Positions 1-64,000 of a stretch of 64,000 nucleotides of DNA are shown piece by piece. Origin of the DNA: Halopseudomonas salegens. GTDB taxonomy: Bacteria; Pseudomonadota; Gammaproteobacteria; Pseudomonadales; Pseudomonadaceae. A program made the position numbers and the translations under genes. The DNA lies in assembly GCF_900105655.1 (NCBI RefSeq), contig NZ_LT629787.1:1116001-1180000 (forward strand), read 5' to 3'. How positions within the stretch are numbered: the stretch's first letter is position 1; each line of letters starts with the position of its first letter. The notes beneath the pieces were generated by a model. It searched no databases. It was not told where the DNA came from and worked only from the letters and a program-made list of their open reading frames with translations.

Positions 1-45
1 ACCCGTCGTCAGAACCGCTGATCGGTCTGGAGTGCCTTCTGGTGT

Positions 46-157
46 GGCGGTATTACCTGACGCCTGCCCCAGACACGCTGCAAGTACATCCCTGTAAGCT
101 CGTCTGTGACCGTCCCTGGTCACAGACGGTCTGGGGCAGGCGTCAGGCAATACCGCC
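46..157. repeat. Structured intergenic repeat, copy 1
   Basis: Long inverted repeat: arms 46-73 and 130-157 are 28 nt each with a single mismatch (A55 against C148). Between them lies a core shared with two other copies in the window: CACGC, a mini-hairpin TACATCCCTGTA (85-96), GCTCG, then a perfect 10-bp hairpin (101-110 / 119-128, loop CGTCCCTG) and ACGG. It ends about 54 nt before the start codon of the VWA gene. Whether it acts as RNA structure, terminator or DNA site cannot be told from sequence alone. Confidence 0.85.
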
Positions 158-210
158 GTCATGATCGGTGTTGTTGTCTGAGCTCGATAGAATCAATGAG
201 GGGGTGCCCG

Positions 211-1389
211 ATGTTATTGGGCCTGTTCAATGAAATGCGTGCAGCCAGGGTGCCGGTCTCGGTGCGTGAGCTGCTGGATCTGATCAATGCGCTGAAACAC
301 CATGTGGTGTTCGCTGACATGGAAGAGTTCTACTACCTGTCGCGCGCCATCATGGTCAAGGACGAGCGTCACTTCGACAAGTTCGATCGCGCTTTCGGGT
401 CCTACTTCAAGGGGCTGGAAAACCTCGACGATCTGATTGAAGCCCTGATTCCGGAAGACTGGTTGCGCAAGGAATTCGAGCGCCTGCTGACGGACGAAGA
501 GAAAGCCAAGATCGACTCGCTCGGTGGGCTCGACAAGCTGATCGAAGAGTTCAAGAAACGTCTCGACGAACAGAAAGAGCGCCACGAAGGCGGTAACAAG
601 TGGATTGGTACGGGCGGTACCAGCCCCTTTGGTTCGGGTGGCTACAATCCTGAAGGTATTCGTGTCGGCGATGCCGGCAAGCGCCAGGGCAGGGCGGCCA
701 AGGTGTGGGACAAGCGCGAATACAAGAATCTGGATGATCAGGTTGAGCTGGGCACGCGCAATATCAAGGTTGCCTTGCGTCGACTACGCAAGTTTGCCCG
801 TACCGGTGCAGCCGATGAGCTGGATATTGACGGCACTATTGACCATACTGCGCGCGATGCCGGTTTGTTGAATATCCAGATGCGTCCGGAGCGGCGCAAC
901 GCGGTCAAGCTGTTACTGCTGTTTGATATTGGCGGCTCCATGGATGCGCACATCAAGGTTTGCGAGGAGCTTTTCTCGGCCTGCCGAACCGAATTCAAGC
1001 ACCTGGAGTATTTCTACTTCCACAATTGTATCTACGAGTCGGTCTGGAAGAACAATTTGCGCCGCACCAGTGAGCGAACGTCGACCATTGACCTGCTGCA
1101 CAAATATGGCCCGGACTACAAGGTCATCTTCGTGGGTGATGCGGCCATGGCACCCTACGAGATTACCCAGCCTGGCGGCAGTGTCGAGCACTGGAACGAA
1201 GAGGCTGGCCACGTCTGGATGCGCCGCTTTATGGAAAAATACAAGAAGCTCATCTGGATCAATCCCTACCCCAAGGATGCCTGGGAATACACGACGTCTA
1301 CCCGCCTGATGCGCGAGCTGATCGACGACAAGATGTATCCGCTGACGCTGGAAGGGCTGGAAGAGGGGATGCGTTACCTGAGCAAGTAG
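211..1389 (+). CDS. VWA domain-containing protein (CoxE-like)
   Basis: A 392-residue protein with a C-terminal von Willebrand factor A-like domain. The metal-ion-dependent adhesion (MIDAS) motif reads DIGGSM at residues 239-244. The middle is Gly-rich (roughly 125-170) and the N-terminal 120 residues are mostly helical and charged. Proteins of this type usually pair with a MoxR-type AAA+ ATPase that remodels or matures a partner; no ATPase lies downstream, so any partner would be upstream, outside the window. The start at 211 is preferred because GAGGGGG sits just upstream; longer readings run into the structured repeat at 46-157. No signal peptide is seen, so it is probably cytoplasmic. Function inferred from family only. 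Confidence 0.85.
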   Translation: MLLGLFNEMRAARVPVSVRELLDLINALKHHVVFADMEEFYYLSRAIMVKDERHFDKFDRAFGSYFKGLENLDDLIEALIPEDWLRKEFERLLTDEEKAKIDSLGGLDKLIEEFKKRLDEQKERHEGGNKWIGTGGTSPFGSGGYNPEGIRVGDAGKRQGRAAKVWDKREYKNLDDQVELGTRNIKVALRRLRKFARTGAADELDIDGTIDHTARDAGLLNIQMRPERRNAVKLLLLFDIGGSMDAHIKVCEELFSACRTEFKHLEYFYFHNCIYESVWKNNLRRTSERTSTIDLLHKYGPDYKVIFVGDAAMAPYEITQPGGSVEHWNEEAGHVWMRRFMEKYKKLIWINPYPKDAWEYTTSTRLMRELIDDKMYPLTLEGLEEGMRYLSK

Positions 1390-1391
1390 CC

Positions 1392-1407
1392 CCCCAGCTT
1401 GCTGGGG
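1392..1407 (+). terminator. Short GC-rich hairpin after the VWA gene
   Basis: CCCCAGC-TT-GCTGGGG begins 3 nt after the stop codon. The stem is strong but no T-run follows, so it may be a weak terminator or an mRNA 3' end stabiliser. Confidence 0.45.
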
Positions 1408-1525
1408 ACTATATGCTCAAGGCTGGAAGCTGGAATACCTTGTTTCAAACGGGTAGCCAAATAGTCAGGTGCGCCGAAGCCAGGTAAAACCAGATAGGGT
1501 TTCGGCGAACTCGGTGACAATCAGT

Positions 1526-1567
1526 CTCCAGCCTCCAGCCTCCAGCCTCCAGCCTCCAGCCTCCAGC
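1526..1567. repeat. Tandem 7-bp repeat, six perfect units
   Basis: Six consecutive copies of CTCCAGC lie directly downstream of the MaoC gene (which ends at 1573 on the minus strand). Two related units in opposite orientation, GCTGGAA twice, lie at 1422-1435, so the 90 bp between is flanked by weakly inverted repeats. The unit number could vary between strains. Confidence 0.85.
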
Positions 1568-1572
1568 GGCTT

Positions 1573-2043
1573 TTACTCCAACCTGACTGCCGGCAGTTGT
1601 GGACGCGGCACGCTGACTTTTTCTGTGGGTGCCATCACCGTTGCCACGCCATCCACCACCTTCTTGCCATCCTGATTGAACACGCGGGTTGCGATTCTGA
1701 CCCGGTTCTTCGGCAGTTTTTCCAGTACTTCCAGTTCCACGGTAATCTCGTCTCCCAGCTTTACGGGGCGCATAAAGCTGAGCTCCTGGCCTATGTAAAT
1801 GCTCCCGGGACCGGGTAATTCGCAGGCGATTGCTGCGGAGATCAGTGCGCCGGAAAACATACCGTGGGCGATGCGGCCTTTGAACGGGGTGGCTGCGGCG
1901 AAATCTTCGTCGAGGTGAACGGGGTTGACGTCGCCGGAAACTTCAGCAAAAAGGATCAGGTCAAGCTCGGTGACCCGGTGAGTTACGCGGGCCTGGCTGC
2001 CCTCGGTCAGTTCTGCATAAGGGGTATTGACGAGTTGGCTCAC
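1573..2043 (-). CDS. phaJ: MaoC-family (R)-specific enoyl-CoA hydratase
   Basis: A 156-residue single hotdog-domain protein. The hydratase motif is visible as SGDVNPVHLD, giving the catalytic pair Asp38 and His43, followed by the conserved GRIAHGM segment at about 56-62. Members hydrate trans-2-enoyl-CoA to (R)-3-hydroxyacyl-CoA, linking beta-oxidation to polyhydroxyalkanoate or other 3-hydroxyacyl pools. It starts with GTG (2043), supported by a GGGAG ribosome binding site a few bases upstream. It is divergent from the first fadD gene, as for the MaoC gene beside fadD2-fadD1 in P. aeruginosa (recalled, not checked). No PHA synthase is in the window, so the phaJ symbol reflects family, not a proven role in PHA synthesis. 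Confidence 0.85.
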   Translation of the reverse strand: MSQLVNTPYAELTEGSQARVTHRVTELDLILFAEVSGDVNPVHLDEDFAAATPFKGRIAHGMFSGALISAAIACELPGPGSIYIGQELSFMRPVKLGDEITVELEVLEKLPKNRVRIATRVFNQDGKKVVDGVATVMAPTEKVSVPRPQLPAVRLE

Positions 2044-2111
2044 AAGCGACTCCCTGGTTATGGATGAGCGAATTCTAGTGGTTACCGAGGTGGCTTCCCG
2101 GCTTGACGATC

Positions 2112-2148
2112 GTGATCATGATCACCCAGACTTATTGATTGGATCAAT
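2112..2148. promoter_or_regulatory. Two dyads in the phaJ-fadD divergent promoter region
   Basis: A perfect 14-bp palindrome GTGATCATGATCAC (2112-2125) is followed 8 bp later by ATTGAT-TGG-ATCAAT (2134-2148), both within the 258-bp divergent gap. They look like operators for a dimeric repressor or activator of fatty-acid genes. The second resembles an Anr box but has a 3-bp centre rather than 4. Confidence 0.5.
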
Positions 2149-2301
2149 GAAACAGAACAAGGTTTTGTATTTGCAGGTATTCCTGTTAATTTTATCTCCC
2201 GAATTCTATACGACAACAACACAATGCCGATGAATTGGCCAAAATAGAGCCGATCTGACAACAAGCACTCGCATTTATCACGGGGAAAGAGGATAAGAAT
2301 A

Positions 2302-3987
2302 ATGGAAGCAGCATTCTGGAATGACAAGCGGCCGCCGGGCGTGCCCAATGAGGTCGATTTCAATCAGTACAGAAACATTCCTGACGTTTTTGAATCGGCA
2401 GCCAGCAAATTTGCTGATCGTCCTGCCTTCAGCAATCTCGGCGTTACTATCACCTACGGTGAGCTGGATCGCTATTCAGCTGCCTTTGCTCACTATCTGC
2501 AAACCAGAACCGACCTGCAGCCGGGTGACCGCATTGCAGTACAGATGCCCAACGTAATCCAGTTTCCGATTGCCGTGTTCGGTGCCTTGCGTGCCGGCCT
2601 GATTGTGGTCAATACCAATCCGCTGTATACCGCCCGGGAAATGCGTCATCAGTTTACCGATGCCGGTGCCAAGGCGCTGGTCTACATGAATGTGTTTGGT
2701 CACCTGGTTGAAGACGTATTACCCGATACCGAGATCAAGCATTTGATCGAAGTGCGCATGGGCGACATGCAAAGTCCGCTCAAGGGATGGCTGATCAATA
2801 CCCTGGTGAAGAAAGTCAAAAAGATGGTGCCGGATTTCAATCTGCCACAAGCTGTCAGCTTCAAGGACGCGCTGAAGCAGAGTGATGGCAAGAAGCCGAC
2901 TGCCGTGGAAAAGAATCTGGATGATATCGCCGTGCTGCAATACACCGGCGGTACTACGGGTGTTGCCAAAGGCGCCATGCTGACCCATGGCAACCTGGTT
3001 GCCAACATGCTGCAGGTTTACGCCAACATGCAGCAGGTTGACAAGGACGGCAAGAAGATCATGAGTGAAGAGGGCGAGGTGGTCATTGCGCCGTTGCCGC
3101 TGTATCACATCTATGCTTTCACCGTTAACTGCATGTGCATGATGATTGCGGGTAACCATAATGTGTTGATTACCAATCCGCGCGATATTCCAGCCTTCAT
3201 CAAAGAGTTGAAGAAGTGGCAGTTTTCTTCGATTGTTGGTCTCAACACCCTGTTTGTTGCCTTGATGGATCACCCCGAGTTTGATCAGATCGATTTCTCG
3301 AAACTGAAAAGCACCAATTCCGGTGGCACTGCTCTGGTCAAGGCTACTGCCGAGCGCTGGAAAGCGCGCACCGATTGCACCGTCGGCGAAGGCTATGGTC
3401 TGACCGAGTGCTCGCCGGTGGTTTCCGCCAGCCCGGGCGATGGCCTGGCGCGCTTGGGCAGCGTCGGTCTGGCCGTGCCGGGCACGGCACTCAAGGTGAT
3501 CGATGAAGACGGCAATGAACTGCCGATCGGAGAACGCGGCGAGCTGTGTGTCAAAGGTCCGCAGGTCATGAAAGGCTACTGGAACCGTCCGGAAGCGACA
3601 GCTGAAAGCATTACCGACGATGGCTGGTTCAAGACCGGTGATGTTGCCATTATCGATGAGGACGGCTTCGTCAGCATTGTTGACCGCATCAAGGATCTGA
3701 TCATTGTTTCCGGCTTCAACGTCTACCCGAATGAAATCGAAGACGTGGTGTCTGCCCACCCGAAAGTAGCCAATGCTGCTGCCATCGGCGTGCCCGATGA
3801 GAAATCCGGTGAAGCCGTCAAACTGTTTGTCATTCCTTCCGACAAGAGCCTGACGGTCGAAGAACTGAAGGAATACTGCCGCGAGAACTTCACCGGCTAC
3901 AAAGTGCCAAGGAAAATCGAGTTGCGCGATGAGTTGCCGATGACCCCGGTCGGCAAGATTTTGCGTCGTGAGTTGCGTGACAGCTAA
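2302..3987 (+). CDS. fadD: Long-chain fatty acid--CoA ligase (FadD paralogue 1 of 2)
   Basis: A 561-residue acyl-CoA synthetase of the ANL adenylating family, matching FadD length. It makes acyl-AMP from fatty acid and ATP, then acyl-CoA, feeding beta-oxidation. The phosphate-binding loop YTGGTTGVAKGAML begins at residue 214, the GYGLTE acyl-adenylate motif is at about 364, and the hinge/FadD signature reads DRIKDLIIVSGFNVYPNE near 458; the neighbouring paralogue has the more usual DRKKD at the same place. C-terminal Lys of the GKILRREL motif is present. The ATG at 2302 follows an AGAGGA ribosome binding site. It is the first of a tandem pair; a 247-bp gap to the second copy argues for separate promoters. 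Confidence 0.95.
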   Translation: MEAAFWNDKRPPGVPNEVDFNQYRNIPDVFESAASKFADRPAFSNLGVTITYGELDRYSAAFAHYLQTRTDLQPGDRIAVQMPNVIQFPIAVFGALRAGLIVVNTNPLYTAREMRHQFTDAGAKALVYMNVFGHLVEDVLPDTEIKHLIEVRMGDMQSPLKGWLINTLVKKVKKMVPDFNLPQAVSFKDALKQSDGKKPTAVEKNLDDIAVLQYTGGTTGVAKGAMLTHGNLVANMLQVYANMQQVDKDGKKIMSEEGEVVIAPLPLYHIYAFTVNCMCMMIAGNHNVLITNPRDIPAFIKELKKWQFSSIVGLNTLFVALMDHPEFDQIDFSKLKSTNSGGTALVKATAERWKARTDCTVGEGYGLTECSPVVSASPGDGLARLGSVGLAVPGTALKVIDEDGNELPIGERGELCVKGPQVMKGYWNRPEATAESITDDGWFKTGDVAIIDEDGFVSIVDRIKDLIIVSGFNVYPNEIEDVVSAHPKVANAAAIGVPDEKSGEAVKLFVIPSDKSLTVEELKEYCRENFTGYKVPRKIELRDELPMTPVGKILRRELRDS

Positions 3988-4234
3988 ACGCTGACCCTCC
4001 ATACTGTGCTTGCCTGCCACCCTTTTGGGTGGTGGGTGGGCGCGATTCCCGGATTTTTTGCTGCTGACCTCAGGCTGGTCGGTGCATATAAAAGCTGATA
4101 ATCTTCGCTCGCTTTGTGACTATTAATAATAATTCGTTCGCATTTTTGCGTGGCGAACTGGTTTACTACAACTTCAAGAAATTGAGCCGATCCTGAATCT
4201 CCTTCAGGCCGGCAGTATTCAGGAGCGGGCAGCA
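3988..4234 (+). promoter_or_regulatory. Intergenic region between the two fadD genes
   Basis: This gap holds a short hairpin near 4018-4032 (CCACCC / GGGTGG), an inverted repeat GTTCGC / GCGAAC around 4136-4158, and a CCTGAA-TCTCC-TTCAGG hairpin about 30-45 nt before the second start codon. The last could influence translation initiation. The AT-rich stretch near 4085-4135 is a plausible promoter, but I cannot fix a -35/-10 pair. Confidence 0.3.
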
Positions 4235-5917
4235 ATGAATGACAACTTCTGGGCTGACAAATACCCAGCCAGCATCCCAACTGAAATTGATCCTGACCAA
4301 TACCCCAATATTCTCGCCGTACTCAAGGATTCCTGCGAAAAGTTCGCGGACAAGCCGGCTTTTTCCAACCTGGGCAAGACCATCACCTACGGCGAGATGT
4401 ATGAATTGTCCGGTCATTTTGCCGGCTATCTGCAAAATCACGCCGGTCTGGAGCCAGGTGATCGTATCGCGATCCAGATGCCCAATGTCTTGCAATACCC
4501 GATTGCTGTGTTTGGTGCCATGCGTGCGGGCTTTGTAGTGGTTAACACCAACCCGTTGTATACCGCCACAGAGATGGAACATCAGTTCAATGACTCTGGT
4601 GCCAAGGCACTGATCTGTCTGGCCAATATGGCCCATCTGGCTGAAAAGGTGGTTCCAAAAACCAAAGTGCAGCAGGTTATTGTTACCGAAGTCGGTGACA
4701 TGCTGCCGCCACTCAAGCGCCTGTTGGTCAATACCGTGGTCAAACACGTGAAGAAAATGGTGCCCGAGTATCATCTGAAAAAAGCCATTCGCTTCAACGA
4801 TGCGCTTAAACGTGGCAAGCAATGCAGTTTCCGTGAAGCGCATCCACACGCTGATGACATCGCTGTTCTGCAATACACTGGCGGTACCACCGGGGTGGCC
4901 AAGGGCGCCATGCTGACTCATCGCAACCTGGTCGCCAACATGCTGCAGGCCAAGGCGATGATGGGCAACACCATCAAGGACGGCGAAGAGGTATTGATCT
5001 GTCCCTTGCCGCTTTATCACATCTACGCCTTCACTTTTCATTGCATGGCGATGATGATCAGCGGCGGCCACAATGTTCTGATCACCAATCCGCGGGATAT
5101 TCCGGCCTTCGTCAAGGAGCTGAGCAAGGTTCAGTTCACCGGTTTTGTCGGCCTTAATACACTGTTTGTTGCTTTGTGCAATGACGAAGCCTTCCGTCAA
5201 CTGGACTTCAGCAAGTTCAAGGTCACCCTGTCTGGAGGCATGGCACTGCAGCGGGCCACCGCCGAGCGCTGGGAAGAAGTCACCGGTTGCAAGATTTGCG
5301 AAGGCTACGGCATGACCGAAACCAGCCCGCTGGCCACGGTCAATCCGATCGACAATATTCAGCTCGGCACCATTGGCATTCCGGTTCCTTCGACCCTGTG
5401 CAAGGTGATCGATGATGACGGCAATGAAATGCCGATGGGTGAGCGCGGAGAGTTGTGTGTCAAAGGCCCGCAGATCATGAAGGGCTATTGGCAGCGCAAG
5501 GAAGCTACCGATGAAATGCTCGACAAAGAGGGTTGGTTGAAAACGGGTGATATCGCCATTATCCAGCCCGACGGCTATTTGCGCATTGTCGATCGCAAGA
5601 AGGACATGATCCTGGTCTCCGGCTTCAATGTGTTCCCGAACGAACTGGAAGATGTAATGGCCAAGATTCCGGGTGTCGTGCAATGTGCTGCAGTCGGTGT
5701 GCCGGATGAAAAATCCGGTGAAGCGATCAAGGTGTTCCTGGTCAAAACCGCTGACTCCGATCTGGATGAAGCCAAGATCAAGGCGCATATGCGTGAACAC
5801 CTGACCGCTTACAAGGTACCCAAGTTTGTCGAGTTCCGCAGTGAGTTGCCAACCACCAACGTTGGCAAGATCCTGCGTCGTGAGCTGCGTGACGAAGAGT
5901 GGAAAAAGGCCAGCTAA
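4235..5917 (+). CDS. fadD: Long-chain fatty acid--CoA ligase (FadD paralogue 2 of 2)
   Basis: A 560-residue acyl-CoA synthetase, collinear with its upstream neighbour. The ATP loop YTGGTTGVAKGAML again begins at residue 214, GYGMTE is present, and the signature is the canonical DRKKDMILVSGFNVFPNE. It ends with GKILRRELRDEEW. ATG at 4235 is preceded by AGGAG with a 9-10 nt spacer. The tandem FadD arrangement is known in pseudomonads, where the two enzymes differ in chain-length preference; which is which cannot be decided here. A strong terminator follows at 5948-5977. Confidence 0.95.
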   Translation: MNDNFWADKYPASIPTEIDPDQYPNILAVLKDSCEKFADKPAFSNLGKTITYGEMYELSGHFAGYLQNHAGLEPGDRIAIQMPNVLQYPIAVFGAMRAGFVVVNTNPLYTATEMEHQFNDSGAKALICLANMAHLAEKVVPKTKVQQVIVTEVGDMLPPLKRLLVNTVVKHVKKMVPEYHLKKAIRFNDALKRGKQCSFREAHPHADDIAVLQYTGGTTGVAKGAMLTHRNLVANMLQAKAMMGNTIKDGEEVLICPLPLYHIYAFTFHCMAMMISGGHNVLITNPRDIPAFVKELSKVQFTGFVGLNTLFVALCNDEAFRQLDFSKFKVTLSGGMALQRATAERWEEVTGCKICEGYGMTETSPLATVNPIDNIQLGTIGIPVPSTLCKVIDDDGNEMPMGERGELCVKGPQIMKGYWQRKEATDEMLDKEGWLKTGDIAIIQPDGYLRIVDRKKDMILVSGFNVFPNELEDVMAKIPGVVQCAAVGVPDEKSGEAIKVFLVKTADSDLDEAKIKAHMREHLTAYKVPKFVEFRSELPTTNVGKILRRELRDEEWKKAS

Positions 5918-5947
5918 CACCGCCTGTGCCTAATCTGCGACAATAGA

Positions 5948-5977
5948 CCCCGCCCGGTTATCCGGGCGGGGTTTTTT
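5948..5977 (+). terminator. Rho-independent terminator after fadD
   Basis: A perfect 10-bp stem CCCCGCCCGG / CCGGGCGGGG with a TTAT loop is followed by six T residues, 31 nt after the fadD stop. It separates the ligases from hrpA. Confidence 0.95.
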
Positions 5978-6013
5978 CATTTGGCCCGATTGGGGCCTAC
6001 AGATAGCGAATTC

Positions 6014-9000
6014 ATGAGCGACCAGCAGCAACTCGTCAATAATCTTGAACTGGCCATGAGTGCCGACCGTCATCCGCTGCGGCGGCAACTGCATGCACTG
6101 GGTAAACACCCGGACCCTGCGCGCAAGGAAAAGTGGCTGGCGCGTTTTCAGGCTTCCTGCGCCCTGGCCAGCCAGCGCGCAGCCAGTGTTCCGGCGATCC
6201 GTTATGACGACCAGTTGCCGATCGCCGCCAGGCGCGAACAGATCATGGATGCGATTCGCGAGCATCAGGTCATCGTGATTGCCGGCGAAACGGGGTCAGG
6301 CAAGACGACCCAATTGCCAAAAATCTGCCTGGAGTTGGGCCGTGGGGTGCATGGCCTGATCGGTCACACCCAGCCACGCCGGCTGGCGGCAAGAAGCGTC
6401 GCCAGCCGGGTTGCCGAGGAAATCGGCACGCCCCTGGGCGAGCTGGTGGGCTATCAGGTGCGCTTCAGCCATCAAAGCAACGAGCGCACCCTGGTCAAGC
6501 TGATGACCGACGGTATTCTGCTTGCGGAAACCCAGCATGACCGCTTTCTCAATCGTTATGACACCCTGATTATCGATGAGGCCCATGAGCGCAGCCTGAA
6601 TATCGATTTTCTGCTTGGCTTCCTGAAGACCATTCTGCCCAAGCGACCCGACCTCAAAGTCATTATTACCTCGGCAACCATCGACCTGGAGCGCTTTTCG
6701 GCGCATTTCGATAATGCCCCCATCATCGAAGTGTCCGGGCGCACCTATCCGGTGGATGTCTGGTATCGCCCGCTACAGGCGGAGATGGACGAAGAGGGCA
6801 ATGCCCTGGAGGAAGACCTGAGCATTGATCAGGGCATTGTCGCGGCGATTCGCGAGCTGGAAGCTTACGAACGTGCCAACCACAAGCCGCCTGGCGATGC
6901 CCTGGTGTTTTTGCCTGGTGAGCGAGAAATTCGAGATACCGCCGATTACCTGCGCAAGGCCAACCTGCGGCATACCGAAATCCTGCCGCTGTATGCGCGC
7001 CTGTCATCGGCCGAGCAGCAGAAGATATTCTCGTCCCACGCCGGCCGACGCGTGGTACTGGCGACCAACGTGGCGGAAACCTCGCTGACGGTTCCCGGCA
7101 TTGCCTATGTGATTGATCCCGGCGAGGCGCGCATCAGCCGGTACAGCCCGCGTTCCAAGGTGCAGCGATTGCCGGTCGAGCCGGTGTCTCAGGCCAGCGC
7201 CAATCAGCGCAAGGGGCGTTGTGGTCGGGTTGCAGACGGCCTTTGTGTGCGTCTGTACAGCGAAGAGGATTTCGAGCGTCGGCCGGCGTTTACCGATCCG
7301 GAGATTCTGCGCACCAACCTCGCGGCGGTGATTCTGCAGATGCTGCATTTGCGTCTGGGCCGTATTGAAGATTTTCCCTTTATCGAACCGCCAGATGGCC
7401 GCGCGATCAGCGATGGCTTCAATCTGTTGCAGGAGCTGGGAGCGGTCAGCAAGGATGGCGAGATTACTGCAACAGGTCGGCAACTGGCTCGCTTGCCGAC
7501 CGACCCTCGCATTGGACGCATGCTGATTGCGGCGGCCGAGCTGAACAGCCTGGAAGAATTGCTGGTGATTGCCAGCGCGCTGTCAGTTCAGGACCCAAGG
7601 GAGCGTCCCCTGGAGCGCCAGCAAGCCGCCGATCAGGCGCATGCACAGTGGAAGGACGAGGCGTCCGACTTTGTCGCTTTTCTCAATCTGTGGCGTGGTT
7701 TTGAAGCCCAGCGCCAGGACTTGAGCCAGAATCAGCTGCGCAGCTGGTGCCGGCGCAACTTCATCAATTATTTGCGTATGCGAGAGTGGCGCGAGACGCA
7801 TCGCCAGCTGCTGCTGACCTGTCGTGATCTGGGTCTGGAGCGCAATCGCGAGCCTGCCAGTGATGAGGCTGTGCACAAGGCCTTGCTCGCAGGCCTGCTC
7901 AGTCATCTCGGCAACAAGACTGAAGATGGCGACTACATGGGTGCTCGCCAGCGGCGTTTTCTTCTGCACCCGTCTTCAGCCCTGGCAAAGAAAAAGCCGG
8001 CGTGGATCATGGTTGCCGAATTGACTGAAACACGACGTTTGTATGGTCGTCTGGCGGCGAAAATCGATCCGCTTTGGGTCGAACCTTTGGCAAGCCATTT
8101 GAGCAAGACCAGTCACAGTGAACCCCATTGGGAAAAGAAACGTGGGCAGGTGGTAGCCTTTGAGCAGGTCAGTCTGTTCGGGTTGATCATTGTGCCCCGG
8201 CGCAAGGTGCACTTTGGTCCGATTGACCCGACCGCTGCGCGGGACATTTTTATTCGCCGGGCTCTGGTTGAGGGTGAGTGGCATGGCAAGTCAGCTTTCA
8301 ATCGTGCCAACCAGGCATTGCTGGCAGAGCTCAACGAGCTGGAAGCCAAGGCGCGCAAGCGTGACATTCTGGTGGATGATGAAGCCCTGTTTACCTACTT
8401 CAATGCCCGCATACCCGACACTATTTATCAGTTGGCCAGTTTTGAGCGCTGGTTGAAAAAAACCAGCCAGCAAGAACCTGGATTGCTGCACATGACGCGG
8501 GATGAGCTGCTGCAGCGAGAAGCCAGCGAAGTCAGTGGAGAGCAGTACCCGGATTCCTGGCGCTGGCAACAGGTTGCCTTGCCGTTGAGCTACCATTTCG
8601 AGCCCAACCATCCCGCTGATGGCGTGACCCTGCGTGTGCCAGCGGCACTATTGCGGCAGTTGCCGGAGCAGCGGCTGGACTGGCTGGTACCGGGTTTGCT
8701 GTTCGACAAATGCGTGGCCATGGTAAGGGCCTTGCCCAAAACACTGCGCAAGAATTTTGTTCCGGTTCCGGATTTTGTGGCTGCCGCCCTGGAGCGCATG
8801 CCTTTTGGCGAAGGCCCGCTCGGGCCAACCCTGGGACGCGAGCTGACGCGGATGACCGGTGCACGGATTGACGATGATGCCTGGCAAGAGCTGGCATTGG
8901 AGGCACACTTGCTGATGCGGCTGGAAGTGCTCGATGGCAAGGGCCAGGTGATTGCCAGCGGACGAGATTACACCGCGCTTTGTCAGCAGCTGGAGGGCCA

Positions 9001-9904
9001 GGCCATTGAACCGGCCAGGCCATTGGCAGAAACGCCGAGTCAACCAGAAGCCCAGCCGGGTACGTACGCGCTACCGGTTGAGATAACTCAGCAGCAGGCC
9101 GGGATCTCCGTGACTTTCTGGCCAGCATGGGTGGAGCAGGGTGAAGAGGTCGTCGAGCAGTTGTTTGATCTGCCGGAGACCGCAGAGCAAGCGCACCGGC
9201 TTGGCGTACAACGTTTGATCCTGCAGGCCCTGAGTGAGCAGGCGCGATACTTGCGCCAAAAGCTCAGTGTGGCCAGGGAAGCTGCCATCTATTACCGCGA
9301 GATGGGTAGCCAGCAGCAATTGCTGGATGACTTGATGCTGGCCGCCATTGATCGCTGCTGCTTGCCATCCGGGGAACCGTTGCCGCGTGATCCTGATGCC
9401 CTGGCTGCCTGTATCGAGGCAGGGCGGGGTGATTGGGTGGCGACAGCCGAGCGTCTTGGCAGCCAGCTTCTGCAGTTGCTGAAAGACTGGCATCAGGTGC
9501 AGAAGCGTTTGAAGGGCAAGATCGACCTTTCCTGGGCGTTGGCATTGAATGATGTCAGACAGCAGCTGGACAACCTGGTTTACCCCGGATTTGTGCGGGA
9601 AGTGCCCGCCGAATGGTTGAATGAATACCCGCGATACTTTGCAGCCTTGCAGCAGCGTCTGGACAAGCTGGCCGGGCAAACACAGCGTGATCGCGTGTGG
9701 ACCGACGAGTTGCAGGGTCTCTGGCAGCAATATCAGGATCGCGCAGCACGTTATCGACAGGAAGGGCGGCATGATTCGCGCCTGGTGCAATGGCGCTGGA
9801 TGCTGGAAGAATACCGGGTATCGTTGTTTGCCCAGCAATTGGGCACGCGTATGCCGGTATCGGCCAAACGACTGAACAAACTCTGGCAGGAGATTGGTCG
9901 ATGA
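6014..9904 (+). CDS. hrpA: ATP-dependent RNA helicase HrpA
   Basis: A 1296-residue DEAH-box helicase of normal HrpA length (about 1300 in E. coli). Motifs in order: Walker A GETGSGKTTQ at 91-100, DEAH at 188-191, SATID, then the C-terminal RecA domain with ATNVAETSLTVPGI and QRKGRCGR, and the long HrpA-specific C-terminal region. HrpA-type enzymes unwind RNA with 3' to 5' polarity and act in mRNA processing and resolving stalled ribosomes. The start at ATG 6014 gives the expected N-terminus; the ribosome binding site is poor. It lies just after the fadD terminator and 18 bp ahead of the hydrolase gene. Confidence 0.95.
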   Translation: MSDQQQLVNNLELAMSADRHPLRRQLHALGKHPDPARKEKWLARFQASCALASQRAASVPAIRYDDQLPIAARREQIMDAIREHQVIVIAGETGSGKTTQLPKICLELGRGVHGLIGHTQPRRLAARSVASRVAEEIGTPLGELVGYQVRFSHQSNERTLVKLMTDGILLAETQHDRFLNRYDTLIIDEAHERSLNIDFLLGFLKTILPKRPDLKVIITSATIDLERFSAHFDNAPIIEVSGRTYPVDVWYRPLQAEMDEEGNALEEDLSIDQGIVAAIRELEAYERANHKPPGDALVFLPGEREIRDTADYLRKANLRHTEILPLYARLSSAEQQKIFSSHAGRRVVLATNVAETSLTVPGIAYVIDPGEARISRYSPRSKVQRLPVEPVSQASANQRKGRCGRVADGLCVRLYSEEDFERRPAFTDPEILRTNLAAVILQMLHLRLGRIEDFPFIEPPDGRAISDGFNLLQELGAVSKDGEITATGRQLARLPTDPRIGRMLIAAAELNSLEELLVIASALSVQDPRERPLERQQAADQAHAQWKDEASDFVAFLNLWRGFEAQRQDLSQNQLRSWCRRNFINYLRMREWRETHRQLLLTCRDLGLERNREPASDEAVHKALLAGLLSHLGNKTEDGDYMGARQRRFLLHPSSALAKKKPAWIMVAELTETRRLYGRLAAKIDPLWVEPLASHLSKTSHSEPHWEKKRGQVVAFEQVSLFGLIIVPRRKVHFGPIDPTAARDIFIRRALVEGEWHGKSAFNRANQALLAELNELEAKARKRDILVDDEALFTYFNARIPDTIYQLASFERWLKKTSQQEPGLLHMTRDELLQREASEVSGEQYPDSWRWQQVALPLSYHFEPNHPADGVTLRVPAALLRQLPEQRLDWLVPGLLFDKCVAMVRALPKTLRKNFVPVPDFVAAALERMPFGEGPLGPTLGRELTRMTGARIDDDAWQELALEAHLLMRLEVLDGKGQVIASGRDYTALCQQLEGQAIEPARPLAETPSQPEAQPGTYALPVEITQQQAGISVTFWPAWVEQGEEVVEQLFDLPETAEQAHRLGVQRLILQALSEQARYLRQKLSVAREAAIYYREMGSQQQLLDDLMLAAIDRCCLPSGEPLPRDPDALAACIEAGRGDWVATAERLGSQLLQLLKDWHQVQKRLKGKIDLSWALALNDVRQQLDNLVYPGFVREVPAEWLNEYPRYFAALQQRLDKLAGQTQRDRVWTDELQGLWQQYQDRAARYRQEGRHDSRLVQWRWMLEEYRVSLFAQQLGTRMPVSAKRLNKLWQEIGR

Positions 9905-9922
9905 ACAGGTTACAATTGGCTG

Positions 9923-10924
9923 ATGATTGACGAAACCTTCGACCAGTCCGGGATTCTCAGTGTCGCCATGCGGGTCACGACCGCCGATGGCGAAACGCTG
10001 CATGTGCAGCGTTTCAGCGCTACCGCAGAGGCCAGTGGCCCACCGCTGTTGCTGATGCACGGGCTGGCGGAAGATGGGCGGGTTTTCTACCCGTCACATG
10101 GTCTGGGGTTGGCGCCTTTTCTGGCCGCTGCCGGCTACAGCGTTTATGTGCCCGATTTGCGCGGCCACGGGCACAGCACGCCTGCTCTTGAACCGGGGTT
10201 GGTGATTACTCAGAACGCCCTGATTTGCAATGACTTGCCGGCCTTGTTCGAGCTGCTGTCGGCATCGCATGCCGGGCAAGCCTGGGCGGGTCTGGCGCAT
10301 GGGGTCGGTGGTTTATGGTTGACCAGTGCGTTGATTCGACAGCCCCAATGGCTGGCCAACAGTGCCGGTCTGGTACATTTCGCGACCCGCCGAGCCAGTG
10401 TGGCTGCAAGTTGGCGCAAGCGTTTGGTGATCAACTGGCTGTGGCAAGGTGTCGTGACCCGTTTTTCGCGCATCAAGGGTTATGTGCCAGCTGTTGCCCT
10501 GGGTGCGGGTACCAGCAATGAGTCCTGTCAGTTGCAGGCAGATGCTCTGGATTGGCTACAAGGTGGGGCATGGCGTGATTTGACCGATGGTTTCGATTAT
10601 GCTGACGCTTTGGCGACTCTGAATTGGCCGCCCGGGCTGTATCTGACCGGCAAGGCTGATCGGATCATGGGTGCGGTGGCGGACGTCAAGGCCTTTGCCC
10701 GCGAACTGGGACGGCATGATGCGCAAATAGTAGTACTGGAACAGGGCAGTGGATGCTCACGGAATTATGGCCACAATGATCTGCTTGGCCACCAACAGGC
10801 AGCAGTGGACCATTTTCCCCTGGTGCAGGAATGGCTGCGGCAACAATACAACAAGGTACAAGGCGTGCGGGCCTTGCACCGCCCTGATAACAGAGAAGAG
10901 GACCGACCGTGCACAACGTCGTGA
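9923..10924 (+). CDS. Alpha/beta hydrolase-fold protein lacking the nucleophile serine
   Basis: A 333-residue alpha/beta hydrolase-fold protein. The HGLAEDG oxyanion-hole motif is at 46-52, and candidate catalytic Asp246 (TGKADR) and His284 (YGHND) are in place. The nucleophile elbow, normally G-x-S-x-G, reads LAHGVGG (124-130), so the serine position is Gly127. It is therefore unlikely to be a classical serine hydrolase. Its last 16 nt overlap the start of the KASIII-like gene, indicating translational coupling and a role connected with acyl chains. The start is uncertain: ATG 9923 or 9969. It could be a non-hydrolytic acyl-binding or partner protein; that is inference. Confidence 0.8.
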   Translation: MIDETFDQSGILSVAMRVTTADGETLHVQRFSATAEASGPPLLLMHGLAEDGRVFYPSHGLGLAPFLAAAGYSVYVPDLRGHGHSTPALEPGLVITQNALICNDLPALFELLSASHAGQAWAGLAHGVGGLWLTSALIRQPQWLANSAGLVHFATRRASVAASWRKRLVINWLWQGVVTRFSRIKGYVPAVALGAGTSNESCQLQADALDWLQGGAWRDLTDGFDYADALATLNWPPGLYLTGKADRIMGAVADVKAFARELGRHDAQIVVLEQGSGCSRNYGHNDLLGHQQAAVDHFPLVQEWLRQQYNKVQGVRALHRPDNREEDRPCTTS

Positions 10925-12030
10925 TTAGCGGAACGGGTTTGTATACACCCCCGAACAGCATCAGCAATGAAGAACTGGTTGCCAGTTTCAACGCCTATGT
11001 CGAACAGTTCAATCGTGACAATGCCGCCGCTATCGAGCGCGGCGAGATGACTGCGCTGGCCGGTTCGAGCACCGATTTCATTGAAAAGGCTTCGGGTATC
11101 AAGAGCCGTTACGTGGTCAACAAGGAGGGTATTCTGGATACCCGGCGCATGGTTCCGGATATCCCCGAGCGCAGCAATGACGAATGGTCGATCCTGTGTG
11201 AGATGTCGGTCAAGGCGGCTACCCAGGCCCTGGAGCGGGCTGGTCGCACGGCCGCTGATATTGACGGGGTTATCGTTGCCTGTTCCAACCTGCAACGGGC
11301 CTACCCGGCAATTGCCATCGAAGTACAGGACGCGCTGGGCATCGATGGCTTCGGTTATGACATGAACGTGGCGTGTTCATCGGCGACTTTTGGTATCCAG
11401 AATGCGGCCAACAACATTCAGTTGGGTCAGGCGCGTGCAATTCTCATGGTTAACCCGGAAATCTGTACCGGGCACATGAATTTCCGTGACCGTGACAGCC
11501 ACTTTATCTTTGGTGATGCCTGTACGGCAGTGGTGCTGGAGCGAGCCGATCTGGCTGTATCCGGGCACCAGTTCGATATTCTGGGTACCAAGCTGTTGAC
11601 CAAGTTCTCCAACAATATCCGCAACAACTTCGGTTATCTCAACCGTTGTGCGCCGGAGGGTGTTGGCCAACCGGACAAGCTGTTTATTCAGCAGGGCCGC
11701 AAGGTGTTCAAGGATGTCTGTCCCATGGTGGCCGAGCTGATCGGGACGCACCTGCAGGAGCATAACCTGCCCGTTACCGATATCAGCCGTTTCTGGTTGC
11801 ACCAGGCCAACCTGAACATGAATATGTTGATTGCACGCAAGCTGCTCGGCCGTGATCCGGATGAAAAGGAGGCGCCTGTAGTGCTTGATCAGCATGCCAA
11901 TACCAGCTCTGCCGGCTCGATCATCGCCTTCCACAAACATCAGGATGATCTGCCCAGTGGCAGCCATGGAGTCATCTGTTCCTTTGGTGCCGGCTATTCG
12001 ATTGGCAGTGTGATTGTGCGCAAGCAGTAA
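10909..12030 (+). CDS. Beta-ketoacyl-ACP synthase III family protein (PA3286-like)
   Basis: A 373-residue thiolase-fold condensing enzyme with the KASIII triad Cys156 (NVACSSATF), His298 (WLHQAN) and Asn331 (HANTSSAGS). It is longer than FabH (about 317) and resembles the P. aeruginosa enzyme that condenses medium-chain acyl-CoA from beta-oxidation with malonyl-ACP, shunting degradation intermediates into synthesis (recalled from the literature). It starts with GTG at 10909 inside the 3' end of the hydrolase gene; AGAAGAGGA lies 6 nt upstream and supports this start. Nearness to the two fadD genes fits the shunt role. Substrate chain length is not readable from sequence. Confidence 0.88.
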   Translation: MHNVVISGTGLYTPPNSISNEELVASFNAYVEQFNRDNAAAIERGEMTALAGSSTDFIEKASGIKSRYVVNKEGILDTRRMVPDIPERSNDEWSILCEMSVKAATQALERAGRTAADIDGVIVACSNLQRAYPAIAIEVQDALGIDGFGYDMNVACSSATFGIQNAANNIQLGQARAILMVNPEICTGHMNFRDRDSHFIFGDACTAVVLERADLAVSGHQFDILGTKLLTKFSNNIRNNFGYLNRCAPEGVGQPDKLFIQQGRKVFKDVCPMVAELIGTHLQEHNLPVTDISRFWLHQANLNMNMLIARKLLGRDPDEKEAPVVLDQHANTSSAGSIIAFHKHQDDLPSGSHGVICSFGAGYSIGSVIVRKQ

Positions 12031-12056
12031 TCATTTCTGACTTGTCGTTCCTCTTT

Positions 12057-12083
12057 CCCCTCTCCCACGCAAGGGGAGAGGGG
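12057..12083. terminator. Intergenic hairpin after the KASIII-like gene
   Basis: CCCCTCTCCC (12057-12066) and GGGAGAGGGG (12074-12083) form a perfect 10-bp stem with a 7-nt loop, 27 nt after the stop codon. There is no T-run, so terminator activity is possible rather than clear. Confidence 0.5.
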
Positions 12084-12258
12084 AGACTTTGCGTTGACGT
12101 TTTATGATTTCCCCGGTTTTCTTTTCTGTCGCCTTGATGCTCCTGAGCCTCGCCAAGGGGTGAAATGCACGGGTAAGCAAGCACTCTTGACGTTATCTAG
12201 ACCAAAGTAGGGGGGGCATTTTCAGACCTCATCCAGGTTCATTTTTCTCAGTCTTTAA

Positions 12259-12272
12259 TTGATTGAAATCAA
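12259..12272. promoter_or_regulatory. Anr/FNR binding site
   Basis: TTGAT-TGAA-ATCAA is a perfect match to the Anr/FNR consensus TTGAT-N4-ATCAA and extends one more pair on each side. Centred at 12265.5, it lies about 44 bp before the likely transcription start of the symporter operon, in the activating class II position. This predicts induction at low oxygen. Confidence 0.75.
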
Positions 12273-12413
12273 TGGCTTGATGGTCTCAATTCAGTCTTGA
12301 TAAAGCCTTTCTTGTCCTGCCTGCAAGCCCTGCTACGACCTAAGTCTTAATCTCCGATTGACCACTGCGGTGCTACCGTCGATGCGTCAAAACAACAACA
12401 ATCGGAGATGGTT

Positions 12414-12680
12414 ATGTCCCTTTCAAGAGAAGACGCTGCCCGCGGCTACTGGAAGGAAAACGTGCGCCTGATGCTGACCTTGCTGGTCATCTGGTTCGCG
12501 GTGTCCTTTGGTGCCGGCATTTTGTTTGTCGATCTGCTCGACAATATTCGCTTCTTTGGCTTCCCGCTTGGCTTCTGGTTTGCCCAGCAGGGTTCCATCT
12601 ACACCTTCGTGGTCCTGATCTTCTTCTACGTCTGGAAGATGAACCGGCTCGATCGTAAATACGACTTCCACGAAGAGTAA
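12414..12680 (+). CDS. Sodium/substrate symporter small subunit (DUF4212)
   Basis: An 88-residue membrane protein with two predicted transmembrane helices (about 20-42 and 52-75) and the YWKENVRLML entry segment typical of DUF4212. This family is encoded directly upstream of VC_2705-type solute:sodium symporters and is thought to act as their small subunit. The second of two in-frame ATGs (12414) is chosen because GGAG lies 6 nt upstream; ATG 12408 would sit on that ribosome binding site. The stop is 14 bp before the symporter start, so the two are an operon. A perfect Anr box lies about 140 bp upstream. Confidence 0.85.
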   Translation: MSLSREDAARGYWKENVRLMLTLLVIWFAVSFGAGILFVDLLDNIRFFGFPLGFWFAQQGSIYTFVVLIFFYVWKMNRLDRKYDFHEE

Positions 12681-12694
12681 GCGAGGAGCCCCCC

Positions 12695-14464
12695 ATGGAA
12701 ACCCAAACTCTTATCTATCTGTTTGTCGGGGCGACCTTCGCCCTTTATATCGGCATCGCCATCTGGTCACGCGCCGGCAGTACCAGTGAATATTATGTCG
12801 CCAGCAAGGGCGTGCACCCGATTGCCAATGGTATGGCTACTGGTGCTGACTGGATGTCAGCAGCATCCTTTATCTCCATGGCTGGCATGATCGCCTTTCT
12901 CGGTCGTGACGGCAGTGTCTACCTGATGGGCTGGACCGGTGGCTATGTGCTGCTGGCCATGTGTCTGGCGCCTTACCTGCGCAAGTTCGGCAAGTTCACC
13001 GTGCCGGAGTTTGTCGGCGAACGCTATTACTCGCAGACGGCGCGGGTGGTGGCGGTGATCTGCGTGATCTTTATTTCCTTCACCTATGTCGCCGGGCAAA
13101 TGCGAGGCGTGGGTATCGTGTTCTCACGTTACCTGGAAGTGGATATCACCGTTGGTGTGGTCATCGGCATGGCCATCGTCTTCTTCTACGCGGTACTCGG
13201 TGGCATGAAGGGCATCACCTACACCCAGGTGGCGCAATACTGCGTGATGATGTTTGCCTATATGGTGCCGGCGATCTATATCTCCCTGATGATTACCGGT
13301 ATGCCGATTCCCCAGTTGGGCTTTGGCAGCACAGTATCGGGCACCGACACCTACCTGCTTGACCGGCTCAACGGGCTGGGTGCCGAACTCGGTTTTGATG
13401 CCTATACCGATGGCAGCAAGGCGACCATCGATGTGTTCTTTATCACCATGGCGCTGATGGTGGGCACTGCAGGCTTGCCCCATGTGATTGTACGCTTCTT
13501 CACCACCCCGACCGTGCGCGATGCGCGCAAATCAGCCGGCTATGCGCTGCTGTTTATTGCCATTCTCTACACCACTGCACCTGCGCTGGCCGCCTTTGCC
13601 AAGACCAACCTGCTCAACACCATCCCGGAAACCCCCTATACGGAAGTGCCCGAGTGGGTGACCACCTGGGAAAACGCTGGTCTGGTAGCCTGGCACGACA
13701 AGAATGGTGACGGCATCATCCAGATGGCGCCAGGCAGCCCGTTCCAGGGGGCACCGCGCTTTTCCGGCGAACAGGGTGAACATGGCGAGCGGGTGGTGAC
13801 CAACACCGTCACGGACAACGCCAATGAAATCTATGTCGACCGCGATATCATCGTATTGGCCAACCCCGAAATCGCCAATCTGCCCGGCTGGGTGGTGGCC
13901 TTGATTGCCGCAGGTGGTCTGGCGGCGGCGCTGTCAACCGCAGCAGGGTTGTTGCTGGTGATCTCGACGTCGGTCTCGCATGACCTGTTGAAGAGCAATA
14001 TGGCGCCGAATATCACCGAGAAGCAGGAGTTGTTGGCCGCACGACTGGCCGCTGCGGTGGCGGTGGTGATCGCCGGCCTGTTCGGGATCTATCCGCCGGC
14101 CTTTGTCGCCCAGGTGGTGGCCTTTGCCTTCGGTCTGGCGGCCGCCTCCTTCTTCCCGGCCATTGTGCTGGGGATCTTCTCCAAGAAGATGAACCGGGAA
14201 GGGGCGATTGTCGGCATGATTGTGGGTCTGGTGTTCACCTTCAGTTATATCGTGTTCTTCAAGTTCATCAGCCCGGAACTGGATAATGCCAATCACTGGT
14301 GGTTCGGGATCTCGCCGGAAGGTATTGGTACGCTGGGCATGATTTTCAACTTCATTTCTGCGGTAACGGTAGCCAGGTTCACCAAGGAACCGCCGGCGCA
14401 TATCCAGCATCTGATCGAGGACATTCGTGTGCCCCGTGGTGCTGGTGCGGCGGTCGATCACTAA
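12695..14464 (+). CDS. Sodium:solute symporter, VC_2705 subfamily (ActP-like)
   Basis: A 589-residue SSS-family transporter with about 12-13 transmembrane segments, related to acetate permease ActP. It probably imports a small organic acid with Na+. The signature-like region TGADWMSAASFISMAG is near residues 49-64. A hydrophilic stretch at about 310-395 interrupts the helices and holds an EF-hand-like loop DKNGDGIIQ at 335-343, a possible Ca2+ site. GAGGAG precedes the ATG. It pairs with the upstream small subunit and is followed by a two-way terminator. The solute cannot be assigned from sequence; acetate, propionate or pyruvate are options. Confidence 0.88.
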   Translation: METQTLIYLFVGATFALYIGIAIWSRAGSTSEYYVASKGVHPIANGMATGADWMSAASFISMAGMIAFLGRDGSVYLMGWTGGYVLLAMCLAPYLRKFGKFTVPEFVGERYYSQTARVVAVICVIFISFTYVAGQMRGVGIVFSRYLEVDITVGVVIGMAIVFFYAVLGGMKGITYTQVAQYCVMMFAYMVPAIYISLMITGMPIPQLGFGSTVSGTDTYLLDRLNGLGAELGFDAYTDGSKATIDVFFITMALMVGTAGLPHVIVRFFTTPTVRDARKSAGYALLFIAILYTTAPALAAFAKTNLLNTIPETPYTEVPEWVTTWENAGLVAWHDKNGDGIIQMAPGSPFQGAPRFSGEQGEHGERVVTNTVTDNANEIYVDRDIIVLANPEIANLPGWVVALIAAGGLAAALSTAAGLLLVISTSVSHDLLKSNMAPNITEKQELLAARLAAAVAVVIAGLFGIYPPAFVAQVVAFAFGLAAASFFPAIVLGIFSKKMNREGAIVGMIVGLVFTFSYIVFFKFISPELDNANHWWFGISPEGIGTLGMIFNFISAVTVARFTKEPPAHIQHLIEDIRVPRGAGAAVDH

Positions 14465-14479
14465 AGCACTCGGTAGTAA

Positions 14480-14509
14480 CCAACAAGGCTCCTGCTGGAG
14501 CCTTGTTGG
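14480..14509. terminator. Terminator between convergent symporter and ntrD genes
   Basis: A perfect 13-bp stem CCAACAAGGCTCC / GGAGCCTTGTTGG with a TGCT loop, 16 nt after the symporter stop and 16 nt after the end of ntrD on the other strand. Short T-rich sequence follows on the plus strand. It probably serves both directions. Confidence 0.8.
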
Positions 14510-14524
14510 TGTTTGGGTAGCCGG

Positions 14525-15406
14525 TTAATGGGCCTCTTCCGGTCGCCGCTGACGCTCGTAAAGGAAACTGAGTACCTGAGCTCGATACTGGTTGTACTGG
14601 GCATCATTGGCCAACGCCAGGCGCTCGCGCGGGCGCTCAAGTTCGATGTCGAGAACCTCACCGATCCTGGCAGCCGGTCCGTTGGTCATCATCACGATCT
14701 TGTCCGAGAGCAGTACCGCTTCATCGACGTCGTGGGTGACCATCAAGACCGTGTTTTTAAGGTCTGCCTGAATCGCCATCACAGAATCCTGCAGGTGCGC
14801 TCGAGTGAGAGCATCCAGTGCTCCGAAAGGCTCATCCATCAACAGCAGGGTGGGTTCCATGGCCAGGGCGCGGGCAATGCCAATACGTTGCTTCATGCCG
14901 CCGGAAATTTCCGCCGGGTATTTGTGCATGGCATGGTCCATGTGAACCAGGCGCAGGTTATGTTCGATCCACTCGCGCATTTCCTTGCGGTTTTTGCGTC
15001 CCTTGAAGATCTCTTTGACTGCCAATTCGATATTCTGATAACAGGTCAGCCAGGGCAGCAGGGCATGATTCTGGAACACCACAGCACGGTCAGGACCGGG
15101 CTGGTTGACTTCGTGCCCCTGCAGAATGGCTCCGCCTTCAGTGGCCTGGCTGAGGCCGGCAACGATATTCAACACGGTGGATTTGCCACAACCGGAATGG
15201 CCGATGACCGAGACGAATTCCCCTTTGTTGATCTTCAGGTTGACCTTGTCGAGGGCACGGAAGAAGCCGCTACGGGTCGGGAAATCAATAGATACCCCAC
15301 TCAGATCGAGGAAAGCTCCCCCGTACTGCCTGGCTTTTTCCTGCTTCAAGCCCTCTGCCGGATCGGCACTGGGAAGCTGCTGTTTAATCATTTGCATTAC
15401 GCTCAT
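14525..15406 (-). CDS. ntrD: Nitrate-type ABC transporter ATP-binding protein
   Basis: A 293-residue ABC ATPase with Walker A GHSGCGKST at about 69-77, signature SGGMKQRIG, and Walker B LLLMDEPF. It belongs to the nitrate/sulfonate/taurine group. It is the last gene of the porin-ntrA-ntrB-ntrD operon and would drive uptake through the NtrB permease. The ATG has a GAGGT site upstream. An N-terminal extension of about 30 residues precedes the usual domain start; internal Met codons leave the exact start slightly open. Nitrate is the most likely substrate given the NrtA-type binding protein next door. Confidence 0.9.
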   Translation of the reverse strand: MSVMQMIKQQLPSADPAEGLKQEKARQYGGAFLDLSGVSIDFPTRSGFFRALDKVNLKINKGEFVSVIGHSGCGKSTVLNIVAGLSQATEGGAILQGHEVNQPGPDRAVVFQNHALLPWLTCYQNIELAVKEIFKGRKNRKEMREWIEHNLRLVHMDHAMHKYPAEISGGMKQRIGIARALAMEPTLLLMDEPFGALDALTRAHLQDSVMAIQADLKNTVLMVTHDVDEAVLLSDKIVMMTNGPAARIGEVLDIELERPRERLALANDAQYNQYRAQVLSFLYERQRRPEEAH

Positions 15407-15435
15407 GTTGTTACCTCATTGGGTTGCAATGGCTC

Positions 15436-16452
15436 TCAGGCGGCCTGTTTGTCGTGCGACAGGCACTTCTGCAGCGTCACCATCAACCAGTCGAGCAGAA
15501 AACCGATAAAACCGATAACCAGTACCGCGACCATGATGCGGCCCAGTGAGTTGGAGCTGCCGTTCTGGAACTCATCCCAGATAAACTTGCCCAGTCCGGG
15601 GTTCTGCGCCAGCATCTCGGCGGCGATCAGCACCATCCAGCCGATACCCAGGGAAATCCGCAGGCCGGTAAAGATCATCGGCAGGGCGGCCGGGATGGCA
15701 ATCTTGAAAATACGTTTGTGCAGTGGCAGACGAATGACGCGGCCGACATTGATCCAGTCGCGATCAATTGAACCCACCGCTACTGCGGTGTTGATCAGCG
15801 TTGGCCAGAGAGAACACAGCGTGACTGTGATTGCCGAGGTAATAAAGGAACGACTGAACATGGGGTCGTCAGAGACGTACACGGCACTGACCACCAGGGT
15901 CACAATGGGTAGCCAGGCCAGTGGGGAAACCGGTTTGAGGATCTGTACCAAGGGGCTTATCGACCCATACAGGCGCTGACTGAGCCCACAGGCGACGCCG
16001 ATCGGAATGGCAATCAGGCTGGCAAGGATAAAGCCGGTAAACACGGTTTTCAGGCTGGTAAAAACCTGATCAATGAAGGTCGGTGCGCCGGTGTAGGAGC
16101 GCCAGCGCACTTCGGCATCCGGATTCTCTGCCAGGCGTTGTGCGTTGCGATCTTCCTGGCGCTGCATAAAGGCGGCTTCGCGACTGCGTTCGCGCTGATG
16201 GTCTTCATACAGGTTGCCGGCTTGCTCCCAGACCTGAACCGGGCCGGGCAACTGGCCCAGGCTGGTATTTACCTGGCTTGCGCCAGCGGCCCAGAGCAAC
16301 AGGAAAATACCAATGGCAAGCATCGGCAAACCCACCTGGTCAAACAGGTCACGGGCTTGCTCGCGCCAGTTTTCGCCCTTGAACAGCCGGACTACGGGAA
16401 CCATCCAGTTCAACCCGCTCAATTCCATGTAATGAATGATTCGGTTACTCAT
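15436..16452 (-). CDS. ntrB: Nitrate-type ABC transporter permease
   Basis: A 338-residue inner-membrane permease of the BPD_transp_1 family, with about six transmembrane helices and the EAA-type loop in the C-terminal half. After the first helix (about 40-60) there is a charged periplasmic stretch of some 70 residues, rich in Glu, Arg and Gln, as seen in nitrate permeases of this group. ATG 16452 is chosen because AGGTGA lies 5 nt upstream; an upstream TTG at 16467 would cover that site. It follows ntrA after a stable intergenic hairpin. Confidence 0.88.
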   Translation of the reverse strand: MSNRIIHYMELSGLNWMVPVVRLFKGENWREQARDLFDQVGLPMLAIGIFLLLWAAGASQVNTSLGQLPGPVQVWEQAGNLYEDHQRERSREAAFMQRQEDRNAQRLAENPDAEVRWRSYTGAPTFIDQVFTSLKTVFTGFILASLIAIPIGVACGLSQRLYGSISPLVQILKPVSPLAWLPIVTLVVSAVYVSDDPMFSRSFITSAITVTLCSLWPTLINTAVAVGSIDRDWINVGRVIRLPLHKRIFKIAIPAALPMIFTGLRISLGIGWMVLIAAEMLAQNPGLGKFIWDEFQNGSSNSLGRIMVAVLVIGFIGFLLDWLMVTLQKCLSHDKQAA

Positions 16453-16477
16453 ACAATCACCTATCAAAGTGGCAAGC

Positions 16478-16502
16478 GCCCCTGGTCAAGGTGACCAGGG
16501 GC
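16478..16502 (-). promoter_or_regulatory. Intra-operon hairpin between ntrA and ntrB
   Basis: An 11-bp perfect stem GCCCCTGGTCA / TGACCAGGGGC with a 3-nt loop lies 7 nt after the ntrA stop. No T-run follows. Such hairpins after binding-protein genes often protect the upstream message from 3' exonucleases, giving more binding protein than permease. Confidence 0.7.
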
Positions 16503-16509
16503 AACTTGT

Positions 16510-17922
16510 TCAGATGGATTCGTCGTTTTTCAGGCCAATCTCGAAACTGTCGATATAGGCGTTGGGTTGCGTCGGATCATAGGGTGTCCCGTCAATGAAC
16601 TCGGCTGGCGTGTCACGCATGCCATCCTCGTTATCAAAGTCGGGGAACAGGTCAGCACTCATCTTGCCTTCGGCGATCAGTTCGCGTGCTGCTTCGGCAT
16701 AGATGTCCGGGCGGTAGACTTTCTTCGCCATCTCCAGGTACCAGCTGTCCGGCTTGGCGTCCGGGATCTGTCCCCAGCGACGCATCTGGGTCAGGAACCA
16801 GATAGCATCGGAATAGAAGGGGTAGGTGGCGTGGTGGCGGAAGAACACATTGAAGTCAGGTACCTCGCGCTGGTCACCCTTTTCATACTCGAAGGTACCG
16901 GTCATCGAGTTGGCGATCACATCAACGTCCGCGCCCACATAGTTGGACCAGGAGAGAATGTCGGCGGCTGCCTCGCGGTTGGCATTGTTATCCGCATCCA
17001 GCCAGTGTGCCGCGCGGATCAGAGCCTTGACCACAGCCTTGTGTGTGTTGGGATTTTCTTCCGCCCAGCTGGCGCTGACGCCGAACACTTTTTCCGGGTT
17101 GTTGCGCCAGATCTGGTAATTGGTCACTACCGGTACACCAATGCCCATGAATACCGCTTGCTGGTTCCAGGGTTCACCCACGCAATACCCGTGAATGGTG
17201 CCGGCTTCCATGGTGGAAGGCATTTGTGGCGGCGGGGTGACCGAGAGCAGAACGTCTGCATCGCGCTGCCCTGACGTGTCGCCGCGCAGAGGCGCATAAA
17301 ACCCCGGATGCAGGCCGCCAGCGGCCAGCCAGTAGCGCAACTCGTAATTATGCGTGGATACCGGGAATACCATACCCATGCGGAAGGGGTTGCCTTCATT
17401 GCGGTAGCTTTCTACCACTGGCTTTAGTGTGTCGGCGGTGATCGGATGTACCGGCTTGCCATCCTCATGCGGCACATGGGGTTTCATTTTTGACCAGACA
17501 TCGTTGGAGACGGTAATCGCATTACCATTGAGGTCCATGGAGAAGGCGGTCACGATATGGGCTTCGGTTCCATAGCCTATGGTTGCCCCCAGTGGCTGAC
17601 CGGCGAGCATGTGCGCGCCATCCAGTTCGCCATCAATGACCCGGTCGAGCAGTACTTTCCAGTTGGCCTGGGCTTCCAGGGTGACAAACAGGCCTTCGTC
17701 CTCGAAGTAACCCCGTTCGTAGGCTATCGCCAGAGGGGCCATGTCGGTCAGTTTGATAAAGCCAAAATTCAGGTCTTCTTTTTCCAGAGCGTTCTGCGCC
17801 TGTACCTGGGCGGCGCCGAGCAGACTCAGGCCCAGGGCCAGGGTGCTGCCGAGACACCATTGGCGGCTCTGCTGCCAGACTGAACTGGCCGCGGGTTGGG
17901 TAATATGTGTATGCCGTTGCAT
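16510..17922 (-). CDS. ntrA: Periplasmic nitrate-binding protein (NrtA/CmpA family)
   Basis: A 470-residue substrate-binding protein of the NrtA/NasF/CmpA type. An N-terminal signal with a long n-region is visible (hydrophobic core about 26-41, cleavage probably after VQAQA-like VQAQ at 40-43). The body has the conserved [13 protein letters not shown] segment near 97-109 and the GYCVGEPWN segment near 250. It would capture nitrate in the periplasm for the NtrBD transporter. GAGGAG upstream of ATG 17922 supports the start. It lies 38 bp after the porin gene in one operon. Related proteins bind bicarbonate or cyanate, but the operon layout favours nitrate. Confidence 0.9.
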
Positions 17923-17960
17923 AAGTGGATCTCCTCAAAAGATTGCAGAAAATGGTGGGT

Positions 17961-19187
17961 TCAGAAGGCGACTTGTGCCATCAGCCAGAATTTTTCGGTG
18001 TCGGTGCCAAGGTCTTTGGCTGAGTAGCGCGCATATTTGGCGAGCAATTTCACCGGGCCAAAGGAACGCGCGGCCTGCAGGTTGAGTTCGCGGCCATAAT
18101 CCGCACTGCCTTGATCCGCATGGAACTGGTGCCAGGCAGCCAGCAGGTTGGTGCCCTGGACTCGACCAGCGAGTTTCAGGTAACGGTCATCGAGACCATC
18201 CGCCGGCGTTGTCAGGAAAGTATCAGCCCAGCCATTGAAGGCATGTGCGGTCGCCAGCGGGGTGCTGAATGCCGAGCCATCGGCTCCAAGGACTTCCTGG
18301 CCCACGCGTGCGGTGATGCCATGCAGGGTGGCGCCGACTTCCATCAGGTGATAGTCGGCATCGATAGCACTGTCGCCATCCTGGAAATCATCCTGTTTGG
18401 CATACTCCAGCGCATACAGCAGGCTCAGCTGCTCGCTGGCAGCATGGCTGCCGTTGAAGCGCAGGCCCAGGGTGCGGTTGGAGGCCAGAGGTGTATCCGG
18501 CGTTTCCAGGAAATAACCGTAGGCCGTCAGCTGACCGACCGGCAGACCGCCATAGGAGGCGTTGAGCAGATGCGAGCGCATGCTGGTTTCACCCTTGGGT
18601 GAATCCTTGCCGAAGATCCGGTTGACCTGATCGATATAGGCGTAGCTGAGGGTGGTGTCGCTCAGGCTGGTATTGACCAGGCTGAAGGCATCGTAGGTTT
18701 GTTCATTCTGCCGCCAGCCGACATTGCCGATAAACCGCGCATTGTCGTAGATAATGCGTTGTCGGCCCAGACGCAAGGTGGTATTCGGCAACCCACTGTA
18801 ATTCAGGTAGGCCTGGTTGACCTCGGTACCGCTGGGATCAGCTACCACTGGATACTGGGTGCGCGCGCTGGGGCGGCCACTGGCGTTGTTGTAGCGGGTC
18901 GAACCGAGCACCCGGATGTCATCGAATTCGATAAAGGCGCTCAGATGTTGATAACTGTCGGTGGCATAGTTGAGCCGCGTGCGCAGGGTTGAAGCATTGG
19001 CATTGCGGTTCTGATTATCCTGCTCGACATGCTCGAAACGGTACCGCAAGTCCAATCCGGCCTTGCCGGCCTGGATGGCTTCCATCAATGAGCCTGATTC
19101 TGCCTGGACCGGCAAGGCACTCATTGCCACGACGCTGCCCAATAATGGCAGCCAAAGATGTTTTTTCCCCGTTGTTTGCTGTTGCAT
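17961..19187 (-). CDS. Outer-membrane porin, alginate-export-like family
   Basis: A 408-residue beta-barrel protein with an N-terminal signal peptide (LPLLGSVVAMSALPVQA, about 12-28) and a C-terminal Phe (VAF), the usual sorting end of outer-membrane proteins. Sequence features such as RLGRQRIIYDNARFIGN match the alginate_exp superfamily, which also contains general anion and hydrocarbon porins. As first gene of the nitrate uptake operon it most likely admits nitrate rather than exporting alginate. ATG 19187 has GGGGA upstream and gives a proper signal peptide. A sigma54-type promoter and a terminator-like leader lie just upstream. Its neighbourhood to kinB is a positional link to alginate regulators, not proof of alginate transport. 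Confidence 0.85.
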   Translation of the reverse strand: MQQQTTGKKHLWLPLLGSVVAMSALPVQAESGSLMEAIQAGKAGLDLRYRFEHVEQDNQNRNANASTLRTRLNYATDSYQHLSAFIEFDDIRVLGSTRYNNASGRPSARTQYPVVADPSGTEVNQAYLNYSGLPNTTLRLGRQRIIYDNARFIGNVGWRQNEQTYDAFSLVNTSLSDTTLSYAYIDQVNRIFGKDSPKGETSMRSHLLNASYGGLPVGQLTAYGYFLETPDTPLASNRTLGLRFNGSHAASEQLSLLYALEYAKQDDFQDGDSAIDADYHLMEVGATLHGITARVGQEVLGADGSAFSTPLATAHAFNGWADTFLTTPADGLDDRYLKLAGRVQGTNLLAAWHQFHADQGSADYGRELNLQAARSFGPVKLLAKYARYSAKDLGTDTEKFWLMAQVAF

Positions 19188-19214
19188 GGTCTTCCCCCAA
19201 TAAAAAACGCGCAC

Positions 19215-19265
19215 AAAAAAAAGCGCCCACTTGCATGACTTTTGTTGAGTCATGCCGGTGGACGC
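19215..19265 (-). terminator. Leader terminator (possible attenuator) before the porin gene
   Basis: On the minus strand, GCGTCCAC (19265-19258) pairs with GTGGGCGC (19230-19223) and an inner 8-bp stem GCATGACT / AGTCATGC closes a CAACAAA loop; eight T residues follow. The T-run ends 27 nt before the porin ATG, so it sits inside the 5' leader. It could merely end kinB transcripts, but its place downstream of the sigma54-type promoter suggests controlled readthrough, as in nitrate-responsive leaders controlled by ANTAR proteins. Confidence 0.8.
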
Positions 19266-19331
19266 CTTTGCCCTGAAGCTGAATTTATGAAACGACTACG
19301 ATTCTGCTAATGAGACTGTTTCGAGTTGTAA

Positions 19332-19351
19332 GCAAAGCAGGTTGCGTGCCA
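19332..19351 (-). promoter_or_regulatory. Sigma54-type promoter for the porin-ntrABD operon
   Basis: TGGCACG-CAAC-CTGCT on the minus strand: GG at 19350-19349 and GC at 19338-19337 with the required 10-bp separation, and a full TGGCACG -24 element. Transcription would begin near 19325. Confidence 0.75.
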
Positions 19352-19422
19352 CTCTCGGCAAGTTCTTGTAATACATGGGGAATGATTTTAACGCGGGGCT
19401 GATTGGAGCACTTTTCTGCCAG

Positions 19423-19433
19423 TGCATGGTGCA
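19423..19433. promoter_or_regulatory. Candidate enhancer site TGCA-N3-TGCA (nitrate operon)
   Basis: TGCA-TGG-TGCA lies 73-83 bp upstream of the -24 element. The same TGCA-N3-TGCA pattern occurs twice before the other sigma54-type promoter at 22783. On the minus strand it also reads GCACCA-N5-TGG, similar to half of an NtrC site, so NtrC is an alternative activator. Confidence 0.5.
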
Positions 19434-19501
19434 GTAACACCGCAGGCATGCCCCTGAATCGAGCAAGATGTTGATGGGGGTGGTGAGCAGCCGTTGGCAG
19501 T

Positions 19502-21277
19502 TTACTGCGGCAGGCTGAAGTAAAAGCGAGTGCCGTGGCCGGGCTGCGATTGCACGCCGATACGACCACCATGCAGCTGGATTATCTCCTTGCACAAGGC
19601 CAGCCCAAGCCCGGCCCCCCCCTTGCGTTTGCCTATCTGGACAAAGGGCTCGAATACCCGAGCCTGTTGCCCATAGGGGATGCCTTCACCATTGTCGACG
19701 ACGGCCAGCAGCACCTGTTCATTCTGGCGAACTGCCTGTAACCGGATACTGCCTCCGTTTCGGGTATGCCGCACCGCATTGCCGATCAGGTTGTCGAGTA
19801 CCCGTTCAATTTGCAACCGGTCGGCAGGGATTCGGGGCAGGCCAGGCTCTACCTCGCAGGTCAGGGTGATATCTTTAGCTGCAGTGATGTTGGCACTGCG
19901 TTGCCGCGCCTGGTCCATCAGCTCATCTATGGATTCCGGTGCCAACTCCAGTTGCTGCAGTCCATTCTGGTAGCGGGAAAAGTTCAACAGATCGTTGATC
20001 AGCAGCAACAAGCGCTGCATCTCTTCTTCGACTGTTCGGATCAGGTCCGCTTCGCGGGTATCTTCGGGGTAATTCACGCGCTCCTGCAGCAGGGCAAAAG
20101 CCATATGCATGCCAGTAACGGGTGTGCGCAATTCATGCGATGCGCGCAGCACGAATTCACTGCGTACGCGTTCAAAGGTCCGTTGTTCGGTGACGTCACG
20201 CAGCACCATAACCGCCCCGCGAACCGGGTCGTCCCCCTGACTGATCGGCGTCAGGGAAAAAGCGAGTATGCGTGATTCACCGTCTATGGTGATACTGAGG
20301 TCGTCGGCTTCAGTATCCATGGTAGCGCCCTGCAGAATCAGTTGCAGTTGTTGGTCCAGAGTATCCTGGTGCAACAGACGACTGGGACCCTCACCCAGAT
20401 GGCTGGGTTTGCAGTCCAACTGGCGTTGGGCGACCGGGTTGTAATGCTCCAGGCGCCCTTGAGGGTCGAAGATCAGCAAGCCGTCGTCAATACTGTCGAG
20501 TACTGCCTGCAAGCGTTGCTGTTCGGCTTGCAAGGCCTCAATGTCACTGTTCTTGAATTCACGCAAGGCTTCGGCCATCAAACCGAAGCGATGAATCAGG
20601 GCATTGAGTTCATGGATGCTGGGCAGCGGCAAGGTAACGTTGAAGTTTCCCTTGCCAATCTCACCTGCGGCATCAGCCAGTGTTTCAATGGGCTCGGCAA
20701 AGCGCCGGGCGATACTGTGAGCGGTGACCAGACCGATGAGGACGATGGCCAGACCAATGGCGCCAAGTAGCCAGGTAACCATCCAGGCACTTTCGCGTGT
20801 TTGCTGTTCGGTGCTTTCTACCGCGTTGACGTAGCGCATTTGCACATTGTTCAGGCGGTCACGGACTGCAGCCAGGGCGCGGGTAAACTGATCGTGAGTA
20901 AACAGCTGGGTGCGCATGATAGCCGGGCTGTCAAGGTGCGGCTGGTATCGATCATAGGCCCGTCGGACCTCGCTGACTGCCTGGCGATCATTTTCGTCAA
21001 TCGCGCTTTCAGCGGCCTTGGCCAGCAGGTTCTGAAAGCGCTGATCTGATTGTTTCAGTGCTTCTTCATCCAGGACCTCAGTGAGCAGCAGGGTGGTTTG
21101 CTTGCTCAATTCATGGCCCATGCTCAAGGTCGCTTCGACGATGGTCAGGTTGCGATACATGGCTTCGCTTTGCTGCTTGGTCAGATGCAACACGCTGAAG
21201 ATGGCCAACAGCATACCGACCAGGGCGACGGTGAGCAGAGCGCTGAGGCTGAGGAAAAGCTGATTGCGCAATTTCAT
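19502..21277 (-). CDS. kinB: Sensor histidine kinase KinB
   Basis: A 591-residue membrane histidine kinase, close to the 595 of P. aeruginosa KinB. Order: transmembrane helix about 11-31, periplasmic sensor region 32-164, second helix about 166-188, HAMP 189-240, PAS-like 250-360, HisKA with phospho-acceptor His381 in RASHELRTP, and HATPase with VDNGEGIP and GGAGLGLALCKEI. It would phosphorylate or dephosphorylate AlgB Asp59. Its ATG overlaps the algB stop by 4 nt (ATGA), so the two are translationally coupled. In P. aeruginosa this pair controls alginate production and virulence; here the downstream neighbour is a nitrate uptake operon. Confidence 0.93.
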   Translation of the reverse strand: MKLRNQLFLSLSALLTVALVGMLLAIFSVLHLTKQQSEAMYRNLTIVEATLSMGHELSKQTTLLLTEVLDEEALKQSDQRFQNLLAKAAESAIDENDRQAVSEVRRAYDRYQPHLDSPAIMRTQLFTHDQFTRALAAVRDRLNNVQMRYVNAVESTEQQTRESAWMVTWLLGAIGLAIVLIGLVTAHSIARRFAEPIETLADAAGEIGKGNFNVTLPLPSIHELNALIHRFGLMAEALREFKNSDIEALQAEQQRLQAVLDSIDDGLLIFDPQGRLEHYNPVAQRQLDCKPSHLGEGPSRLLHQDTLDQQLQLILQGATMDTEADDLSITIDGESRILAFSLTPISQGDDPVRGAVMVLRDVTEQRTFERVRSEFVLRASHELRTPVTGMHMAFALLQERVNYPEDTREADLIRTVEEEMQRLLLLINDLLNFSRYQNGLQQLELAPESIDELMDQARQRSANITAAKDITLTCEVEPGLPRIPADRLQIERVLDNLIGNAVRHTRNGGSIRLQAVRQNEQVLLAVVDNGEGIPYGQQARVFEPFVQIGKRKGGAGLGLALCKEIIQLHGGRIGVQSQPGHGTRFYFSLPQ

Positions 21278-22620
21278 AAGTTGTACTGCTTTCGCTTGCG
21301 ATACAGGGTTGAGGCATCAATCCCCAGAGTTCTGGCGGCCTGCTCCAGGGTACTGCTATTGGCCAGAACTGCTGCAATATGCGATTTTTCCAGCTCTTCC
21401 AGGCTGAGCTCGGCACCTACCCGAGGTGCCGTATCGGTATCCACCTGGCCGAGACCAAGTTGTTCAGCGTCAATGGCATCGGCTGAACAGATAATGCTGG
21501 CACGCTCAATCACGTTTTGCAGTTCGCGAATATTGCCGGGCCAATTGTATTCCTGGAGGGCAAGCAGGGCTTTGTTGGTGAAGGACTTAGCGGGTCGCGC
21601 ATATTCCTTGACAAAGCGCGCAAGAAAACGCTCAGCCAGGGTCGTAATGTCATCTCGGCGTTCGCGGAGCGGGGGCATGGTAAGGGTGATTACATTCAGA
21701 CGGTAGAGCAGGTCTTCGCGGAACTTGCCTTCCTGCACCATGCCGTCGAGGTCCAGATTGGTTGCCGCAAGAATGCGCACATCGGCCTTGCGCGTTACCG
21801 GATCGCCAACGCGTTCATATTCCTTGTCTTGAATAAAGCGCAACAGCTTGGGTTGCAGGGCAAAAGGAAAATCGCCAATCTCGTCCAGAAACAGGGTGCC
21901 GCCATCAGCCTGATTGACGCGCCCCAAGGTGTTCTCGCTGGCCCCGGTAAAGGCACCTTTGGCATGCCCGAAAAGTTCACTTTCCATCAAGTCGGCCGTC
22001 AGTGACGGACAGTTGATCGTCACTATCTGTTTTTTGGCCCGCTTGCTCCAGGCATGGATGGCGCGCGCCAGTTCGCCTTTGCCCGTACCGGATTCACCGA
22101 GGATCAGAATGTTGGCATCGGTTGCGGCTACCTGGCGGGCGGTTTCCAGTACCGTCATCATCGCCGGGCTGTGTGAGTGCAAATCCTTGTCGGGTTTATG
22201 CATCTCGTCTTCCAGCACTTCCAGTCGTGCAGACAGTCGGGTTATTTCCAGTTGTTTGGCTGCAGCCATGCGCAATTGATCGGGTCCGCATGGCTTGACC
22301 AGGTAATCGGCGGCACCGGCTTGCATGGCATCGACGGCAGTATCTACCGCGGAATGGGCGGTAACGATGACTACCCGCATCCAGGGTGCCTGAACGCGGA
22401 ACTGTGCCAGCACGTCGAGACCGTTGTCATCGCCGAGACGGAGATCGAGAAAACACAGGTCGAAGACCTGTTGCCGTGTCAGCGCCAGGGCCTGTGCGGC
22501 AGTGCTGGCAGAAGCAACGTGATAACCGTCATCTTCGAGACAGTAGCGAAAGGTGCGCAAAATGGCTGCTTCATCATCGACCAGCAGAATGCGACCGTCT
22601 CGAGTGTTGGCATCATCCAT
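21274..22620 (-). CDS. algB: NtrC-family response regulator AlgB
   Basis: A 448-residue three-domain regulator. The receiver domain carries phospho-acceptor Asp59 (LCFLDLRLG), the same position as in P. aeruginosa AlgB. The AAA+ domain has Walker A GESGTGKGELA and the sigma54-contact loop GAFTGA, and the Fis-type helix-turn-helix ends in LGIDASTLYRKRKQYNL, nearly identical to known AlgB C-termini. ATG 22620 is chosen because GGAG lies 8 nt upstream. It is divergent from two small membrane protein genes and coupled to kinB. An intact GAFTGA suggests it can activate sigma54 promoters, and two candidates flank the pair. Confidence 0.95.
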   Translation of the reverse strand: MDDANTRDGRILLVDDEAAILRTFRYCLEDDGYHVASASTAAQALALTRQQVFDLCFLDLRLGDDNGLDVLAQFRVQAPWMRVVIVTAHSAVDTAVDAMQAGAADYLVKPCGPDQLRMAAAKQLEITRLSARLEVLEDEMHKPDKDLHSHSPAMMTVLETARQVAATDANILILGESGTGKGELARAIHAWSKRAKKQIVTINCPSLTADLMESELFGHAKGAFTGASENTLGRVNQADGGTLFLDEIGDFPFALQPKLLRFIQDKEYERVGDPVTRKADVRILAATNLDLDGMVQEGKFREDLLYRLNVITLTMPPLRERRDDITTLAERFLARFVKEYARPAKSFTNKALLALQEYNWPGNIRELQNVIERASIICSADAIDAEQLGLGQVDTDTAPRVGAELSLEELEKSHIAAVLANSSTLEQAARTLGIDASTLYRKRKQYNL

Positions 22621-22672
22621 GTGTTTGGCTCCGCGCATATTTATATTCGGTTGTCATTAGTCAACAATTGCT

Positions 22673-22687
22673 CGTGCAAGTTGCACG
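22673..22687. promoter_or_regulatory. Candidate AlgB enhancer site A
   Basis: CGTGCAAGTTGCACG is a perfect 15-bp dyad containing TGCA-N3-TGCA, 96-110 bp before the -24 element at 22783. Its start is 31 bp (about three helical turns) from that of site B, so both would lie on one DNA face. Confidence 0.6.
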
Positions 22688-22705
22688 ATGGAATGCTGGC
22701 AATCT

Positions 22706-22718
22706 TGCATGATGCACG
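22706..22718. promoter_or_regulatory. Candidate AlgB enhancer site B
   Basis: TGCA-TGA-TGCACG repeats the TGCA-N3-TGCAC pattern of site A. It lies 65-77 bp upstream of the -24 element, almost the same distance as the site before the nitrate operon promoter. Confidence 0.6.
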
Positions 22719-22780
22719 TTACCAGTTTGCCAATGTGTATTTAAGTGTATGTTTTTAAAGCGCTTGATATTTCTGGCTGG

Positions 22781-22796
22781 TTGGCATGGCGCTTGC
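22781..22796 (+). promoter_or_regulatory. Sigma54-type promoter for the DUF1328/DUF3185 genes
   Basis: TTGGCATG-GCGC-TTGC: GG at 22783-22784 and GC at 22795-22796, 10 bp apart, with a perfect TTGC -12 element. Transcription would start near 22808, giving a leader of about 90 nt. Confidence 0.78.
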
Positions 22797-22861
22797 GACT
22801 GTACAGATGCAAGCCTTTGAACCCGTGAGTTTGCATAGAGGTTCAAGCCTGTTCAAAAGTG

Positions 22862-22879
22862 CTGCAAGCCATCTTGCAG
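22862..22879 (+). promoter_or_regulatory. Leader hairpin before the DUF1328 gene
   Basis: CTGCAA-GCCATC-TTGCAG forms a 6-bp stem with a 6-nt loop in the predicted 5' leader, ending 5 nt before the ACAAGGAG ribosome binding site region. It may be a translation-control hairpin or a downstream TGCA-type protein site. Confidence 0.4.
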
Positions 22880-22898
22880 TCAGACAAGGAGAATTGCC

Positions 22899-23063
22899 AT
22901 GCTTAGCTGGGCACTTACGTTTTTGATCATCGCCATTATCGCGGGGGTACTCGGGTTTGGCGGTATAGCAGGTACAGCAACCGGGATTGCAAAAATCCTG
23001 TTTCTGGTCTTCCTGGTGCTCTTCGTTGTGTCACTGCTGGTTGGTCGTCGCCCAGGAGGCTGA
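22899..23063 (+). CDS. Small membrane protein, DUF1328/YtjA family
   Basis: A 54-residue protein, almost entirely two hydrophobic helices (about 4-25 and 31-49) joined by a Gly-rich turn [10 protein letters not shown], ending in a basic Arg-Arg-Pro tail. This is the YtjA/DUF1328 pattern; no biochemical role is established. AAGGAG precedes ATG 22899 with an 8-nt spacer. A sigma54-type promoter with two TGCA dyads lies upstream, divergent from algB. It probably forms an operon with the DUF3185 gene 28 bp downstream. A role in envelope stress is a guess from context. Confidence 0.85.
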
Positions 23064-23091
23064 CCCGGGGTCATGACAGAGGAGAATAATC

Positions 23092-23295
23092 ATGTCTACT
23101 AATCAATTGATTGGTGTGGTGTTGCTGGTTGTTGGAGTGCTTCTGCTCTACTTCGGCTGGCAGTCTTCGCAATCACTTGGCGATCAGGTTACCGAAGCGG
23201 TAACCGGTCGTTTCACCGATGAAACCCTTTGGTTCATCATCGGCGGTGCTGCTGCGGTTGTGGCCGGAGGTTTTCTGGCCTTGATTCGCAAATAG
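23092..23295 (+). CDS. Small membrane protein, DUF3185 family
   Basis: A 67-residue protein with two hydrophobic segments (about 6-22 and 46-63) around a polar stretch SSQSLGDQVTEAVTGRFTDET, the DUF3185 pattern. A clear GAGGAG site precedes the ATG. Its function is unknown. It is placed 28 bp after the DUF1328 gene and is likely on the same sigma54-dependent transcript. A long perfect hairpin follows at 23332-23366. Confidence 0.82.
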   Translation: MSTNQLIGVVLLVVGVLLLYFGWQSSQSLGDQVTEAVTGRFTDETLWFIIGGAAAVVAGGFLALIRK

Positions 23296-23331
23296 GTGCC
23301 ATGGGGTTTCGGCTCCAACAATTGCAGACGT

Positions 23332-23366
23332 CGCACACTACCCGGGCTGGTCCCGGGTAGTGTGCG
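23332..23366. terminator. Long hairpin after the DUF3185 gene
   Basis: A perfect 15-bp stem CGCACACTACCCGGG / CCCGGGTAGTGTGCG with a CTGGT loop, 36 nt after the stop. No T-run follows on either strand, so it may act as a processing or stability element, or terminate with help from Rho. Confidence 0.6.
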
Positions 23367-23466
23367 TCTGGGAGGGCGAACATTCGATGTGCCGGTTAGC
23401 CCGGATAATTGTGTCTCCAGAATGATGAGGTACGGCTGGTTGAAAAAAGGGGTTGCAAAGCCGATC

Positions 23467-23485
23467 AATAATGATAATAATTATC
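23467..23485. promoter_or_regulatory. Fur box upstream of bfd
   Basis: AATAATGATAATAATTATC matches the 19-bp Fur consensus at 17 positions. It lies about 30 bp before the bfd start, in a promoter-overlapping place, predicting repression by Fur with iron. Confidence 0.9.
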
Positions 23486-23516
23486 AGTAAGTTCTTTGGC
23501 TTGCTGGGGTGCCGCC

Positions 23517-23723
23517 ATGTATGTATGTCTGTGTCACGGTGTTACTGACCGCGATATTCGCCGTGCGGCGGAGGATGGGTGTAGCTCGGTTCGTCAACTG
23601 GGCAAAGAGCTTGGAGTAGGTCAGCAGTGTGGTCGCTGCGCCAGCACGGCCCGGGCGATTCTTCGCGAAACCCGCAACAATGACTTTATGGCTCTGGCAG
23701 CCGCTCTGGCGCAACCTGCCTGA
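23517..23723 (+). CDS. bfd: Bacterioferritin-associated ferredoxin
   Basis: A 68-residue [2Fe-2S] protein. The four cluster cysteines are visible: Cys4 and Cys6 in YVCLCHG and a Cys-x2-Cys pair in QQCGRCAST near 38-41. Bfd binds bacterioferritin and passes electrons to the stored ferric core so that iron is released when cells are starved. ATG 23517 gives the normal MYVCLCHG start. A near-perfect Fur box lies just upstream, consistent with expression in low iron, and bfr follows 85 bp downstream. Confidence 0.95.
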   Translation: MYVCLCHGVTDRDIRRAAEDGCSSVRQLGKELGVGQQCGRCASTARAILRETRNNDFMALAAALAQPA

Positions 23724-23808
23724 GCAGTAACTACTCCGCGCGGATGTCTATCCGTGCTCAAAAGCGCTATCCTGTGGGTTGAATCAGTCCCGGAAGGAGG
23801 TAGCGCGC

Positions 23809-24285
23809 ATGAAAGGTGACAAAAAAGTCATTCAGCATCTCAACAAGGTTCTCGGTAACGAGTTGACCGCCATCAACCAGTATTTTCTGCATTCGCGCAT
23901 GTACAAGGACTGGGGCATAAAGGTACTGGCGGACAAGGAATACGAAGAATCCATCGACGAAATGAAGCATGCTGATCAATTGATCGAACGCATTCTGTTT
24001 CTGGAAGGCCTGCCGAATCTTCAGGATCTGAACAAGCTGCTGATTGGCGAGAATGTGCAGGAAATGATCGAGTGCGATCTCAAGCTGGAGCTGGTCGCGC
24101 ACAAGGATCTGAAAGAAGCGATCATCTACTGTGAGAGCGTGAAAGATTTCACCAGTCGTGAGCTTTTCCGCCGTATTCTGGACAGTGAAGAAGAGCACAT
24201 CGACTGGCTGGAAACCCAGTTGGAAATGATCAGTCAGATGGGCCTGCAGAACTATATTCAGCTGCAGAGCGCGTCGGACAGCTGA
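23809..24285 (+). CDS. bfr: Bacterioferritin
   Basis: A 158-residue bacterioferritin subunit. The haem ligand Met52 and the ferroxidase ligands Glu18, Glu51, His54, Glu94, Glu127 and His130 are all at their standard places. It assembles as a 24-mer that oxidises and stores iron and protects against peroxide-driven damage. AAGGAGG six to seven nt upstream of ATG 23809 fixes the start. It follows bfd, its electron-transfer partner, though bfd and bfr respond oppositely to iron in related species, so a separate promoter in the 85-bp gap is possible. Confidence 0.96.
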
Positions 24286-24304
24286 GTATCTGATGGTTAC
24301 CGGG

Positions 24305-24329
24305 CCCACGCAGGCTATGCGTGCGTGGG
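24305..24329. terminator. Hairpin between convergent bfr and chemoreceptor genes
   Basis: CCCACGCA (24305-24312) and TGCGTGGG (24322-24329) form an 8-bp stem, 20 nt after the bfr stop. There is no T-run; moderate terminator candidate. Confidence 0.5.
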
Positions 24330-24404
24330 TCTGTGCCATTCATCCAATGGATGGCCATTGAATCTGGGCAGTCTGGCCGCCCGGCCCAGGCATTATCTCT
24401 ATTC

Positions 24405-25829
24405 TCAGCTCTTGAGCTTGCTGACCGCGGTGGTCAACTGGTGTGCCAGCTGTGCCAGATCCTGACTGGTTTGCGCACTTTGCCGGGTCTGTTGAACGGT
24501 TTTTTCGGTCACGTCTCGAATCTGCACCACGCTCTGGGTGATCGCGTCGGCAGCCTGGGTTTGTTGCTCCAGCGCCGAGGCAATTTCCTGATTGCCGATG
24601 CTGATCTGGCTGACTGCCAGGGCAATGTCTTCCAGTGAGCCGCCGGCATCATTGACCTGGGCGACTGACTCATGGGTCAGATCAGCGCTGGCCTGCATGT
24701 CACCGACAGCGTTGCGTGTGCCGTCTTGCAGGGCTTCAATCATGCGCTGAATTTCGTCGGTTGAACTTTGCACACGTTGTGCAAGGGCGCGTACTTCATC
24801 GGCGACGACGGCAAAGCCCCGGCCGGATTCGCCGGCGCGGGCGGCCTCAATAGCCGCATTCAGCGCCAACAGGTTGGTCTGCTCGGCGATGCCCTTGATG
24901 ACGTTGACCACACCGCTGATTTCATTGCTGTGCCCCGTCAGCTTGTCCATATGCTGGGTACAACGCTCAATGCTGCTGGCCAGCCCGGTAATGGTTTTGC
25001 TGACCCGGATTACCTGATCACGCCCGCGCCCTGCCAGTTCATCAGCTTGGGTCGATTGATCCCGTGTGGTACCGGTATTGCCGGCAATATCCTGTACTGT
25101 GGCGCTCATCTCGTTGACGGCAGCTGCCACCATATCGGTTTCGCCCTGCTGACTGATCATGCCGTTATTGACCTGCTGCATCAGCGTGGCCAGTTGCGCG
25201 GTGCCACGATCCAGTTGTTCTGCGGCCTGGCGCACGGCGGATACAGTCTGTTGCTGGGTTTCCTGCATGGCATTGAAGGCCCCGGCCATGGCGCCTACTT
25301 CGTCACGCGAGTCTACTGAAGCACGCAACGACAAGTCACCCGTCGTCTGTACCTTGAGCATGACATCACGTAGCGCAGTGATGTGGCCGATAATGAATGA
25401 AATCAGCAGTTGTGAGGTGGCCAACACGGCGCACATCAACACAAACACCGCGATACCATAGGTTATGGCACGTTCGATCAGCAGGGCGGTAAATCCCTGG
25501 CGCTCGACGCCAAGCGCACGTACGCTCTCACCATCGCGCATCACCCAGTAGCCGAGCAGGGCGGGGTTGTTGTGGCCGGTTTGCCAGCGTGGGTTGGCTC
25601 CGGCTTGAGACGCGCCGGCCACATTGCTGTCCAGCCAGCGCAGGCCCGGCATGCCCGCAGCTGGAGAAGCTGATTGAATCCACTGTTCGGCGACGGACTG
25701 GCGAGTGCTCTGTATATTCTGCTGTTCCACCCAGATAGCAACCAGCACCAACAACAGGGTCACCAGATAGAAAACGCTGTTGACTGCCCAGAATTTGTAT
25801 TTCAGTTGGATATTCTGAAGAAACGCCAT
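24405..25829 (-). CDS. Methyl-accepting chemotaxis protein
   Basis: A 474-residue chemoreceptor. Transmembrane helix about 12-30, a short periplasmic region (about 31-115) too small for a standard Cache or four-helix sensor, second helix about 118-145, HAMP to about 200, then the cytoplasmic signalling domain with the highly conserved hairpin tip [20 protein letters not shown] followed by [14 protein letters not shown]. It would signal to CheA/CheW. A near-canonical FliA promoter lies 61-87 bp upstream of the ATG, tying expression to flagellar genes. The ligand cannot be predicted. Confidence 0.93.
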
Positions 25830-25889
25830 GCCGGCTCCTGCTGCGGATTGACTGCAATTGAGGCGCTCATTCTGCCTGCTTTCAAGGGG

Positions 25890-25916
25890 TTATCGGTTGA
25901 TGTCGGTCAAACTTGA
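25890..25916 (-). promoter_or_regulatory. FliA (sigma28) promoter of the chemoreceptor at 24405
   Basis: On the minus strand TCAAGTTT (25916-25909), 11 bp, then ACCGATAA (25897-25890). This matches the TAAAGTTT-N11-GCCGATAA flagellar promoter at 14 of 16 positions. Confidence 0.85.
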
Positions 25917-25980
25917 ATGGCAGTGCAAATCATTTTGCAGCTTGATCGGTTATACTCGCCGCGCATGGAAGGAAAATCAT

Positions 25981-27129
25981 ATGACTAGCCCTTTGGCCGA
26001 ACCCCTGATGATCGATCAGGATGCCACCCTGGCATCCTACTGCGCCCACTGGCAGCAGCTGCCCTATGTGGCACTGGATACCGAATTCGTCCGTACAGAA
26101 ACCTTTTTCCCGATTGCCGGCCTGATTCAGGTCGGTGACGGCGAACACAGTTTCCTGATTGATCCGTTGGAAATAAATGACTGGCGGCCCTTTGCCGAGC
26201 TGCTGACCAACCCGTCAGTCGTCAAGGTGCTGCATGCCTGCAGCGAAGACCTGGAAGTGTTCCGCAATCTCTGTGGCGCCGTGCCAGCGCCGCTGTTTGA
26301 TACTCAGATTGCCGCAGCCTATCTGGGTATGGACTTTTCCATGGGCTATTCGCGTCTGGTGCAGCAGATTCTGGATATCGAACTGCCCAAGGAAGAAACC
26401 CGTTCCGACTGGTTGCAGCGCCCGCTGACCAAAGCACAGATCACCTATGCGGCTGGCGATGCGCAGCACCTGGCGGAGCTGTATCAGGTGCTGGCTCCGC
26501 GGATCGAGGCGGCCGGGCTGACTGACTGGTTGCTGGCCGATGCCGCCGACCAGGTTGCTTCCAGCAACCTGGTTCAGGACCCGGAAACTGCCTACCTGCA
26601 GATCAAGCAGGCCTGGCGCTTGAAGCCGGCCGAGTTGGCCATACTGCAAGTGCTCTGTGAGTGGCGCGAGCGTGAATCCCGCGAACGCAATCAGGCGCGC
26701 AACCGCCTGTTACGGGAAAAGTCACTGTGCCCATTGGCCCAGCGCCAGCCGGACAGCCTGTCAGCCTTGTCGTCTATCGAGGACATGCACCCGCGTACCG
26801 TGCGTCAGCATGGCAATACCATTCTCGAATTGATCCGCGAAGGCGCCCGGCGCCCGCGTGAAGAGTGCCCCGAGCGACTTGAAGAGCCACTGCCTCCAGC
26901 GGCCAACAAGTTGATCAAGGCGATGCGTCAGGTCGGTCAGCGTCATGCTGAGCGGCTGGGTATGGCGCAGGAATTGATGCTCAAGAAAAAAGTGCTCGAA
27001 GCCTTGATCCGTACCGGCTACCCCCAGGGCCCCTACAGCCTGCCGGATGAGTTGACGGGGTGGCGGCGCGAGCTGATGGGCGCAGAATTACTGGCAGTGG
27101 CCAATAACTTTGCCGAGGCATCCGCATGA
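25981..27129 (+). CDS. rnd: Ribonuclease D
   Basis: A 382-residue 3'-5' exoribonuclease of the DEDD family, involved in trimming tRNA 3' ends. The catalytic acids are seen in VALDTEFVR (Asp33, Glu35), in HACSEDLEVF, and in YAAGDAQHLAELY; one or two HRDC domains fill the C-terminal half, from about 205 on. The ATG at 25981 is preferred: AAGGAAAA lies upstream and it gives the normal N-terminus; longer readings cross the chemoreceptor promoter. Its stop overlaps the ycgL start (ATGA). Confidence 0.95.
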   Translation: MTSPLAEPLMIDQDATLASYCAHWQQLPYVALDTEFVRTETFFPIAGLIQVGDGEHSFLIDPLEINDWRPFAELLTNPSVVKVLHACSEDLEVFRNLCGAVPAPLFDTQIAAAYLGMDFSMGYSRLVQQILDIELPKEETRSDWLQRPLTKAQITYAAGDAQHLAELYQVLAPRIEAAGLTDWLLADAADQVASSNLVQDPETAYLQIKQAWRLKPAELAILQVLCEWRERESRERNQARNRLLREKSLCPLAQRQPDSLSALSSIEDMHPRTVRQHGNTILELIREGARRPREECPERLEEPLPPAANKLIKAMRQVGQRHAERLGMAQELMLKKKVLEALIRTGYPQGPYSLPDELTGWRRELMGAELLAVANNFAEASA

Positions 27130-27425
27130 AAGTCCCGTGCTCGATTTACCGCAGCAGGAAGAAATCCGGCATGTATCTGTATGTGCCGCGCAGCAAGCCA
27201 CTCGACGAGTTGCCCGAAGCGCTGATGCAGCTGTTTGGCCGGGCCGAACACAGTATGGATCTGGTGCTCACCGAAACGCGCACCCTGGCCCGTGAGGATA
27301 TCCACCAGGTGCTGGCCAATCTGCAGGAGCAGGGCTTTCACCTGCAAATGCCGCCGGATGAAAAACTGGATGACTATATCCAGCACCTGCCAGAGCATTT
27401 GCTGCGCTTTAATGATCCGGTGTGA
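27126..27425 (+). CDS. ycgL: YcgL-domain protein
   Basis: A 99-residue YcgL-family protein with the CSIYRSRKKSGMYLYV start and the P-x-LxxxFG segment typical of the family. Structures are known but the biochemical role is not. It overlaps rnd by 4 nt and is therefore translationally coupled to it, a pairing kept in many gammaproteobacteria, which hints at RNA metabolism. The second copy of the structured intergenic repeat starts 23 nt after its stop. Confidence 0.9.
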   Translation: MKVPCSIYRSRKKSGMYLYVPRSKPLDELPEALMQLFGRAEHSMDLVLTETRTLAREDIHQVLANLQEQGFHLQMPPDEKLDDYIQHLPEHLLRFNDPV

Positions 27426-27447
27426 AATTCAGTCAGAATTATGCGCT

Positions 27448-27558
27448 GGCGGCATTGTCAGCCCCTTACCCCGGACACGCTGTAAATACGTCCATGTAAG
27501 CTCGTAGATGCCATCCCTGGCATCTAACGGTCCGGGGTAAGGGGCTGACAACGCCGCC
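27448..27558. repeat. Structured intergenic repeat, copy 2
   Basis: 28-nt arms 27448-27475 and 27531-27558 pair with one mismatch (A27454 against C27552). The core has the CACGC, TAC(G)TCCATGTA mini-hairpin, GCTCG, an 8-bp hairpin TAGATGCC / GGCATCTA with ATCCCT loop, and ACGG, as in copies 1 and 3. It lies between the convergent ends of ycgL and queD, where it may serve as a two-way terminator. Confidence 0.85.
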
Positions 27559-27584
27559 TTCCAGATGTGCGTGGTGGTTTGGGA

Positions 27585-27941
27585 TCACTCCCCGCGATAA
27601 ATACAACCGCAGGTACAGGTCTCGCGCAGGGTAATCTGGCTCAGTTCCGGTAGGTCTGGCTTGAGTTTGTGCCAGATCCAGCGGGCAATCACCTCACTGG
27701 TCGGGTTTTCCAGCCCCGGCAAGTCATTCAGGTAGTTGTGGTCGAGCTGATCATAGATCGGTTTGAAGATCGCCTTGATATCGGCAAAATCGCGCACCCA
27801 GCCGGTATGCGGATCAACCGGGCCACTGATATGGATCGCCACCTGAAAGGAATGGCCATGCAAACGGCCGCATTTGTGCCCGGCGGGGACATTCGGCAAG
27901 CGGTGGGCTGCCTCGAAGGTGAATTCCTTGAAAATTTCCAC
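27585..27941 (-). CDS. queD: 6-carboxytetrahydropterin synthase QueD
   Basis: A 118-residue enzyme of the 6-pyruvoyltetrahydropterin synthase fold. It converts dihydroneopterin triphosphate to 6-carboxytetrahydropterin in queuosine/preQ1 synthesis. The zinc ligands are His13 (EAAHRL) and the HGH pair near 29-31, with the catalytic Cys of HKCGRLHGH at about 24. A C-terminal [10 protein letters not shown] segment is present. It starts with GTG at 27941 with AAGGT about 9 nt upstream. No other queuosine gene is nearby and no preQ1 riboswitch is seen in the 84-bp upstream gap. Confidence 0.93.
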
Positions 27942-28025
27942 GACACTGGGACCTTGGCTACCATCAGATGGACCTGCAAGTGTACCCTAAACCGGCAGTC
28001 AGCTAAATAATCACGGGAGAGCCAG

Positions 28026-29381
28026 ATGGCCAGACTCAGCAATCCGACACGCCTGCTTGCCAGTGCCCGCCAACAGGCCGGTGCCTGGTTGCAGCGTCCC
28101 CTGCGGATTGGGGTGACTGGACTCAGCCAGGCGGGTAAAACCACCTTTATAACCAGCCTGCTCAACCAGTTGGAAAACCACCCGAAAAGTCTTTTACGCC
28201 AACGCTCTCCCTTTGATCGTCTGCTCTCGGTGCACTGGCAGCGGGAGGGTACCGAGCATGCCTTTCCCTATTTGAACGCTTTGCAGGCGCTGAGTGGAGA
28301 TCCAGCGCGTTGGCCGGAATCGACAACTGACCTGACGCGCGTTGAACTGGAATTGCGTTACGCGCCAGGAGGTTTGCTCGGCTCGGTGCAGGGTGAACGG
28401 TTGCAACGGGTGGAGCTGATCGACTATCCCGGTGAGTGGCTACTCGATTTGCCATTGCTGCAAATGGACTATGGCCAGTGGTGCGAACAAATGGCGAGCT
28501 GGGTGAAAACCGAGCCCCGCGCCAGCCTGATTGGTGACTTGGCTGCCCGCTTGCAGGCGATTGATCCACAGGCAGGCACTGATAGCGTCGACCTTCATGC
28601 CCTGCGGGGCGAGTGGACGGCCTTCTTGCAGCGCTGCCGCGAAGCTGGCCTGGCACGCAATCAGCCTGGACGCTTTTTATTGCCCGGGCGGGGCATTGCC
28701 GATGTCATGTTGGACTTTGTGCCCTTGCTGGCAGGGAATCAACATAGCCATGCCGAGCCGGGCAGTGTCTGGGCCGAGTGTCAGGCACGCTTCAATTATT
28801 ATCGCGACTTTATCGTCAAAGGGTTCTACGACCAGCATTTCAGCCGGCTGGATCAACAAGTTCTGTTGGTGGATATGCTCGGCCCTCTGGCAGCCGGCCC
28901 GCAAGCGCTGGCGGATGTTCAAGGCGCGCTGGATGACCTGTTGGCCAGTTTCCGGTACGGCAGGGGGTCGCTGTTCGAGCGCCTGTTCAAACCCCGCATT
29001 CGGCGCCTTGCGCTTTGTGCCACCAAGGTTGATCAGTTGACTGCCGAGCAGCAACGCGATGCTCAGCAATGCCTGGAAGACCTCCTCACCGACAGCCTGA
29101 CGGCGGTGCGTCATGGTGGCGTTACCATCAAGGGTTTCCCGTTGGCAGCCGTGCGTGCCACTCGGCAAGAGGGCGATACCCTGATCGCCGGACGGCAGCA
29201 GGATCAACGCCTGCTGCGCTATCGACCGGCAGAAATTCCCGCACACTTGCCCCTGGATTTGCAGGTTGAGCCGATCAGCCTGCCACCGCTCCGGCCGCCT
29301 CCCGGCCTGCATCGCAATGAAATCTTTCCCAATTATCGTATGGATCAATTGGTGGCCTGGTTAATCGGGGAGACTCGCTGA
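28026..29381 (+). CDS. ycjX: YcjX-family P-loop GTPase-like protein
   Basis: A 451-residue DUF463/YcjX protein. The Walker A motif GLSQAGKTT lies at 32-40 directly after a basic N-terminus, and LIDYPGEWLLDLPLL around 135-149 is the conserved nucleotide-switch region of the family. The biochemical role is poorly known; YcjX with YcjF is linked to stress responses and the phage-shock neighbourhood in enterobacteria. GGGAGA precedes ATG 28026. The stop and the next start overlap as TGATG, so it is translated in tandem with ycjF. Confidence 0.9.
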   Translation: MARLSNPTRLLASARQQAGAWLQRPLRIGVTGLSQAGKTTFITSLLNQLENHPKSLLRQRSPFDRLLSVHWQREGTEHAFPYLNALQALSGDPARWPESTTDLTRVELELRYAPGGLLGSVQGERLQRVELIDYPGEWLLDLPLLQMDYGQWCEQMASWVKTEPRASLIGDLAARLQAIDPQAGTDSVDLHALRGEWTAFLQRCREAGLARNQPGRFLLPGRGIADVMLDFVPLLAGNQHSHAEPGSVWAECQARFNYYRDFIVKGFYDQHFSRLDQQVLLVDMLGPLAAGPQALADVQGALDDLLASFRYGRGSLFERLFKPRIRRLALCATKVDQLTAEQQRDAQQCLEDLLTDSLTAVRHGGVTIKGFPLAAVRATRQEGDTLIAGRQQDQRLLRYRPAEIPAHLPLDLQVEPISLPPLRPPPGLHRNEIFPNYRMDQLVAWLIGETR

Positions 29382-30418
29382 TGAGTGCTGAAGACAAGAC
29401 AGCCAGCAGCACAGTGCTGGACACCTGGGAGCAGAAGCAAAGTAGCCGGCGGGCTACCGAAATTCTTGAAGAACTGGAAGCCGAGGTCTGGTCCGATCAA
29501 CCCTCTACGACAGCCCCGCTGGCCGATGCCGAGCAACTCAATGCTGCCGTTTTCAGCCCCTGGCCGAGTCGTTTGTGGCGTCTATTGTTGGCGATGGTGG
29601 CATTGGCGGCTGTTGGTCAATGGGTTGACTGGACCATTGCGGCCTGGCATTGGCAACCTCTGCTGGGTGCTGCTCTGGGGGCCTTGGGTGCTCTTTTTCT
29701 GGTGGTTGCCATGCTCAGCTGGCGAGACCTTTACCGCCAGCGCTTACGTATGACCCGCTTGCAGCAATTGCGTGAACAAATGGACCAGGCGCTGGCTGCA
29801 GAGCAGGACCATATGCCGGCAGAGTGGCTGGCGGGGGTCCGCCAGCTGTATCAGGGAACAGCCCTGCAAATGCAACTGGAGCAGGCGCTGGATGGTCTGG
29901 ATGCCGCGCACAGTGCCGCCGAAATCCAGGGCAGGCTGAATCAGTTGTTCTACTCTTCGCTGGATCAACAGGCTCGCCAATTGATTCGCCGTGAGGCCAG
30001 CGGTACCGGGGTTCTGGTGGCTACCAGTCCCTGGGTGGCAGTGGATTTGCTGCTGGTGGTCTGGCGCAACGTGCGACTGGTGCAACGCCTGGCGCTCCTG
30101 TTTGGCTTGCCGGCGGGGCAACTGAATCGTTGGCGTCTTCTGGCTCATGTGCTGCGCAATATTGCTTTGGCCGGCAGCAGTGAACTGGCGATTGGCGCTC
30201 TGAGTGACAGCCTGCTCGCGGGCATGCTGGAAAAACTGGCCGCACGGGTCGGGCAGGGCATTGGTGTCGGGCTTTACAGCGCCCGGCTGGGGCATTTCAC
30301 CCTTGATCTCTGCCGTGTAGTACCACTGACTGATCGCAAGGCCTTGCGTGAAGATGGTCTCGGCGTGGTGCAGGGAATCAAGGCGAGAGTAACGGGACGA
30401 ACGGATGAGCAAGTATAA
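29381..30418 (+). CDS. ycjF: YcjF-family membrane protein (DUF697/TIGR01620)
   Basis: A 345-residue protein with two adjacent transmembrane helices (about 66-86 and 92-112) after an acidic cytoplasmic N-terminus, then a helical DUF697-type region at about 190-310. The segment GTGVLVATSPWVAVDLLLVVWRN near 207-229 is the family hallmark. It accompanies YcjX in most genomes. It starts on the TGATG overlap with ycjX and its last 14 nt overlap the next gene, so all three form one unit. Function unknown. Confidence 0.88.
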   Translation: MSAEDKTASSTVLDTWEQKQSSRRATEILEELEAEVWSDQPSTTAPLADAEQLNAAVFSPWPSRLWRLLLAMVALAAVGQWVDWTIAAWHWQPLLGAALGALGALFLVVAMLSWRDLYRQRLRMTRLQQLREQMDQALAAEQDHMPAEWLAGVRQLYQGTALQMQLEQALDGLDAAHSAAEIQGRLNQLFYSSLDQQARQLIRREASGTGVLVATSPWVAVDLLLVVWRNVRLVQRLALLFGLPAGQLNRWRLLAHVLRNIALAGSSELAIGALSDSLLAGMLEKLAARVGQGIGVGLYSARLGHFTLDLCRVVPLTDRKALREDGLGVVQGIKARVTGRTDEQV

Positions 30419-31118
30419 ATCCCGGCGACGCTGGCTGATGGAGCGCTGGTTGCGTGACCGCGTGGATCAGGCCGGTCATCGGGCCCAAGTGCTTTGGGAC
30501 CAGCTTCGTCCGGCCAGTTGGGCTGCTCGTTGCGCCCGCTTGCCGCACGTCGCTGCGCACGAAGTCAGTCAATGGCGACCGGAGCCGGGGAGCAGCAATG
30601 CAGAGCTGCTGATTCTGCTGCAACCCTTGCCATTGATTCAGCGGCGTTGGCTTGCTGTACTGGTCGATGCGCCCAGTGCAGCCCCCTGCACATTGCTGGA
30701 AGCCATTGCCCGCTTGCAACTGGATTGGGAACAGCGCATTACCCCCTGGAAGACCCATTACGATTATGCCGAGCAGCTTCATCATCTGGGTCGTCTGCTG
30801 GATATACCCGTTGCTGCTGCCAGTGCCTATCTGGATAACGAAAAGCGGATTTTTGCCGCCATCGATCAGCGCCTGTTCGAATCCTTGCCATTGCGTTTGC
30901 GGGGCCCCATGGCCAATCGGCTGCAACCAGGGCACGGCGGCTATCTTGGCTGGTGGCAAGAGCGCCTGTTGGCCCGTGCCGGCGAGGCTGGTTACGAGCT
31001 CGCTGATCTGGGCGAGGATGACTGGCCTGAATTGCCAGCGTCATGGTATGCGTTGGGCTGGCTCAGCGGTTTGCGTCTCGCCGGGCCGTCAATTACGCCT
31101 CATTCGCTGCAGCAATGA
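30405..31118 (+). CDS. Uncharacterised protein of the ycjXF operon
   Basis: I do not recognise a family for this 237-residue protein. It is basic and Trp/Arg-rich at the N-terminus (SKYKSRRRWLMERWLRD), has no signal peptide or clear membrane segment, and carries many Trp, Leu and Pro residues. The start at 30405 overlaps the ycjF stop by 14 nt, implying coupling and a shared role with YcjX and YcjF, perhaps as a cytoplasmic partner. Standard codon use and unbroken reading support a real gene. Confidence 0.75.
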   Translation: MSKYKSRRRWLMERWLRDRVDQAGHRAQVLWDQLRPASWAARCARLPHVAAHEVSQWRPEPGSSNAELLILLQPLPLIQRRWLAVLVDAPSAAPCTLLEAIARLQLDWEQRITPWKTHYDYAEQLHHLGRLLDIPVAAASAYLDNEKRIFAAIDQRLFESLPLRLRGPMANRLQPGHGGYLGWWQERLLARAGEAGYELADLGEDDWPELPASWYALGWLSGLRLAGPSITPHSLQQ

Positions 31119-31186
31119 TGGCGCTCACGCATTCAGCCGTTATCTCGCTTGCCTTATGATCATTGAAAATGCCACAGGACAGTCCG

Positions 31187-31981
31187 ATGACGTTTGCCCA
31201 ATTGCTTGCCGCGCTTGAAGACAGTGCCGATAACACTGTTGTAATCCCCGACGATTGGGCCCAGGGTCGTGCCGGTTATGGCGGCCTGGTCGTTGCTCTG
31301 ATCTATGATGCCATGCGGCGCATGGCAGGAGCAGAGCGGCCGGTTCGTTCGCTGGCAATTACTTTTGTCGGCCCTGCCCAGCCCGGTGAACCCTTGCAGA
31401 TAGAGAGCCAGATCCTGCGCCAGGGCAAGGCAGTCAGTCAGATGCTGGGAATGGCGAAACAGAATGGCGAGGTGGCTTGTATTGTTCAGGGGAGTTTCGG
31501 CGCTGGGCGCAACTCACAGGTTGATGTAGCCGCCGCACCGGCACCTGCTGCCAAGGCCCCCGACGACTGCCAGCAGATGCCGTATATCAAAGACGTTACC
31601 CCTGAGTTTCTCAAGCATTTTGATATTCGGCTGGCTTTTGGCGGCATGCCGTTCAGCAATAGCCAGGCTCGCGAGCATGGTGGCTGGATGCGCTTCAAGA
31701 CTGATGAGGGTGAACTGCATGAAGCCCATCTGCTGGGGCTGGTCGATGTCTGGCCGCCGGCCGTACTGCCCCTGCTGAAACAGCGCGCTCCGGCCAGCTC
31801 TTTGACCTGGACCATCGAGTTTGTACAGCCGGTGCCAGCGCTGGGTAACACCGATTGGCTGCTGTACAAGGCGGATATCGAGCATGCCCGGGACGGTTAT
31901 GGTCATACCGCTGCGATGATCTGGCGTGAAGATGGCGCATTGATAGCTATCAGCCGACAAACCATCGCGGTATTCGGTTGA
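31187..31981 (+). CDS. Acyl-CoA thioesterase-like protein, double hotdog
   Basis: A 264-residue protein resembling TesB-like thioesterase superfamily members with two tandem hotdog domains (about 1-115 and 135-264). The N-terminal GRAGYGGLVVALIYDAMRR segment and C-terminal RDGYGHTAAMIWREDGALIAISRQT segment are typical. It probably hydrolyses acyl-CoA; the substrate is not known. The start at 31187 is preferred with AGGACA upstream; ATG 31169 is an alternative. It stands alone between the ycjXF unit and the GGDEF/EAL gene. Confidence 0.82.
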   Translation: MTFAQLLAALEDSADNTVVIPDDWAQGRAGYGGLVVALIYDAMRRMAGAERPVRSLAITFVGPAQPGEPLQIESQILRQGKAVSQMLGMAKQNGEVACIVQGSFGAGRNSQVDVAAAPAPAAKAPDDCQQMPYIKDVTPEFLKHFDIRLAFGGMPFSNSQAREHGGWMRFKTDEGELHEAHLLGLVDVWPPAVLPLLKQRAPASSLTWTIEFVQPVPALGNTDWLLYKADIEHARDGYGHTAAMIWREDGALIAISRQTIAVFG

Positions 31982-32025
31982 GCTGCTATGCTGTTCGTAT
32001 CACTTGCTGACGGCTTGATTTGCGC

Positions 32026-34656
32026 ATGTTGAAAGCCTTGCTTCGTCGAATGTCCGGACCGACCAGCCTTGATGCATTGGTTGATCAGGGCGTGCTACCG
32101 GCTGACGAGCAGTTGGTACAGCGCACGCGAATGAAGCTGTTTGATGGGCTGCTTGGCCGCGCTCCACTCGCAGAATTGCTGGAGCGGCTGGCTCTGGAAT
32201 GGGAATCCTTGCGGCCGGGGCATATGGCTTCAGTCCTGCTGATTGACCCGGTCGAGGGTACCTTTCGTACGCTGGCCGGTCCCAGTTTGCCGGCCGCCTA
32301 CACCCGGATGCTGAATGGCGTGACACCGGGTGAAGGCAAGGGGTCCTGCGGTACGGCAGTCGCCCGGGGCGAAGCTGTCTATGTCAGTGACATTCTCAAC
32401 GACCCCCTTTGGCAGGACTTTCAGGAGCTGGCGCGTGTCGGTGGCATTCGTGCCTGCTGGTCTTCCCCGATCAAGAACGAAGACGGTCAGGTGCTGGGCA
32501 CCTTTGCGGTTTATAACCGTGAGGCGGCCGAAGCCAGTTGCCATGAGCGGGATCTGTTGGAGGAGTTTTCCAGCCTGGCCGCGTTGGTGGTGCAGAAAAG
32601 CCGGCTGGCTGACGAACGCGAACTGATTGAGCAGCGCTTTGTCGCCGTGTTTGAGCATGCTGCTGTGGGCATGTTGCTGGTCAATCGGGAAGGTCGCCTG
32701 CTCAGCGCCAACCCGGCGTTTTATCAGAATACCGGTTATTCGCCGGATACTCTGGCACCCCTCAAGCCCCGCAGCCTACTGCTTGATCAGACCGCCAATC
32801 GGCTGGACGACCTGATGCGTGACTTGCGTCGGGGGCGGGTCGAGAGTTTTCAGTTGCAAAGTCGCTATCGTCGCTTCGATCAAAGCATTGCCTGGATCAG
32901 CCTGACGGTGACTCTGCTGCGTGATCGCGGCGGGCAGGTGCAGTGTTATGTCATGATTGCCGATGACATTACCGAGCGCAAAGCAGCGGAAGAGTCCCTG
33001 CGCGAGGCCGCAGCCGTATTCGAGAACAGTCGTGAAGGCATGATGGTGCTGGATGCCGATTGGCATATTCTCAACGTCAATCCCGCCTTTAGCCAGATAA
33101 CCGGCCTTGGCCACGAGCAGGTCAAGGGGTTGCGACCCATGCTCAGGGGCAAAATGCTGTCCCCCTGGCAGTTGACCCGCAGCATGCTCAAGCAGCTGCG
33201 CCGCGAAGGGTACTGGCAGGGCGAAAGTCTGATTGACCGTGCGGGTGAAGGCGAAGTAAGTCTTTGGGTAACCGCTAACACCGTCAATGATGCCCGGGGC
33301 AAGGTCAGCCGATATCTGGTCATGTTCAGTGATATCACGCGTCTGCGACGCAGCCAGGAGCAGCTTCAGCTCATGGCGCATTACGATAGTCTGACCGGGC
33401 TGGCCAACCGAAATCTGATCATGCAACGCATCGAGCATGCCTTGCGCCAGCGTCAGGGTGGGAATCAGCCACTGGCCGTACTCTATATCGACCTGGATCG
33501 TTTCAAGGCCATCAATGACAGCCTGGGGCATGCCATTGGTGATCAGGTGCTGGTTGAAGCCGGTAAGCGGCTGGAGCGGTGCTGCGGCTCGAATGATCTG
33601 CTCGCTCGCCTGGGTGGGGACGAGTTCCTGCTGCTGGTGCCCGACCTTTCGTCCCGCCAGGTGGTCAGTATTGGTCAGGCAATTTGCGCCGAAATGCGCA
33701 GACCTCTGTTGCTGGCGGATGGGCGGGAAATTTATGTTGGCGCCAGCGTGGGTTACGCCTGTTTTCCGGAACAGGGTACCAGCGCAGCAGATCTGGTGCG
33801 CAATGCCGATGCTGCAATGGATACCGCAAAATCCCACGGGCGTGATCAGGTATGCGGTTATAGCCGCGAGATGACGGAAGCTGCCAGCGAGCGTTTTGAG
33901 CTTGAGCGCGCCTTGCGCAAAGCCCTGGAGAATGACGAGCTTAGCCTGCACTATCAGCCCCTGCTCAGCGTGCGTAGCGGGCGTGTTCTGGGGGTGGAAG
34001 CCCTGTTGCGCTGGCAGCATCCCGACCTGGGCATGATCGCGCCGGATCGGTTTATCCCGCTGGCTGAGCAAAATGGTCTGATCGTGCCGATTGGGCGCTG
34101 GGTGCTTCAGCAAGCCTGTCGTCAGGCACTAGTCTGGCAGCAGCAGGGGTTGGGGCTGGACTTCATTGCGGTCAACCTGTCGCCACGCCAGTTCGTGCAG
34201 CAGGATGTAGTAGCGCTGGTGGATGAAGCACTGCAGGGCAGCGGCTTGCCAGCGCGGATGCTGGAACTGGAAATTACCGAGTCAGCGCTGATGACCCATG
34301 CCGAGCAAAGCGAACAGACTCTGCGTCAGCTCAAAGAGCTGGGTGTGGGGCTGGCGATTGATGACTTTGGTACCGGCTATTCTTCACTGGCTTATTTGCG
34401 CCGCTTCCCGATTGATCGCCTGAAGATCGACAAGAGCTTTCTGGCTGGCGTGCCCGAACGACCGGAAGACAATCAGTTGGTTACCACTATCCTCGATATG
34501 GCCGAGAACATGGGCCTGAGTGTGGTTGCCGAGGGCGTGGAAACCGACGCGCAATGGAAATTCCTGCAAAGTCGTGGTTGCTCGCTGTGTCAGGGTTTCC
34601 TGTTTTCCCGCGCATTACCGGCTGATGATCTGGTGCTATGGCTGGCTAATCGCTGA
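32026..34656 (+). CDS. Cyclic-di-GMP signalling protein: GAF-PAS-PAS-GGDEF-EAL
   Basis: An 876-residue cytoplasmic protein. GAF domain about 40-190, PAS about 200-320, second PAS about 325-445, GGDEF with an intact GGDEF motif at 530-534, and EAL with the motif at 658-660 plus [10 protein letters not shown] and KIDKSFL. Both catalytic signatures are intact, so it may make or break c-di-GMP depending on the GAF/PAS input; the GGDEF could instead act as a GTP-binding regulator. No transmembrane helix is seen. The start at ATG 32026 is in frame with a TTG six nt earlier. It is convergent with cmoB, whose stop is only 2 bp away. Confidence 0.93.
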
Positions 34657-34658
34657 CG

Positions 34659-35627
34659 TCAGATACGTGCAACAAGCGTCGCCCGCAAAGGGGCCGGATA
34701 GCCTTCTACCGTCAAGTCGAGATTGTCCGGGTCGAGAAAATCGGGCAGTGACTGAAAGCGCATCCATTCGGTACTGCGCTGTTCTTCAGGCAATGTCGGG
34801 CACAGGTCGACGCAGTGAATCGAATGGAATCCGCAGCGCGCAAGGAATCGCTCGAGCAGGGCTACCGAGGGCAGAAACCAGACATTGCGCATTTGCGCGT
34901 AGCGATCTTCCGGTAGCAGGCAAGCACGTTCATCGCCCTCGATAACCAGGGTTTCCAGCACCAACTCGCCGCCCGGCCGCAAACAGGCTTTCAATTGCAG
35001 TAAATGATCAATCGGCGAGCGCCGATGGTAAAGCACTCCCATGGAAAATACGGTATCGAAACCGCCCGGAGGGACGGGTAGCTGCTCCAGGGTCAGCGGT
35101 AGTTGCCAGGCCGGCAGATCGGGCAGGTAGTGTTTCAGCGCCTGAAACTGATGCAAGAACAGCAGATTCGGGTCCACGCCCAGAGCCAGTTGAGCCCCTG
35201 CACCGAGCATGCGCCAGAGGTAATACCCATTACCCGATCCGATATCCAGCACCCGTCGATTGTGCAAGTCGATATGCGGTGCCACCCGTTGCCATTTCCA
35301 GTCCGAGCGCCACTCGCAGTCAATATGTTGTCCAAACAGGTGAAAAGGCCCCTTGCGCCAGGGATGCAATCCCATCAACCCCTCGCGAAGTTGTGTTTGC
35401 TGAGCTGTCGTCAAGTCGTCTTGACTGCCGACGCGAACCTCTTTTACCAACTCAATCTGTCCGGGATGCGAGGCTGGCAGTGCCTGCAGGCTTGCCTGCC
35501 AGCGTTGCCAGTCGCCGTGCAACTGCATGCTGTGCTCACGCTCAGCGAGCACCGTTTGCAAGGTTTCTGACCAGCTGGCCAACGGAGTGTCCGCCAGGGC
35601 GGTAAACAGGCTTTGGGTGTTAATCAC
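34659..35627 (-). CDS. cmoB: tRNA uridine 5-oxyacetic acid synthase CmoB
   Basis: A 322-residue carboxymethyltransferase that uses carboxy-SAM to convert 5-hydroxyuridine to cmo5U at wobble position 34 of tRNA. The SAM-binding motif [15 protein letters not shown] is at about 120-134, and the [13 protein letters not shown] segment is diagnostic of CmoB. The GTG start at 35627 gives [19 protein letters not shown], which aligns with the start of E. coli CmoB (323 residues); a TTG at 35636 is the alternative. The gene overlaps the cmoA end by 8 nt, so the pathway pair is translationally coupled. Confidence 0.95.
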
Positions 35628-36363
35628 GGTAGGCAATCATCGAGCAGAAGTTGAGGCACTGGAACCAGGCATGGCTGTGAGCAAAGCCGGCTTTAACCAG
35701 ACGTTGTTGATGGCATTCAAGTGTGTCCGGGAGCATGATGCGCTCAATCGCACTGCGTTTTTGTGCAATTTCCAGATCACTGTAGCCGTTGGCGCGCTTG
35801 AAGGCGTAGTGCAAGCGTTCCAGGTTTTCCTGGGTGGCCAGATCGGCGAACTGCAGTTTCTCCGACAGTATGAGAATCCCTCCGGGGAGCAGGGCCTGGT
35901 GAATCTTGTTCAGTAGCGCCAGTCGCTCGGCAGGCGGAACAAACTGCAGGGTGAAATTGAGCACCACAACCGAGCAGGGCTCCAGGGATAGCTCAAGAAT
36001 ATCCGCTTGCCGGGTTTCTGCCGGTAGCAGCGATTCCACCATGGCGTCCTGGGCTTGCAGATACTCGCCGCAACGCTCCAGCATGGCCGCTGCATTATCC
36101 ACGGCAATTACCCGGCAACCCTCGACCTGTACATGACGGCGCATGGACTGGGTTGCAGCTCCCAGCGAGCAGCCCAGGTCATAAATCAGGCTGTTGACCT
36201 GGGCATACTGGCCGGCAATCAGGCCGATTGATTCTATAATTGTCGGATAACCGGGCACCGAGCGCTTGATCATGTCGGGAAAAACACGCGCTACATCCTG
36301 GTCAAAGACGAAATCGCCGACCTGGGCCAGGGGGCGGGAAAATAATTGGTCGATATCGCTCAT
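35620..36363 (-). CDS. cmoA: Carboxy-SAM synthase CmoA
   Basis: A 247-residue SAM-dependent enzyme that makes carboxy-S-adenosylmethionine from SAM and prephenate. [14 protein letters not shown] at about 61-74 is the SAM-binding glycine loop and is typical of CmoA; the N-terminal [15 protein letters not shown] segment also fits. It precedes cmoB with overlap, so the product is made beside its user. The ATG at 36363 has only a weak ribosome binding site. Confidence 0.95.
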
Positions 36364-36690
36364 GCGGCTACCCGGTGTTGGACTGATTGCATTCTACCGC
36401 AAGATGGGTCTGCCTTCAGTTGACCCGGCATCGTCCAGGGGTATTTTCCTGTCAGGCGCTGGACAAACCCCGGCTTGAGTGGTTAATTGGGTCAATATAA
36501 TGACTTTTCAGCGCCGGCACCGGACTCAGGTGTGTTTTGTTTGACGTTTTAGAGGGCGGGCTTCGATTTGACTTCAATGTAATGGCATAATGGACTATAC
36601 AGAGGCGTAGTGTTCCTGCGCCTTCAGGGAATGCCAAGGAAAGCACTTGCAGCGCACACCAGCCTGCGCTGATAACAGAGAGGATCGGGT
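36364..36690 (+). promoter_or_regulatory. Intergenic region between cmoA and the FimV-like gene
   Basis: This 327-bp divergent gap shows no coding sequence. A TATAAT with a weak CTTGAG 16 bp upstream (36474-36501 area) is a possible promoter toward the FimV-like gene, about 190 bp before its start. The stretch from 36540 to 36610 is AT-rich. Beyond the GAGAGGA ribosome binding site at its end I see nothing else definite. Confidence 0.3.
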
Positions 36691-38688
36691 ATGGCAGTCA
36701 AACGCCAAATCGTCGCAGGGGTTGCCTCACTGGCAGCATTGTATATCGGTGTCAGCCACGCTCTGGGATTGGGCGATGTTGAACTGAAGTCAGCCCTCAA
36801 TCAGCCACTCAACGCGGTGATCGAGATCCCGGGTTCCCAGGGCATACACGCAGAGGACGTCCGGGTCGGCCTGGCCAGTTCGGAAGCTTTTGACGCGGCC
36901 GGGGTTGAGCGGTCACATTTCCTCACTGGGCTGCGCTTTACTCCGGTAGACGAGGGTGGCGGCCTGACCATCCGGGTTCAGTCGGATAATCCGGTACGTG
37001 AACCCTATCTGAACTTCCTGGTTGAATTGCGCCAACCCACCGGGCGCATACTGCGAGAGTACACTCTGTTACTCGATCCTCCCCAGTACAACCCATTGAC
37101 GGGTCGCGTTGCCACTCCGGCGGCAGCCCCGCCACGGCGGCAGACTGTTACGACGTCTCCCGAGCCTGCGCCAGTGGCTGCAGAACTGCCCGATTTGTCG
37201 CCTGCCGGTGATGCGTCGCGTTATACCACTCAGCCCGGCGATACTTTGTGGGACATAGCCAGAAATCAGCGTCCGGATGAACGGGCGGACATTCGCCAGA
37301 CCATGCTGGCTATCCGTGCCTTGAACCCGCAGGCCTTCGTGGCGGGAGATATCAATCGTCTGCGCCAGCGTCAGGAGTTGGTGCTGCCAACGGCGGACCA
37401 GTTGGGGCTTGAACCTGCGCTCCCGGGCAGAGATACGGCTGATGCGACTGACTCTGTCGGACCGGCAGAGGCTCGATCGCAAGGGGCTTCGTCGGGCCTG
37501 ACTGAAACCGGTGAAGCGGATGGCGACACTGATTCGCTGGTCAGCGAGCGGCCGCAGTCCCCTGTTGATCGCCTGCGTATCGAAGCATTGCCGGAAGTGA
37601 CCAGTGACACTGATACCCAGGGAATGCAGCAGCGCATGGCCGCATTGGAATCACGATTCAATGTACTGCTCAGTGAACTGGAAGACCGTGATCGACAAAT
37701 CGCCATGCTGCAAGCCGAGCTCGAGGTGTTGCGAGCAGCTCGAAGCGCTGAAGAAGATGCAGCGGCCGCTGGCGTCATTGCTGCAGGCAGTATGGGCGGT
37801 CCGGATCAGGATGGTCCCAGCTCACCAACCGGCAGTGACAACCCTGATGCCGGTAGTATCAATGCCGAGCCTTTGCCGGTCCTTGACGAGTCGACAGCAG
37901 ATGCACCGGTAGCCGCCTCTCAAGGGGGATGGAGTGCCTGGTTGTGGGCTCCCCTGGTTACCCTGGTTGCCTTTTTGCTCGGCTTGCTGGTCAGTCGTCG
38001 GCGTGATAGTGAGGCGCCTGAGCCAGTCACCGATGCACCGGCTGCTCCGGCTTCCACTGAGCCGCGCATGCTGGCTCGTCCGGTCAAGCCACAGGAACCC
38101 CCCAGGGCAGCCGTTGACCCGCTTGACGGCGTTGAACTGTATCTGACCTACGGTCGCTTTGCAGAAGCCCGCGTTATGCTTGACAAGGCTATCAGTGACG
38201 ATCCGCAGCGCCTTGAATTGCGTTACAAGCAATTGCGCGTACTGGGCGAGCTGACGGATGCCGACAGCTTCAATGCACTGGCTGCCGACACCCTCGAGCG
38301 CGGGGGCGAAGCCGAGGCCATCGATCAGATTCGCGCGCGTTTCCCGGCTATGCAGCAGACTGCAGCGGAACAGGGTGATCAGGTAGAGAAGGTCGATCAT
38401 CTCGAGCCCTTGCTGAATGAGGATGCCCTGGACATTGAAGCGGAAGTGGATGATGAGCCCGGTGATGAAGGTCAGATGAATCTGAATGATTTCAGTCTTG
38501 ATCCTGATTGGGATTTGATCGATGCCCTGGAACCGGAGTCTTCGCGCAAGGTGGACGCAGAGAAGAAATCTGCGGCCGCTGAACTGGATGAGGATTTTGA
38601 AAGTAGTCTGGATCGACTGCCCGAAGTTGAAGAGTTGCACGATCACGATACCCGTGATCAGAAACAGAAAGAGGGCTCTGGCCGCTAG
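36691..38688 (+). CDS. FimV/HubP-like polar LysM protein
   Basis: A 665-residue protein with a signal peptide (about 1-25), the FimV N-terminal domain (LGDVELKSALNQPLNAVIEI, 27-46), a LysM peptidoglycan-binding domain at about 177-232, a coiled coil at about 310-350, one transmembrane helix at about 411-430 and an acidic cytoplasmic tail with a TPR-like part. FimV/HubP proteins mark cell poles and support type IV pili and chemosensory placement. It ends in a charged tail and I cannot find the conserved FimV C-terminal TPR domain, so it may be a short paralogue (like P. aeruginosa PA3340) rather than FimV itself. Confidence 0.82.
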   Translation: MAVKRQIVAGVASLAALYIGVSHALGLGDVELKSALNQPLNAVIEIPGSQGIHAEDVRVGLASSEAFDAAGVERSHFLTGLRFTPVDEGGGLTIRVQSDNPVREPYLNFLVELRQPTGRILREYTLLLDPPQYNPLTGRVATPAAAPPRRQTVTTSPEPAPVAAELPDLSPAGDASRYTTQPGDTLWDIARNQRPDERADIRQTMLAIRALNPQAFVAGDINRLRQRQELVLPTADQLGLEPALPGRDTADATDSVGPAEARSQGASSGLTETGEADGDTDSLVSERPQSPVDRLRIEALPEVTSDTDTQGMQQRMAALESRFNVLLSELEDRDRQIAMLQAELEVLRAARSAEEDAAAAGVIAAGSMGGPDQDGPSSPTGSDNPDAGSINAEPLPVLDESTADAPVAASQGGWSAWLWAPLVTLVAFLLGLLVSRRRDSEAPEPVTDAPAAPASTEPRMLARPVKPQEPPRAAVDPLDGVELYLTYGRFAEARVMLDKAISDDPQRLELRYKQLRVLGELTDADSFNALAADTLERGGEAEAIDQIRARFPAMQQTAAEQGDQVEKVDHLEPLLNEDALDIEAEVDDEPGDEGQMNLNDFSLDPDWDLIDALEPESSRKVDAEKKSAAAELDEDFESSLDRLPEVEELHDHDTRDQKQKEGSGR

Positions 38689-38794
38689 TTGCATCTGTCC
38701 CGGTTGTGGTTTCGGGGGTTACCACGGCCGACGTTTTCGCAGGTAACAGTGGGGCAGTCGATAGAACGCTCCCCCACCGGGTATCCGATACCTG

Positions 38795-39388
38795 TCACAT
38801 CCCGTTGGCAAATTCCGGCCGGCTCATGTCGATCGACTCACGTACCGGCTTGAGCGCCTCCGCGTAGCGCAGCAATACATCCAGGTTGTAAACCAGTCGT
38901 TCACGAATCCGGCGATCGTCTTCATCCACGGGTTGCGGCATATTCATCACCTTTTCTACTCCCCTGACGATCAAGTGCTCGGGTATATAGCACAAGCGGC
39001 AGTTCTTGTAGCTGGACGAGCGCAACTCACTGATTGGATAGGCTCCACCGACGCCCGCAGAAATACCACCGAGCATGGCGGGTTTGTGCGCCAACTGGGC
39101 TTTGGTTGCGTAAAGAAAGAAGTTCTTGATTGCCGGACAGGCCATGCCATGCCACTCGGGGGCCAATACGATCAATGCGTCAGCCTGCGCCAGCTGTTTT
39201 TCGAACAGCCCCCAGGGGCCCTGATCTTCACTTGGCCAAAGGGGCAGGGGGTAACTTCCGAGGTCAATGACATTGACCTCTTGCTCTGCCAGCTTATGCT
39301 GGGTGATCAGCGTCTGTCGTATGAAACGCGCCACTTTGGCGGTCTGGCTGTTACTGCGGCTGCTGCCGGCGACAATGGCAATATTCAA
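38795..39388 (-). CDS. NADPH-dependent FMN reductase family protein
   Basis: A 197-residue flavodoxin-like reductase. The FMN phosphate loop [13 protein letters not shown] is at 8-20 and the flavin-ring segment [15 protein letters not shown] at about 96-110. Members reduce FMN, quinones or azo/chromate compounds with NAD(P)H. The start is TTG at 39388, backed by a strong AAGGAG 8 nt upstream; the nearby ATG overlaps that site and is out of frame. It is divergent from the antiporter gene. The substrate is not predictable. Confidence 0.85.
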
Positions 39389-39564
39389 GTTGCATACTCC
39401 TTACGTCAATGAATCCAGGCATTATCTTAAGCCATGCAATCACGGGTTGGCTTGGTGAAATCGTCATCAGATATCTCGCGACGGGTGGCTTTGACAGCAT
39501 GCAGCGCTTGCGGCAGAGTACGCGCCCTTTAGCCCGCAGGGCGTCGATACCGAGGAAAAATCTC

Positions 39565-40884
39565 ATGAATGCAGTAGTGGCTGCGGTTCTTGTCATGCTG
39601 GCGTTGAGTCTGATGCGGGTACATGTAGTGGTGGCACTGATTATTGGTGCGCTGGTGGGCGGCTTGCTGGGTGGGCTGGGTATCGAAGCCACCCTGGCTG
39701 CCTTTCAGGGCGGGTTGGGCAAGGGGGCGACTGTTGCTTTGAGTTATGCTTTGCTTGGTGCCTTTGCCGTAGCCATAGCCAAATCCGGTCTGGCGCATGC
39801 CGTGGCGGACAAGGCCCTCGGTCTGGTTGAGCGTCAGCAAAGCTCTGCGTCAGGCTGGGTCAAGGCATTGCTTTTACTGGTTATTCTCGCTGTGGCCATT
39901 TCTTCGCAGAATATCCTGCCGATACATATTGCTTTTATTCCCTTGTTGATCCCGCCCCTGTTGTACGTCATGGCGCGCCTGCAACTGGATCGTCGTCTGA
40001 TAGCCTGCGTGCTCACCTTTGGTCTGATCACGCCCTACATGTTCTTGCCTGTCGGCTTTGGCGGTATTTTTCTCAACAATATCCTGCTTGCCAATGTGGC
40101 TGACAGTGGCGCTGATATAGCCAACGTCAATGTCATGCAGGCCATGGCATTGCCAGCCCTGGGCATGTTGCTGGGTTTGCTGGTTGCGGTGGGCATCAGC
40201 TATCGTCGTCCGCGCCACTATGTGATGGACAAAATAGCGCAGACCGAACGAACTGGCGGTCAGTACAGTCCGCTAACCCTGTTGGTCGCGCTCGTTGCCG
40301 TTGTGTTCGCATTCGTCGTACAGCTGTGGTTGAACTCGATGATCGTCGGGGCGCTCGCCGGCTTTGTGGTCTTTTCCCTCTCCGGGGTAGTGCGTTGGCG
40401 TGAAGCCGATGATGTATTCACTGAAGGCATGAAGATGATGGCGATGATCGGCTTTATCATGATCGCCGCTGCCGGCTTTGCTGAAGTCATGCGTGAGACC
40501 GGCGCCATTCAGACACTGGTAGGCAGCTCGGCCAGCTTGATTGGCGGTAATCGCGCCATGGCTGCACTGTTGATGCTGCTGGTTGGTCTGTTGATCACCA
40601 TGGGTATCGGCTCATCTTTCTCGACGATTCCGATCATCGCTGCCATATACGTGCCGTTGGCGCTCGAATTGGGCTTCAGCCCCATGGCGATTGTCGCCCT
40701 GGTGGGTACTGCAGCAGCGCTGGGTGATGCGGGCTCACCAGCGTCTGACTCGACCCTTGGTCCAACTGCCGGCCTTAATGTCGACGGCCAGCACAACCAC
40801 ATATGGGACACGGTGGTGCCGACATTCCTGCACTACAACCTGCCATTGATTGTCTTCGGGTGGGCAGCAGTGATGATCCTCTAG
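39565..40884 (+). CDS. Na+/H+ antiporter family (NhaC-like/YuiF-type) transporter
   Basis: A 439-residue membrane protein with about 11-12 helices. The IT-superfamily features include the [16 protein letters not shown] re-entrant-like segment and [21 protein letters not shown] near the C-terminus. Related proteins are annotated as Na+/H+ antiporters or histidine/amino-acid transporters, so the substrate is open. GAGGA 8 nt before ATG 39565 fixes the start; the upstream in-frame extension shows no ribosome binding site and overlaps the reductase promoter. Confidence 0.82.
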
Positions 40885-41006
40885 CTGCTTTTCCAGCGGG
40901 AGGATCACCCTGTGAGCAGCAAGCTGTCAGCCGCTAAGAGCGACAAGTAAAAGCGCAACCTTTCAGGTTTAACTGTCGCTTCAAAGCCTGAGCCGACTGA
41001 GGCTGC

Positions 41007-42653
41007 TCAGACTTTGAAGCGGTTCACCAGGCTGTTGATCTGCTTGCCCAGTTCCGTGAGGTGCTGGCTGGCCTGTGCTGTCTGTTGCGCACCATCAGTG
41101 GTTTCGCGTGCCAGTTCGGCGGCCTCGACCACGTTCTTGTTCACGTCTTCAACCACGGTGGATTGCTGCGTGGTCGCGCTGGCAATAGAGGCATTCAGCG
41201 CCACCAGCTGTTGCATGGAGGCGGCAATCTGCCCCAGTGCTTCACCGGCATGGTTGACCTGTTGCACACTGAGTTCCGAGTAGCGACTGCTTTCGTTGAT
41301 CACCGATACCACGTTCTGGGTATTGGTCTGCAGCTTGGTGATGATGCTGTGAATTTCCTCGGTGGACTGCTGTGAGCGCTGGGCAAGATTGCGAACTTCA
41401 TCGGCGACTACAGCAAAACCACGCCCCATTTCACCGGCGCGAGCGGCCTCGATGGCAGCATTCAAAGCCAGCAGGTTGGTCTGTTCAGCAATATTGCGGA
41501 TGACATCAAGCACCGAAGTGATCTCGTCGGCATCTGCGGTCAGGGTTTCCATCTGTGCTACGGCAGTTTTCACGCTGGTGGACAGGTGATTGATCTCTTC
41601 GATGGTCAGGTCCACCTGACGGCGACCTTCTTCCGCACCCTCATTGGCTTTGGACACTTCCTCGGCAGCAGAACTGGCATTCTGGGCTACATCTTGCACG
41701 CCATACGTGATTTCGTTAATGGCGGTGGCCATCAACTCCATGCGTTCGGATTGGCGAGTCATGTCGCGCAGGCTGTTGCTGCTGATGCCATCCAGTTGCT
41801 CGCCAGCCGCAATCAGCTGTCGCGCGCTGTCGCCGAGCTGGCTGACCAGGTTGCGCAGGTTGTAACTGAACAGGTTGAAGTGTTTCGATAGTTCGGACAG
41901 CTCGTCGTTACCGCGCTCGTCCAGTTTGCGCGTCAGATCGCCTTCGCCAGAGGCAATATCATGCATGGCATGGACGACCAGCTTGAGCGGACGGGCAATA
42001 CTGCGAGCTACGATAATCACAATGATTGCCATGAACAAGGTGATCAGAAGGACCTTGATCAGGGTATTGATCATTTCTGTACGGAATTTGGCCTGCATAT
42101 CGTCGATGAATACACCGGTGCCGATCATGTAATCCCAGGGCTCGAAGTGCGTGACTGCCGCCATGCGGCCAACGCCGTCATCCTCGCCGGGCACGTCGCC
42201 GGGACGGGTCCAGGTGTATTCAAAGTGGGCTGTACCGTGTTCGCGCGCCAGCTGCACCATTTCCACAATGATGTTTTCGCTGTCTTCGTTCTGCATGCTG
42301 GTCAGGTCGACACCGACGGTCTGCGGGGCAAAGGGATGCATGATCATGATGTGGTTCATGTCATTCACCCAGTAATACTCGTTGCCGTCGTAGCGCATGC
42401 GCTCAAGCACAGCGAGGGCCTCTCGTTGGGCTTCTTCGCGGCTCATTTCGCCCTGGACCTCTTTCTCGTGGTAATGCCCCATCAGGTCATGGGCCACTTC
42501 CACCAGATGAGTAGCCTTGACGATTTCCGCATCGCGATACTCGGCATAGAGGTTGGCCAGGGAAATGCTGGCCTGAATCAGCATGGCAATCACTGCCACG
42601 GCCAGAATGATCCAGATCCGCTGACTTATCTTGAACTTGCGCAACAACTCCAT
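41007..42653 (-). CDS. Methyl-accepting chemotaxis protein with single Cache domain
   Basis: A 548-residue chemoreceptor. Transmembrane helix about 12-30, periplasmic single Cache domain about 35-185 with the [17 protein letters not shown] and [14 protein letters not shown] segments, second helix about 190-210, HAMP, then the signalling domain with [20 protein letters not shown] and [14 protein letters not shown]. sCache_2 receptors commonly sense small carboxylates. GGAGG 8 nt upstream supports ATG 42653. A FliA-like promoter lies about 80-110 bp upstream. Confidence 0.93.
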
Positions 42654-42734
42654 GAACAACCTCCGCACAGGCCTGGTAATTTTTCTCGTAGGAGGCCCTC
42701 TGGCCCATAGCTGGTGACCAGCAACCTTGTTTTT

Positions 42735-42762
42735 ATGTCGGCAGCAACTGCCTGAAACTTGA
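42735..42762 (-). promoter_or_regulatory. FliA-like promoter of the chemoreceptor at 41007
   Basis: TCAAGTTT (42762-42755), a 12-bp spacer, then GCCGACAT (42742-42735) on the minus strand. The -35 is identical to that of the other chemoreceptor promoter; the spacer is one longer than ideal and the -10 has two mismatches. Confidence 0.6.
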
Positions 42763-42845
42763 ATCTGATTTAAAGTGTACTCGCTAAGTGCGTTGGCTGA
42801 ACCATGATCAGCATTGGCTATCTGAGCTGCCAAGTCAGCCTGATA

Positions 42846-42874
42846 CTGAATGATGCTATAGTGATATCATTCAG
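42846..42874. promoter_or_regulatory. Operator-like 29-bp dyad
   Basis: CTGAATGAT and ATCATTCAG are perfect inverted repeats separated by 11 bp (two half-sites two helical turns apart), 86 bp before the binding-protein start. A TATAGT -10-like sequence lies in the spacer, so a bound regulator would block RNA polymerase. Confidence 0.55.
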
Positions 42875-42959
42875 CTTGCCAGCATTACCGCAGCAGGCGC
42901 TATAAAGTCGCTTCGGCTACACTGCTGCAATAAAGATAATTATAAGAGAGCCTGACCAA

Positions 42960-43730
42960 ATGCGCGTGCCTGTTATTGTCTTGTTCGTCTGGTTACTGCT
43001 GACCGCACAGGTTCTGGCCGGGCCAAAGACAGTCCCGGTCGGGGGCTATGTTTTTCCGCCTTTTGTCGATTTGACCTCTCAGGGGGAGTGGCGCGGCATT
43101 ACCCTGGATCTGCTGGATGAGCTCAATCGGCTGCAGCATGACTATCACTTCGAGTTTTATCCGACCTCGGCCGGACGACGTTATGCCGACCTGCGAGCCG
43201 GCCACTATGAGCTGATGCTGTTCGAGAATCCGGCCTGGGGCTGGCCACCAGACCAGGTAGAAGGGTTGAAAGGGTTGGTTATGGGCCAGGAGGTGTTTAT
43301 TGCCCGTCGCGCACAGGGCCGTGATCAGGGGTACTTTGCAGATCATGAAGGTAAGCGGATTGCACTGTTCAGTGGCTACCACTACGCGTTTGCTGACTTC
43401 ATCAACAACAAGCAATACCTGCGCAGTAAACACAACGCGGTTTTTACCCAGTCTCAGGAAAGTAACGTGCAGATGGTACTGCGCGGACGGGTGGAGCTGG
43501 GTGTTGTAACGGATGCCTGGCTGGAAACCTATTTGCAACGGTATCCACAGTATCGCGATGAATTATTGATTGGTAGCGACCCCGATCAGTTGTACCAGCA
43601 TTTTCTCCTGCTGCGCCGCGGCAGCACCCCTGATATGGCGACGATGCGACGCCTGTTCGAGCGACTCAAGAGCAATGGTGCGCTGGAACGTGTTCTTGTC
43701 CGGCATGGCATAAACGCAATCGCAGATTAG
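42960..43730 (+). CDS. Periplasmic solute-binding protein, SBP_bac_3-like
   Basis: A 256-residue secreted protein with a signal peptide (about 1-20, LLLTAQVLAG). The body follows the family 3 pattern (VGGYVFPPFVDL start, GITLDLLDELNR, LRAGHYELMLFENPAW). Genes of this type without a transporter neighbour often supply a sensor or chemoreceptor ligand protein. It is divergent from a Cache chemoreceptor and no permease is adjacent. Amino acids are typical ligands of the family, but the ligand here is unknown. Confidence 0.82.
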   Translation: MRVPVIVLFVWLLLTAQVLAGPKTVPVGGYVFPPFVDLTSQGEWRGITLDLLDELNRLQHDYHFEFYPTSAGRRYADLRAGHYELMLFENPAWGWPPDQVEGLKGLVMGQEVFIARRAQGRDQGYFADHEGKRIALFSGYHYAFADFINNKQYLRSKHNAVFTQSQESNVQMVLRGRVELGVVTDAWLETYLQRYPQYRDELLIGSDPDQLYQHFLLLRRGSTPDMATMRRLFERLKSNGALERVLVRHGINAIAD

Positions 43731-43855
43731 CCATTCCCTCAGGTGCAGATGTGAGCTTTCTTGCGTACACTGCGCAACCACATTCGGAACCTGCTCTGGC
43801 CAGTGAGGTCCATTGTCCTGATTTTTGGCTTACTCGACTCAAGGTCTGATCAATA

Positions 43856-44551
43856 ATGATGTCTATCAAGCGCCAACTCCTCGTGTGTTGGGTCACTGCA
43901 GCGCTGACTGCGTCGACCACCAGCCTGGCCGGCGAATCGCAGGATGTTCCTGAAACCCTGCCGGATCAGCCGGTGCAGAGCAATGCTGTTCCTTCACAAC
44001 TGATTGTAGGCTGGGTAGAAAAAGCCCGCGTGCTCCCTGAAAAAACGACCCTGAAGGTCAAGGTTGATTCTGGCGCCCTGACCAGCTCCATGCATGCGGT
44101 GAATATCGACCAGTTCATCCGGGGCGGAAAGCGCTGGGTTCGCTATGACGTCCCGGTGGTTGATGCTGAAACCGGCGACAAGGTGACCATGCATTTTGAA
44201 GTGCCGGTATATCGTCGCGTGCTGGTGCGTGGTGCCGGGGGAGAAGACCGTCGGCCTGTGGTGAAAATGGCTTTGTGTATTGGTGATCGCGTGTATGAAG
44301 AACAGTTCTCCCTGCGTGATCGTGGCGATATGAATTATCCGGTTCTCCTCGGGCGTCGCACTATTTCGCATATTGGGCTGATTGATGTGGCCAATACGTT
44401 TTTGCTGCCATTGAACTGTCCACCCGATGCCGATCAACAGGAGCGTGATCGCTTGGCGGAATTGGAAGCTGATGCTGCACTGATCGACGAGAGTCGCGTG
44501 GACGAGGCTGCCGAAGACGAAGATGGCGGCAGCCAGGAGTATGAAGAGTAA
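43856..44551 (+). CDS. Retropepsin-like (RimK/ATP-grasp-associated type) protease, exported
   Basis: A 231-residue protein with an N-terminal signal (hydrophobic 8-25, ending SLAGES) and a retropepsin-like domain: the DSGA motif at 71-74 (active Asp71) and DRGDMNYPVLLGRR near 160. This is the DUF785/Asp_protease_2 (Zn_protease) family. The C-terminus is an acidic tail rich in Asp and Glu. The role is unclear; family members occur in ribosomal S6 modification loci or glutamate-linked envelope systems. Two ATGs (43856 and 43859) are possible starts. Confidence 0.8.
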   Translation: MMSIKRQLLVCWVTAALTASTTSLAGESQDVPETLPDQPVQSNAVPSQLIVGWVEKARVLPEKTTLKVKVDSGALTSSMHAVNIDQFIRGGKRWVRYDVPVVDAETGDKVTMHFEVPVYRRVLVRGAGGEDRRPVVKMALCIGDRVYEEQFSLRDRGDMNYPVLLGRRTISHIGLIDVANTFLLPLNCPPDADQQERDRLAELEADAALIDESRVDEAAEDEDGGSQEYEE

Positions 44552-44587
44552 AAACATGCCCTTATCCTTCCTGCGAACCCCTGTCCG

Positions 44588-46390
44588 GTGAGACCGCTGA
44601 CGGATAATCAGTACGCCAGTGGCCCGGTCAATTGGCGCATTGTTGCCAGTCTGCTGCCCTACCTGCGCGAGTTCCGTGGGCGCGTGACCCTTGCCTTGCT
44701 GTTGTTGTTCGTGGCCAAGCTGGCTGGTGTTGCCGTGCCCTGGGTGCTCAAGCTGGTGGTTGAGCACTTCGAACAGGGCGCCGATGCCTTGATGCTGGTA
44801 CCGGTTGCCTTGCTTGCCGCCTACGGCCTCCTGCGTTTTTCTTCGGTGTTCTTTTCCGAGTTGCGCGATGCTGTCTTTGCCCGTGTGGCTGAGCGTGCCA
44901 TGCGGCGTATTTCCTTGCAGGTATTCGAGCATTTGCATCGGCTGGATCTGGGCTTCCACCTCTCGCGGCGAACCGGTGGGCTGTCTCGGGATATCGAGCG
45001 CGGTACCAGCGGCATCAGCTTTCTGCTGCGCTTCATGGTTTTCAATATACTGCCTACGCTGCTGGAAATCGGTCTGATTGCCGTTATCCTGCTGCTCAAC
45101 TTCAGCCCGATATACGCCCTTGCCGTGGTCGGCTCGGTGGTCACTTATGTGCTGTTCTCCGTCTGGTGTACCGAATGGCGGAATCATTTCGTGCGCGAAA
45201 GCAATCAAATGGACAATCGCTCGAATACCCGGGCAGTTGACAGTTTGCTGAATTACGAAACGGTCAAATACTTCGCCAACGAACACTTTGAAGCGCGCGA
45301 ATACGACGCGCACTTGCAGCGCTGGGAAGCGGCACGGATGAAAAATCGCCTGTCGCTGGCTGCGCTCAATTCCGGTCAGGCGCTGATCATTGCCGGTTCA
45401 GTGACTCTGCTGATGTTTCTTGCTGCCGGTGAAGTGGCGGCCGGGGATATGAGTCTGGGTGAGCTGGTGATGATCAATGCCTACATGATCCAGTTGTTTA
45501 TCCCGCTCAATTTTCTTGGTTTTATCTACCGCGAAATTCGCGAAGCACTGACCAATATCGAGCGACTTTTCAAACTCTTGCAAACGCCGGTTCAGGTTGC
45601 TGATGCTGCAGACGCCCAGGCCTTGCAGGTGCGTGGCGGTGCTGTTGACTTTGAGGGCGTGGCGCACGCCTATGAGCCGGGCCGGCAGATCCTGCACGAT
45701 ATCAGTTTTGCCATTCCGGCCGGGCACACGCTGGCGATTGTGGGCCCCAGTGGTGCGGGAAAATCCACCCTGGCCAGGCTGCTGTTCCGCTTTTATGACG
45801 TCAGTGCCGGCAGTATCCGTGTTGATGGGCAGGATATACGCAATGTGACACAGCACAGCCTGCGACAGGCCATTGGTGTGGTGCCTCAGGATACAGTGCT
45901 GTTCAATGATACGATTGGCTACAACATCGCCTATGGTGACCCCGGAGCCAGCGACGAGGCTGTATGGGCGGCTTTGCGTCAGGCCCAGCTGGAAGACTTT
46001 GTGCGCAGCCTGCCGAAGGGGCTGGATACGCTCGTCGGCGAGCGCGGCCTGAAACTGTCCGGAGGCGAGAAACAGCGCATTGCTATCGCCCGCGTGCTGT
46101 TGAAAAATCCCCCTGTCCTGATTCTGGATGAAGCCACGTCCTCGCTCGATACCCACGCCGAAAGGTTGATCCTGCAAGCACTGAATCAGGTCGCCAGCAA
46201 ACGCACCACACTGGCCATTGCGCACCGCTTGTCGACTATCGTGCATGCCGAACGCATTCTGGTACTGGAACAGGGAAGGGTGGTCGAACAAGGCACGCAT
46301 CCTGAACTCCTTGCTCTTGGGGGTGCCTATGCGCATCTATGGTCACAGCAGCAACGTCAACAACTTGATGGGCAGAATGCAGACGTCTAG
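44588..46390 (+). CDS. ABC exporter, ATM1/HMT1 type
   Basis: A 600-residue half-transporter: six-helix ABC membrane domain (about 20-310), then the ATPase with Walker A GPSGAGKST at 386-394, signature LSGGEKQRIAIARVLL and LILDEATSSLDTHAE. TGGLSRDIERGTSGI and NYETVKYFANE are hallmarks of the ATM1/ABCB7 group, which exports glutathione-linked compounds or metals across the inner membrane. GTG at 44588 starts the protein, with no clear ribosome binding site. It is 36 bp after the retropepsin-like gene and may share its transcript. Confidence 0.92.
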   Translation: MRPLTDNQYASGPVNWRIVASLLPYLREFRGRVTLALLLLFVAKLAGVAVPWVLKLVVEHFEQGADALMLVPVALLAAYGLLRFSSVFFSELRDAVFARVAERAMRRISLQVFEHLHRLDLGFHLSRRTGGLSRDIERGTSGISFLLRFMVFNILPTLLEIGLIAVILLLNFSPIYALAVVGSVVTYVLFSVWCTEWRNHFVRESNQMDNRSNTRAVDSLLNYETVKYFANEHFEAREYDAHLQRWEAARMKNRLSLAALNSGQALIIAGSVTLLMFLAAGEVAAGDMSLGELVMINAYMIQLFIPLNFLGFIYREIREALTNIERLFKLLQTPVQVADAADAQALQVRGGAVDFEGVAHAYEPGRQILHDISFAIPAGHTLAIVGPSGAGKSTLARLLFRFYDVSAGSIRVDGQDIRNVTQHSLRQAIGVVPQDTVLFNDTIGYNIAYGDPGASDEAVWAALRQAQLEDFVRSLPKGLDTLVGERGLKLSGGEKQRIAIARVLLKNPPVLILDEATSSLDTHAERLILQALNQVASKRTTLAIAHRLSTIVHAERILVLEQGRVVEQGTHPELLALGGAYAHLWSQQQRQQLDGQNADV

Positions 46391-46466
46391 CAGGCCAGAC
46401 ATCACAAGAATCAGCAGGCAGCTGTAGTACCATGCCAGCGCCAAGCCAAAACCAAGGAGACATGCC

Positions 46467-46919
46467 GTGAACTGGGATCTACCCAAGCCCTTTACCCTCG
46501 ACATTCAGGTGCAAGCGGACGATATCGATGAACTCGGGCATGCCAATAATGCCAGCTATGTGCGCTGGTTGGAGCGTTGCGCATGGCAGCATTCACAATC
46601 ACTCGGACTGGGGGTGGTGGAGTACCGTGAACTGGATCGTGCTATGGCTGTGGTGCGGCATGAAATAGACTATCTGGCGGCTGCCTACGCGGGTGAAAAG
46701 CTGACCATGGCAACCTGGATCGTTCGCTGGGACAAGAAATTGCGCATGACCCGACATTTTCAGTTGTGCCGTCAGTCGGATGGTTTGACGCTGTTGCGCG
46801 CCGCCACTACTTTTGCCTGCATTGAGCTGAGTAGCGGTAAACCCAAGCGCATGCCGCCGGTGTTCATCGAGGTGTACGCCAAAGGGGTGGTTGCCGACGA
46901 TGCGCTGCCCAAGGCATAA
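46467..46919 (+). CDS. Acyl-CoA thioesterase, 4-hydroxybenzoyl-CoA type
   Basis: A 150-residue hotdog thioesterase of the YbgC/FadM group. The catalytic Asp is in DDIDELGHANNASYVRWLE, with the ELGHANN motif at about 22-28. It hydrolyses acyl-CoA. The GTG start at 46467 has AAGGAGA 6 nt upstream; the ATG at 46462 is too close to that site and opens only a two-codon frame. It may follow the ABC exporter on the same transcript, 76 bp away, and is convergent with rsxE. Confidence 0.87.
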   Translation: MNWDLPKPFTLDIQVQADDIDELGHANNASYVRWLERCAWQHSQSLGLGVVEYRELDRAMAVVRHEIDYLAAAYAGEKLTMATWIVRWDKKLRMTRHFQLCRQSDGLTLLRAATTFACIELSSGKPKRMPPVFIEVYAKGVVADDALPKA

Positions 46920-46973
46920 CACCCCGTTTGCAATCATTGATCTGCCTGCCGATGCACAGTCAGATTGCGCGTT

Positions 46974-47687
46974 TCAACCCACGGTTCCGGTTACCCGCAC
47001 CCGCTTGCTGCCAACTACCGGGGCGGCCGCTTTGGCAGCCTGGCGTTGTTTGATCTGACTGTCGATGGTGTTTTTCAGGGCGATCAGCAGGCCCATAAAA
47101 ACGAAGGCGCCGGGCGGCAGGATAACGAAGAGGACGTCCTTGTAATTGGGGAAGACGACCAGTGTCCAGTCGGCGGCCCAGGGGCCGAGCAGCAGGTCCA
47201 TGCTGGCAAACAAGGTGCCATATCCCACCAGCTCCCGAAGCATACCGAGGACAATCAGTACCAGGCCAAACCCGACCCCCATCATGAAACCATCCAGGGC
47301 CGAGGGCAGAATGGCATTTTTCGAGGCGAAGGCGTCGGCTCGACCGAGAATGGTGCAGTTGGTAACGATCAACGGTATGAAAATCCCCAGTATCTGGTAC
47401 AGCTCATAGGTGAACGCCTGCATCAATAGTTCGGTGATGGTGACCAGCGCGGCGATGATCATGACAAAGGCGGGTAGCCGCACTGCCGGAGTAACGGCAT
47501 GGCGGATCAACGAGACCAGGATGTTGGAGCCGGTCAGTACCAGCATGGTAGCCAGCGCCAGGCCCAGCGCGTTGACTGTGGTGCTGGAGACGCCGAGCAG
47601 CGGGCAGAGCCCGAGTAACTGAACCAGCCCGGGGTTGTTGTGCCAGAGGCCGTCGGCGGTGATTGCTTTGGCGTTAGTCTCGGCCAT
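46974..47687 (-). CDS. rsxE: Electron transport complex subunit RsxE
   Basis: A 237-residue membrane subunit of the Rnf/Rsx complex with six predicted helices, paralogous to RsxA. It is the last gene of the rsxABCDGE operon; its start overlaps the end of rsxG by 14 nt and GAGGA precedes the ATG. The complex couples electron transfer between reduced ferredoxin and NAD to ion movement, and in enterobacteria keeps SoxR reduced. In many relatives nth follows rsxE; here the next gene is a convergent thioesterase. Confidence 0.95.
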
Positions 47688-48333
47688 CGGTAGTGTCCTC
47701 TGCCATAGGGTTCAGCAATTCTGCGCGATGCTGTTCAAAGTACTCCAGGCTGCGGTAGACCGCCTGAACGACAGCGCGGGCGGTAACGGTGGCTCCGGTG
47801 AACTGGTCAAAGTCGCCGCCATCCTTGCGCACGGCCCAGTTCTCCGGGGCCGGCACTTCGATACTGGTGCCGTTGAAGCTGAGGATCCAGGGATCCTTGC
47901 CGAGCTCGATCTTGTCGCCCAGCCCGGGTGTTTCGCGGTGACTGGTTACCCGTACACCGGCGATGTCACCATTGGCGCGAATCCCCACCAGCAGATCGAT
48001 GCGCCCACTGTAACCATCCGGGGCGATGACCGGAAGGATGACCGCAACCACGTCACCGTCCTGTTTGCCACGCCAGGCTTCAGCCGGACGCGAGAGATTC
48101 AGGTGGCGGCGGTCGTCGACCAGAAAGCTGTCATCCAGCAGATCGTTATCGTGCTGGTCGTGTGGCAGGATTTCATTCAGCGCGCTCATCTGCACGCGGC
48201 GCTGCTCGTTGGCAATGCGCTCGGCGGTGCCTTGCTGGGTCAGCGCAATCAGGCCGACAGTGGCAATGGCGAATACGCCAAGAATAATGCCGTTGCGCAG
48301 CATTGAGCTGCCGGTGGTGTTGGGGTTGTCCAT
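47674..48333 (-). CDS. rsxG: Electron transport complex subunit RsxG
   Basis: A 219-residue subunit with one N-terminal helix (about 11-31) and a periplasmic FMN domain. The flavin attachment motif reads [11 protein letters not shown] near 183-193, where the Thr after GA-x takes FMN by phosphodiester bond. It carries electrons between RsxC/D and the outer side of the membrane. The start at 48333 leaves a single base after the rsxD stop, so translation is coupled. Confidence 0.94.
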
Positions 48334-48334
48334 A

Positions 48335-49402
48335 TCAGTCGACCTTGCCCATGCCGCGCTGGGCCTTGCGGTGCCCGTAGGTGCGCGGGGTGGTGTAGTA
48401 GTCAATGGTCGGTGCGGCCAGGTTCATCAGCAGCACGGCGAAGGCGACCGCATCCGGGTAGCCGCCCCAGGCACGGATCACATAGACCAGCACGCCGACC
48501 CCGATACCGAAGATCAGACGCCCCAGGTTGCTGGTGGCGCCCGAGACCGGATCGGTGATGATAAAGAAGGCGCCCAGCATGGTGGCGCCACCAAGCAGGT
48601 GGAACAACGGCGAGCCGTTGGAATCCGACCCTGAGCCACTCCAGAACAGCAGGCTCATGACAAAGAGCGCCACCAGCATGCCGACCGGTGCATGCCAGGT
48701 AAAGATCTTCTTGTAGATCAGGAACAGGCCGCCGGCCAGGTAGGCGAGGCTGACCCATTCCCAGGCGTAGCCGGCAAAGATGCCGAATACGGGTTGTTCG
48801 GCGCGCAGTTCGTCCATGGTCAGGCTGGTGTTGTTCTTGACCACATCCAGCGGGGTTGCCAGGGTCCAGCCATCAATGACCTGAGTCGCGGGCAGAAAAA
48901 CGTGGCGCAAGGCGTCGAGAAAGCCCAGGGTTGCGTTGAGTTCCGGCATCACCTGCTCAATCCCGCGCCAGGCCGGCCAGGCGGTCATTTCCACTGGAAA
49001 GGAGATGAGCACTACCACATAACCGAGCATTGCCGGGTTGAAGGGATTCTGGCCCAGGCCGCCATACAGTTGCTTGCCGAGCACGATGGCGCAGCCGGCG
49101 GCAACCAGGACCAGCCACCAGGGGGCCAGCGGTGGCAAGGCCAGCGCCAGTAGCCAGGCGGTGACCAGGGCGCTGCCGTCGCGCAGGAAGAACTGCAGGG
49201 GTCGCTGGCGCAGCCAGAGAATCAGTGCTTCAAAGCCGATGGCAAAGAGACTGGCCAGGGCAATATTGATCAAGGTGCCCCAGCCAAAGAACCAGGTCAT
49301 GGCGGCCACGCCGGGCAGGGTGGCGGCCAGTACCCAGAGCATGATGGTCTGGGTATGGTTGGCGCCCCGGGCGTGGGGGGAGGTGATACGGGCCAGGGCC
49401 AT
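48335..49402 (-). CDS. rsxD: Electron transport complex subunit RsxD
   Basis: A 355-residue integral membrane subunit with about ten helices, related to NqrB. The FMN-linking Thr is expected in the SGATS-like segment PVSGATSNLGRLIFG near 285-299. It forms part of the ion path of the complex. Its ATG overlaps the rsxC stop by 1 nt (TGATG). Confidence 0.94.
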   Translation of the reverse strand: MALARITSPHARGANHTQTIMLWVLAATLPGVAAMTWFFGWGTLINIALASLFAIGFEALILWLRQRPLQFFLRDGSALVTAWLLALALPPLAPWWLVLVAAGCAIVLGKQLYGGLGQNPFNPAMLGYVVVLISFPVEMTAWPAWRGIEQVMPELNATLGFLDALRHVFLPATQVIDGWTLATPLDVVKNNTSLTMDELRAEQPVFGIFAGYAWEWVSLAYLAGGLFLIYKKIFTWHAPVGMLVALFVMSLLFWSGSGSDSNGSPLFHLLGGATMLGAFFIITDPVSGATSNLGRLIFGIGVGVLVYVIRAWGGYPDAVAFAVLLMNLAAPTIDYYTTPRTYGHRKAQRGMGKVD

Positions 49403-51594
49403 CAGTCGGTCTCCTTGCTGGCCATATGCGCGGCAAAGGCTTTTGCGGCTGCATCCAGGGCCTGTCTGGCATTGACCTGGTCTGCTTCCAGACTGGCAAT
49501 GGTGTCGGCGCTGGTGTCGGTGTTGTCGGCCAGCGCCCGCTCGGCTTTCTTGAAGGCGGCCTTGGCCATGGCCATATCGGTTTTCAGTTGCCGTGCGGTT
49601 TCATCCACCGGCTTTTTTTCGACGGCTTGCTTGCGAGCAGGCTCGCTGGCTGCCGGCAAGCGTGCATCGGCTTCCGCCACCTGCTGACGCAAGTGATCGA
49701 TCTCGGCCTGCTGTTCGGCGCTTGGCTGTTCGCCTGCCGCCCGCTCGGCCTTGCGCAGGCTGGCACGCAGCATCGCGGCTTCGATCTTGAGCTTTTTCGT
49801 CGCATCGTCAGCCGCGGCAGCCGGTGGGGCTGGCGGCTGGGTGCTTTGTTCGCCAATAGCTTGCTGGTAGGCCTGTTCGGCTTGTTCCAGCGCCTGCTCC
49901 AGCGTAGGTATCTGGGCTTGCAGGTCTTCATTGTCCGGGTTGGCGGCCAGCTGTTTCTGTGCTTTTTTCAGCGCCATGCGTGCGGTGGCAGCGGCGATCT
50001 TGAGCTGTTTTTGCTCATCGCTCAAGCCATCGGTTTTTTTCGCCTGCAGGCGGGCGAGATCGGGTTCGGCCGAACGGTCACTGGCTTGGTCAGGCGTCGC
50101 CGAGTCGTCAGCTTTGGCCGCTGCGGCCTCTGCCTTGGCAGCCTTCATGCGCGCGGCTTTCTCAGCCTTGGCCTGACGATCGCGCTCTTTCTGCTCGGCT
50201 TCACGCTGCAAACGGGCCTGGCGCTGCTCGAAGCGCTGCTTGGAATGTTCCGCCTTGTGCTGTTGCAGTTCCTGCTCACGAATCTCGGCCTTGGCGGCCC
50301 GGTAGTACTGCACCAGCGGGATGCTGCTGGGACACACGTAAGCGCAGGCGCCACACTCGATACAGTCAAACAGGTGCTGGCGTTTGAGCTGGTCGTAATC
50401 CTTGCCGAGAGCAAACCAGTGCAGCTGCTGTGGCAGCAGTTCGGCCGGGCAGGCTTCGGCACAGAGGCCGCAGCGGATGCAGGGTTGTGCCGGCGGTGGT
50501 GGCGGCAGCTCTTGCTGGCTGCCGGCGAGCAGGCAGTTGCTGGTCTTGATCACCGGCGCGTCCGTGCTTTGCAGGGTAAAGCCCATCATCGGGCCGCCCA
50601 TGACCAGGCGATAGAGCCGGTCAGGCTGCAGGCCGGCATATTCGAGCAAATGCCTGATAGGGGTGCCGATCAGGGCTTCCACGTTGGTTGGCCGTTGCAG
50701 GGCATCACCGGTGAGGGTGACGATGCGTTTGATCAGGGGCTGCCCGAGGATAATGGCGTCATGCACGGCGATCAGGGTGCCGATGTTCTGGCAGACCATG
50801 CCGATATCGGCCGGCAGGCCGCCGCTGGGTACTTCTTTGCCGGTGAGAATCTGGATCAGTTGTTTCTCGCCACCGCTGGGGTATTTGGTCGGAAAGCTGA
50901 TGACCTGCATGGCCTTGTCACCCACAGCGGCCTGCATGGCGGCAATGGCCTCGGGTTTGTTGTCTTCAATCCCGATCAGTACCTCTTCGGGATGGAGGAT
51001 ATGCATGAGAATTTCGATGCCGCTGACGACCTTGTCGGCCTGGTAGCGCATGGCGGTATCGTCGGCAGTAATGTAGGGCTCGCACTCGGTACCGTTGATG
51101 ATCAGGGTATGGATTTTCTGTTCCGGCCGCGCCTTGAGTTTGGCGGCGGTGGGAAAGCCGGCGCCACCCAGGCCGCTGACGCCGGCCTGGCGGATGAGCT
51201 CCATCAGGGTGTCGGCATCCAGGGCGCTGAAGTCACTGACCGGATTGCACTCGACCCAGGAGTCTTTGCCATCGGGCTCGAGGGTAATCGCCCACTCTTC
51301 CAGCCCGGAGGCATGCGGGTAGGGGGCCGGGCCGATGGCGCTGATGCGCCCTGAGGTGGGGGCGTGCAAGGGCGCGCTGATCAGACCGCTGCTTTCGGCG
51401 AGCAGTTGGCCCTTGCTGACCTGATCGCCAATAGCGACGACGGGTTCGGCGGGCGCGCCAATATGCTGTTGCAGGGGCAGTATCAGCTGCGCGGGCATGG
51501 GCACGCTTTCCAGCCCACGCTGGGTGGACTGGTGTTTGTTTTCTTCCGGGTGAATGCCGCCGGGAATATCCCAGATTCGGATGGCTTGGGTCAT
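49402..51594 (-). CDS. rsxC: Electron transport complex subunit RsxC
   Basis: A 730-residue peripheral subunit with an NADH/FMN-binding NqrF/Nuo51-like N-terminal part (glycine loops near 135-180) and two [4Fe-4S] clusters: [12 protein letters not shown] and [12 protein letters not shown] at about 370-425. The C-terminal third (about 450-730) is a Lys/Ala-rich helical extension with three imperfect repeats of 63-71 residues, each opening with QLK or KLK followed by an Ala-rich helix and KKA or RKA. Such tails are present in pseudomonad RnfC proteins but vary in repeat number. It overlaps rsxB by 4 nt. Confidence 0.94.
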
Positions 51595-52175
51595 GCGCTG
51601 GCCTCCGTGGCACGGTCACTGGCGATAACCTGGGTGGCAGGCAGGGGGTAATCCCATTTCCAGTTTTTCGCGGTCGTTGGCAACGGCACCATGTCGATGC
51701 AGTCGACCGGGCAGGGTTCGACGCAGAGGTCGCAGCCGGTGCATTCGTCGACAATCACGGTGTGCATCTGTTTGGCGGCACCGAGGATGGCGTCGACCGG
51801 GCAGGCCTGGATGCATTTGGTGCAGCCGATGCATTCGTCTTCACGGATATAGGCGACCATTTTCGGCTTTTCTTCGCCATGTTCGGCATCCAGCGGCGGG
51901 GCTTCGACGTCGAGCAGGTCGGCGAGGGCGTGGATGGTGGCTTCGCCGCCTGGCGGGCATTTGTTGATGGGCTCGCCGTTGGCGATACCTTCGGCATAGG
52001 GTTTGCAGCCGGGATGGCCGCACTGGCCGCACTGGGTTTGTGGCAATAGGGCGTTGATCTGGTCGACGATGGGGTCACCTTCGACTTTGAAGCGAATCGC
52101 GGCAAAGCCGAGAATGCCGCCAAACAGGAGGGCGAGGGCGAGCAGGACGAGGACGGCGGTGAGTACGACGCTCAT
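51591..52175 (-). CDS. rsxB: Electron transport complex subunit RsxB
   Basis: A 194-residue iron-sulfur subunit. An N-terminal membrane anchor (about 5-25) is followed by the [16 protein letters not shown] cluster domain and a ferredoxin pair [12 protein letters not shown] / [12 protein letters not shown]. It passes electrons from ferredoxin to the membrane part. The gene lies 3 bp after rsxA and overlaps rsxC. Confidence 0.95.
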
Positions 52176-52178
52176 GAT

Positions 52179-52763
52179 TTACAGCCTTATCAGTCCGGTG
52201 AAGCCCATGAAGGCGAGCGACATCAGGCCGGCGGTGATCATGCCGATGGCGGCACCCTGGAAGGGGGCGGGGACGTCGGCGATGGCGATACGCTCGCGCA
52301 GGGCGGCAAACAGGATCAGAATCAGGGAGAATCCGATGGCGGCGCCAAATCCGTAGGTGGCGGATTGCATGAAGGTCTGTTCGCTGCGGTTGGTGTTCAA
52401 CAGGGCGACCCCGAGTACGGCACAGTTGGAAGTAATCAGTGGCAAGAAGATGCCCAGTACCCGGTACAGCAAGGGGCTGGTTTTGTGCACGACCATCTCG
52501 GTAAATTGGACGACGACGGCGATTACCAGGATGAACGATATGGTACGCAGGAATTCGAGTTCTAGCGGCACCAGTATGTATTGAAATGTGATGTAGCTGA
52601 GAATGGCAGCCAGGGTAAGCACAAAGGTGGTGGCCGCAGACATGCCAATGGCCGTCTCCAGTTTGCCGGAGACGCCCATAAAGGGGCACAGCCCGAGAAA
52701 CTGGACCAGTACGAAGTTGTTGACCAGGATGGTGCTGATCAATATCAGGGCAAATTCTGTCAT
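52179..52763 (-). CDS. rsxA: Electron transport complex subunit RsxA
   Basis: A 194-residue six-helix membrane subunit, first of the operon, normal length for RsxA (about 193). The start at ATG 52763 gives [19 protein letters not shown] as usual; an upstream TTG at 52784 would add seven residues. Its promoter must lie in the 266-bp gap to metG, which also holds the third structured repeat. Confidence 0.95.
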
Positions 52764-52825
52764 GCTTACCCAACCGTTTTCCAATCGCCTGCGATAGCTT
52801 CAAGGGCGATCTGATTGTGCCGGCC

Positions 52826-52928
52826 GGCTTTCCGGCCAGCGGCTGAGGACACGCGGTGAATACATCCCTGTACGCTCGTGGATGCCATCCCTGGCATCCA
52901 ACGGTCCTCAACCGCTGACCGGAAAGCC
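52826..52928. repeat. Structured intergenic repeat, copy 3
   Basis: 24-nt arms 52826-52849 and 52905-52928 pair with two mismatches. The core matches copies 1 and 2: CACGC, TACATCCCTGTA mini-hairpin, GCTCG, then GGATGCC / GGCATCC hairpin with ATCCCT loop, and ACGG. It lies 101 bp after metG and 62 bp before rsxA on the minus strand, so it could end metG transcription or sit in the rsx promoter zone. Confidence 0.85.
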
Positions 52929-53029
52929 TGCTCTCAAATTCCGTGCAGTCTGCGGGAAAACCCACATAACCTGCTTAATGTTTGATTCCAGCCTGAAGCT
53001 TACAGCGATTTCCGTCAGCCTCCGGCTTG

Positions 53030-55075
53030 CTACATCACTCTCTGACCCGGCTTGGCACCCTGATCGGGGCTTAGCAGGTGGATCTCCTTGCCGCCCGGGC
53101 CGGCGGCCAGCACCATGCCTTCGGACACACCGAATTTCATCTTGCGCGGGGCCAGGTTGGCGACGTAGAGGGTCAGCCGGCCTTCCAGCGCGCTGGGATC
53201 AGGGTAGGCGCTCTTGATGCCGGAGAAGACGTTGCGCTTGGGACCGCCGAGGTCGAGGGTCAGGCGCAGCAGTTTGTCGGCGCCTTCAACGAATTCGGCT
53301 TTTTCAATCAGGGCAATGCGCAGGTCAACCGCGGCAAAGGCATCGAAGTTGATTTCGGCGGCCAGCGGTTCTTTGTCCAGTTCGCCATTGGTCGGTGCGG
53401 CGGCTGCAGCATCGGCGGCCAGGTCTTCTTTTGAGGCGGCAACCATGGCTTCAATTTTTGCCGGCTCGATGCGTGTCAGCAATGGCTGGAAGGCATTCAG
53501 CTGGTGGTTGGCCAGCAGGGTCTGGTGATCATCCCAGGTCAGGGCCGGGACGTTGAGGAAGTCCTCGGCGGCAACGGCCAGTTTTGGCATGACCGGTTTG
53601 AGCAGGATGATCAGCTGGCGGAACAGGTTGATGCCCAGGGAACAGATGGCCTGGACCTCGGCCTGCTTGCCTTCCTGTTTGTTCAGTGCCCAGGGCGCCT
53701 GTTCGGCGATCCAGGCGTTGGCGCGGTCGGCCAGGCCCATGATATCGCGCATGGCGCGGGAGAAGTCGCGCTTTTCATAGGCGTCGCCGATGCTGGGCAC
53801 GGCGGCGAAGAAGGCGGCGGACAGTTCTGGGGCCGGGTTGGCGTCGACCATAACGCCCTGGTTGCCTTTATGGATGAAGCCGGCGCAACGGCTGGCGATA
53901 TTGACCACTTTGCCGACCAGATCGGAGTTGACCTTCTGGATGAAGTCGTCGAGGTTGAGGTCGAGGTCTTCAACACCGCGGCTGAGCTTGCAGGCGTAGT
54001 AGTAGCGCAGGTATTCCGGCTGCAGGTGATCCAGGTAGGTGCGCGCCTTGATGAAGGTGCCGCGGGACTTGGACATTTTCTGGCCGTTGACGGTCAGGTA
54101 GCCGTGCACATTGACACCGGTCGGCTTGCGGAAGCCGGCACCGTGCAGCATGGCGGGCCAGAACAGGGTGTGGAAGTTGACGATGTCCTTGCCGATAAAG
54201 TGATACAGCTCGGCGCTGGAATCCGGCCCCCAGAAGGTGTCGAAATCGAGTTCGGGGCGGCGCGCGCAGAGGTTCTTGAAGCTGGCCATGTAACCGATCG
54301 GCGCGTCGAGCCAGACGTAGAAATATTTGCCGGGCTCGCCGGGGATCTCGAAGCCGAAGTAGGGTGCGTCGCGGCTGATGTCCCATTCCTGCAGTTCGTT
54401 GTTCAGCCATTCGTCGATCTTGTTGGCGACGGCGTCCTGCAGGGCGCCACTGCGGGTCCATTCCTTCAGCATGGCCTGGAATTCGGGCAGCTTGAAGAAG
54501 AAGTGCTTGGAATCCTTGAGCACCGGGGTGGCGCCGGAGATGGCCGAGCGCGGGTCTTTCAGTTCGGTGGGCTCGTAGGTGGCGCCGCATTTTTCGCAGT
54601 TGTCGCCGTACTGGTCTTCGGCGCCGCATTTGGGACAGGTGCCCTTGATAAAGCGGTCAGCGAGGAACATGCCCTTGTCGGGGTCGAAGTATTGGGTGAC
54701 TGAACGCGTGGCGATGTGGCCAGCTTCTTTCAAACGTCCGTAGATAAGCTCGGCAAGCTGCTGATTTTCTTCTGAATGTGTCGAGTAGTAGTTGTCAAAC
54801 TCAACCAGGAAATCGGTAAAGTCGGCGCTGTGCTCGGCGTGCACGTTGGCGATCAGCTGTTCGGAGGTAATGCCTTCCTTTTCCGCACGCAGCATGATGG
54901 CCGAGCCATGGGCGTCATCGGCGCAAACATAGATGCACTGGTTGCCGCGCAGCTTCTGGTAGCGCACCCAGATGTCGGTCTGTATGTATTCCAGCATGTG
55001 GCCAAGGTGAATCGAGCCATTGGCGTAGGGCAGGGCGCTGGTTACCAGAATCTGACGGGGTTGAGCAGTCGACAT
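53030..55075 (-). CDS. metG: Methionyl-tRNA synthetase
   Basis: A 681-residue class I synthetase. HLGH signature at about 25-28, zinc-binding knuckles [18 protein letters not shown] at about 145-165, KMSKS loop KMSKSRG near 335, anticodon-binding helices, then a C-terminal EMAP/tRNA-binding domain after an Ala-rich linker (about 560-585). The ATG at 55075 is chosen because the next upstream Met codes for an unusual extension. The terminator is not obvious; a structured repeat lies 101 bp downstream. Confidence 0.97.
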
Positions 55076-55144
55076 AGTCTCTCGGCTTAAGCTGGCTGAC
55101 AAATTGAAGGGGCGTAATCATACCTGTTTGCCGCCGTGCGGTCA

Positions 55145-56266
55145 TCAGCCTTCGTGGTGGTTGTCTTCGCTGATTGCTGGCTGTTGCGGTAGTTGCAGGC
55201 CGATTTCAGCCGTCTCCGTGGCCTCGCGACGCTCGGCAAACAACAACCATACACTGATAAACAGGGCGGCAATCAAGGGGCCGATGACGAAGCCGTTGAG
55301 GCCGAACATGGACAGGCCGCCAATGGTAGCAATCAGGACTACGTAGTCCGGCAATTTGAGTTCTTTGCCAACCAGCATGGGGCGCAGGACATTGTCGGCC
55401 AGACCAATAATGGCGGCACCGAAAGAGGTCAGCACGATGGCCTTGACTACGTCACCGGTGGCGAGGAAGTAAATGGCTACAGGACCCCAGATCAGGCTGG
55501 CGCCAACAGCGGGAAGCAATGACAGTATGCCCATAAGCACGCCCCAGAGTACGGCGCCAGGCAAGCCGAGAATCCAGAAGATAATGCCGCCAAGTGCACC
55601 CTGCACGGCGGCGACCAGAATATTGCCTTTGACGGTGGCTTTGACGACGCGGGTAAATTTGTCCTGCAGCATGCCTTTGTGTTCGTCACTGAGCGGCGCA
55701 GCACGGCGGATATGTCCGGCGAGGGCCTTGCCGTCGCGCAACAGGAAAAACAGCAGGTACAACATGATGGCGAAACTGATCAGAAAGTGAACGGTGTCGG
55801 AGCCTACGCTGAGGGCATGGGTGGCGATAAATTGACCAGCTTGTTCCGCACCTTGAGCCAGGTAATCCTGCAGGCCATCCAGATTGTCCAGGCCAAAGCG
55901 TTGCAGCAACTGCTCCAGTGGTCCCGGCATGGCATCCATTACTTGCTGAAAGTAGTCGCCAAAGTCAATGTCACCTTGTTTGACCTTTTCGTAGAAAGAT
56001 CTGGCCTGGCGCACCAGTGATGCGGTCAACAGGGTGACCGGCAAGATAACAATGAACAGAATCAGCAGCAGGCTGATACCCGCAGCCAGACTGGGTCGGT
56101 TGGGCATGCGATCGGCAATGCGTCGTTGTACCGGATAAAAAAGAATCGCGAGAATGGTGCCCCAGAAAATGGCGCTGTAGTAAGGCAGCAATAGCCAGAT
56201 AAAGGCGAGGGATACCGCAATCAGCAATACCACAAAGCTTTTGTCTTCGGGTCGTCCGTTCAGCAT
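55145..56266 (-). CDS. AI-2E family transporter (PerM-like)
   Basis: A 373-residue membrane protein with about eight helices, a central amphipathic domain, and the conserved C-terminal LADNVLRPMLVG segment. The family includes TqsA and Na+-linked exporters; a precise substrate is not known. ATG 56266 follows AGGAC. It precedes metG on the same strand by 69 bp, so the two may be co-transcribed. Confidence 0.87.
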   Translation of the reverse strand: MLNGRPEDKSFVVLLIAVSLAFIWLLLPYYSAIFWGTILAILFYPVQRRIADRMPNRPSLAAGISLLLILFIVILPVTLLTASLVRQARSFYEKVKQGDIDFGDYFQQVMDAMPGPLEQLLQRFGLDNLDGLQDYLAQGAEQAGQFIATHALSVGSDTVHFLISFAIMLYLLFFLLRDGKALAGHIRRAAPLSDEHKGMLQDKFTRVVKATVKGNILVAAVQGALGGIIFWILGLPGAVLWGVLMGILSLLPAVGASLIWGPVAIYFLATGDVVKAIVLTSFGAAIIGLADNVLRPMLVGKELKLPDYVVLIATIGGLSMFGLNGFVIGPLIAALFISVWLLFAERREATETAEIGLQLPQQPAISEDNHHEG

Positions 56267-56391
56267 GGTTACGTCCTGTAAGAGAGTCGATGGCACCGGG
56301 AACCGGGCTATATAAATGTCGACCTGCAGTGTATAGCGATTGCTGGCTGGCGGGAAAGGTGTTGTATGAATGTGTGCTGTGCGGAGGGGGT

Positions 56392-56415
56392 GGGCAGCCT
56401 CCGAAGAGGCTGCCC
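56392..56415 (-). terminator. Hairpin after the hotdog-protein gene
   Basis: GGGCAGCCTC / GAGGCTGCCC with a 4-nt loop begins 9 nt beyond the stop of the minus-strand gene ending at 56425. The stem is perfect (10 bp) but no T-run follows. Confidence 0.6.
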
Positions 56416-56424
56416 GATGAGGAC

Positions 56425-57345
56425 TCAGCTGTTGGCTTCAGCCTCATACTCGGGATAGGAATGTTTCAGGGTGGCGTGATTGAGCAACATTTCAGCTTTC
56501 AGGGTTTCACCCTGAGCATCATAGATGCGTGAACGCACCCAGTAGGACTCGGTACGCTTGCTTTCCGACAGGGCAACAATCTCACGGCGGATAAGGTAGT
56601 CCTCGCCGACCAGTAGTGGGCCGTCGACCATGCGGATCTCCTGGTCGGCAAACAAGCCGATGACCGGCTGTTTGACCGGAAACTCGGCCAGTTTGCTGCT
56701 GTATTCGGCGAGAACACTGACCATTTCCATTGGAATGATCGCGCTGCCCCAGGGCGTGCTGGCTGGATCGGCATACCAGGGTGTGTTTTCGGTAATACGC
56801 TCGAGCTTGTCCTTCAGCGAGAAAGGATAAAGGTTACCCATGTGCTGTTCGGCATCCATGCGCACCGGCTCGTCCTGCTTGCCGGTCATACCGACATGCA
56901 GGTCGGCGAGAATGACCAGCTTTTCCGGGGCACGCAGCTTGGCCATGCGCTGGTCGAGCAGGGTTTCGCCATGGTCGGGCCCCAGGCTGGCGCTGGCTTC
57001 CAGTACCGGCGTGCCATCGGCTTTTTCCGCCCAGCAGCGCACGCGCGTGGCGCCAGGCGCCGGGCGCTCGACAAAGGCGCGGACCTGTTCGCCTTCCACT
57101 ACCATATTCTGGAAATGCGCCGAGAAGCAGCCTCGCTCGAACCAGGCCTGGCCCCAGAGTTCGACCAGCAAGGGGGCAAACTGGCTGAAATGCGTTGGGC
57201 CCTCGATTGGGCCAGCCTTGAAGCCGAGCTTTTCCGCCATGCTGTCATCGTGAATCGAGGTGTGCCCGCTGTATTCCTGGTCAGCCAGCATCTGTCGTGG
57301 TTCGCGCAGCGGGCCACAGAGGTAGAGAGGTGTTTCAAAGCTCAT
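56425..57345 (-). CDS. Hotdog-fold MaoC-like protein of unknown function
   Basis: A 306-residue protein with two likely hotdog halves. SIHDDSMAEKLGF and GPIEGPTHFSQFAP near 30-55 resemble the MaoC dehydratase surroundings (His-Asp, later Gly-Pro-Ile and Thr-His), but the exact hydratase Asp/His motif is not clear, so enzymatic activity is uncertain. No signal or membrane segment is seen. The ATG at 57345 is preferred because AAGGAAC lies upstream. It stands alone between AI-2E and a divergent small gene. Confidence 0.7.
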   Translation of the reverse strand: MSFETPLYLCGPLREPRQMLADQEYSGHTSIHDDSMAEKLGFKAGPIEGPTHFSQFAPLLVELWGQAWFERGCFSAHFQNMVVEGEQVRAFVERPAPGATRVRCWAEKADGTPVLEASASLGPDHGETLLDQRMAKLRAPEKLVILADLHVGMTGKQDEPVRMDAEQHMGNLYPFSLKDKLERITENTPWYADPASTPWGSAIIPMEMVSVLAEYSSKLAEFPVKQPVIGLFADQEIRMVDGPLLVGEDYLIRREIVALSESKRTESYWVRSRIYDAQGETLKAEMLLNHATLKHSYPEYEAEANS

Positions 57346-57587
57346 GGTCAGTTCCTTGTCAGCCAGTCCGGAAAATAGTTGCATGCGAGTGCAGAAAACA
57401 AAAGTGTAGGCTCGGTTTGCTGCTGTCGGCAATTGCTCTGTCAGCTGCTATTCAGGGAATGGATAATGCGGCGGTTTAGTCGGCAGGGTTTTCTGTCGGA
57501 TTGCAGTGACACGCTGAATCCTCTGCTATCTTGATCTGTGTGTCAGTCAATTCGCAACCGCAGTCAATGGCTGCCAGTGAGGATGTT

Positions 57588-57749
57588 ATGCCTACCGACC
57601 ACAAACACCCGGGTGAAAATAATCAGCCGCATGAAACCTTGCCTCAAGACCAGCCTGCGCACGATCGCTGGGAGGGCCTGGTAGAAGGTGAAGAATTGAA
57701 TGAGCTGGACTATGACAAGTTGAGTCATATCGCCGATGAAGAGGATTGA
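57588..57749 (+). CDS. Small acidic protein of unknown function
   Basis: A 53-residue hydrophilic protein starting MPTDHKHPGENNQPHE and ending in an acidic patch (LSHIADEED). I do not recognise it. ATG 57588 is supported by GTGAGGA just upstream; an in-frame ATG at 57567 lacks one. It lies 9 bp before the cytosine deaminase gene, so it is probably co-translated with it. It has no hydrophobic segment and looks largely unstructured. Confidence 0.65.
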   Translation: MPTDHKHPGENNQPHETLPQDQPAHDRWEGLVEGEELNELDYDKLSHIADEED

Positions 57750-57758
57750 TCCGGGATC

Positions 57759-58199
57759 ATGATGGATGAATTTATGCAGGCCGCCATTGACGAGGCCCGC
57801 AAGGGGTTGGCTCAGGGCGGAATTCCGATTGGCTCGGTCATTGTGCACCAGAACCGGATCATCGGTCGTGGGCATAATCAGCGGGTGCAGCAAGGCAGCG
57901 CTATTCTGCATGGTGAGATGGCGGCTTTTGAACAGGCCGGCCGGCAACCGGCCAGTGTCTATCAGGAATCGGTTCTCTATACCACATTGTCACCCTGTGC
58001 CATGTGTAGCGGGGCGATATTGTTGTATGGCATACCGCGCGTCGTGATTGGAGAAAATCAGACGTTTATGGGCGAAGAGGTCTTGCTGCGAGAGCGCGGT
58101 GTGGAGCTCAGCGTGATTCAGGACCAGACCTGTATCGGTCTGATGGATGACTTCATCGCGACCAATCCTGAGCTTTGGTATGAAGATATTGGTGTCTGA
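57759..58199 (+). CDS. Cytosine deaminase, fungal FCY1-like
   Basis: A 146-residue zinc deaminase. The motifs HGE (His51, Glu53) and PCAMC (Cys80, Cys83) supply the zinc ligands and proton shuttle. Beyond this the match to yeast cytosine deaminase is unusually close: GRGHN, GSA-LHGE, LYTTLSPC-MC-GAI, YGIPR-V-GEN, and the WYEDIG C-terminus, which in yeast closes the active site. It therefore probably turns cytosine (and similar bases) into uracil, rather than acting on tRNA or guanine. Bacterial CodA is an unrelated fold. It follows a small acidic gene. Confidence 0.87.
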   Translation: MMDEFMQAAIDEARKGLAQGGIPIGSVIVHQNRIIGRGHNQRVQQGSAILHGEMAAFEQAGRQPASVYQESVLYTTLSPCAMCSGAILLYGIPRVVIGENQTFMGEEVLLRERGVELSVIQDQTCIGLMDDFIATNPELWYEDIGV

Positions 58200-58270
58200 T
58201 GGGCTGTCCGGGCTGGCTTGCTCGGTTATAGTGAGGCATCAGCAACAATAAATATGCCAAGGGGGAACAT

Positions 58271-59011
58271 ATGGGTGAAGCCAGACAGCGCAAGGATAAG
58301 GGTGAACCAACACTGGCCAGCCGTCAGCGCAAGCGTCAGCAATTTCTGATCTGGGGCGGCGGTTCGTTGTTGGTGGTTGCTGTCATTGCTCTGGCTATTT
58401 ATCTGGCCACACCGGGCACCGGACCGGTCGGGGGCTTGCCGCAAGCCGCCGAGGGAGCATCGCCGTTCCCGTCGCAGGTGGATCAGTACGGGGTGCAACT
58501 GGGCGACCCTGACGCGCCGGTTGTGGTGCGGGAATTTGCTGATTATCAGTGCCCGGCGTGTGCCAATTTTTCTCGGTTGCATGCCGATTTGAAAGCCGAG
58601 TATATCGATAGCGGTCAGGTGCGACTGGTTTTTTTTGATATGCCGCTTTCCCAGCATCGCAACTCTCTGGTTGCTGCCCAGGCAGCGCGTTGCGCAGGGG
58701 CGCAAAACAGGTATTGGGAGATGCATGACCAGTTGTTTGCCAGGCAGTCTGGTTGGAGTCTGGAATCTGATCCTGTCGAGACCTTTACTGGCTACGCGGA
58801 AGATCTGGATCTGAATGCGGCACGTTTTTCCAGCTGTTTGCGTCGGGAACAGCGCCTGGACGAGGTGGAGGCGTCAATGCGGGTAGCCAGACAATTGCAG
58901 GTAGCCAGTACGCCTACCGTGTTTGTCGATAACATTCACTTGCCGCGTCCTGCGTGGGAGGTGTTGTCCGGGGTTATTGATCGGGAGCTGGCTGCAGCCG
59001 AGTCGGACTGA
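58271..59011 (+). CDS. DsbA-family thioredoxin-like protein, membrane-anchored
   Basis: A 246-residue protein with a basic N-terminus, one transmembrane helix (about 26-46) acting as an uncleaved signal anchor, and a periplasmic DsbA-like thioredoxin domain. The active site is Cys94-Pro-Ala-Cys97 (DYQCPACANF) and the cis-Pro loop is ASTPTVFVD near 216-224. It would oxidise or isomerise thiols of envelope proteins. GGGGGA precedes the ATG. A hairpin terminator follows at 59053-59077. Confidence 0.9.
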   Translation: MGEARQRKDKGEPTLASRQRKRQQFLIWGGGSLLVVAVIALAIYLATPGTGPVGGLPQAAEGASPFPSQVDQYGVQLGDPDAPVVVREFADYQCPACANFSRLHADLKAEYIDSGQVRLVFFDMPLSQHRNSLVAAQAARCAGAQNRYWEMHDQLFARQSGWSLESDPVETFTGYAEDLDLNAARFSSCLRREQRLDEVEASMRVARQLQVASTPTVFVDNIHLPRPAWEVLSGVIDRELAAAESD

Positions 59012-59052
59012 TTGTTGCTCGGGCGGCGATTCGGAGGCGTACTTCAGCCGGA

Positions 59053-59077
59053 ATGAGCGAGCGGAAGGCTCGCTCAT
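59053..59077. terminator. Two-way terminator between dsbA-like and hpf genes
   Basis: ATGAGCGAGC / GCTCGCTCAT with a GGAAG loop sits between convergent genes, 41 nt after one stop and 11 nt after the other. Short T/A runs flank both sides. Confidence 0.75.
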
Positions 59078-59088
59078 TTCAGGTCAGA

Positions 59089-59502
59089 TTAACTGTGATC
59101 CAGCTCGGTCTGCTTGTCGAGAAACTCTTCCTGCAACAAGGCATCTCGCTCAGCACTTGCAACCTCATTCTGGTTTGACGACACGCCATTATGCTTGCTG
59201 TTCAATTTGCCCATCAGGTGCTCCAGGGCGTTATAGGCTTTTTCCGCAGCACCGTTGACGGCCTGTTCTAGGCTGGAAGCCTTGTGCGTGACTGACAGTG
59301 CCTGATGCCCCTTTGGGCGCAGTTCGATCTGGCAGCGCTTGTCATCGGCACCGGATTTGTGGGCGTTTTCGTCGCTCAAATGGACTTCAACGCGGGTCAG
59401 GAACTCGTCGAAGCGTTTCAATTCGCCTTGCAGGGTGGCGCTGACCCATTCTTGCTGTCTTACGCTACCATTGGTGTGCTTGCTATTGACCTGAATTTGC
59501 AT
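59089..59502 (-). CDS. Ribosome hibernation-promoting factor, HPF/RaiA family
   Basis: A 137-residue protein with an HPF/RaiA beta-alpha fold in the first 105 residues (VSATLQGELKRFDEFLTRVEVHLSDE, later AAEKAYNALEHLMGKL) and a hydrophilic, Glu/Asp-rich tail. It would bind the decoding centre of idle ribosomes. AAGGACG precedes the ATG. The tail is longer than that of short HPF but lacks the dimerisation domain of long HPF. Confidence 0.87.
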   Translation of the reverse strand: MQIQVNSKHTNGSVRQQEWVSATLQGELKRFDEFLTRVEVHLSDENAHKSGADDKRCQIELRPKGHQALSVTHKASSLEQAVNGAAEKAYNALEHLMGKLNSKHNGVSSNQNEVASAERDALLQEEFLDKQTELDHS

Positions 59503-59615
59503 AGGGCGTCCTTTTGTTGAGTACCTACAGCTATGAGCCCCCGGTTGGGGTTAAGTTCACGCCTCCAGTATAGGCAAATTGTGTCATGTGAGTATTGATC
59601 TGATGCAGTCCGGAT

Positions 59616-61186
59616 TCAGAAATTTGCCGGAACGAGGTGTGCGCCAGGACTGAAAAACGCTTGCCAGTCGCCTCTTGCCTGCCATTGCCCCCAGGCCCAG
59701 ATCAGCAGGCAGCCAAACCACAAGCTTAAACAGCATACTCGGCGCCACTGCGGTGCCTTGCTCTGACCGCGTAGCATCGCTAGTGTTTCGGCACGCAAGG
59801 ACCAGGCATTGGCTGCCATTAGTGCCAGTAACGGTATCAGGACGAAGTGAAATCGTGCGCCGCCAAAAATGACGCTGTGAATTGCAGTGAAATAGGTGAT
59901 GGGCATCAACAGTAGCAGCCAGCGTGTATGACTGAAGCCTTGCTCACGGCAGTTGTCTGCTATAGCCATCAGCACCAGGATGGGAAAAGGCAGCAGCACC
60001 AGAAAGATGCCGAGTAATCGCCAGATCAGATGGATTTCACCAAAAAAGTTGTTGCGGTAGGCGTATAGATACAGTCGCTGCTCCAGCCCCCAGAAGCTGG
60101 CAAACTTCTTGCCGCTCAGCGCTACTGCTTGCCCCGGGTTTTCCTGAATGAACTGCAGAGCCCAGCGCTTGCCCAGTTCATTGAGCCAGATGTCGGGCAC
60201 TGGTTGGGCGGCGCGAATGGCTGGCGGGATCTGATTTGCTGGGCGCTCTCGTTGTTGATAAGCCATGCGGTCGGCCCACAGGTAGTGCATAAATTGTTCA
60301 TGGCTGGTTTCAGGCATCAATCGCGCTGACTGCTGACGTTCAAAAGTATCCAGCAAGGCTGTGGGGTTGTAGAACTGCCCGGTTGCTTTGGCGCTGAATC
60401 CAATGTGCAGATTGATACCGAGCCGGCTGTCGATGAACATCAGGCGATCCGTTTTGTGCTGATTATGCAGGGCCCATGGCAGTAGCAGCAGAAAAAAGTG
60501 ATGCTGAGGCAGATAAAGCCAGGCCACCAGCCGGTGATTCGTCGACCGCGCCAGATGCCATAAAGTGCCAGCACTGCCCAGAAAGCGGCAAATGCCGAGG
60601 TGGTCAATGTCGCCAAGGCGAGGATCGCCCCGGCGAGTGCAGCTCGACCTGGGCTGGGGCGGTGAAGAAAAGCACGCAATGCAATCAGACTGAGTAGCAG
60701 TAATACACCAAACAGGTGTTCGCTCATCAGGGTGTTGGCATAGACGATCAAGGGCAGATAGAGGGCGACAACCAGGCCCGCCAGGCGTCCGCTGCGATCA
60801 TCCAGTGTCAGTCGCCCGAGAATTACCGTCAGCGGGGCCCACAAGGCAGACAGTATCGCCCCTGAATGCCTTGCCTGGGTATGATCGGCACCGTTCAGCC
60901 AGTACACCAGACTGAGTAGCGCCGGGTATCCTGGCGGACGATAGGTTGTTGGCAAGTCAAAAAAACCGGTAAACCCGAATCCTTCGCTGAGATTCCAGGC
61001 AATGCGGTCATACTCAATTTCATCCAGACTCAAGGGCAAGTGCCCAAGGTTCATGGTTATCGCGAGGCGCAATGCCAGGGCAAGCAGAAAAATAGCGCTC
61101 AGAAAAGCGACTTGCGGGCTGTGATAGAAATAATGACTGATCAGCCTGAAACGCGAGGCTAGTCGATGGTTATTTGCGTTGGGCAC
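59616..61186 (-). pseudogene. GT39/ArnT-like glycosyltransferase, frameshifted
   Basis: Two overlapping reading frames make one protein of about 523 residues. The first (61186 down) has an N-terminal helix, the LDEIEYDRIAW catalytic-loop region (Asp/Glu as in GT39), and many helices; the second (to 59616) continues with helices and a periplasmic C-terminal part. The frame changes by -1 near 60492-60497 at a run of six T (sense strand). Past that point the first frame turns into a Cys-rich nonsense stretch and stops at 60440, while the second frame becomes LLLLPWALHNQHK. Possible causes: recent mutation, sequencing error in the run, or programmed slippage (the site T-TTT-TTC in the original frame fits the classic heptamer). 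The start is probably GTG 61186. Confidence 0.8.
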
Positions 61187-61327
61187 ACTGGCTCACATTG
61201 TGCTCTGACCGCTAGAGACGCAGCTGCATGGCTGATCTGCGGAAGTGAATTGCTGGAAGGCGACCATTGCCGGGATGCCTGCCTGACCATGCTTATTGAA
61301 CGCGCTTTGACGGTTGCTGGTGATCAC

Positions 61328-63649
61328 CTAAATGGGTGTGCAGTGGAGTGTGTTGCCAGTCAGCTGGGGGGCGAGTGATCGTGACGCCTCAGGTCCTGGA
61401 AGCTGCCACCAGCGCGGCAACCACTGCTGGATCGCCGGCTGACTGAAGCGCTCATCCAGCAGCCAGAGCACGCCTTTATCATCTGGCGTGCGGATGACCC
61501 GGCCAGCGGCCTGCACGACTTTTTGCAGCCCCGGATACAGGTAGGTATAGGCAAAGCCGTCGCCAAACATACGCTCGGTACGTTGCTTGAGCTCCTCATT
61601 GACCGGATTGATCTGGGGCAGGCCAAGGGTCGCGACGAAGACACCGATCAAGCGCTCCCCCGGCAGGTCGATTCCCTCGCCGAAAGCACCGCCGAGAACG
61701 GCAAAACCCACGCCGCGATTATCCGGTTGAAAGTGCTGCAAGAACCCCTGACGCTGACCTTCACTCATGCCGGGTGACTGCTGCCATACCGGCAGGCCCG
61801 GACATTCATTGCGCACGGCAGCAAGAACCTGCTGCAGATACTGGTAGCTGCTGAAAAAAGCCAGATAGTTTCCCGGTTGCTCCGCATACTGTCGGGCAAT
61901 CAATCGGGCAATGGGTTGCAGGCTGGCGGGACGATCGGCATAGCGGGTTGACAGCTTGTGCGGGATGCGCACGCAGAGCTGCTCGGGTTTGAAAGGCGAA
62001 TCCACATCCAGCCATTGGTACTCTTCCGGCAGGCCGAGCAAGTCGGCGTAGTAATTCGCCGGGCTCAAGGTGGCGGAAAATAGTGTGCTGCTGTGCGCGG
62101 TGGCAAAGCGTTCGGCGAGAAAGGGCGCGGGAACCACATTGCGCAGGCACAGGGTTGATTGTGGTTCGCCTGAAAGCCCGCTGTCACGGCTGATATCAAA
62201 CAACGAATGGTCGCCGTAGGCTTCGGCCAGACGGCAGAAAAGCAATGCATCCCGATAGAAGCTGAGCAGACTGGGGTCATTGCCTTCAGGTTGTTCGCTC
62301 AGGTGATCGGTCAGGGCGCTGACCGCTTTTTGCAGGCTGACGACGAACAGGTCAGCGACCTGCGGGTATATCTGGTAATCGACCTGCTGATCCTGATGCA
62401 ATTGCCGCCAGTGTGCGGCAACACGCTCCAGCGGTCGCTTCAGCTTCTTCGGGCCATGGCGTTGCAGGCGTTCCAGCAATGCCGAGTCCAGCGCTGCCGT
62501 GTACATGCTGCGGGCCCGGTTGATCAGGTTATGCGCTTCATCCACCAGCAGGCAGACGCGCCACTCGTTGCGGCGAGTGAGTGCATGCAGCAGGGCGGTT
62601 ATATCGAAATAGTAGTTGTAGTCGGCTATTACCAGGTCGGCCCAGCGGCACAGTTCCTGGCTCAGGTAATAGGGGCAAACCTGATGTACCTGTGCAATGC
62701 GCCGCACGCTGGCCTGATCCAGCCAGGCGGCAGACAGCGCGGCTTCGCGTGCGGCGGGCAAGCGGTCATAGAACCCCTTGGCCAGTGGGCAGGATTCGCC
62801 ATGGCAGGCTTTGTCCGGATACAGACAGGCTTTGTCACGGGCAATGTGCTCCAGTACCCGCAGTGTTGGCGGTGCCGGATGCTGTTGCAGTACCTCCAGG
62901 GCGTCCAGTGCCAGTTGGCGCCCCGGTGTTTTCGCGGTGAGAAAGAATATGCGATCAAGATGTTGATCCGGTAGTGCCTTGAGTTGCGGAAATAACGTGC
63001 CCAGGGTCTTGCCAATGCCGGTAGTGGCCTGCGCCAGCAGGGTGTCGCCATCGCGCGCGCAGCGAAATACCTGTGCTGCCAGTTGGCGCTGGCCATGGCG
63101 AAACGCCGGGTAGGGAAAGTCCAGGCTACGCAGGCTCTGATCGCGCGCTTTGCGATGGGCCTGTTCGGTGGTTGCCATATGGATAAAGCGCTGACATTGC
63201 TGAAGGAAAAAGGCTTCCAGCTCGTCGGCACCGAAACATTGCCGAAACTCACTTTCCTGCTGGGTGACTACATTGAAGTAAATGACGGCCAGATCCAGGC
63301 TGTCGAAGCCGCGGCTCTGACACAGCAGCCAGCCATATACCTTGACTTGAGCCCAGTGCAGTAACCGGTGATTCTGTGGAATCCGGCTGACATCACCGCG
63401 GTGGGTCTTGATTTCTTCCAGTTGGTGACGCAAGGGGTCGAAACCGTCCGCTCGACCACTGACCAGCAATCCGGGGTACTCGCCGCTCAAGATGATTTCC
63501 GACTCATAGTGCTGGTCCCGCCGTGCGATGACGCTGCGGTGGCCGGCCATACCTTCCTGGGCTGAGGGTGCCGGGGTAAAGCGCAGGTCCAGATCACCTT
63601 CCTTGGCCGTAAATTCGCAAAGCTCACGCACGCCGATGCGATAGTTCAT
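61328..63649 (-). CDS. FeS-cluster DNA helicase (XPD/DinG-like) with N-terminal nuclease-like region
   Basis: A 773-residue superfamily 2 helicase. Walker A TTGIGKTLGTLFPQ lies near 210-225; cysteines in ACLYPDKACHGESCPLAKG and VHQVCPYYLSQELC form a likely iron-sulfur site; DEAH is at LLVDEAHNLI; motif VI is QAAGRVIRTPDDKG. The first 120 residues hold SGRADGF...LEEIKTHRGD, a Cas4-like/PD-(D/E)xK arrangement (Asp then Glu-x-Lys). Its ATG overlaps the stop of the upstream FAN1 gene (ATGA), indicating a nuclease-helicase repair unit. Likely work: DNA crosslink or structured-DNA repair. Confidence 0.9.
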   Translation of the reverse strand: MNYRIGVRELCEFTAKEGDLDLRFTPAPSAQEGMAGHRSVIARRDQHYESEIILSGEYPGLLVSGRADGFDPLRHQLEEIKTHRGDVSRIPQNHRLLHWAQVKVYGWLLCQSRGFDSLDLAVIYFNVVTQQESEFRQCFGADELEAFFLQQCQRFIHMATTEQAHRKARDQSLRSLDFPYPAFRHGQRQLAAQVFRCARDGDTLLAQATTGIGKTLGTLFPQLKALPDQHLDRIFFLTAKTPGRQLALDALEVLQQHPAPPTLRVLEHIARDKACLYPDKACHGESCPLAKGFYDRLPAAREAALSAAWLDQASVRRIAQVHQVCPYYLSQELCRWADLVIADYNYYFDITALLHALTRRNEWRVCLLVDEAHNLINRARSMYTAALDSALLERLQRHGPKKLKRPLERVAAHWRQLHQDQQVDYQIYPQVADLFVVSLQKAVSALTDHLSEQPEGNDPSLLSFYRDALLFCRLAEAYGDHSLFDISRDSGLSGEPQSTLCLRNVVPAPFLAERFATAHSSTLFSATLSPANYYADLLGLPEEYQWLDVDSPFKPEQLCVRIPHKLSTRYADRPASLQPIARLIARQYAEQPGNYLAFFSSYQYLQQVLAAVRNECPGLPVWQQSPGMSEGQRQGFLQHFQPDNRGVGFAVLGGAFGEGIDLPGERLIGVFVATLGLPQINPVNEELKQRTERMFGDGFAYTYLYPGLQKVVQAAGRVIRTPDDKGVLWLLDERFSQPAIQQWLPRWWQLPGPEASRSLAPQLTGNTLHCTPI

Positions 63650-64000
63650 GCAGACTCCCAGCAAACATGGCACACCTCTACGGGAATCTTGTGCTCGGCA
63701 GCAAACGTCAGCCAGCGCCGCTGGTTATCCTGCAAGCGGTCTCCCGGTCCCTTGACCTCAATCAGTCGATAACGGGCCTTGTCGGGAAAGAGCTGAATGA
63801 GATCAGGGAAGCCGCTGCGATTGTTGCGCAGATCAGCCAGCATACGCTGGAAGATCGCCTGCAGGTGCCCGGCAGGGAGGCAGTGCAGAGCGCTTTCCAG
63901 CAAGTCCGCCCTGAGGATGCGCCAGTCGAGAAAAGGGGATTGCAAGCCCTGCAACTGTTGCCGGTTCTGCCGGATGCATGTCAGGTAGCTGCCATCATTC
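63646..64000 (-). CDS. FAN1-type VRR-NUC nuclease, 3' part only
   Basis: The reading frame runs off the window at 64000, so only the last 117 residues or so are seen. They contain the VRR-NUC catalytic motif GFPDLIQLF ... RLIEVKGPGDRLQDNQRRWL (Asp, then Glu-x-Lys) and end PVEVCHVCWESA, matching the C-terminus of P. aeruginosa FAN1. FAN1 is a structure-specific nuclease that unhooks interstrand crosslinks. It is coupled to the helicase by a 4-nt overlap. The rest of the gene lies beyond the window. Confidence 0.9.
   Translation of the reverse strand, partial: NDGSYLTCIRQNRQQLQGLQSPFLDWRILRADLLESALHCLPAGHLQAIFQRMLADLRNNRSGFPDLIQLFPDKARYRLIEVKGPGDRLQDNQRRWLTFAAEHKIPVEVCHVCWESA

Follow-up and report, generated by a model that had tools for sequence, protein, structure and literature searches.

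The repeats analyzed here have their closest described counterpart in YPAL/RU-2, a palindrome of about 168 bp that the available excerpts of the literature present as a Yersinia MITE without naming a protein partner. In the accessible part of one account, YPAL is a mobile repeat with no terminal repeats in the description given, and its targets are dyad symmetries or sites right beside them; it is reported to be expressed together with the genes upstream of it, with a possible effect on RNA stability (PMC2229807). Also from Yersinia comes the sRNA Ysr224 (Rfam RF02770), temperature responsive and, as far as the consulted portion of a review goes, among the most prevalent annotated sRNAs (PMC9029176). 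The TwoAYGGAY motif is listed for gammaproteobacteria, clostridia and human gut in the excerpt consulted of Weinberg 2010 (PMC2864571). On the protein side, the available extract of a study on CsrA gives the SELEX consensus RUACARGGAUGU, whose GGA sat in a hairpin loop in 51 of the 55 RNAs, and reports that CsrA bridges two sites 10–63 nt apart, the optimum being above 18 nt (PMC7652899).

The window, the whole stretch of 64,000 nucleotides that was analyzed, spans positions 1,116,001–1,180,000 of the Halopseudomonas salegens genome (one contig of 3,796,005 bases). It holds three copies of a repeat, at the places where a sequence-only reading had put them, each with arms of 28–29 nt, 89–97% complementary, set 53–54 nt apart around a core whose pattern, with up to three mismatches allowed, occurs at three places in the window and at none in 100 shuffles; the RNA folding z-scores of the copies, both strands taken together, range from -8.4 to -14.2. 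That reading had noted TCC(C/A)TG in both loops, which stands as a plus-strand description, although the constrained strand is the other one, on which the loops read GGA. Copy 1 occupies 46..157 with the GGA strand on minus, its 29-nt arms (46–74 and 129–157) being 97% complementary; on the minus strand, hairpin 1 lies at 103..126 with a 9-bp stem and the motif CAGGGACG, and hairpin 2 at 85..96 (UACAGGGAUGUA, hexaloop AGGGAU), a match with one mismatch to RUACARGGAUGU falling at 86–97 minus. Copy 2 (27448..27558, minus; 29-nt arms at 27448–27476 and 27530–27558, 97% complementary) sits between convergent genes of the YcgL-domain (27126–27425, plus) and PTPS (27585–27941, minus) families and has, both on the minus strand, hairpin 1 at 27505..27526 with motif CAGGGAUG and hairpin 2 at 27487..27498 (UACAUGGACGUA, hexaloop AUGGAC). 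Copy 3 (52823..52931, minus; 28-nt arms at 52823–52850 and 52904–52931, 89% complementary) is flanked by two minus-strand genes, one of the Rnf-Nqr family (52179–52784) and one methionyl-tRNA synthetase-like (53030–55102); its hairpin 1 at 52879..52900 (minus) again carries CAGGGAUG, and its hairpin 2 at 52861..52872 (minus) is UACAGGGAUGUA, which together with the next base matches RUACARGGAUGU at 12 of 12 positions (52862–52873, minus). Hairpin coordinates in copies 1 and 2, and those of hairpin 1 in copy 3, were read off the sequence.

Aligned locally to the printed letters of RU-2, taken from the accessible part of PMC2759123, copies 1–3 score 31, 46 and 41, the maximum among 200 shuffles of each being 24. 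By this comparison the core is homologous to that of the Yersinia YPAL/RU-2 repeat, and an element for which the sequence-only reading could name no defined family does have a Yersinia name. The likeness extends to the order of the two GGA hairpins, to the long inverted repeats and to the many intergenic copies, about 40 in H. salegens. The arms, in contrast, are unlike, and recent H. salegens copies carry an outer inverted repeat, GGRARCACTGATTAA, at either end, unlike YPAL as described in the consulted part of PMC2229807; we therefore file the repeat as a relative with a YPAL core, not as YPAL itself. The window copies have lost these outer repeats. YPAL/RU-2 makes target duplications of 3–26 bp at dyad symmetries. 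Our comparison on this point is a single site: at about position 1695 of locus L023, H. salegens has a bare 14-bp palindrome, inside which genome G015 (L328:2001–2086) holds the core, with a 4-bp repeat. The difference could reflect insertion into a hairpin or a deletion, and is possibly a view of target choice.

Other comparisons are looser. The Ysr224 model aligns across the core in copies from H. salegens and elsewhere, though below its curated threshold of 70 bits (best scores 28.0 in 10 H. salegens loci and 40.8 in 20 other loci), and it represents the strand opposite to the GGA strand; with the window searched against Rfam at gathering thresholds, no curated family lies over the repeat. 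By anatomy, the repeat would work like the CsrB/RsmZ-type RNAs, which have repeated GGA hairpins with the CsrA consensus, except that those are single RNA genes with many sites and here the units are dispersed, mobile and of two hairpins within one long stem; no Rfam match to a CsrB/RsmZ-type RNA was found in 10 H. salegens loci at E ≤ 10. TwoAYGGAY stands, by name, for two AYGGAY loops, as opposed to the AGGGAU that is commonest in the repeat, and identity with it was dropped, no Rfam row of that name appearing in the 10 H. salegens loci at E ≤ 10.

A covariance model built from nine H. salegens copies, the kind of test proposed along with the initial three copies, gives 40 matches in the genome at E ≤ 1, 37 of them below 1e-8: H. 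salegens carries about 40 copies. The earlier suggestion that structure is conserved above sequence is borne out. Among the nine copies, two-sided change is seen at 21 of 33 pairs, and pairing holds in 93.5% of cells; in an alignment of 62 copies, drawn from 48 loci of H. salegens, its genus, its order and its class, these figures rise to 30 of 33 pairs and 95.5%, with the reservation that this alignment was fitted to the model and thus leans towards structure. Partners slid out of register pair at only 34–43% in the same alignment, and for none of five measures of covariation does any of 500 shuffles reach the observed value. Arms identical across loci, which would have spoken for simple duplication, occur in part: the left arms of H. 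salegens copies have a mean pairwise identity of 0.46 and a maximum of 0.88, because recent copies have arms and outer repeats in common. In the full set of 215 copies, obtained from the alignments after removing duplicates and rows close to a locus end, the stem runs for about 28–30 pairs, after which pairing ends.

The mismatches within the arms tell the two strands apart. Read on the GGA strand, arm positions 0–16 of the 215 copies have 117 G.U against 20 A.C, and positions 17–25, outside the model columns, 151 against 33. After removal of copies with similar arms, which kept 140 of the 215, G.U exceeds A.C in 67 copies and the reverse is true in 7 (p 2e-13), the excess holding in H. salegens (7:1 copies), its genus (27:1) and the others (33:5). 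Beyond the stem, at positions 30–59, the pattern is reversed, with 597 G.U against 933 A.C and A.C in the lead at 28 of 30 positions. Arm mismatches that are mostly G.U on the GGA strand, and the opposite beyond the stem, argue that a single-strand fold of the GGA strand is preserved; on this mismatch pattern, the fold of that strand only, minus in the window, is kept.

On the GGA strand both hairpins show CANGGANG. Leaving aside five copies of odd core length, two such motifs occur in 181 of 210 cores, one in 28 and three in a single core, a tally in which copies without GGA are somewhat underdetected since the covariance model contains the loops; the opposite strand has one motif in 9 of the 210, and shuffled cores have one in 2.3%. 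In the majority of copies, each hairpin has an ANGGAN hexaloop with C-G as its closing pair. The loops are better conserved than the stems: in the 62-copy alignment, GGA has a conservation of 1.00 in both, the flanking C, A and G 0.93–1.00 and the N positions 0.65–0.77. The gap between the two ANGGA is 18 nt in 123, and 17–20 nt in 180, of the 190 cores with exactly two, a spacing within the bridging distance of CsrA. On the GGA strand, 126 of the 210 cores have a best match to RUACARGGAUGU with up to two mismatches, against none on the other strand, and such sites have their GGA in a hairpin loop, as expected of a CsrA/RsmA target. The loops, matching the CsrA consensus, would give a name to the protein target that had been among the roles first suggested. 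Lone sites of this kind are not rare: an unrelated third site with one mismatch lies at 11706 of the window, and three or more sites with at most one mismatch turn up in 5 of 100 shuffles. H. salegens has two CsrA-family genes, starting MLILTRRVGE and MLILTRRTGE. We put at about one half the likelihood that CsrA binding is the reason for these loops.

Some copies are composite. Seven of the 215 reach a length of ~134 nt through a nested module inside hairpin 1; on the GGA strand, five of the seven modules contribute two more hairpins, one CANGGA and one GCAGGAGC, whereas the other two are inverted and their GGA loops are lost, which counts against the involvement of CsrA. An additional H. salegens copy with further inserts, near 292.4 kb, was met by BLAST and scored E 6e-8 (L335); at L335:2040–2255 it has both the nested module and a structured insert where hairpin 2 would be, as though another repeat had inserted into the loop.

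Taken together, we consider it an evenly balanced proposition that the repeat is a mobile palindrome and that its RNA presents CsrA/RsmA hairpins as a spaced pair. Each copy would have arisen by insertion of such a small palindrome, one of the YPAL/RU-2 family, with a GGA strand folding into a 28–30-bp stem that bears two hairpins side by side. Read-through or a nearby promoter would produce the RNA of that strand, and one CsrA/RsmA dimer could then bind both hairpins. Scattered copies would act as CsrA docking sites in host RNAs, affecting stability or translation, and all copies together as a diffuse CsrA sponge, to which the nested modules of some copies would add GGA hairpins; arm sequence would be free to drift as long as the fold survives. 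Comparison between copies and genomes supports the parts of this proposal that concern multiple copies, mobility, a one-strand fold, spaced loops of the CsrA consensus and retention at one locus. Several observations count against it. Ysr224 is modelled on the other strand, and orientation relative to the neighbouring genes is random. Junction bases outside the loops equal GGA in their invariance; CsrA leaves this unexplained, and it points to a second constraint, perhaps recognition by a mobility enzyme.

The invariant junction is among the features that an alternative would cover, unlikely in our estimation yet deserving attention: a plain mobile element, with a transposase or recombinase recognizing the folded, single-stranded GGA strand and the CsrA match being a coincidence. 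Recognition of folded single-stranded DNA is familiar from REP/IS200-type enzymes and from integron attC sites, and G.T wobble is tolerated in single-stranded DNA too, so that wobble in DNA explains the strand asymmetry equally well. Mobility itself is common ground. The MITE-like spread suggested by the sequence-only reading fits a multicopy element that is patchy in the genus (18 of 24 other genomes) and has nested modules and, in recent copies, outer inverted repeats at both ends. Copies within 600 nt of each other are head to head (-+) in 30 of 36 pairs, the others being three +-, two ++ and one --. In the one-contig genomes G000, G001, G008, G012, G021 and G029, with the origin placed from dnaA and the terminus assumed opposite (for five of these genomes, copies among the matches listed), 190 listed copies divide 108 vs 82 against fork direction (p 0.07), and the GGA strand of unpaired copies runs against it 48 vs 24 (p 0.006; n=72, among the matches listed). 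This modest bias is a point for the plain mobile element and also one against it, as, by reasoning, it places the other strand on the lagging-strand template; nor would such an element lead one to expect an exact CsrA consensus in which the N positions vary and the sites lie at a bridging distance.

Movement is also visible at single loci. At the copy-1 locus, G005 and G003 are without the element and have other intergenic DNA instead, so no junction can be read; in relatives, a different inverted repeat, CCCTCTCCC..GGGAGAGGG, is found there (L053:181–300 and the corresponding end of L068), and the place thus seems to attract repeats. The copy-2 locus gives a model match in 0 of 25 relatives' loci, synteny to the right being often broken and the G015 locus stopping short of the site. 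The site of L028 gives one in 2 of 22 loci (L262 in G015 and L286 in G011); loose pattern matches in L300, L313, L263 and L266 were dropped, their fold being unlike the element. At L233, L252 and L256 there are short remnants with the outer repeat kept and the core gone, resembling hairpin deletions.

Once in place, an element may stay for long. One intergenic locus keeps a copy, A, in eight species of the genus (G001, G003, G004, G007, G016, G021, G023 and G024; loci L050, L055, L057, L060, L205, L208, L213 and L220), with orthology inferred from the flanks, and in six of the eight a head-to-head partner, B, in the same orientation. From species to species, two-sided differences affect 0–15 of the 28 arm pairs and no more than 6 pairs are broken, yet all 14 copies have ANGGA in both hairpins, loops being judged by eye. 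The gene beside this locus looks like that of lysyl-tRNA synthetase.

We consider it improbable that the repeat is an mRNA-stability or processing element whose long stem blocks or directs nucleases such as RNase III, the loop sequence being of minor importance. Such a role has been proposed for YPAL in Yersinia, according to the available part of PMC2229807, and the placement of copies speaks for it in that convergent neighbours are commoner than divergent ones. Genes were called by a simple codon model that had the window as its training sequence and is cruder for other genera. By these calls, 4 of the 215 copies overlap a gene body and 54 have a neighbour missing; the neighbours of the remaining 157 are convergent in 44 cases, divergent in 14 and codirectional in 99. 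The codirectional copies have the GGA strand as sense in 47 cases and as antisense in 52. Read-through alone would therefore yield GGA RNA at only about half of them, and the idea that copies serve as sense 3' UTRs was dropped on these counts; around each of the three window copies, no sigma-70-like promoter was found in the surrounding 400 bases. What speaks against the stability element is that the loops exceed the stems in conservation and that a stem by itself would fix neither GGA nor one strand.

Still less probable, to our mind, is an artefact of mutation: through template switching, the two arms of a long quasi-palindrome would stay complementary and its interior would flip, with no selection on the fold. 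Some observations speak for it. Thirteen unambiguous comparisons of H. salegens with an orthologue, at nine loci, include eight with the same orientation and five reversed in place, and thus 5 of the 9 loci are reversed in at least one comparison; the reversed cases are L019, L022, L028 and L079 against G015, which make up four of the five G015 comparisons, and L025 against G018. In the pairs L019/L326, L022/L334, L028/L262, L079/L322 and L025/L194, the interior is flipped, with position and arms unchanged; one arm pair of L028/L262 went from C-G to A-T. Left out of this set were L018/L331, where a pair faces a single partial copy, L023/L328, which are not at the same site, the ambiguous rows of L071, and L074/L321, about 300 nt apart. 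All orientation rows, which mix elements with head-to-head partners, comprise 66 same and 29 reversed of 95, and as other-species comparisons mostly keep the orientation, flipping is not general. In the orthologous copies of L014 and L045 (1501–1588 in each), ten adjacent arm positions have changed on both sides with pairing kept, possibly in a single template-switch event, and template switching may help create two-sided changes. Acting alone, however, it should erase G.U and A.C alike, yet A.C is far rarer, and it does not account for the conservation of the loops. An intrinsic terminator, possibly bidirectional as the sequence-only reading had considered, we regard as very improbable: the stem is strong and frequently lies between convergent genes, but no T-run follows it, and scans of the three window copies lent no support, giving a short terminator-like stem at 154–170 that touches only the arm end of copy 1, another near copy 2 that falls outside the element and none at copy 3.

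The expectation of further copies in other gammaproteobacteria proved right. Of 38 genomes, H. salegens and its relatives, 22 have copies: H. salegens itself, 18 of the 24 other genomes of the genus, with 8–62 each, and 3 of 13 genomes from other genera of the order. In a sample of the class, at least 67 of 369 genomes and at least 60 of 272 genera carry the element, strict filters and a maximum of 12 candidates per genome making these counts lower bounds. In a phylum sample, 28 of 398 genomes have it, all 28 belonging to the species itself, the same order or the same class (how many of the 398 lie beyond the class is unstated), and none of the 16 genomes listed for other genera of its own family carries it. 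Searches of other replicons gave no match for copy 1 against plasmids (blastn, E 1e-3), for copy 2 against phages (E 1e-2) or for the exact core pattern in viral contigs. None was obtained for copy 2 in E. coli genomes either (blastn, E 0.1), but the available part of one paper lists three YPAL matches in E. coli (PMC2847712), and our search may simply have been too insensitive.

CsrA (PF02599) was found in 313 of the 369 class-sample genomes and, compared by hand, in 62 of the 67 element-bearing ones. Those with the element and no CsrA match (G045, G106, G137, G233 and G380) count against a role for CsrA, although G233 alone among them reaches 90% completeness. Among genomes at least 90% complete, CsrA is present in 55 of 56 with the element versus 225 of 258 (Fisher p 0.015), which is weak support for the association, CsrA being present in most of the class and relatedness uncontrolled.

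The core of this family was known from YPAL/RU-2; what is new here is the one-strand constraint, the paired loops of the CsrA consensus and the retention in eight species. Searches of the literature found nothing that joins CsrA with YPAL, or "CsrA binding" with "repetitive elements", and for CsrA and MITEs nothing on these repeats by title, the broader literature being judged among the matches listed. It is possible, at a little under even chances as we see it, that mobile palindromes of gammaproteobacteria carry ready-made, correctly spaced pairs of CsrA hairpins, and that by jumping, flipping and taking up nested hairpins they add and remove docking sites, shaping both the reach and the free level of the regulator. 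If the loops do bind CsrA/RsmA, a widespread bacterial repeat would gain a mechanism, the titration of CsrA would acquire a source that is both dispersed and mobile, and the repeat content of related species could be used to predict how they differ in Csr control.
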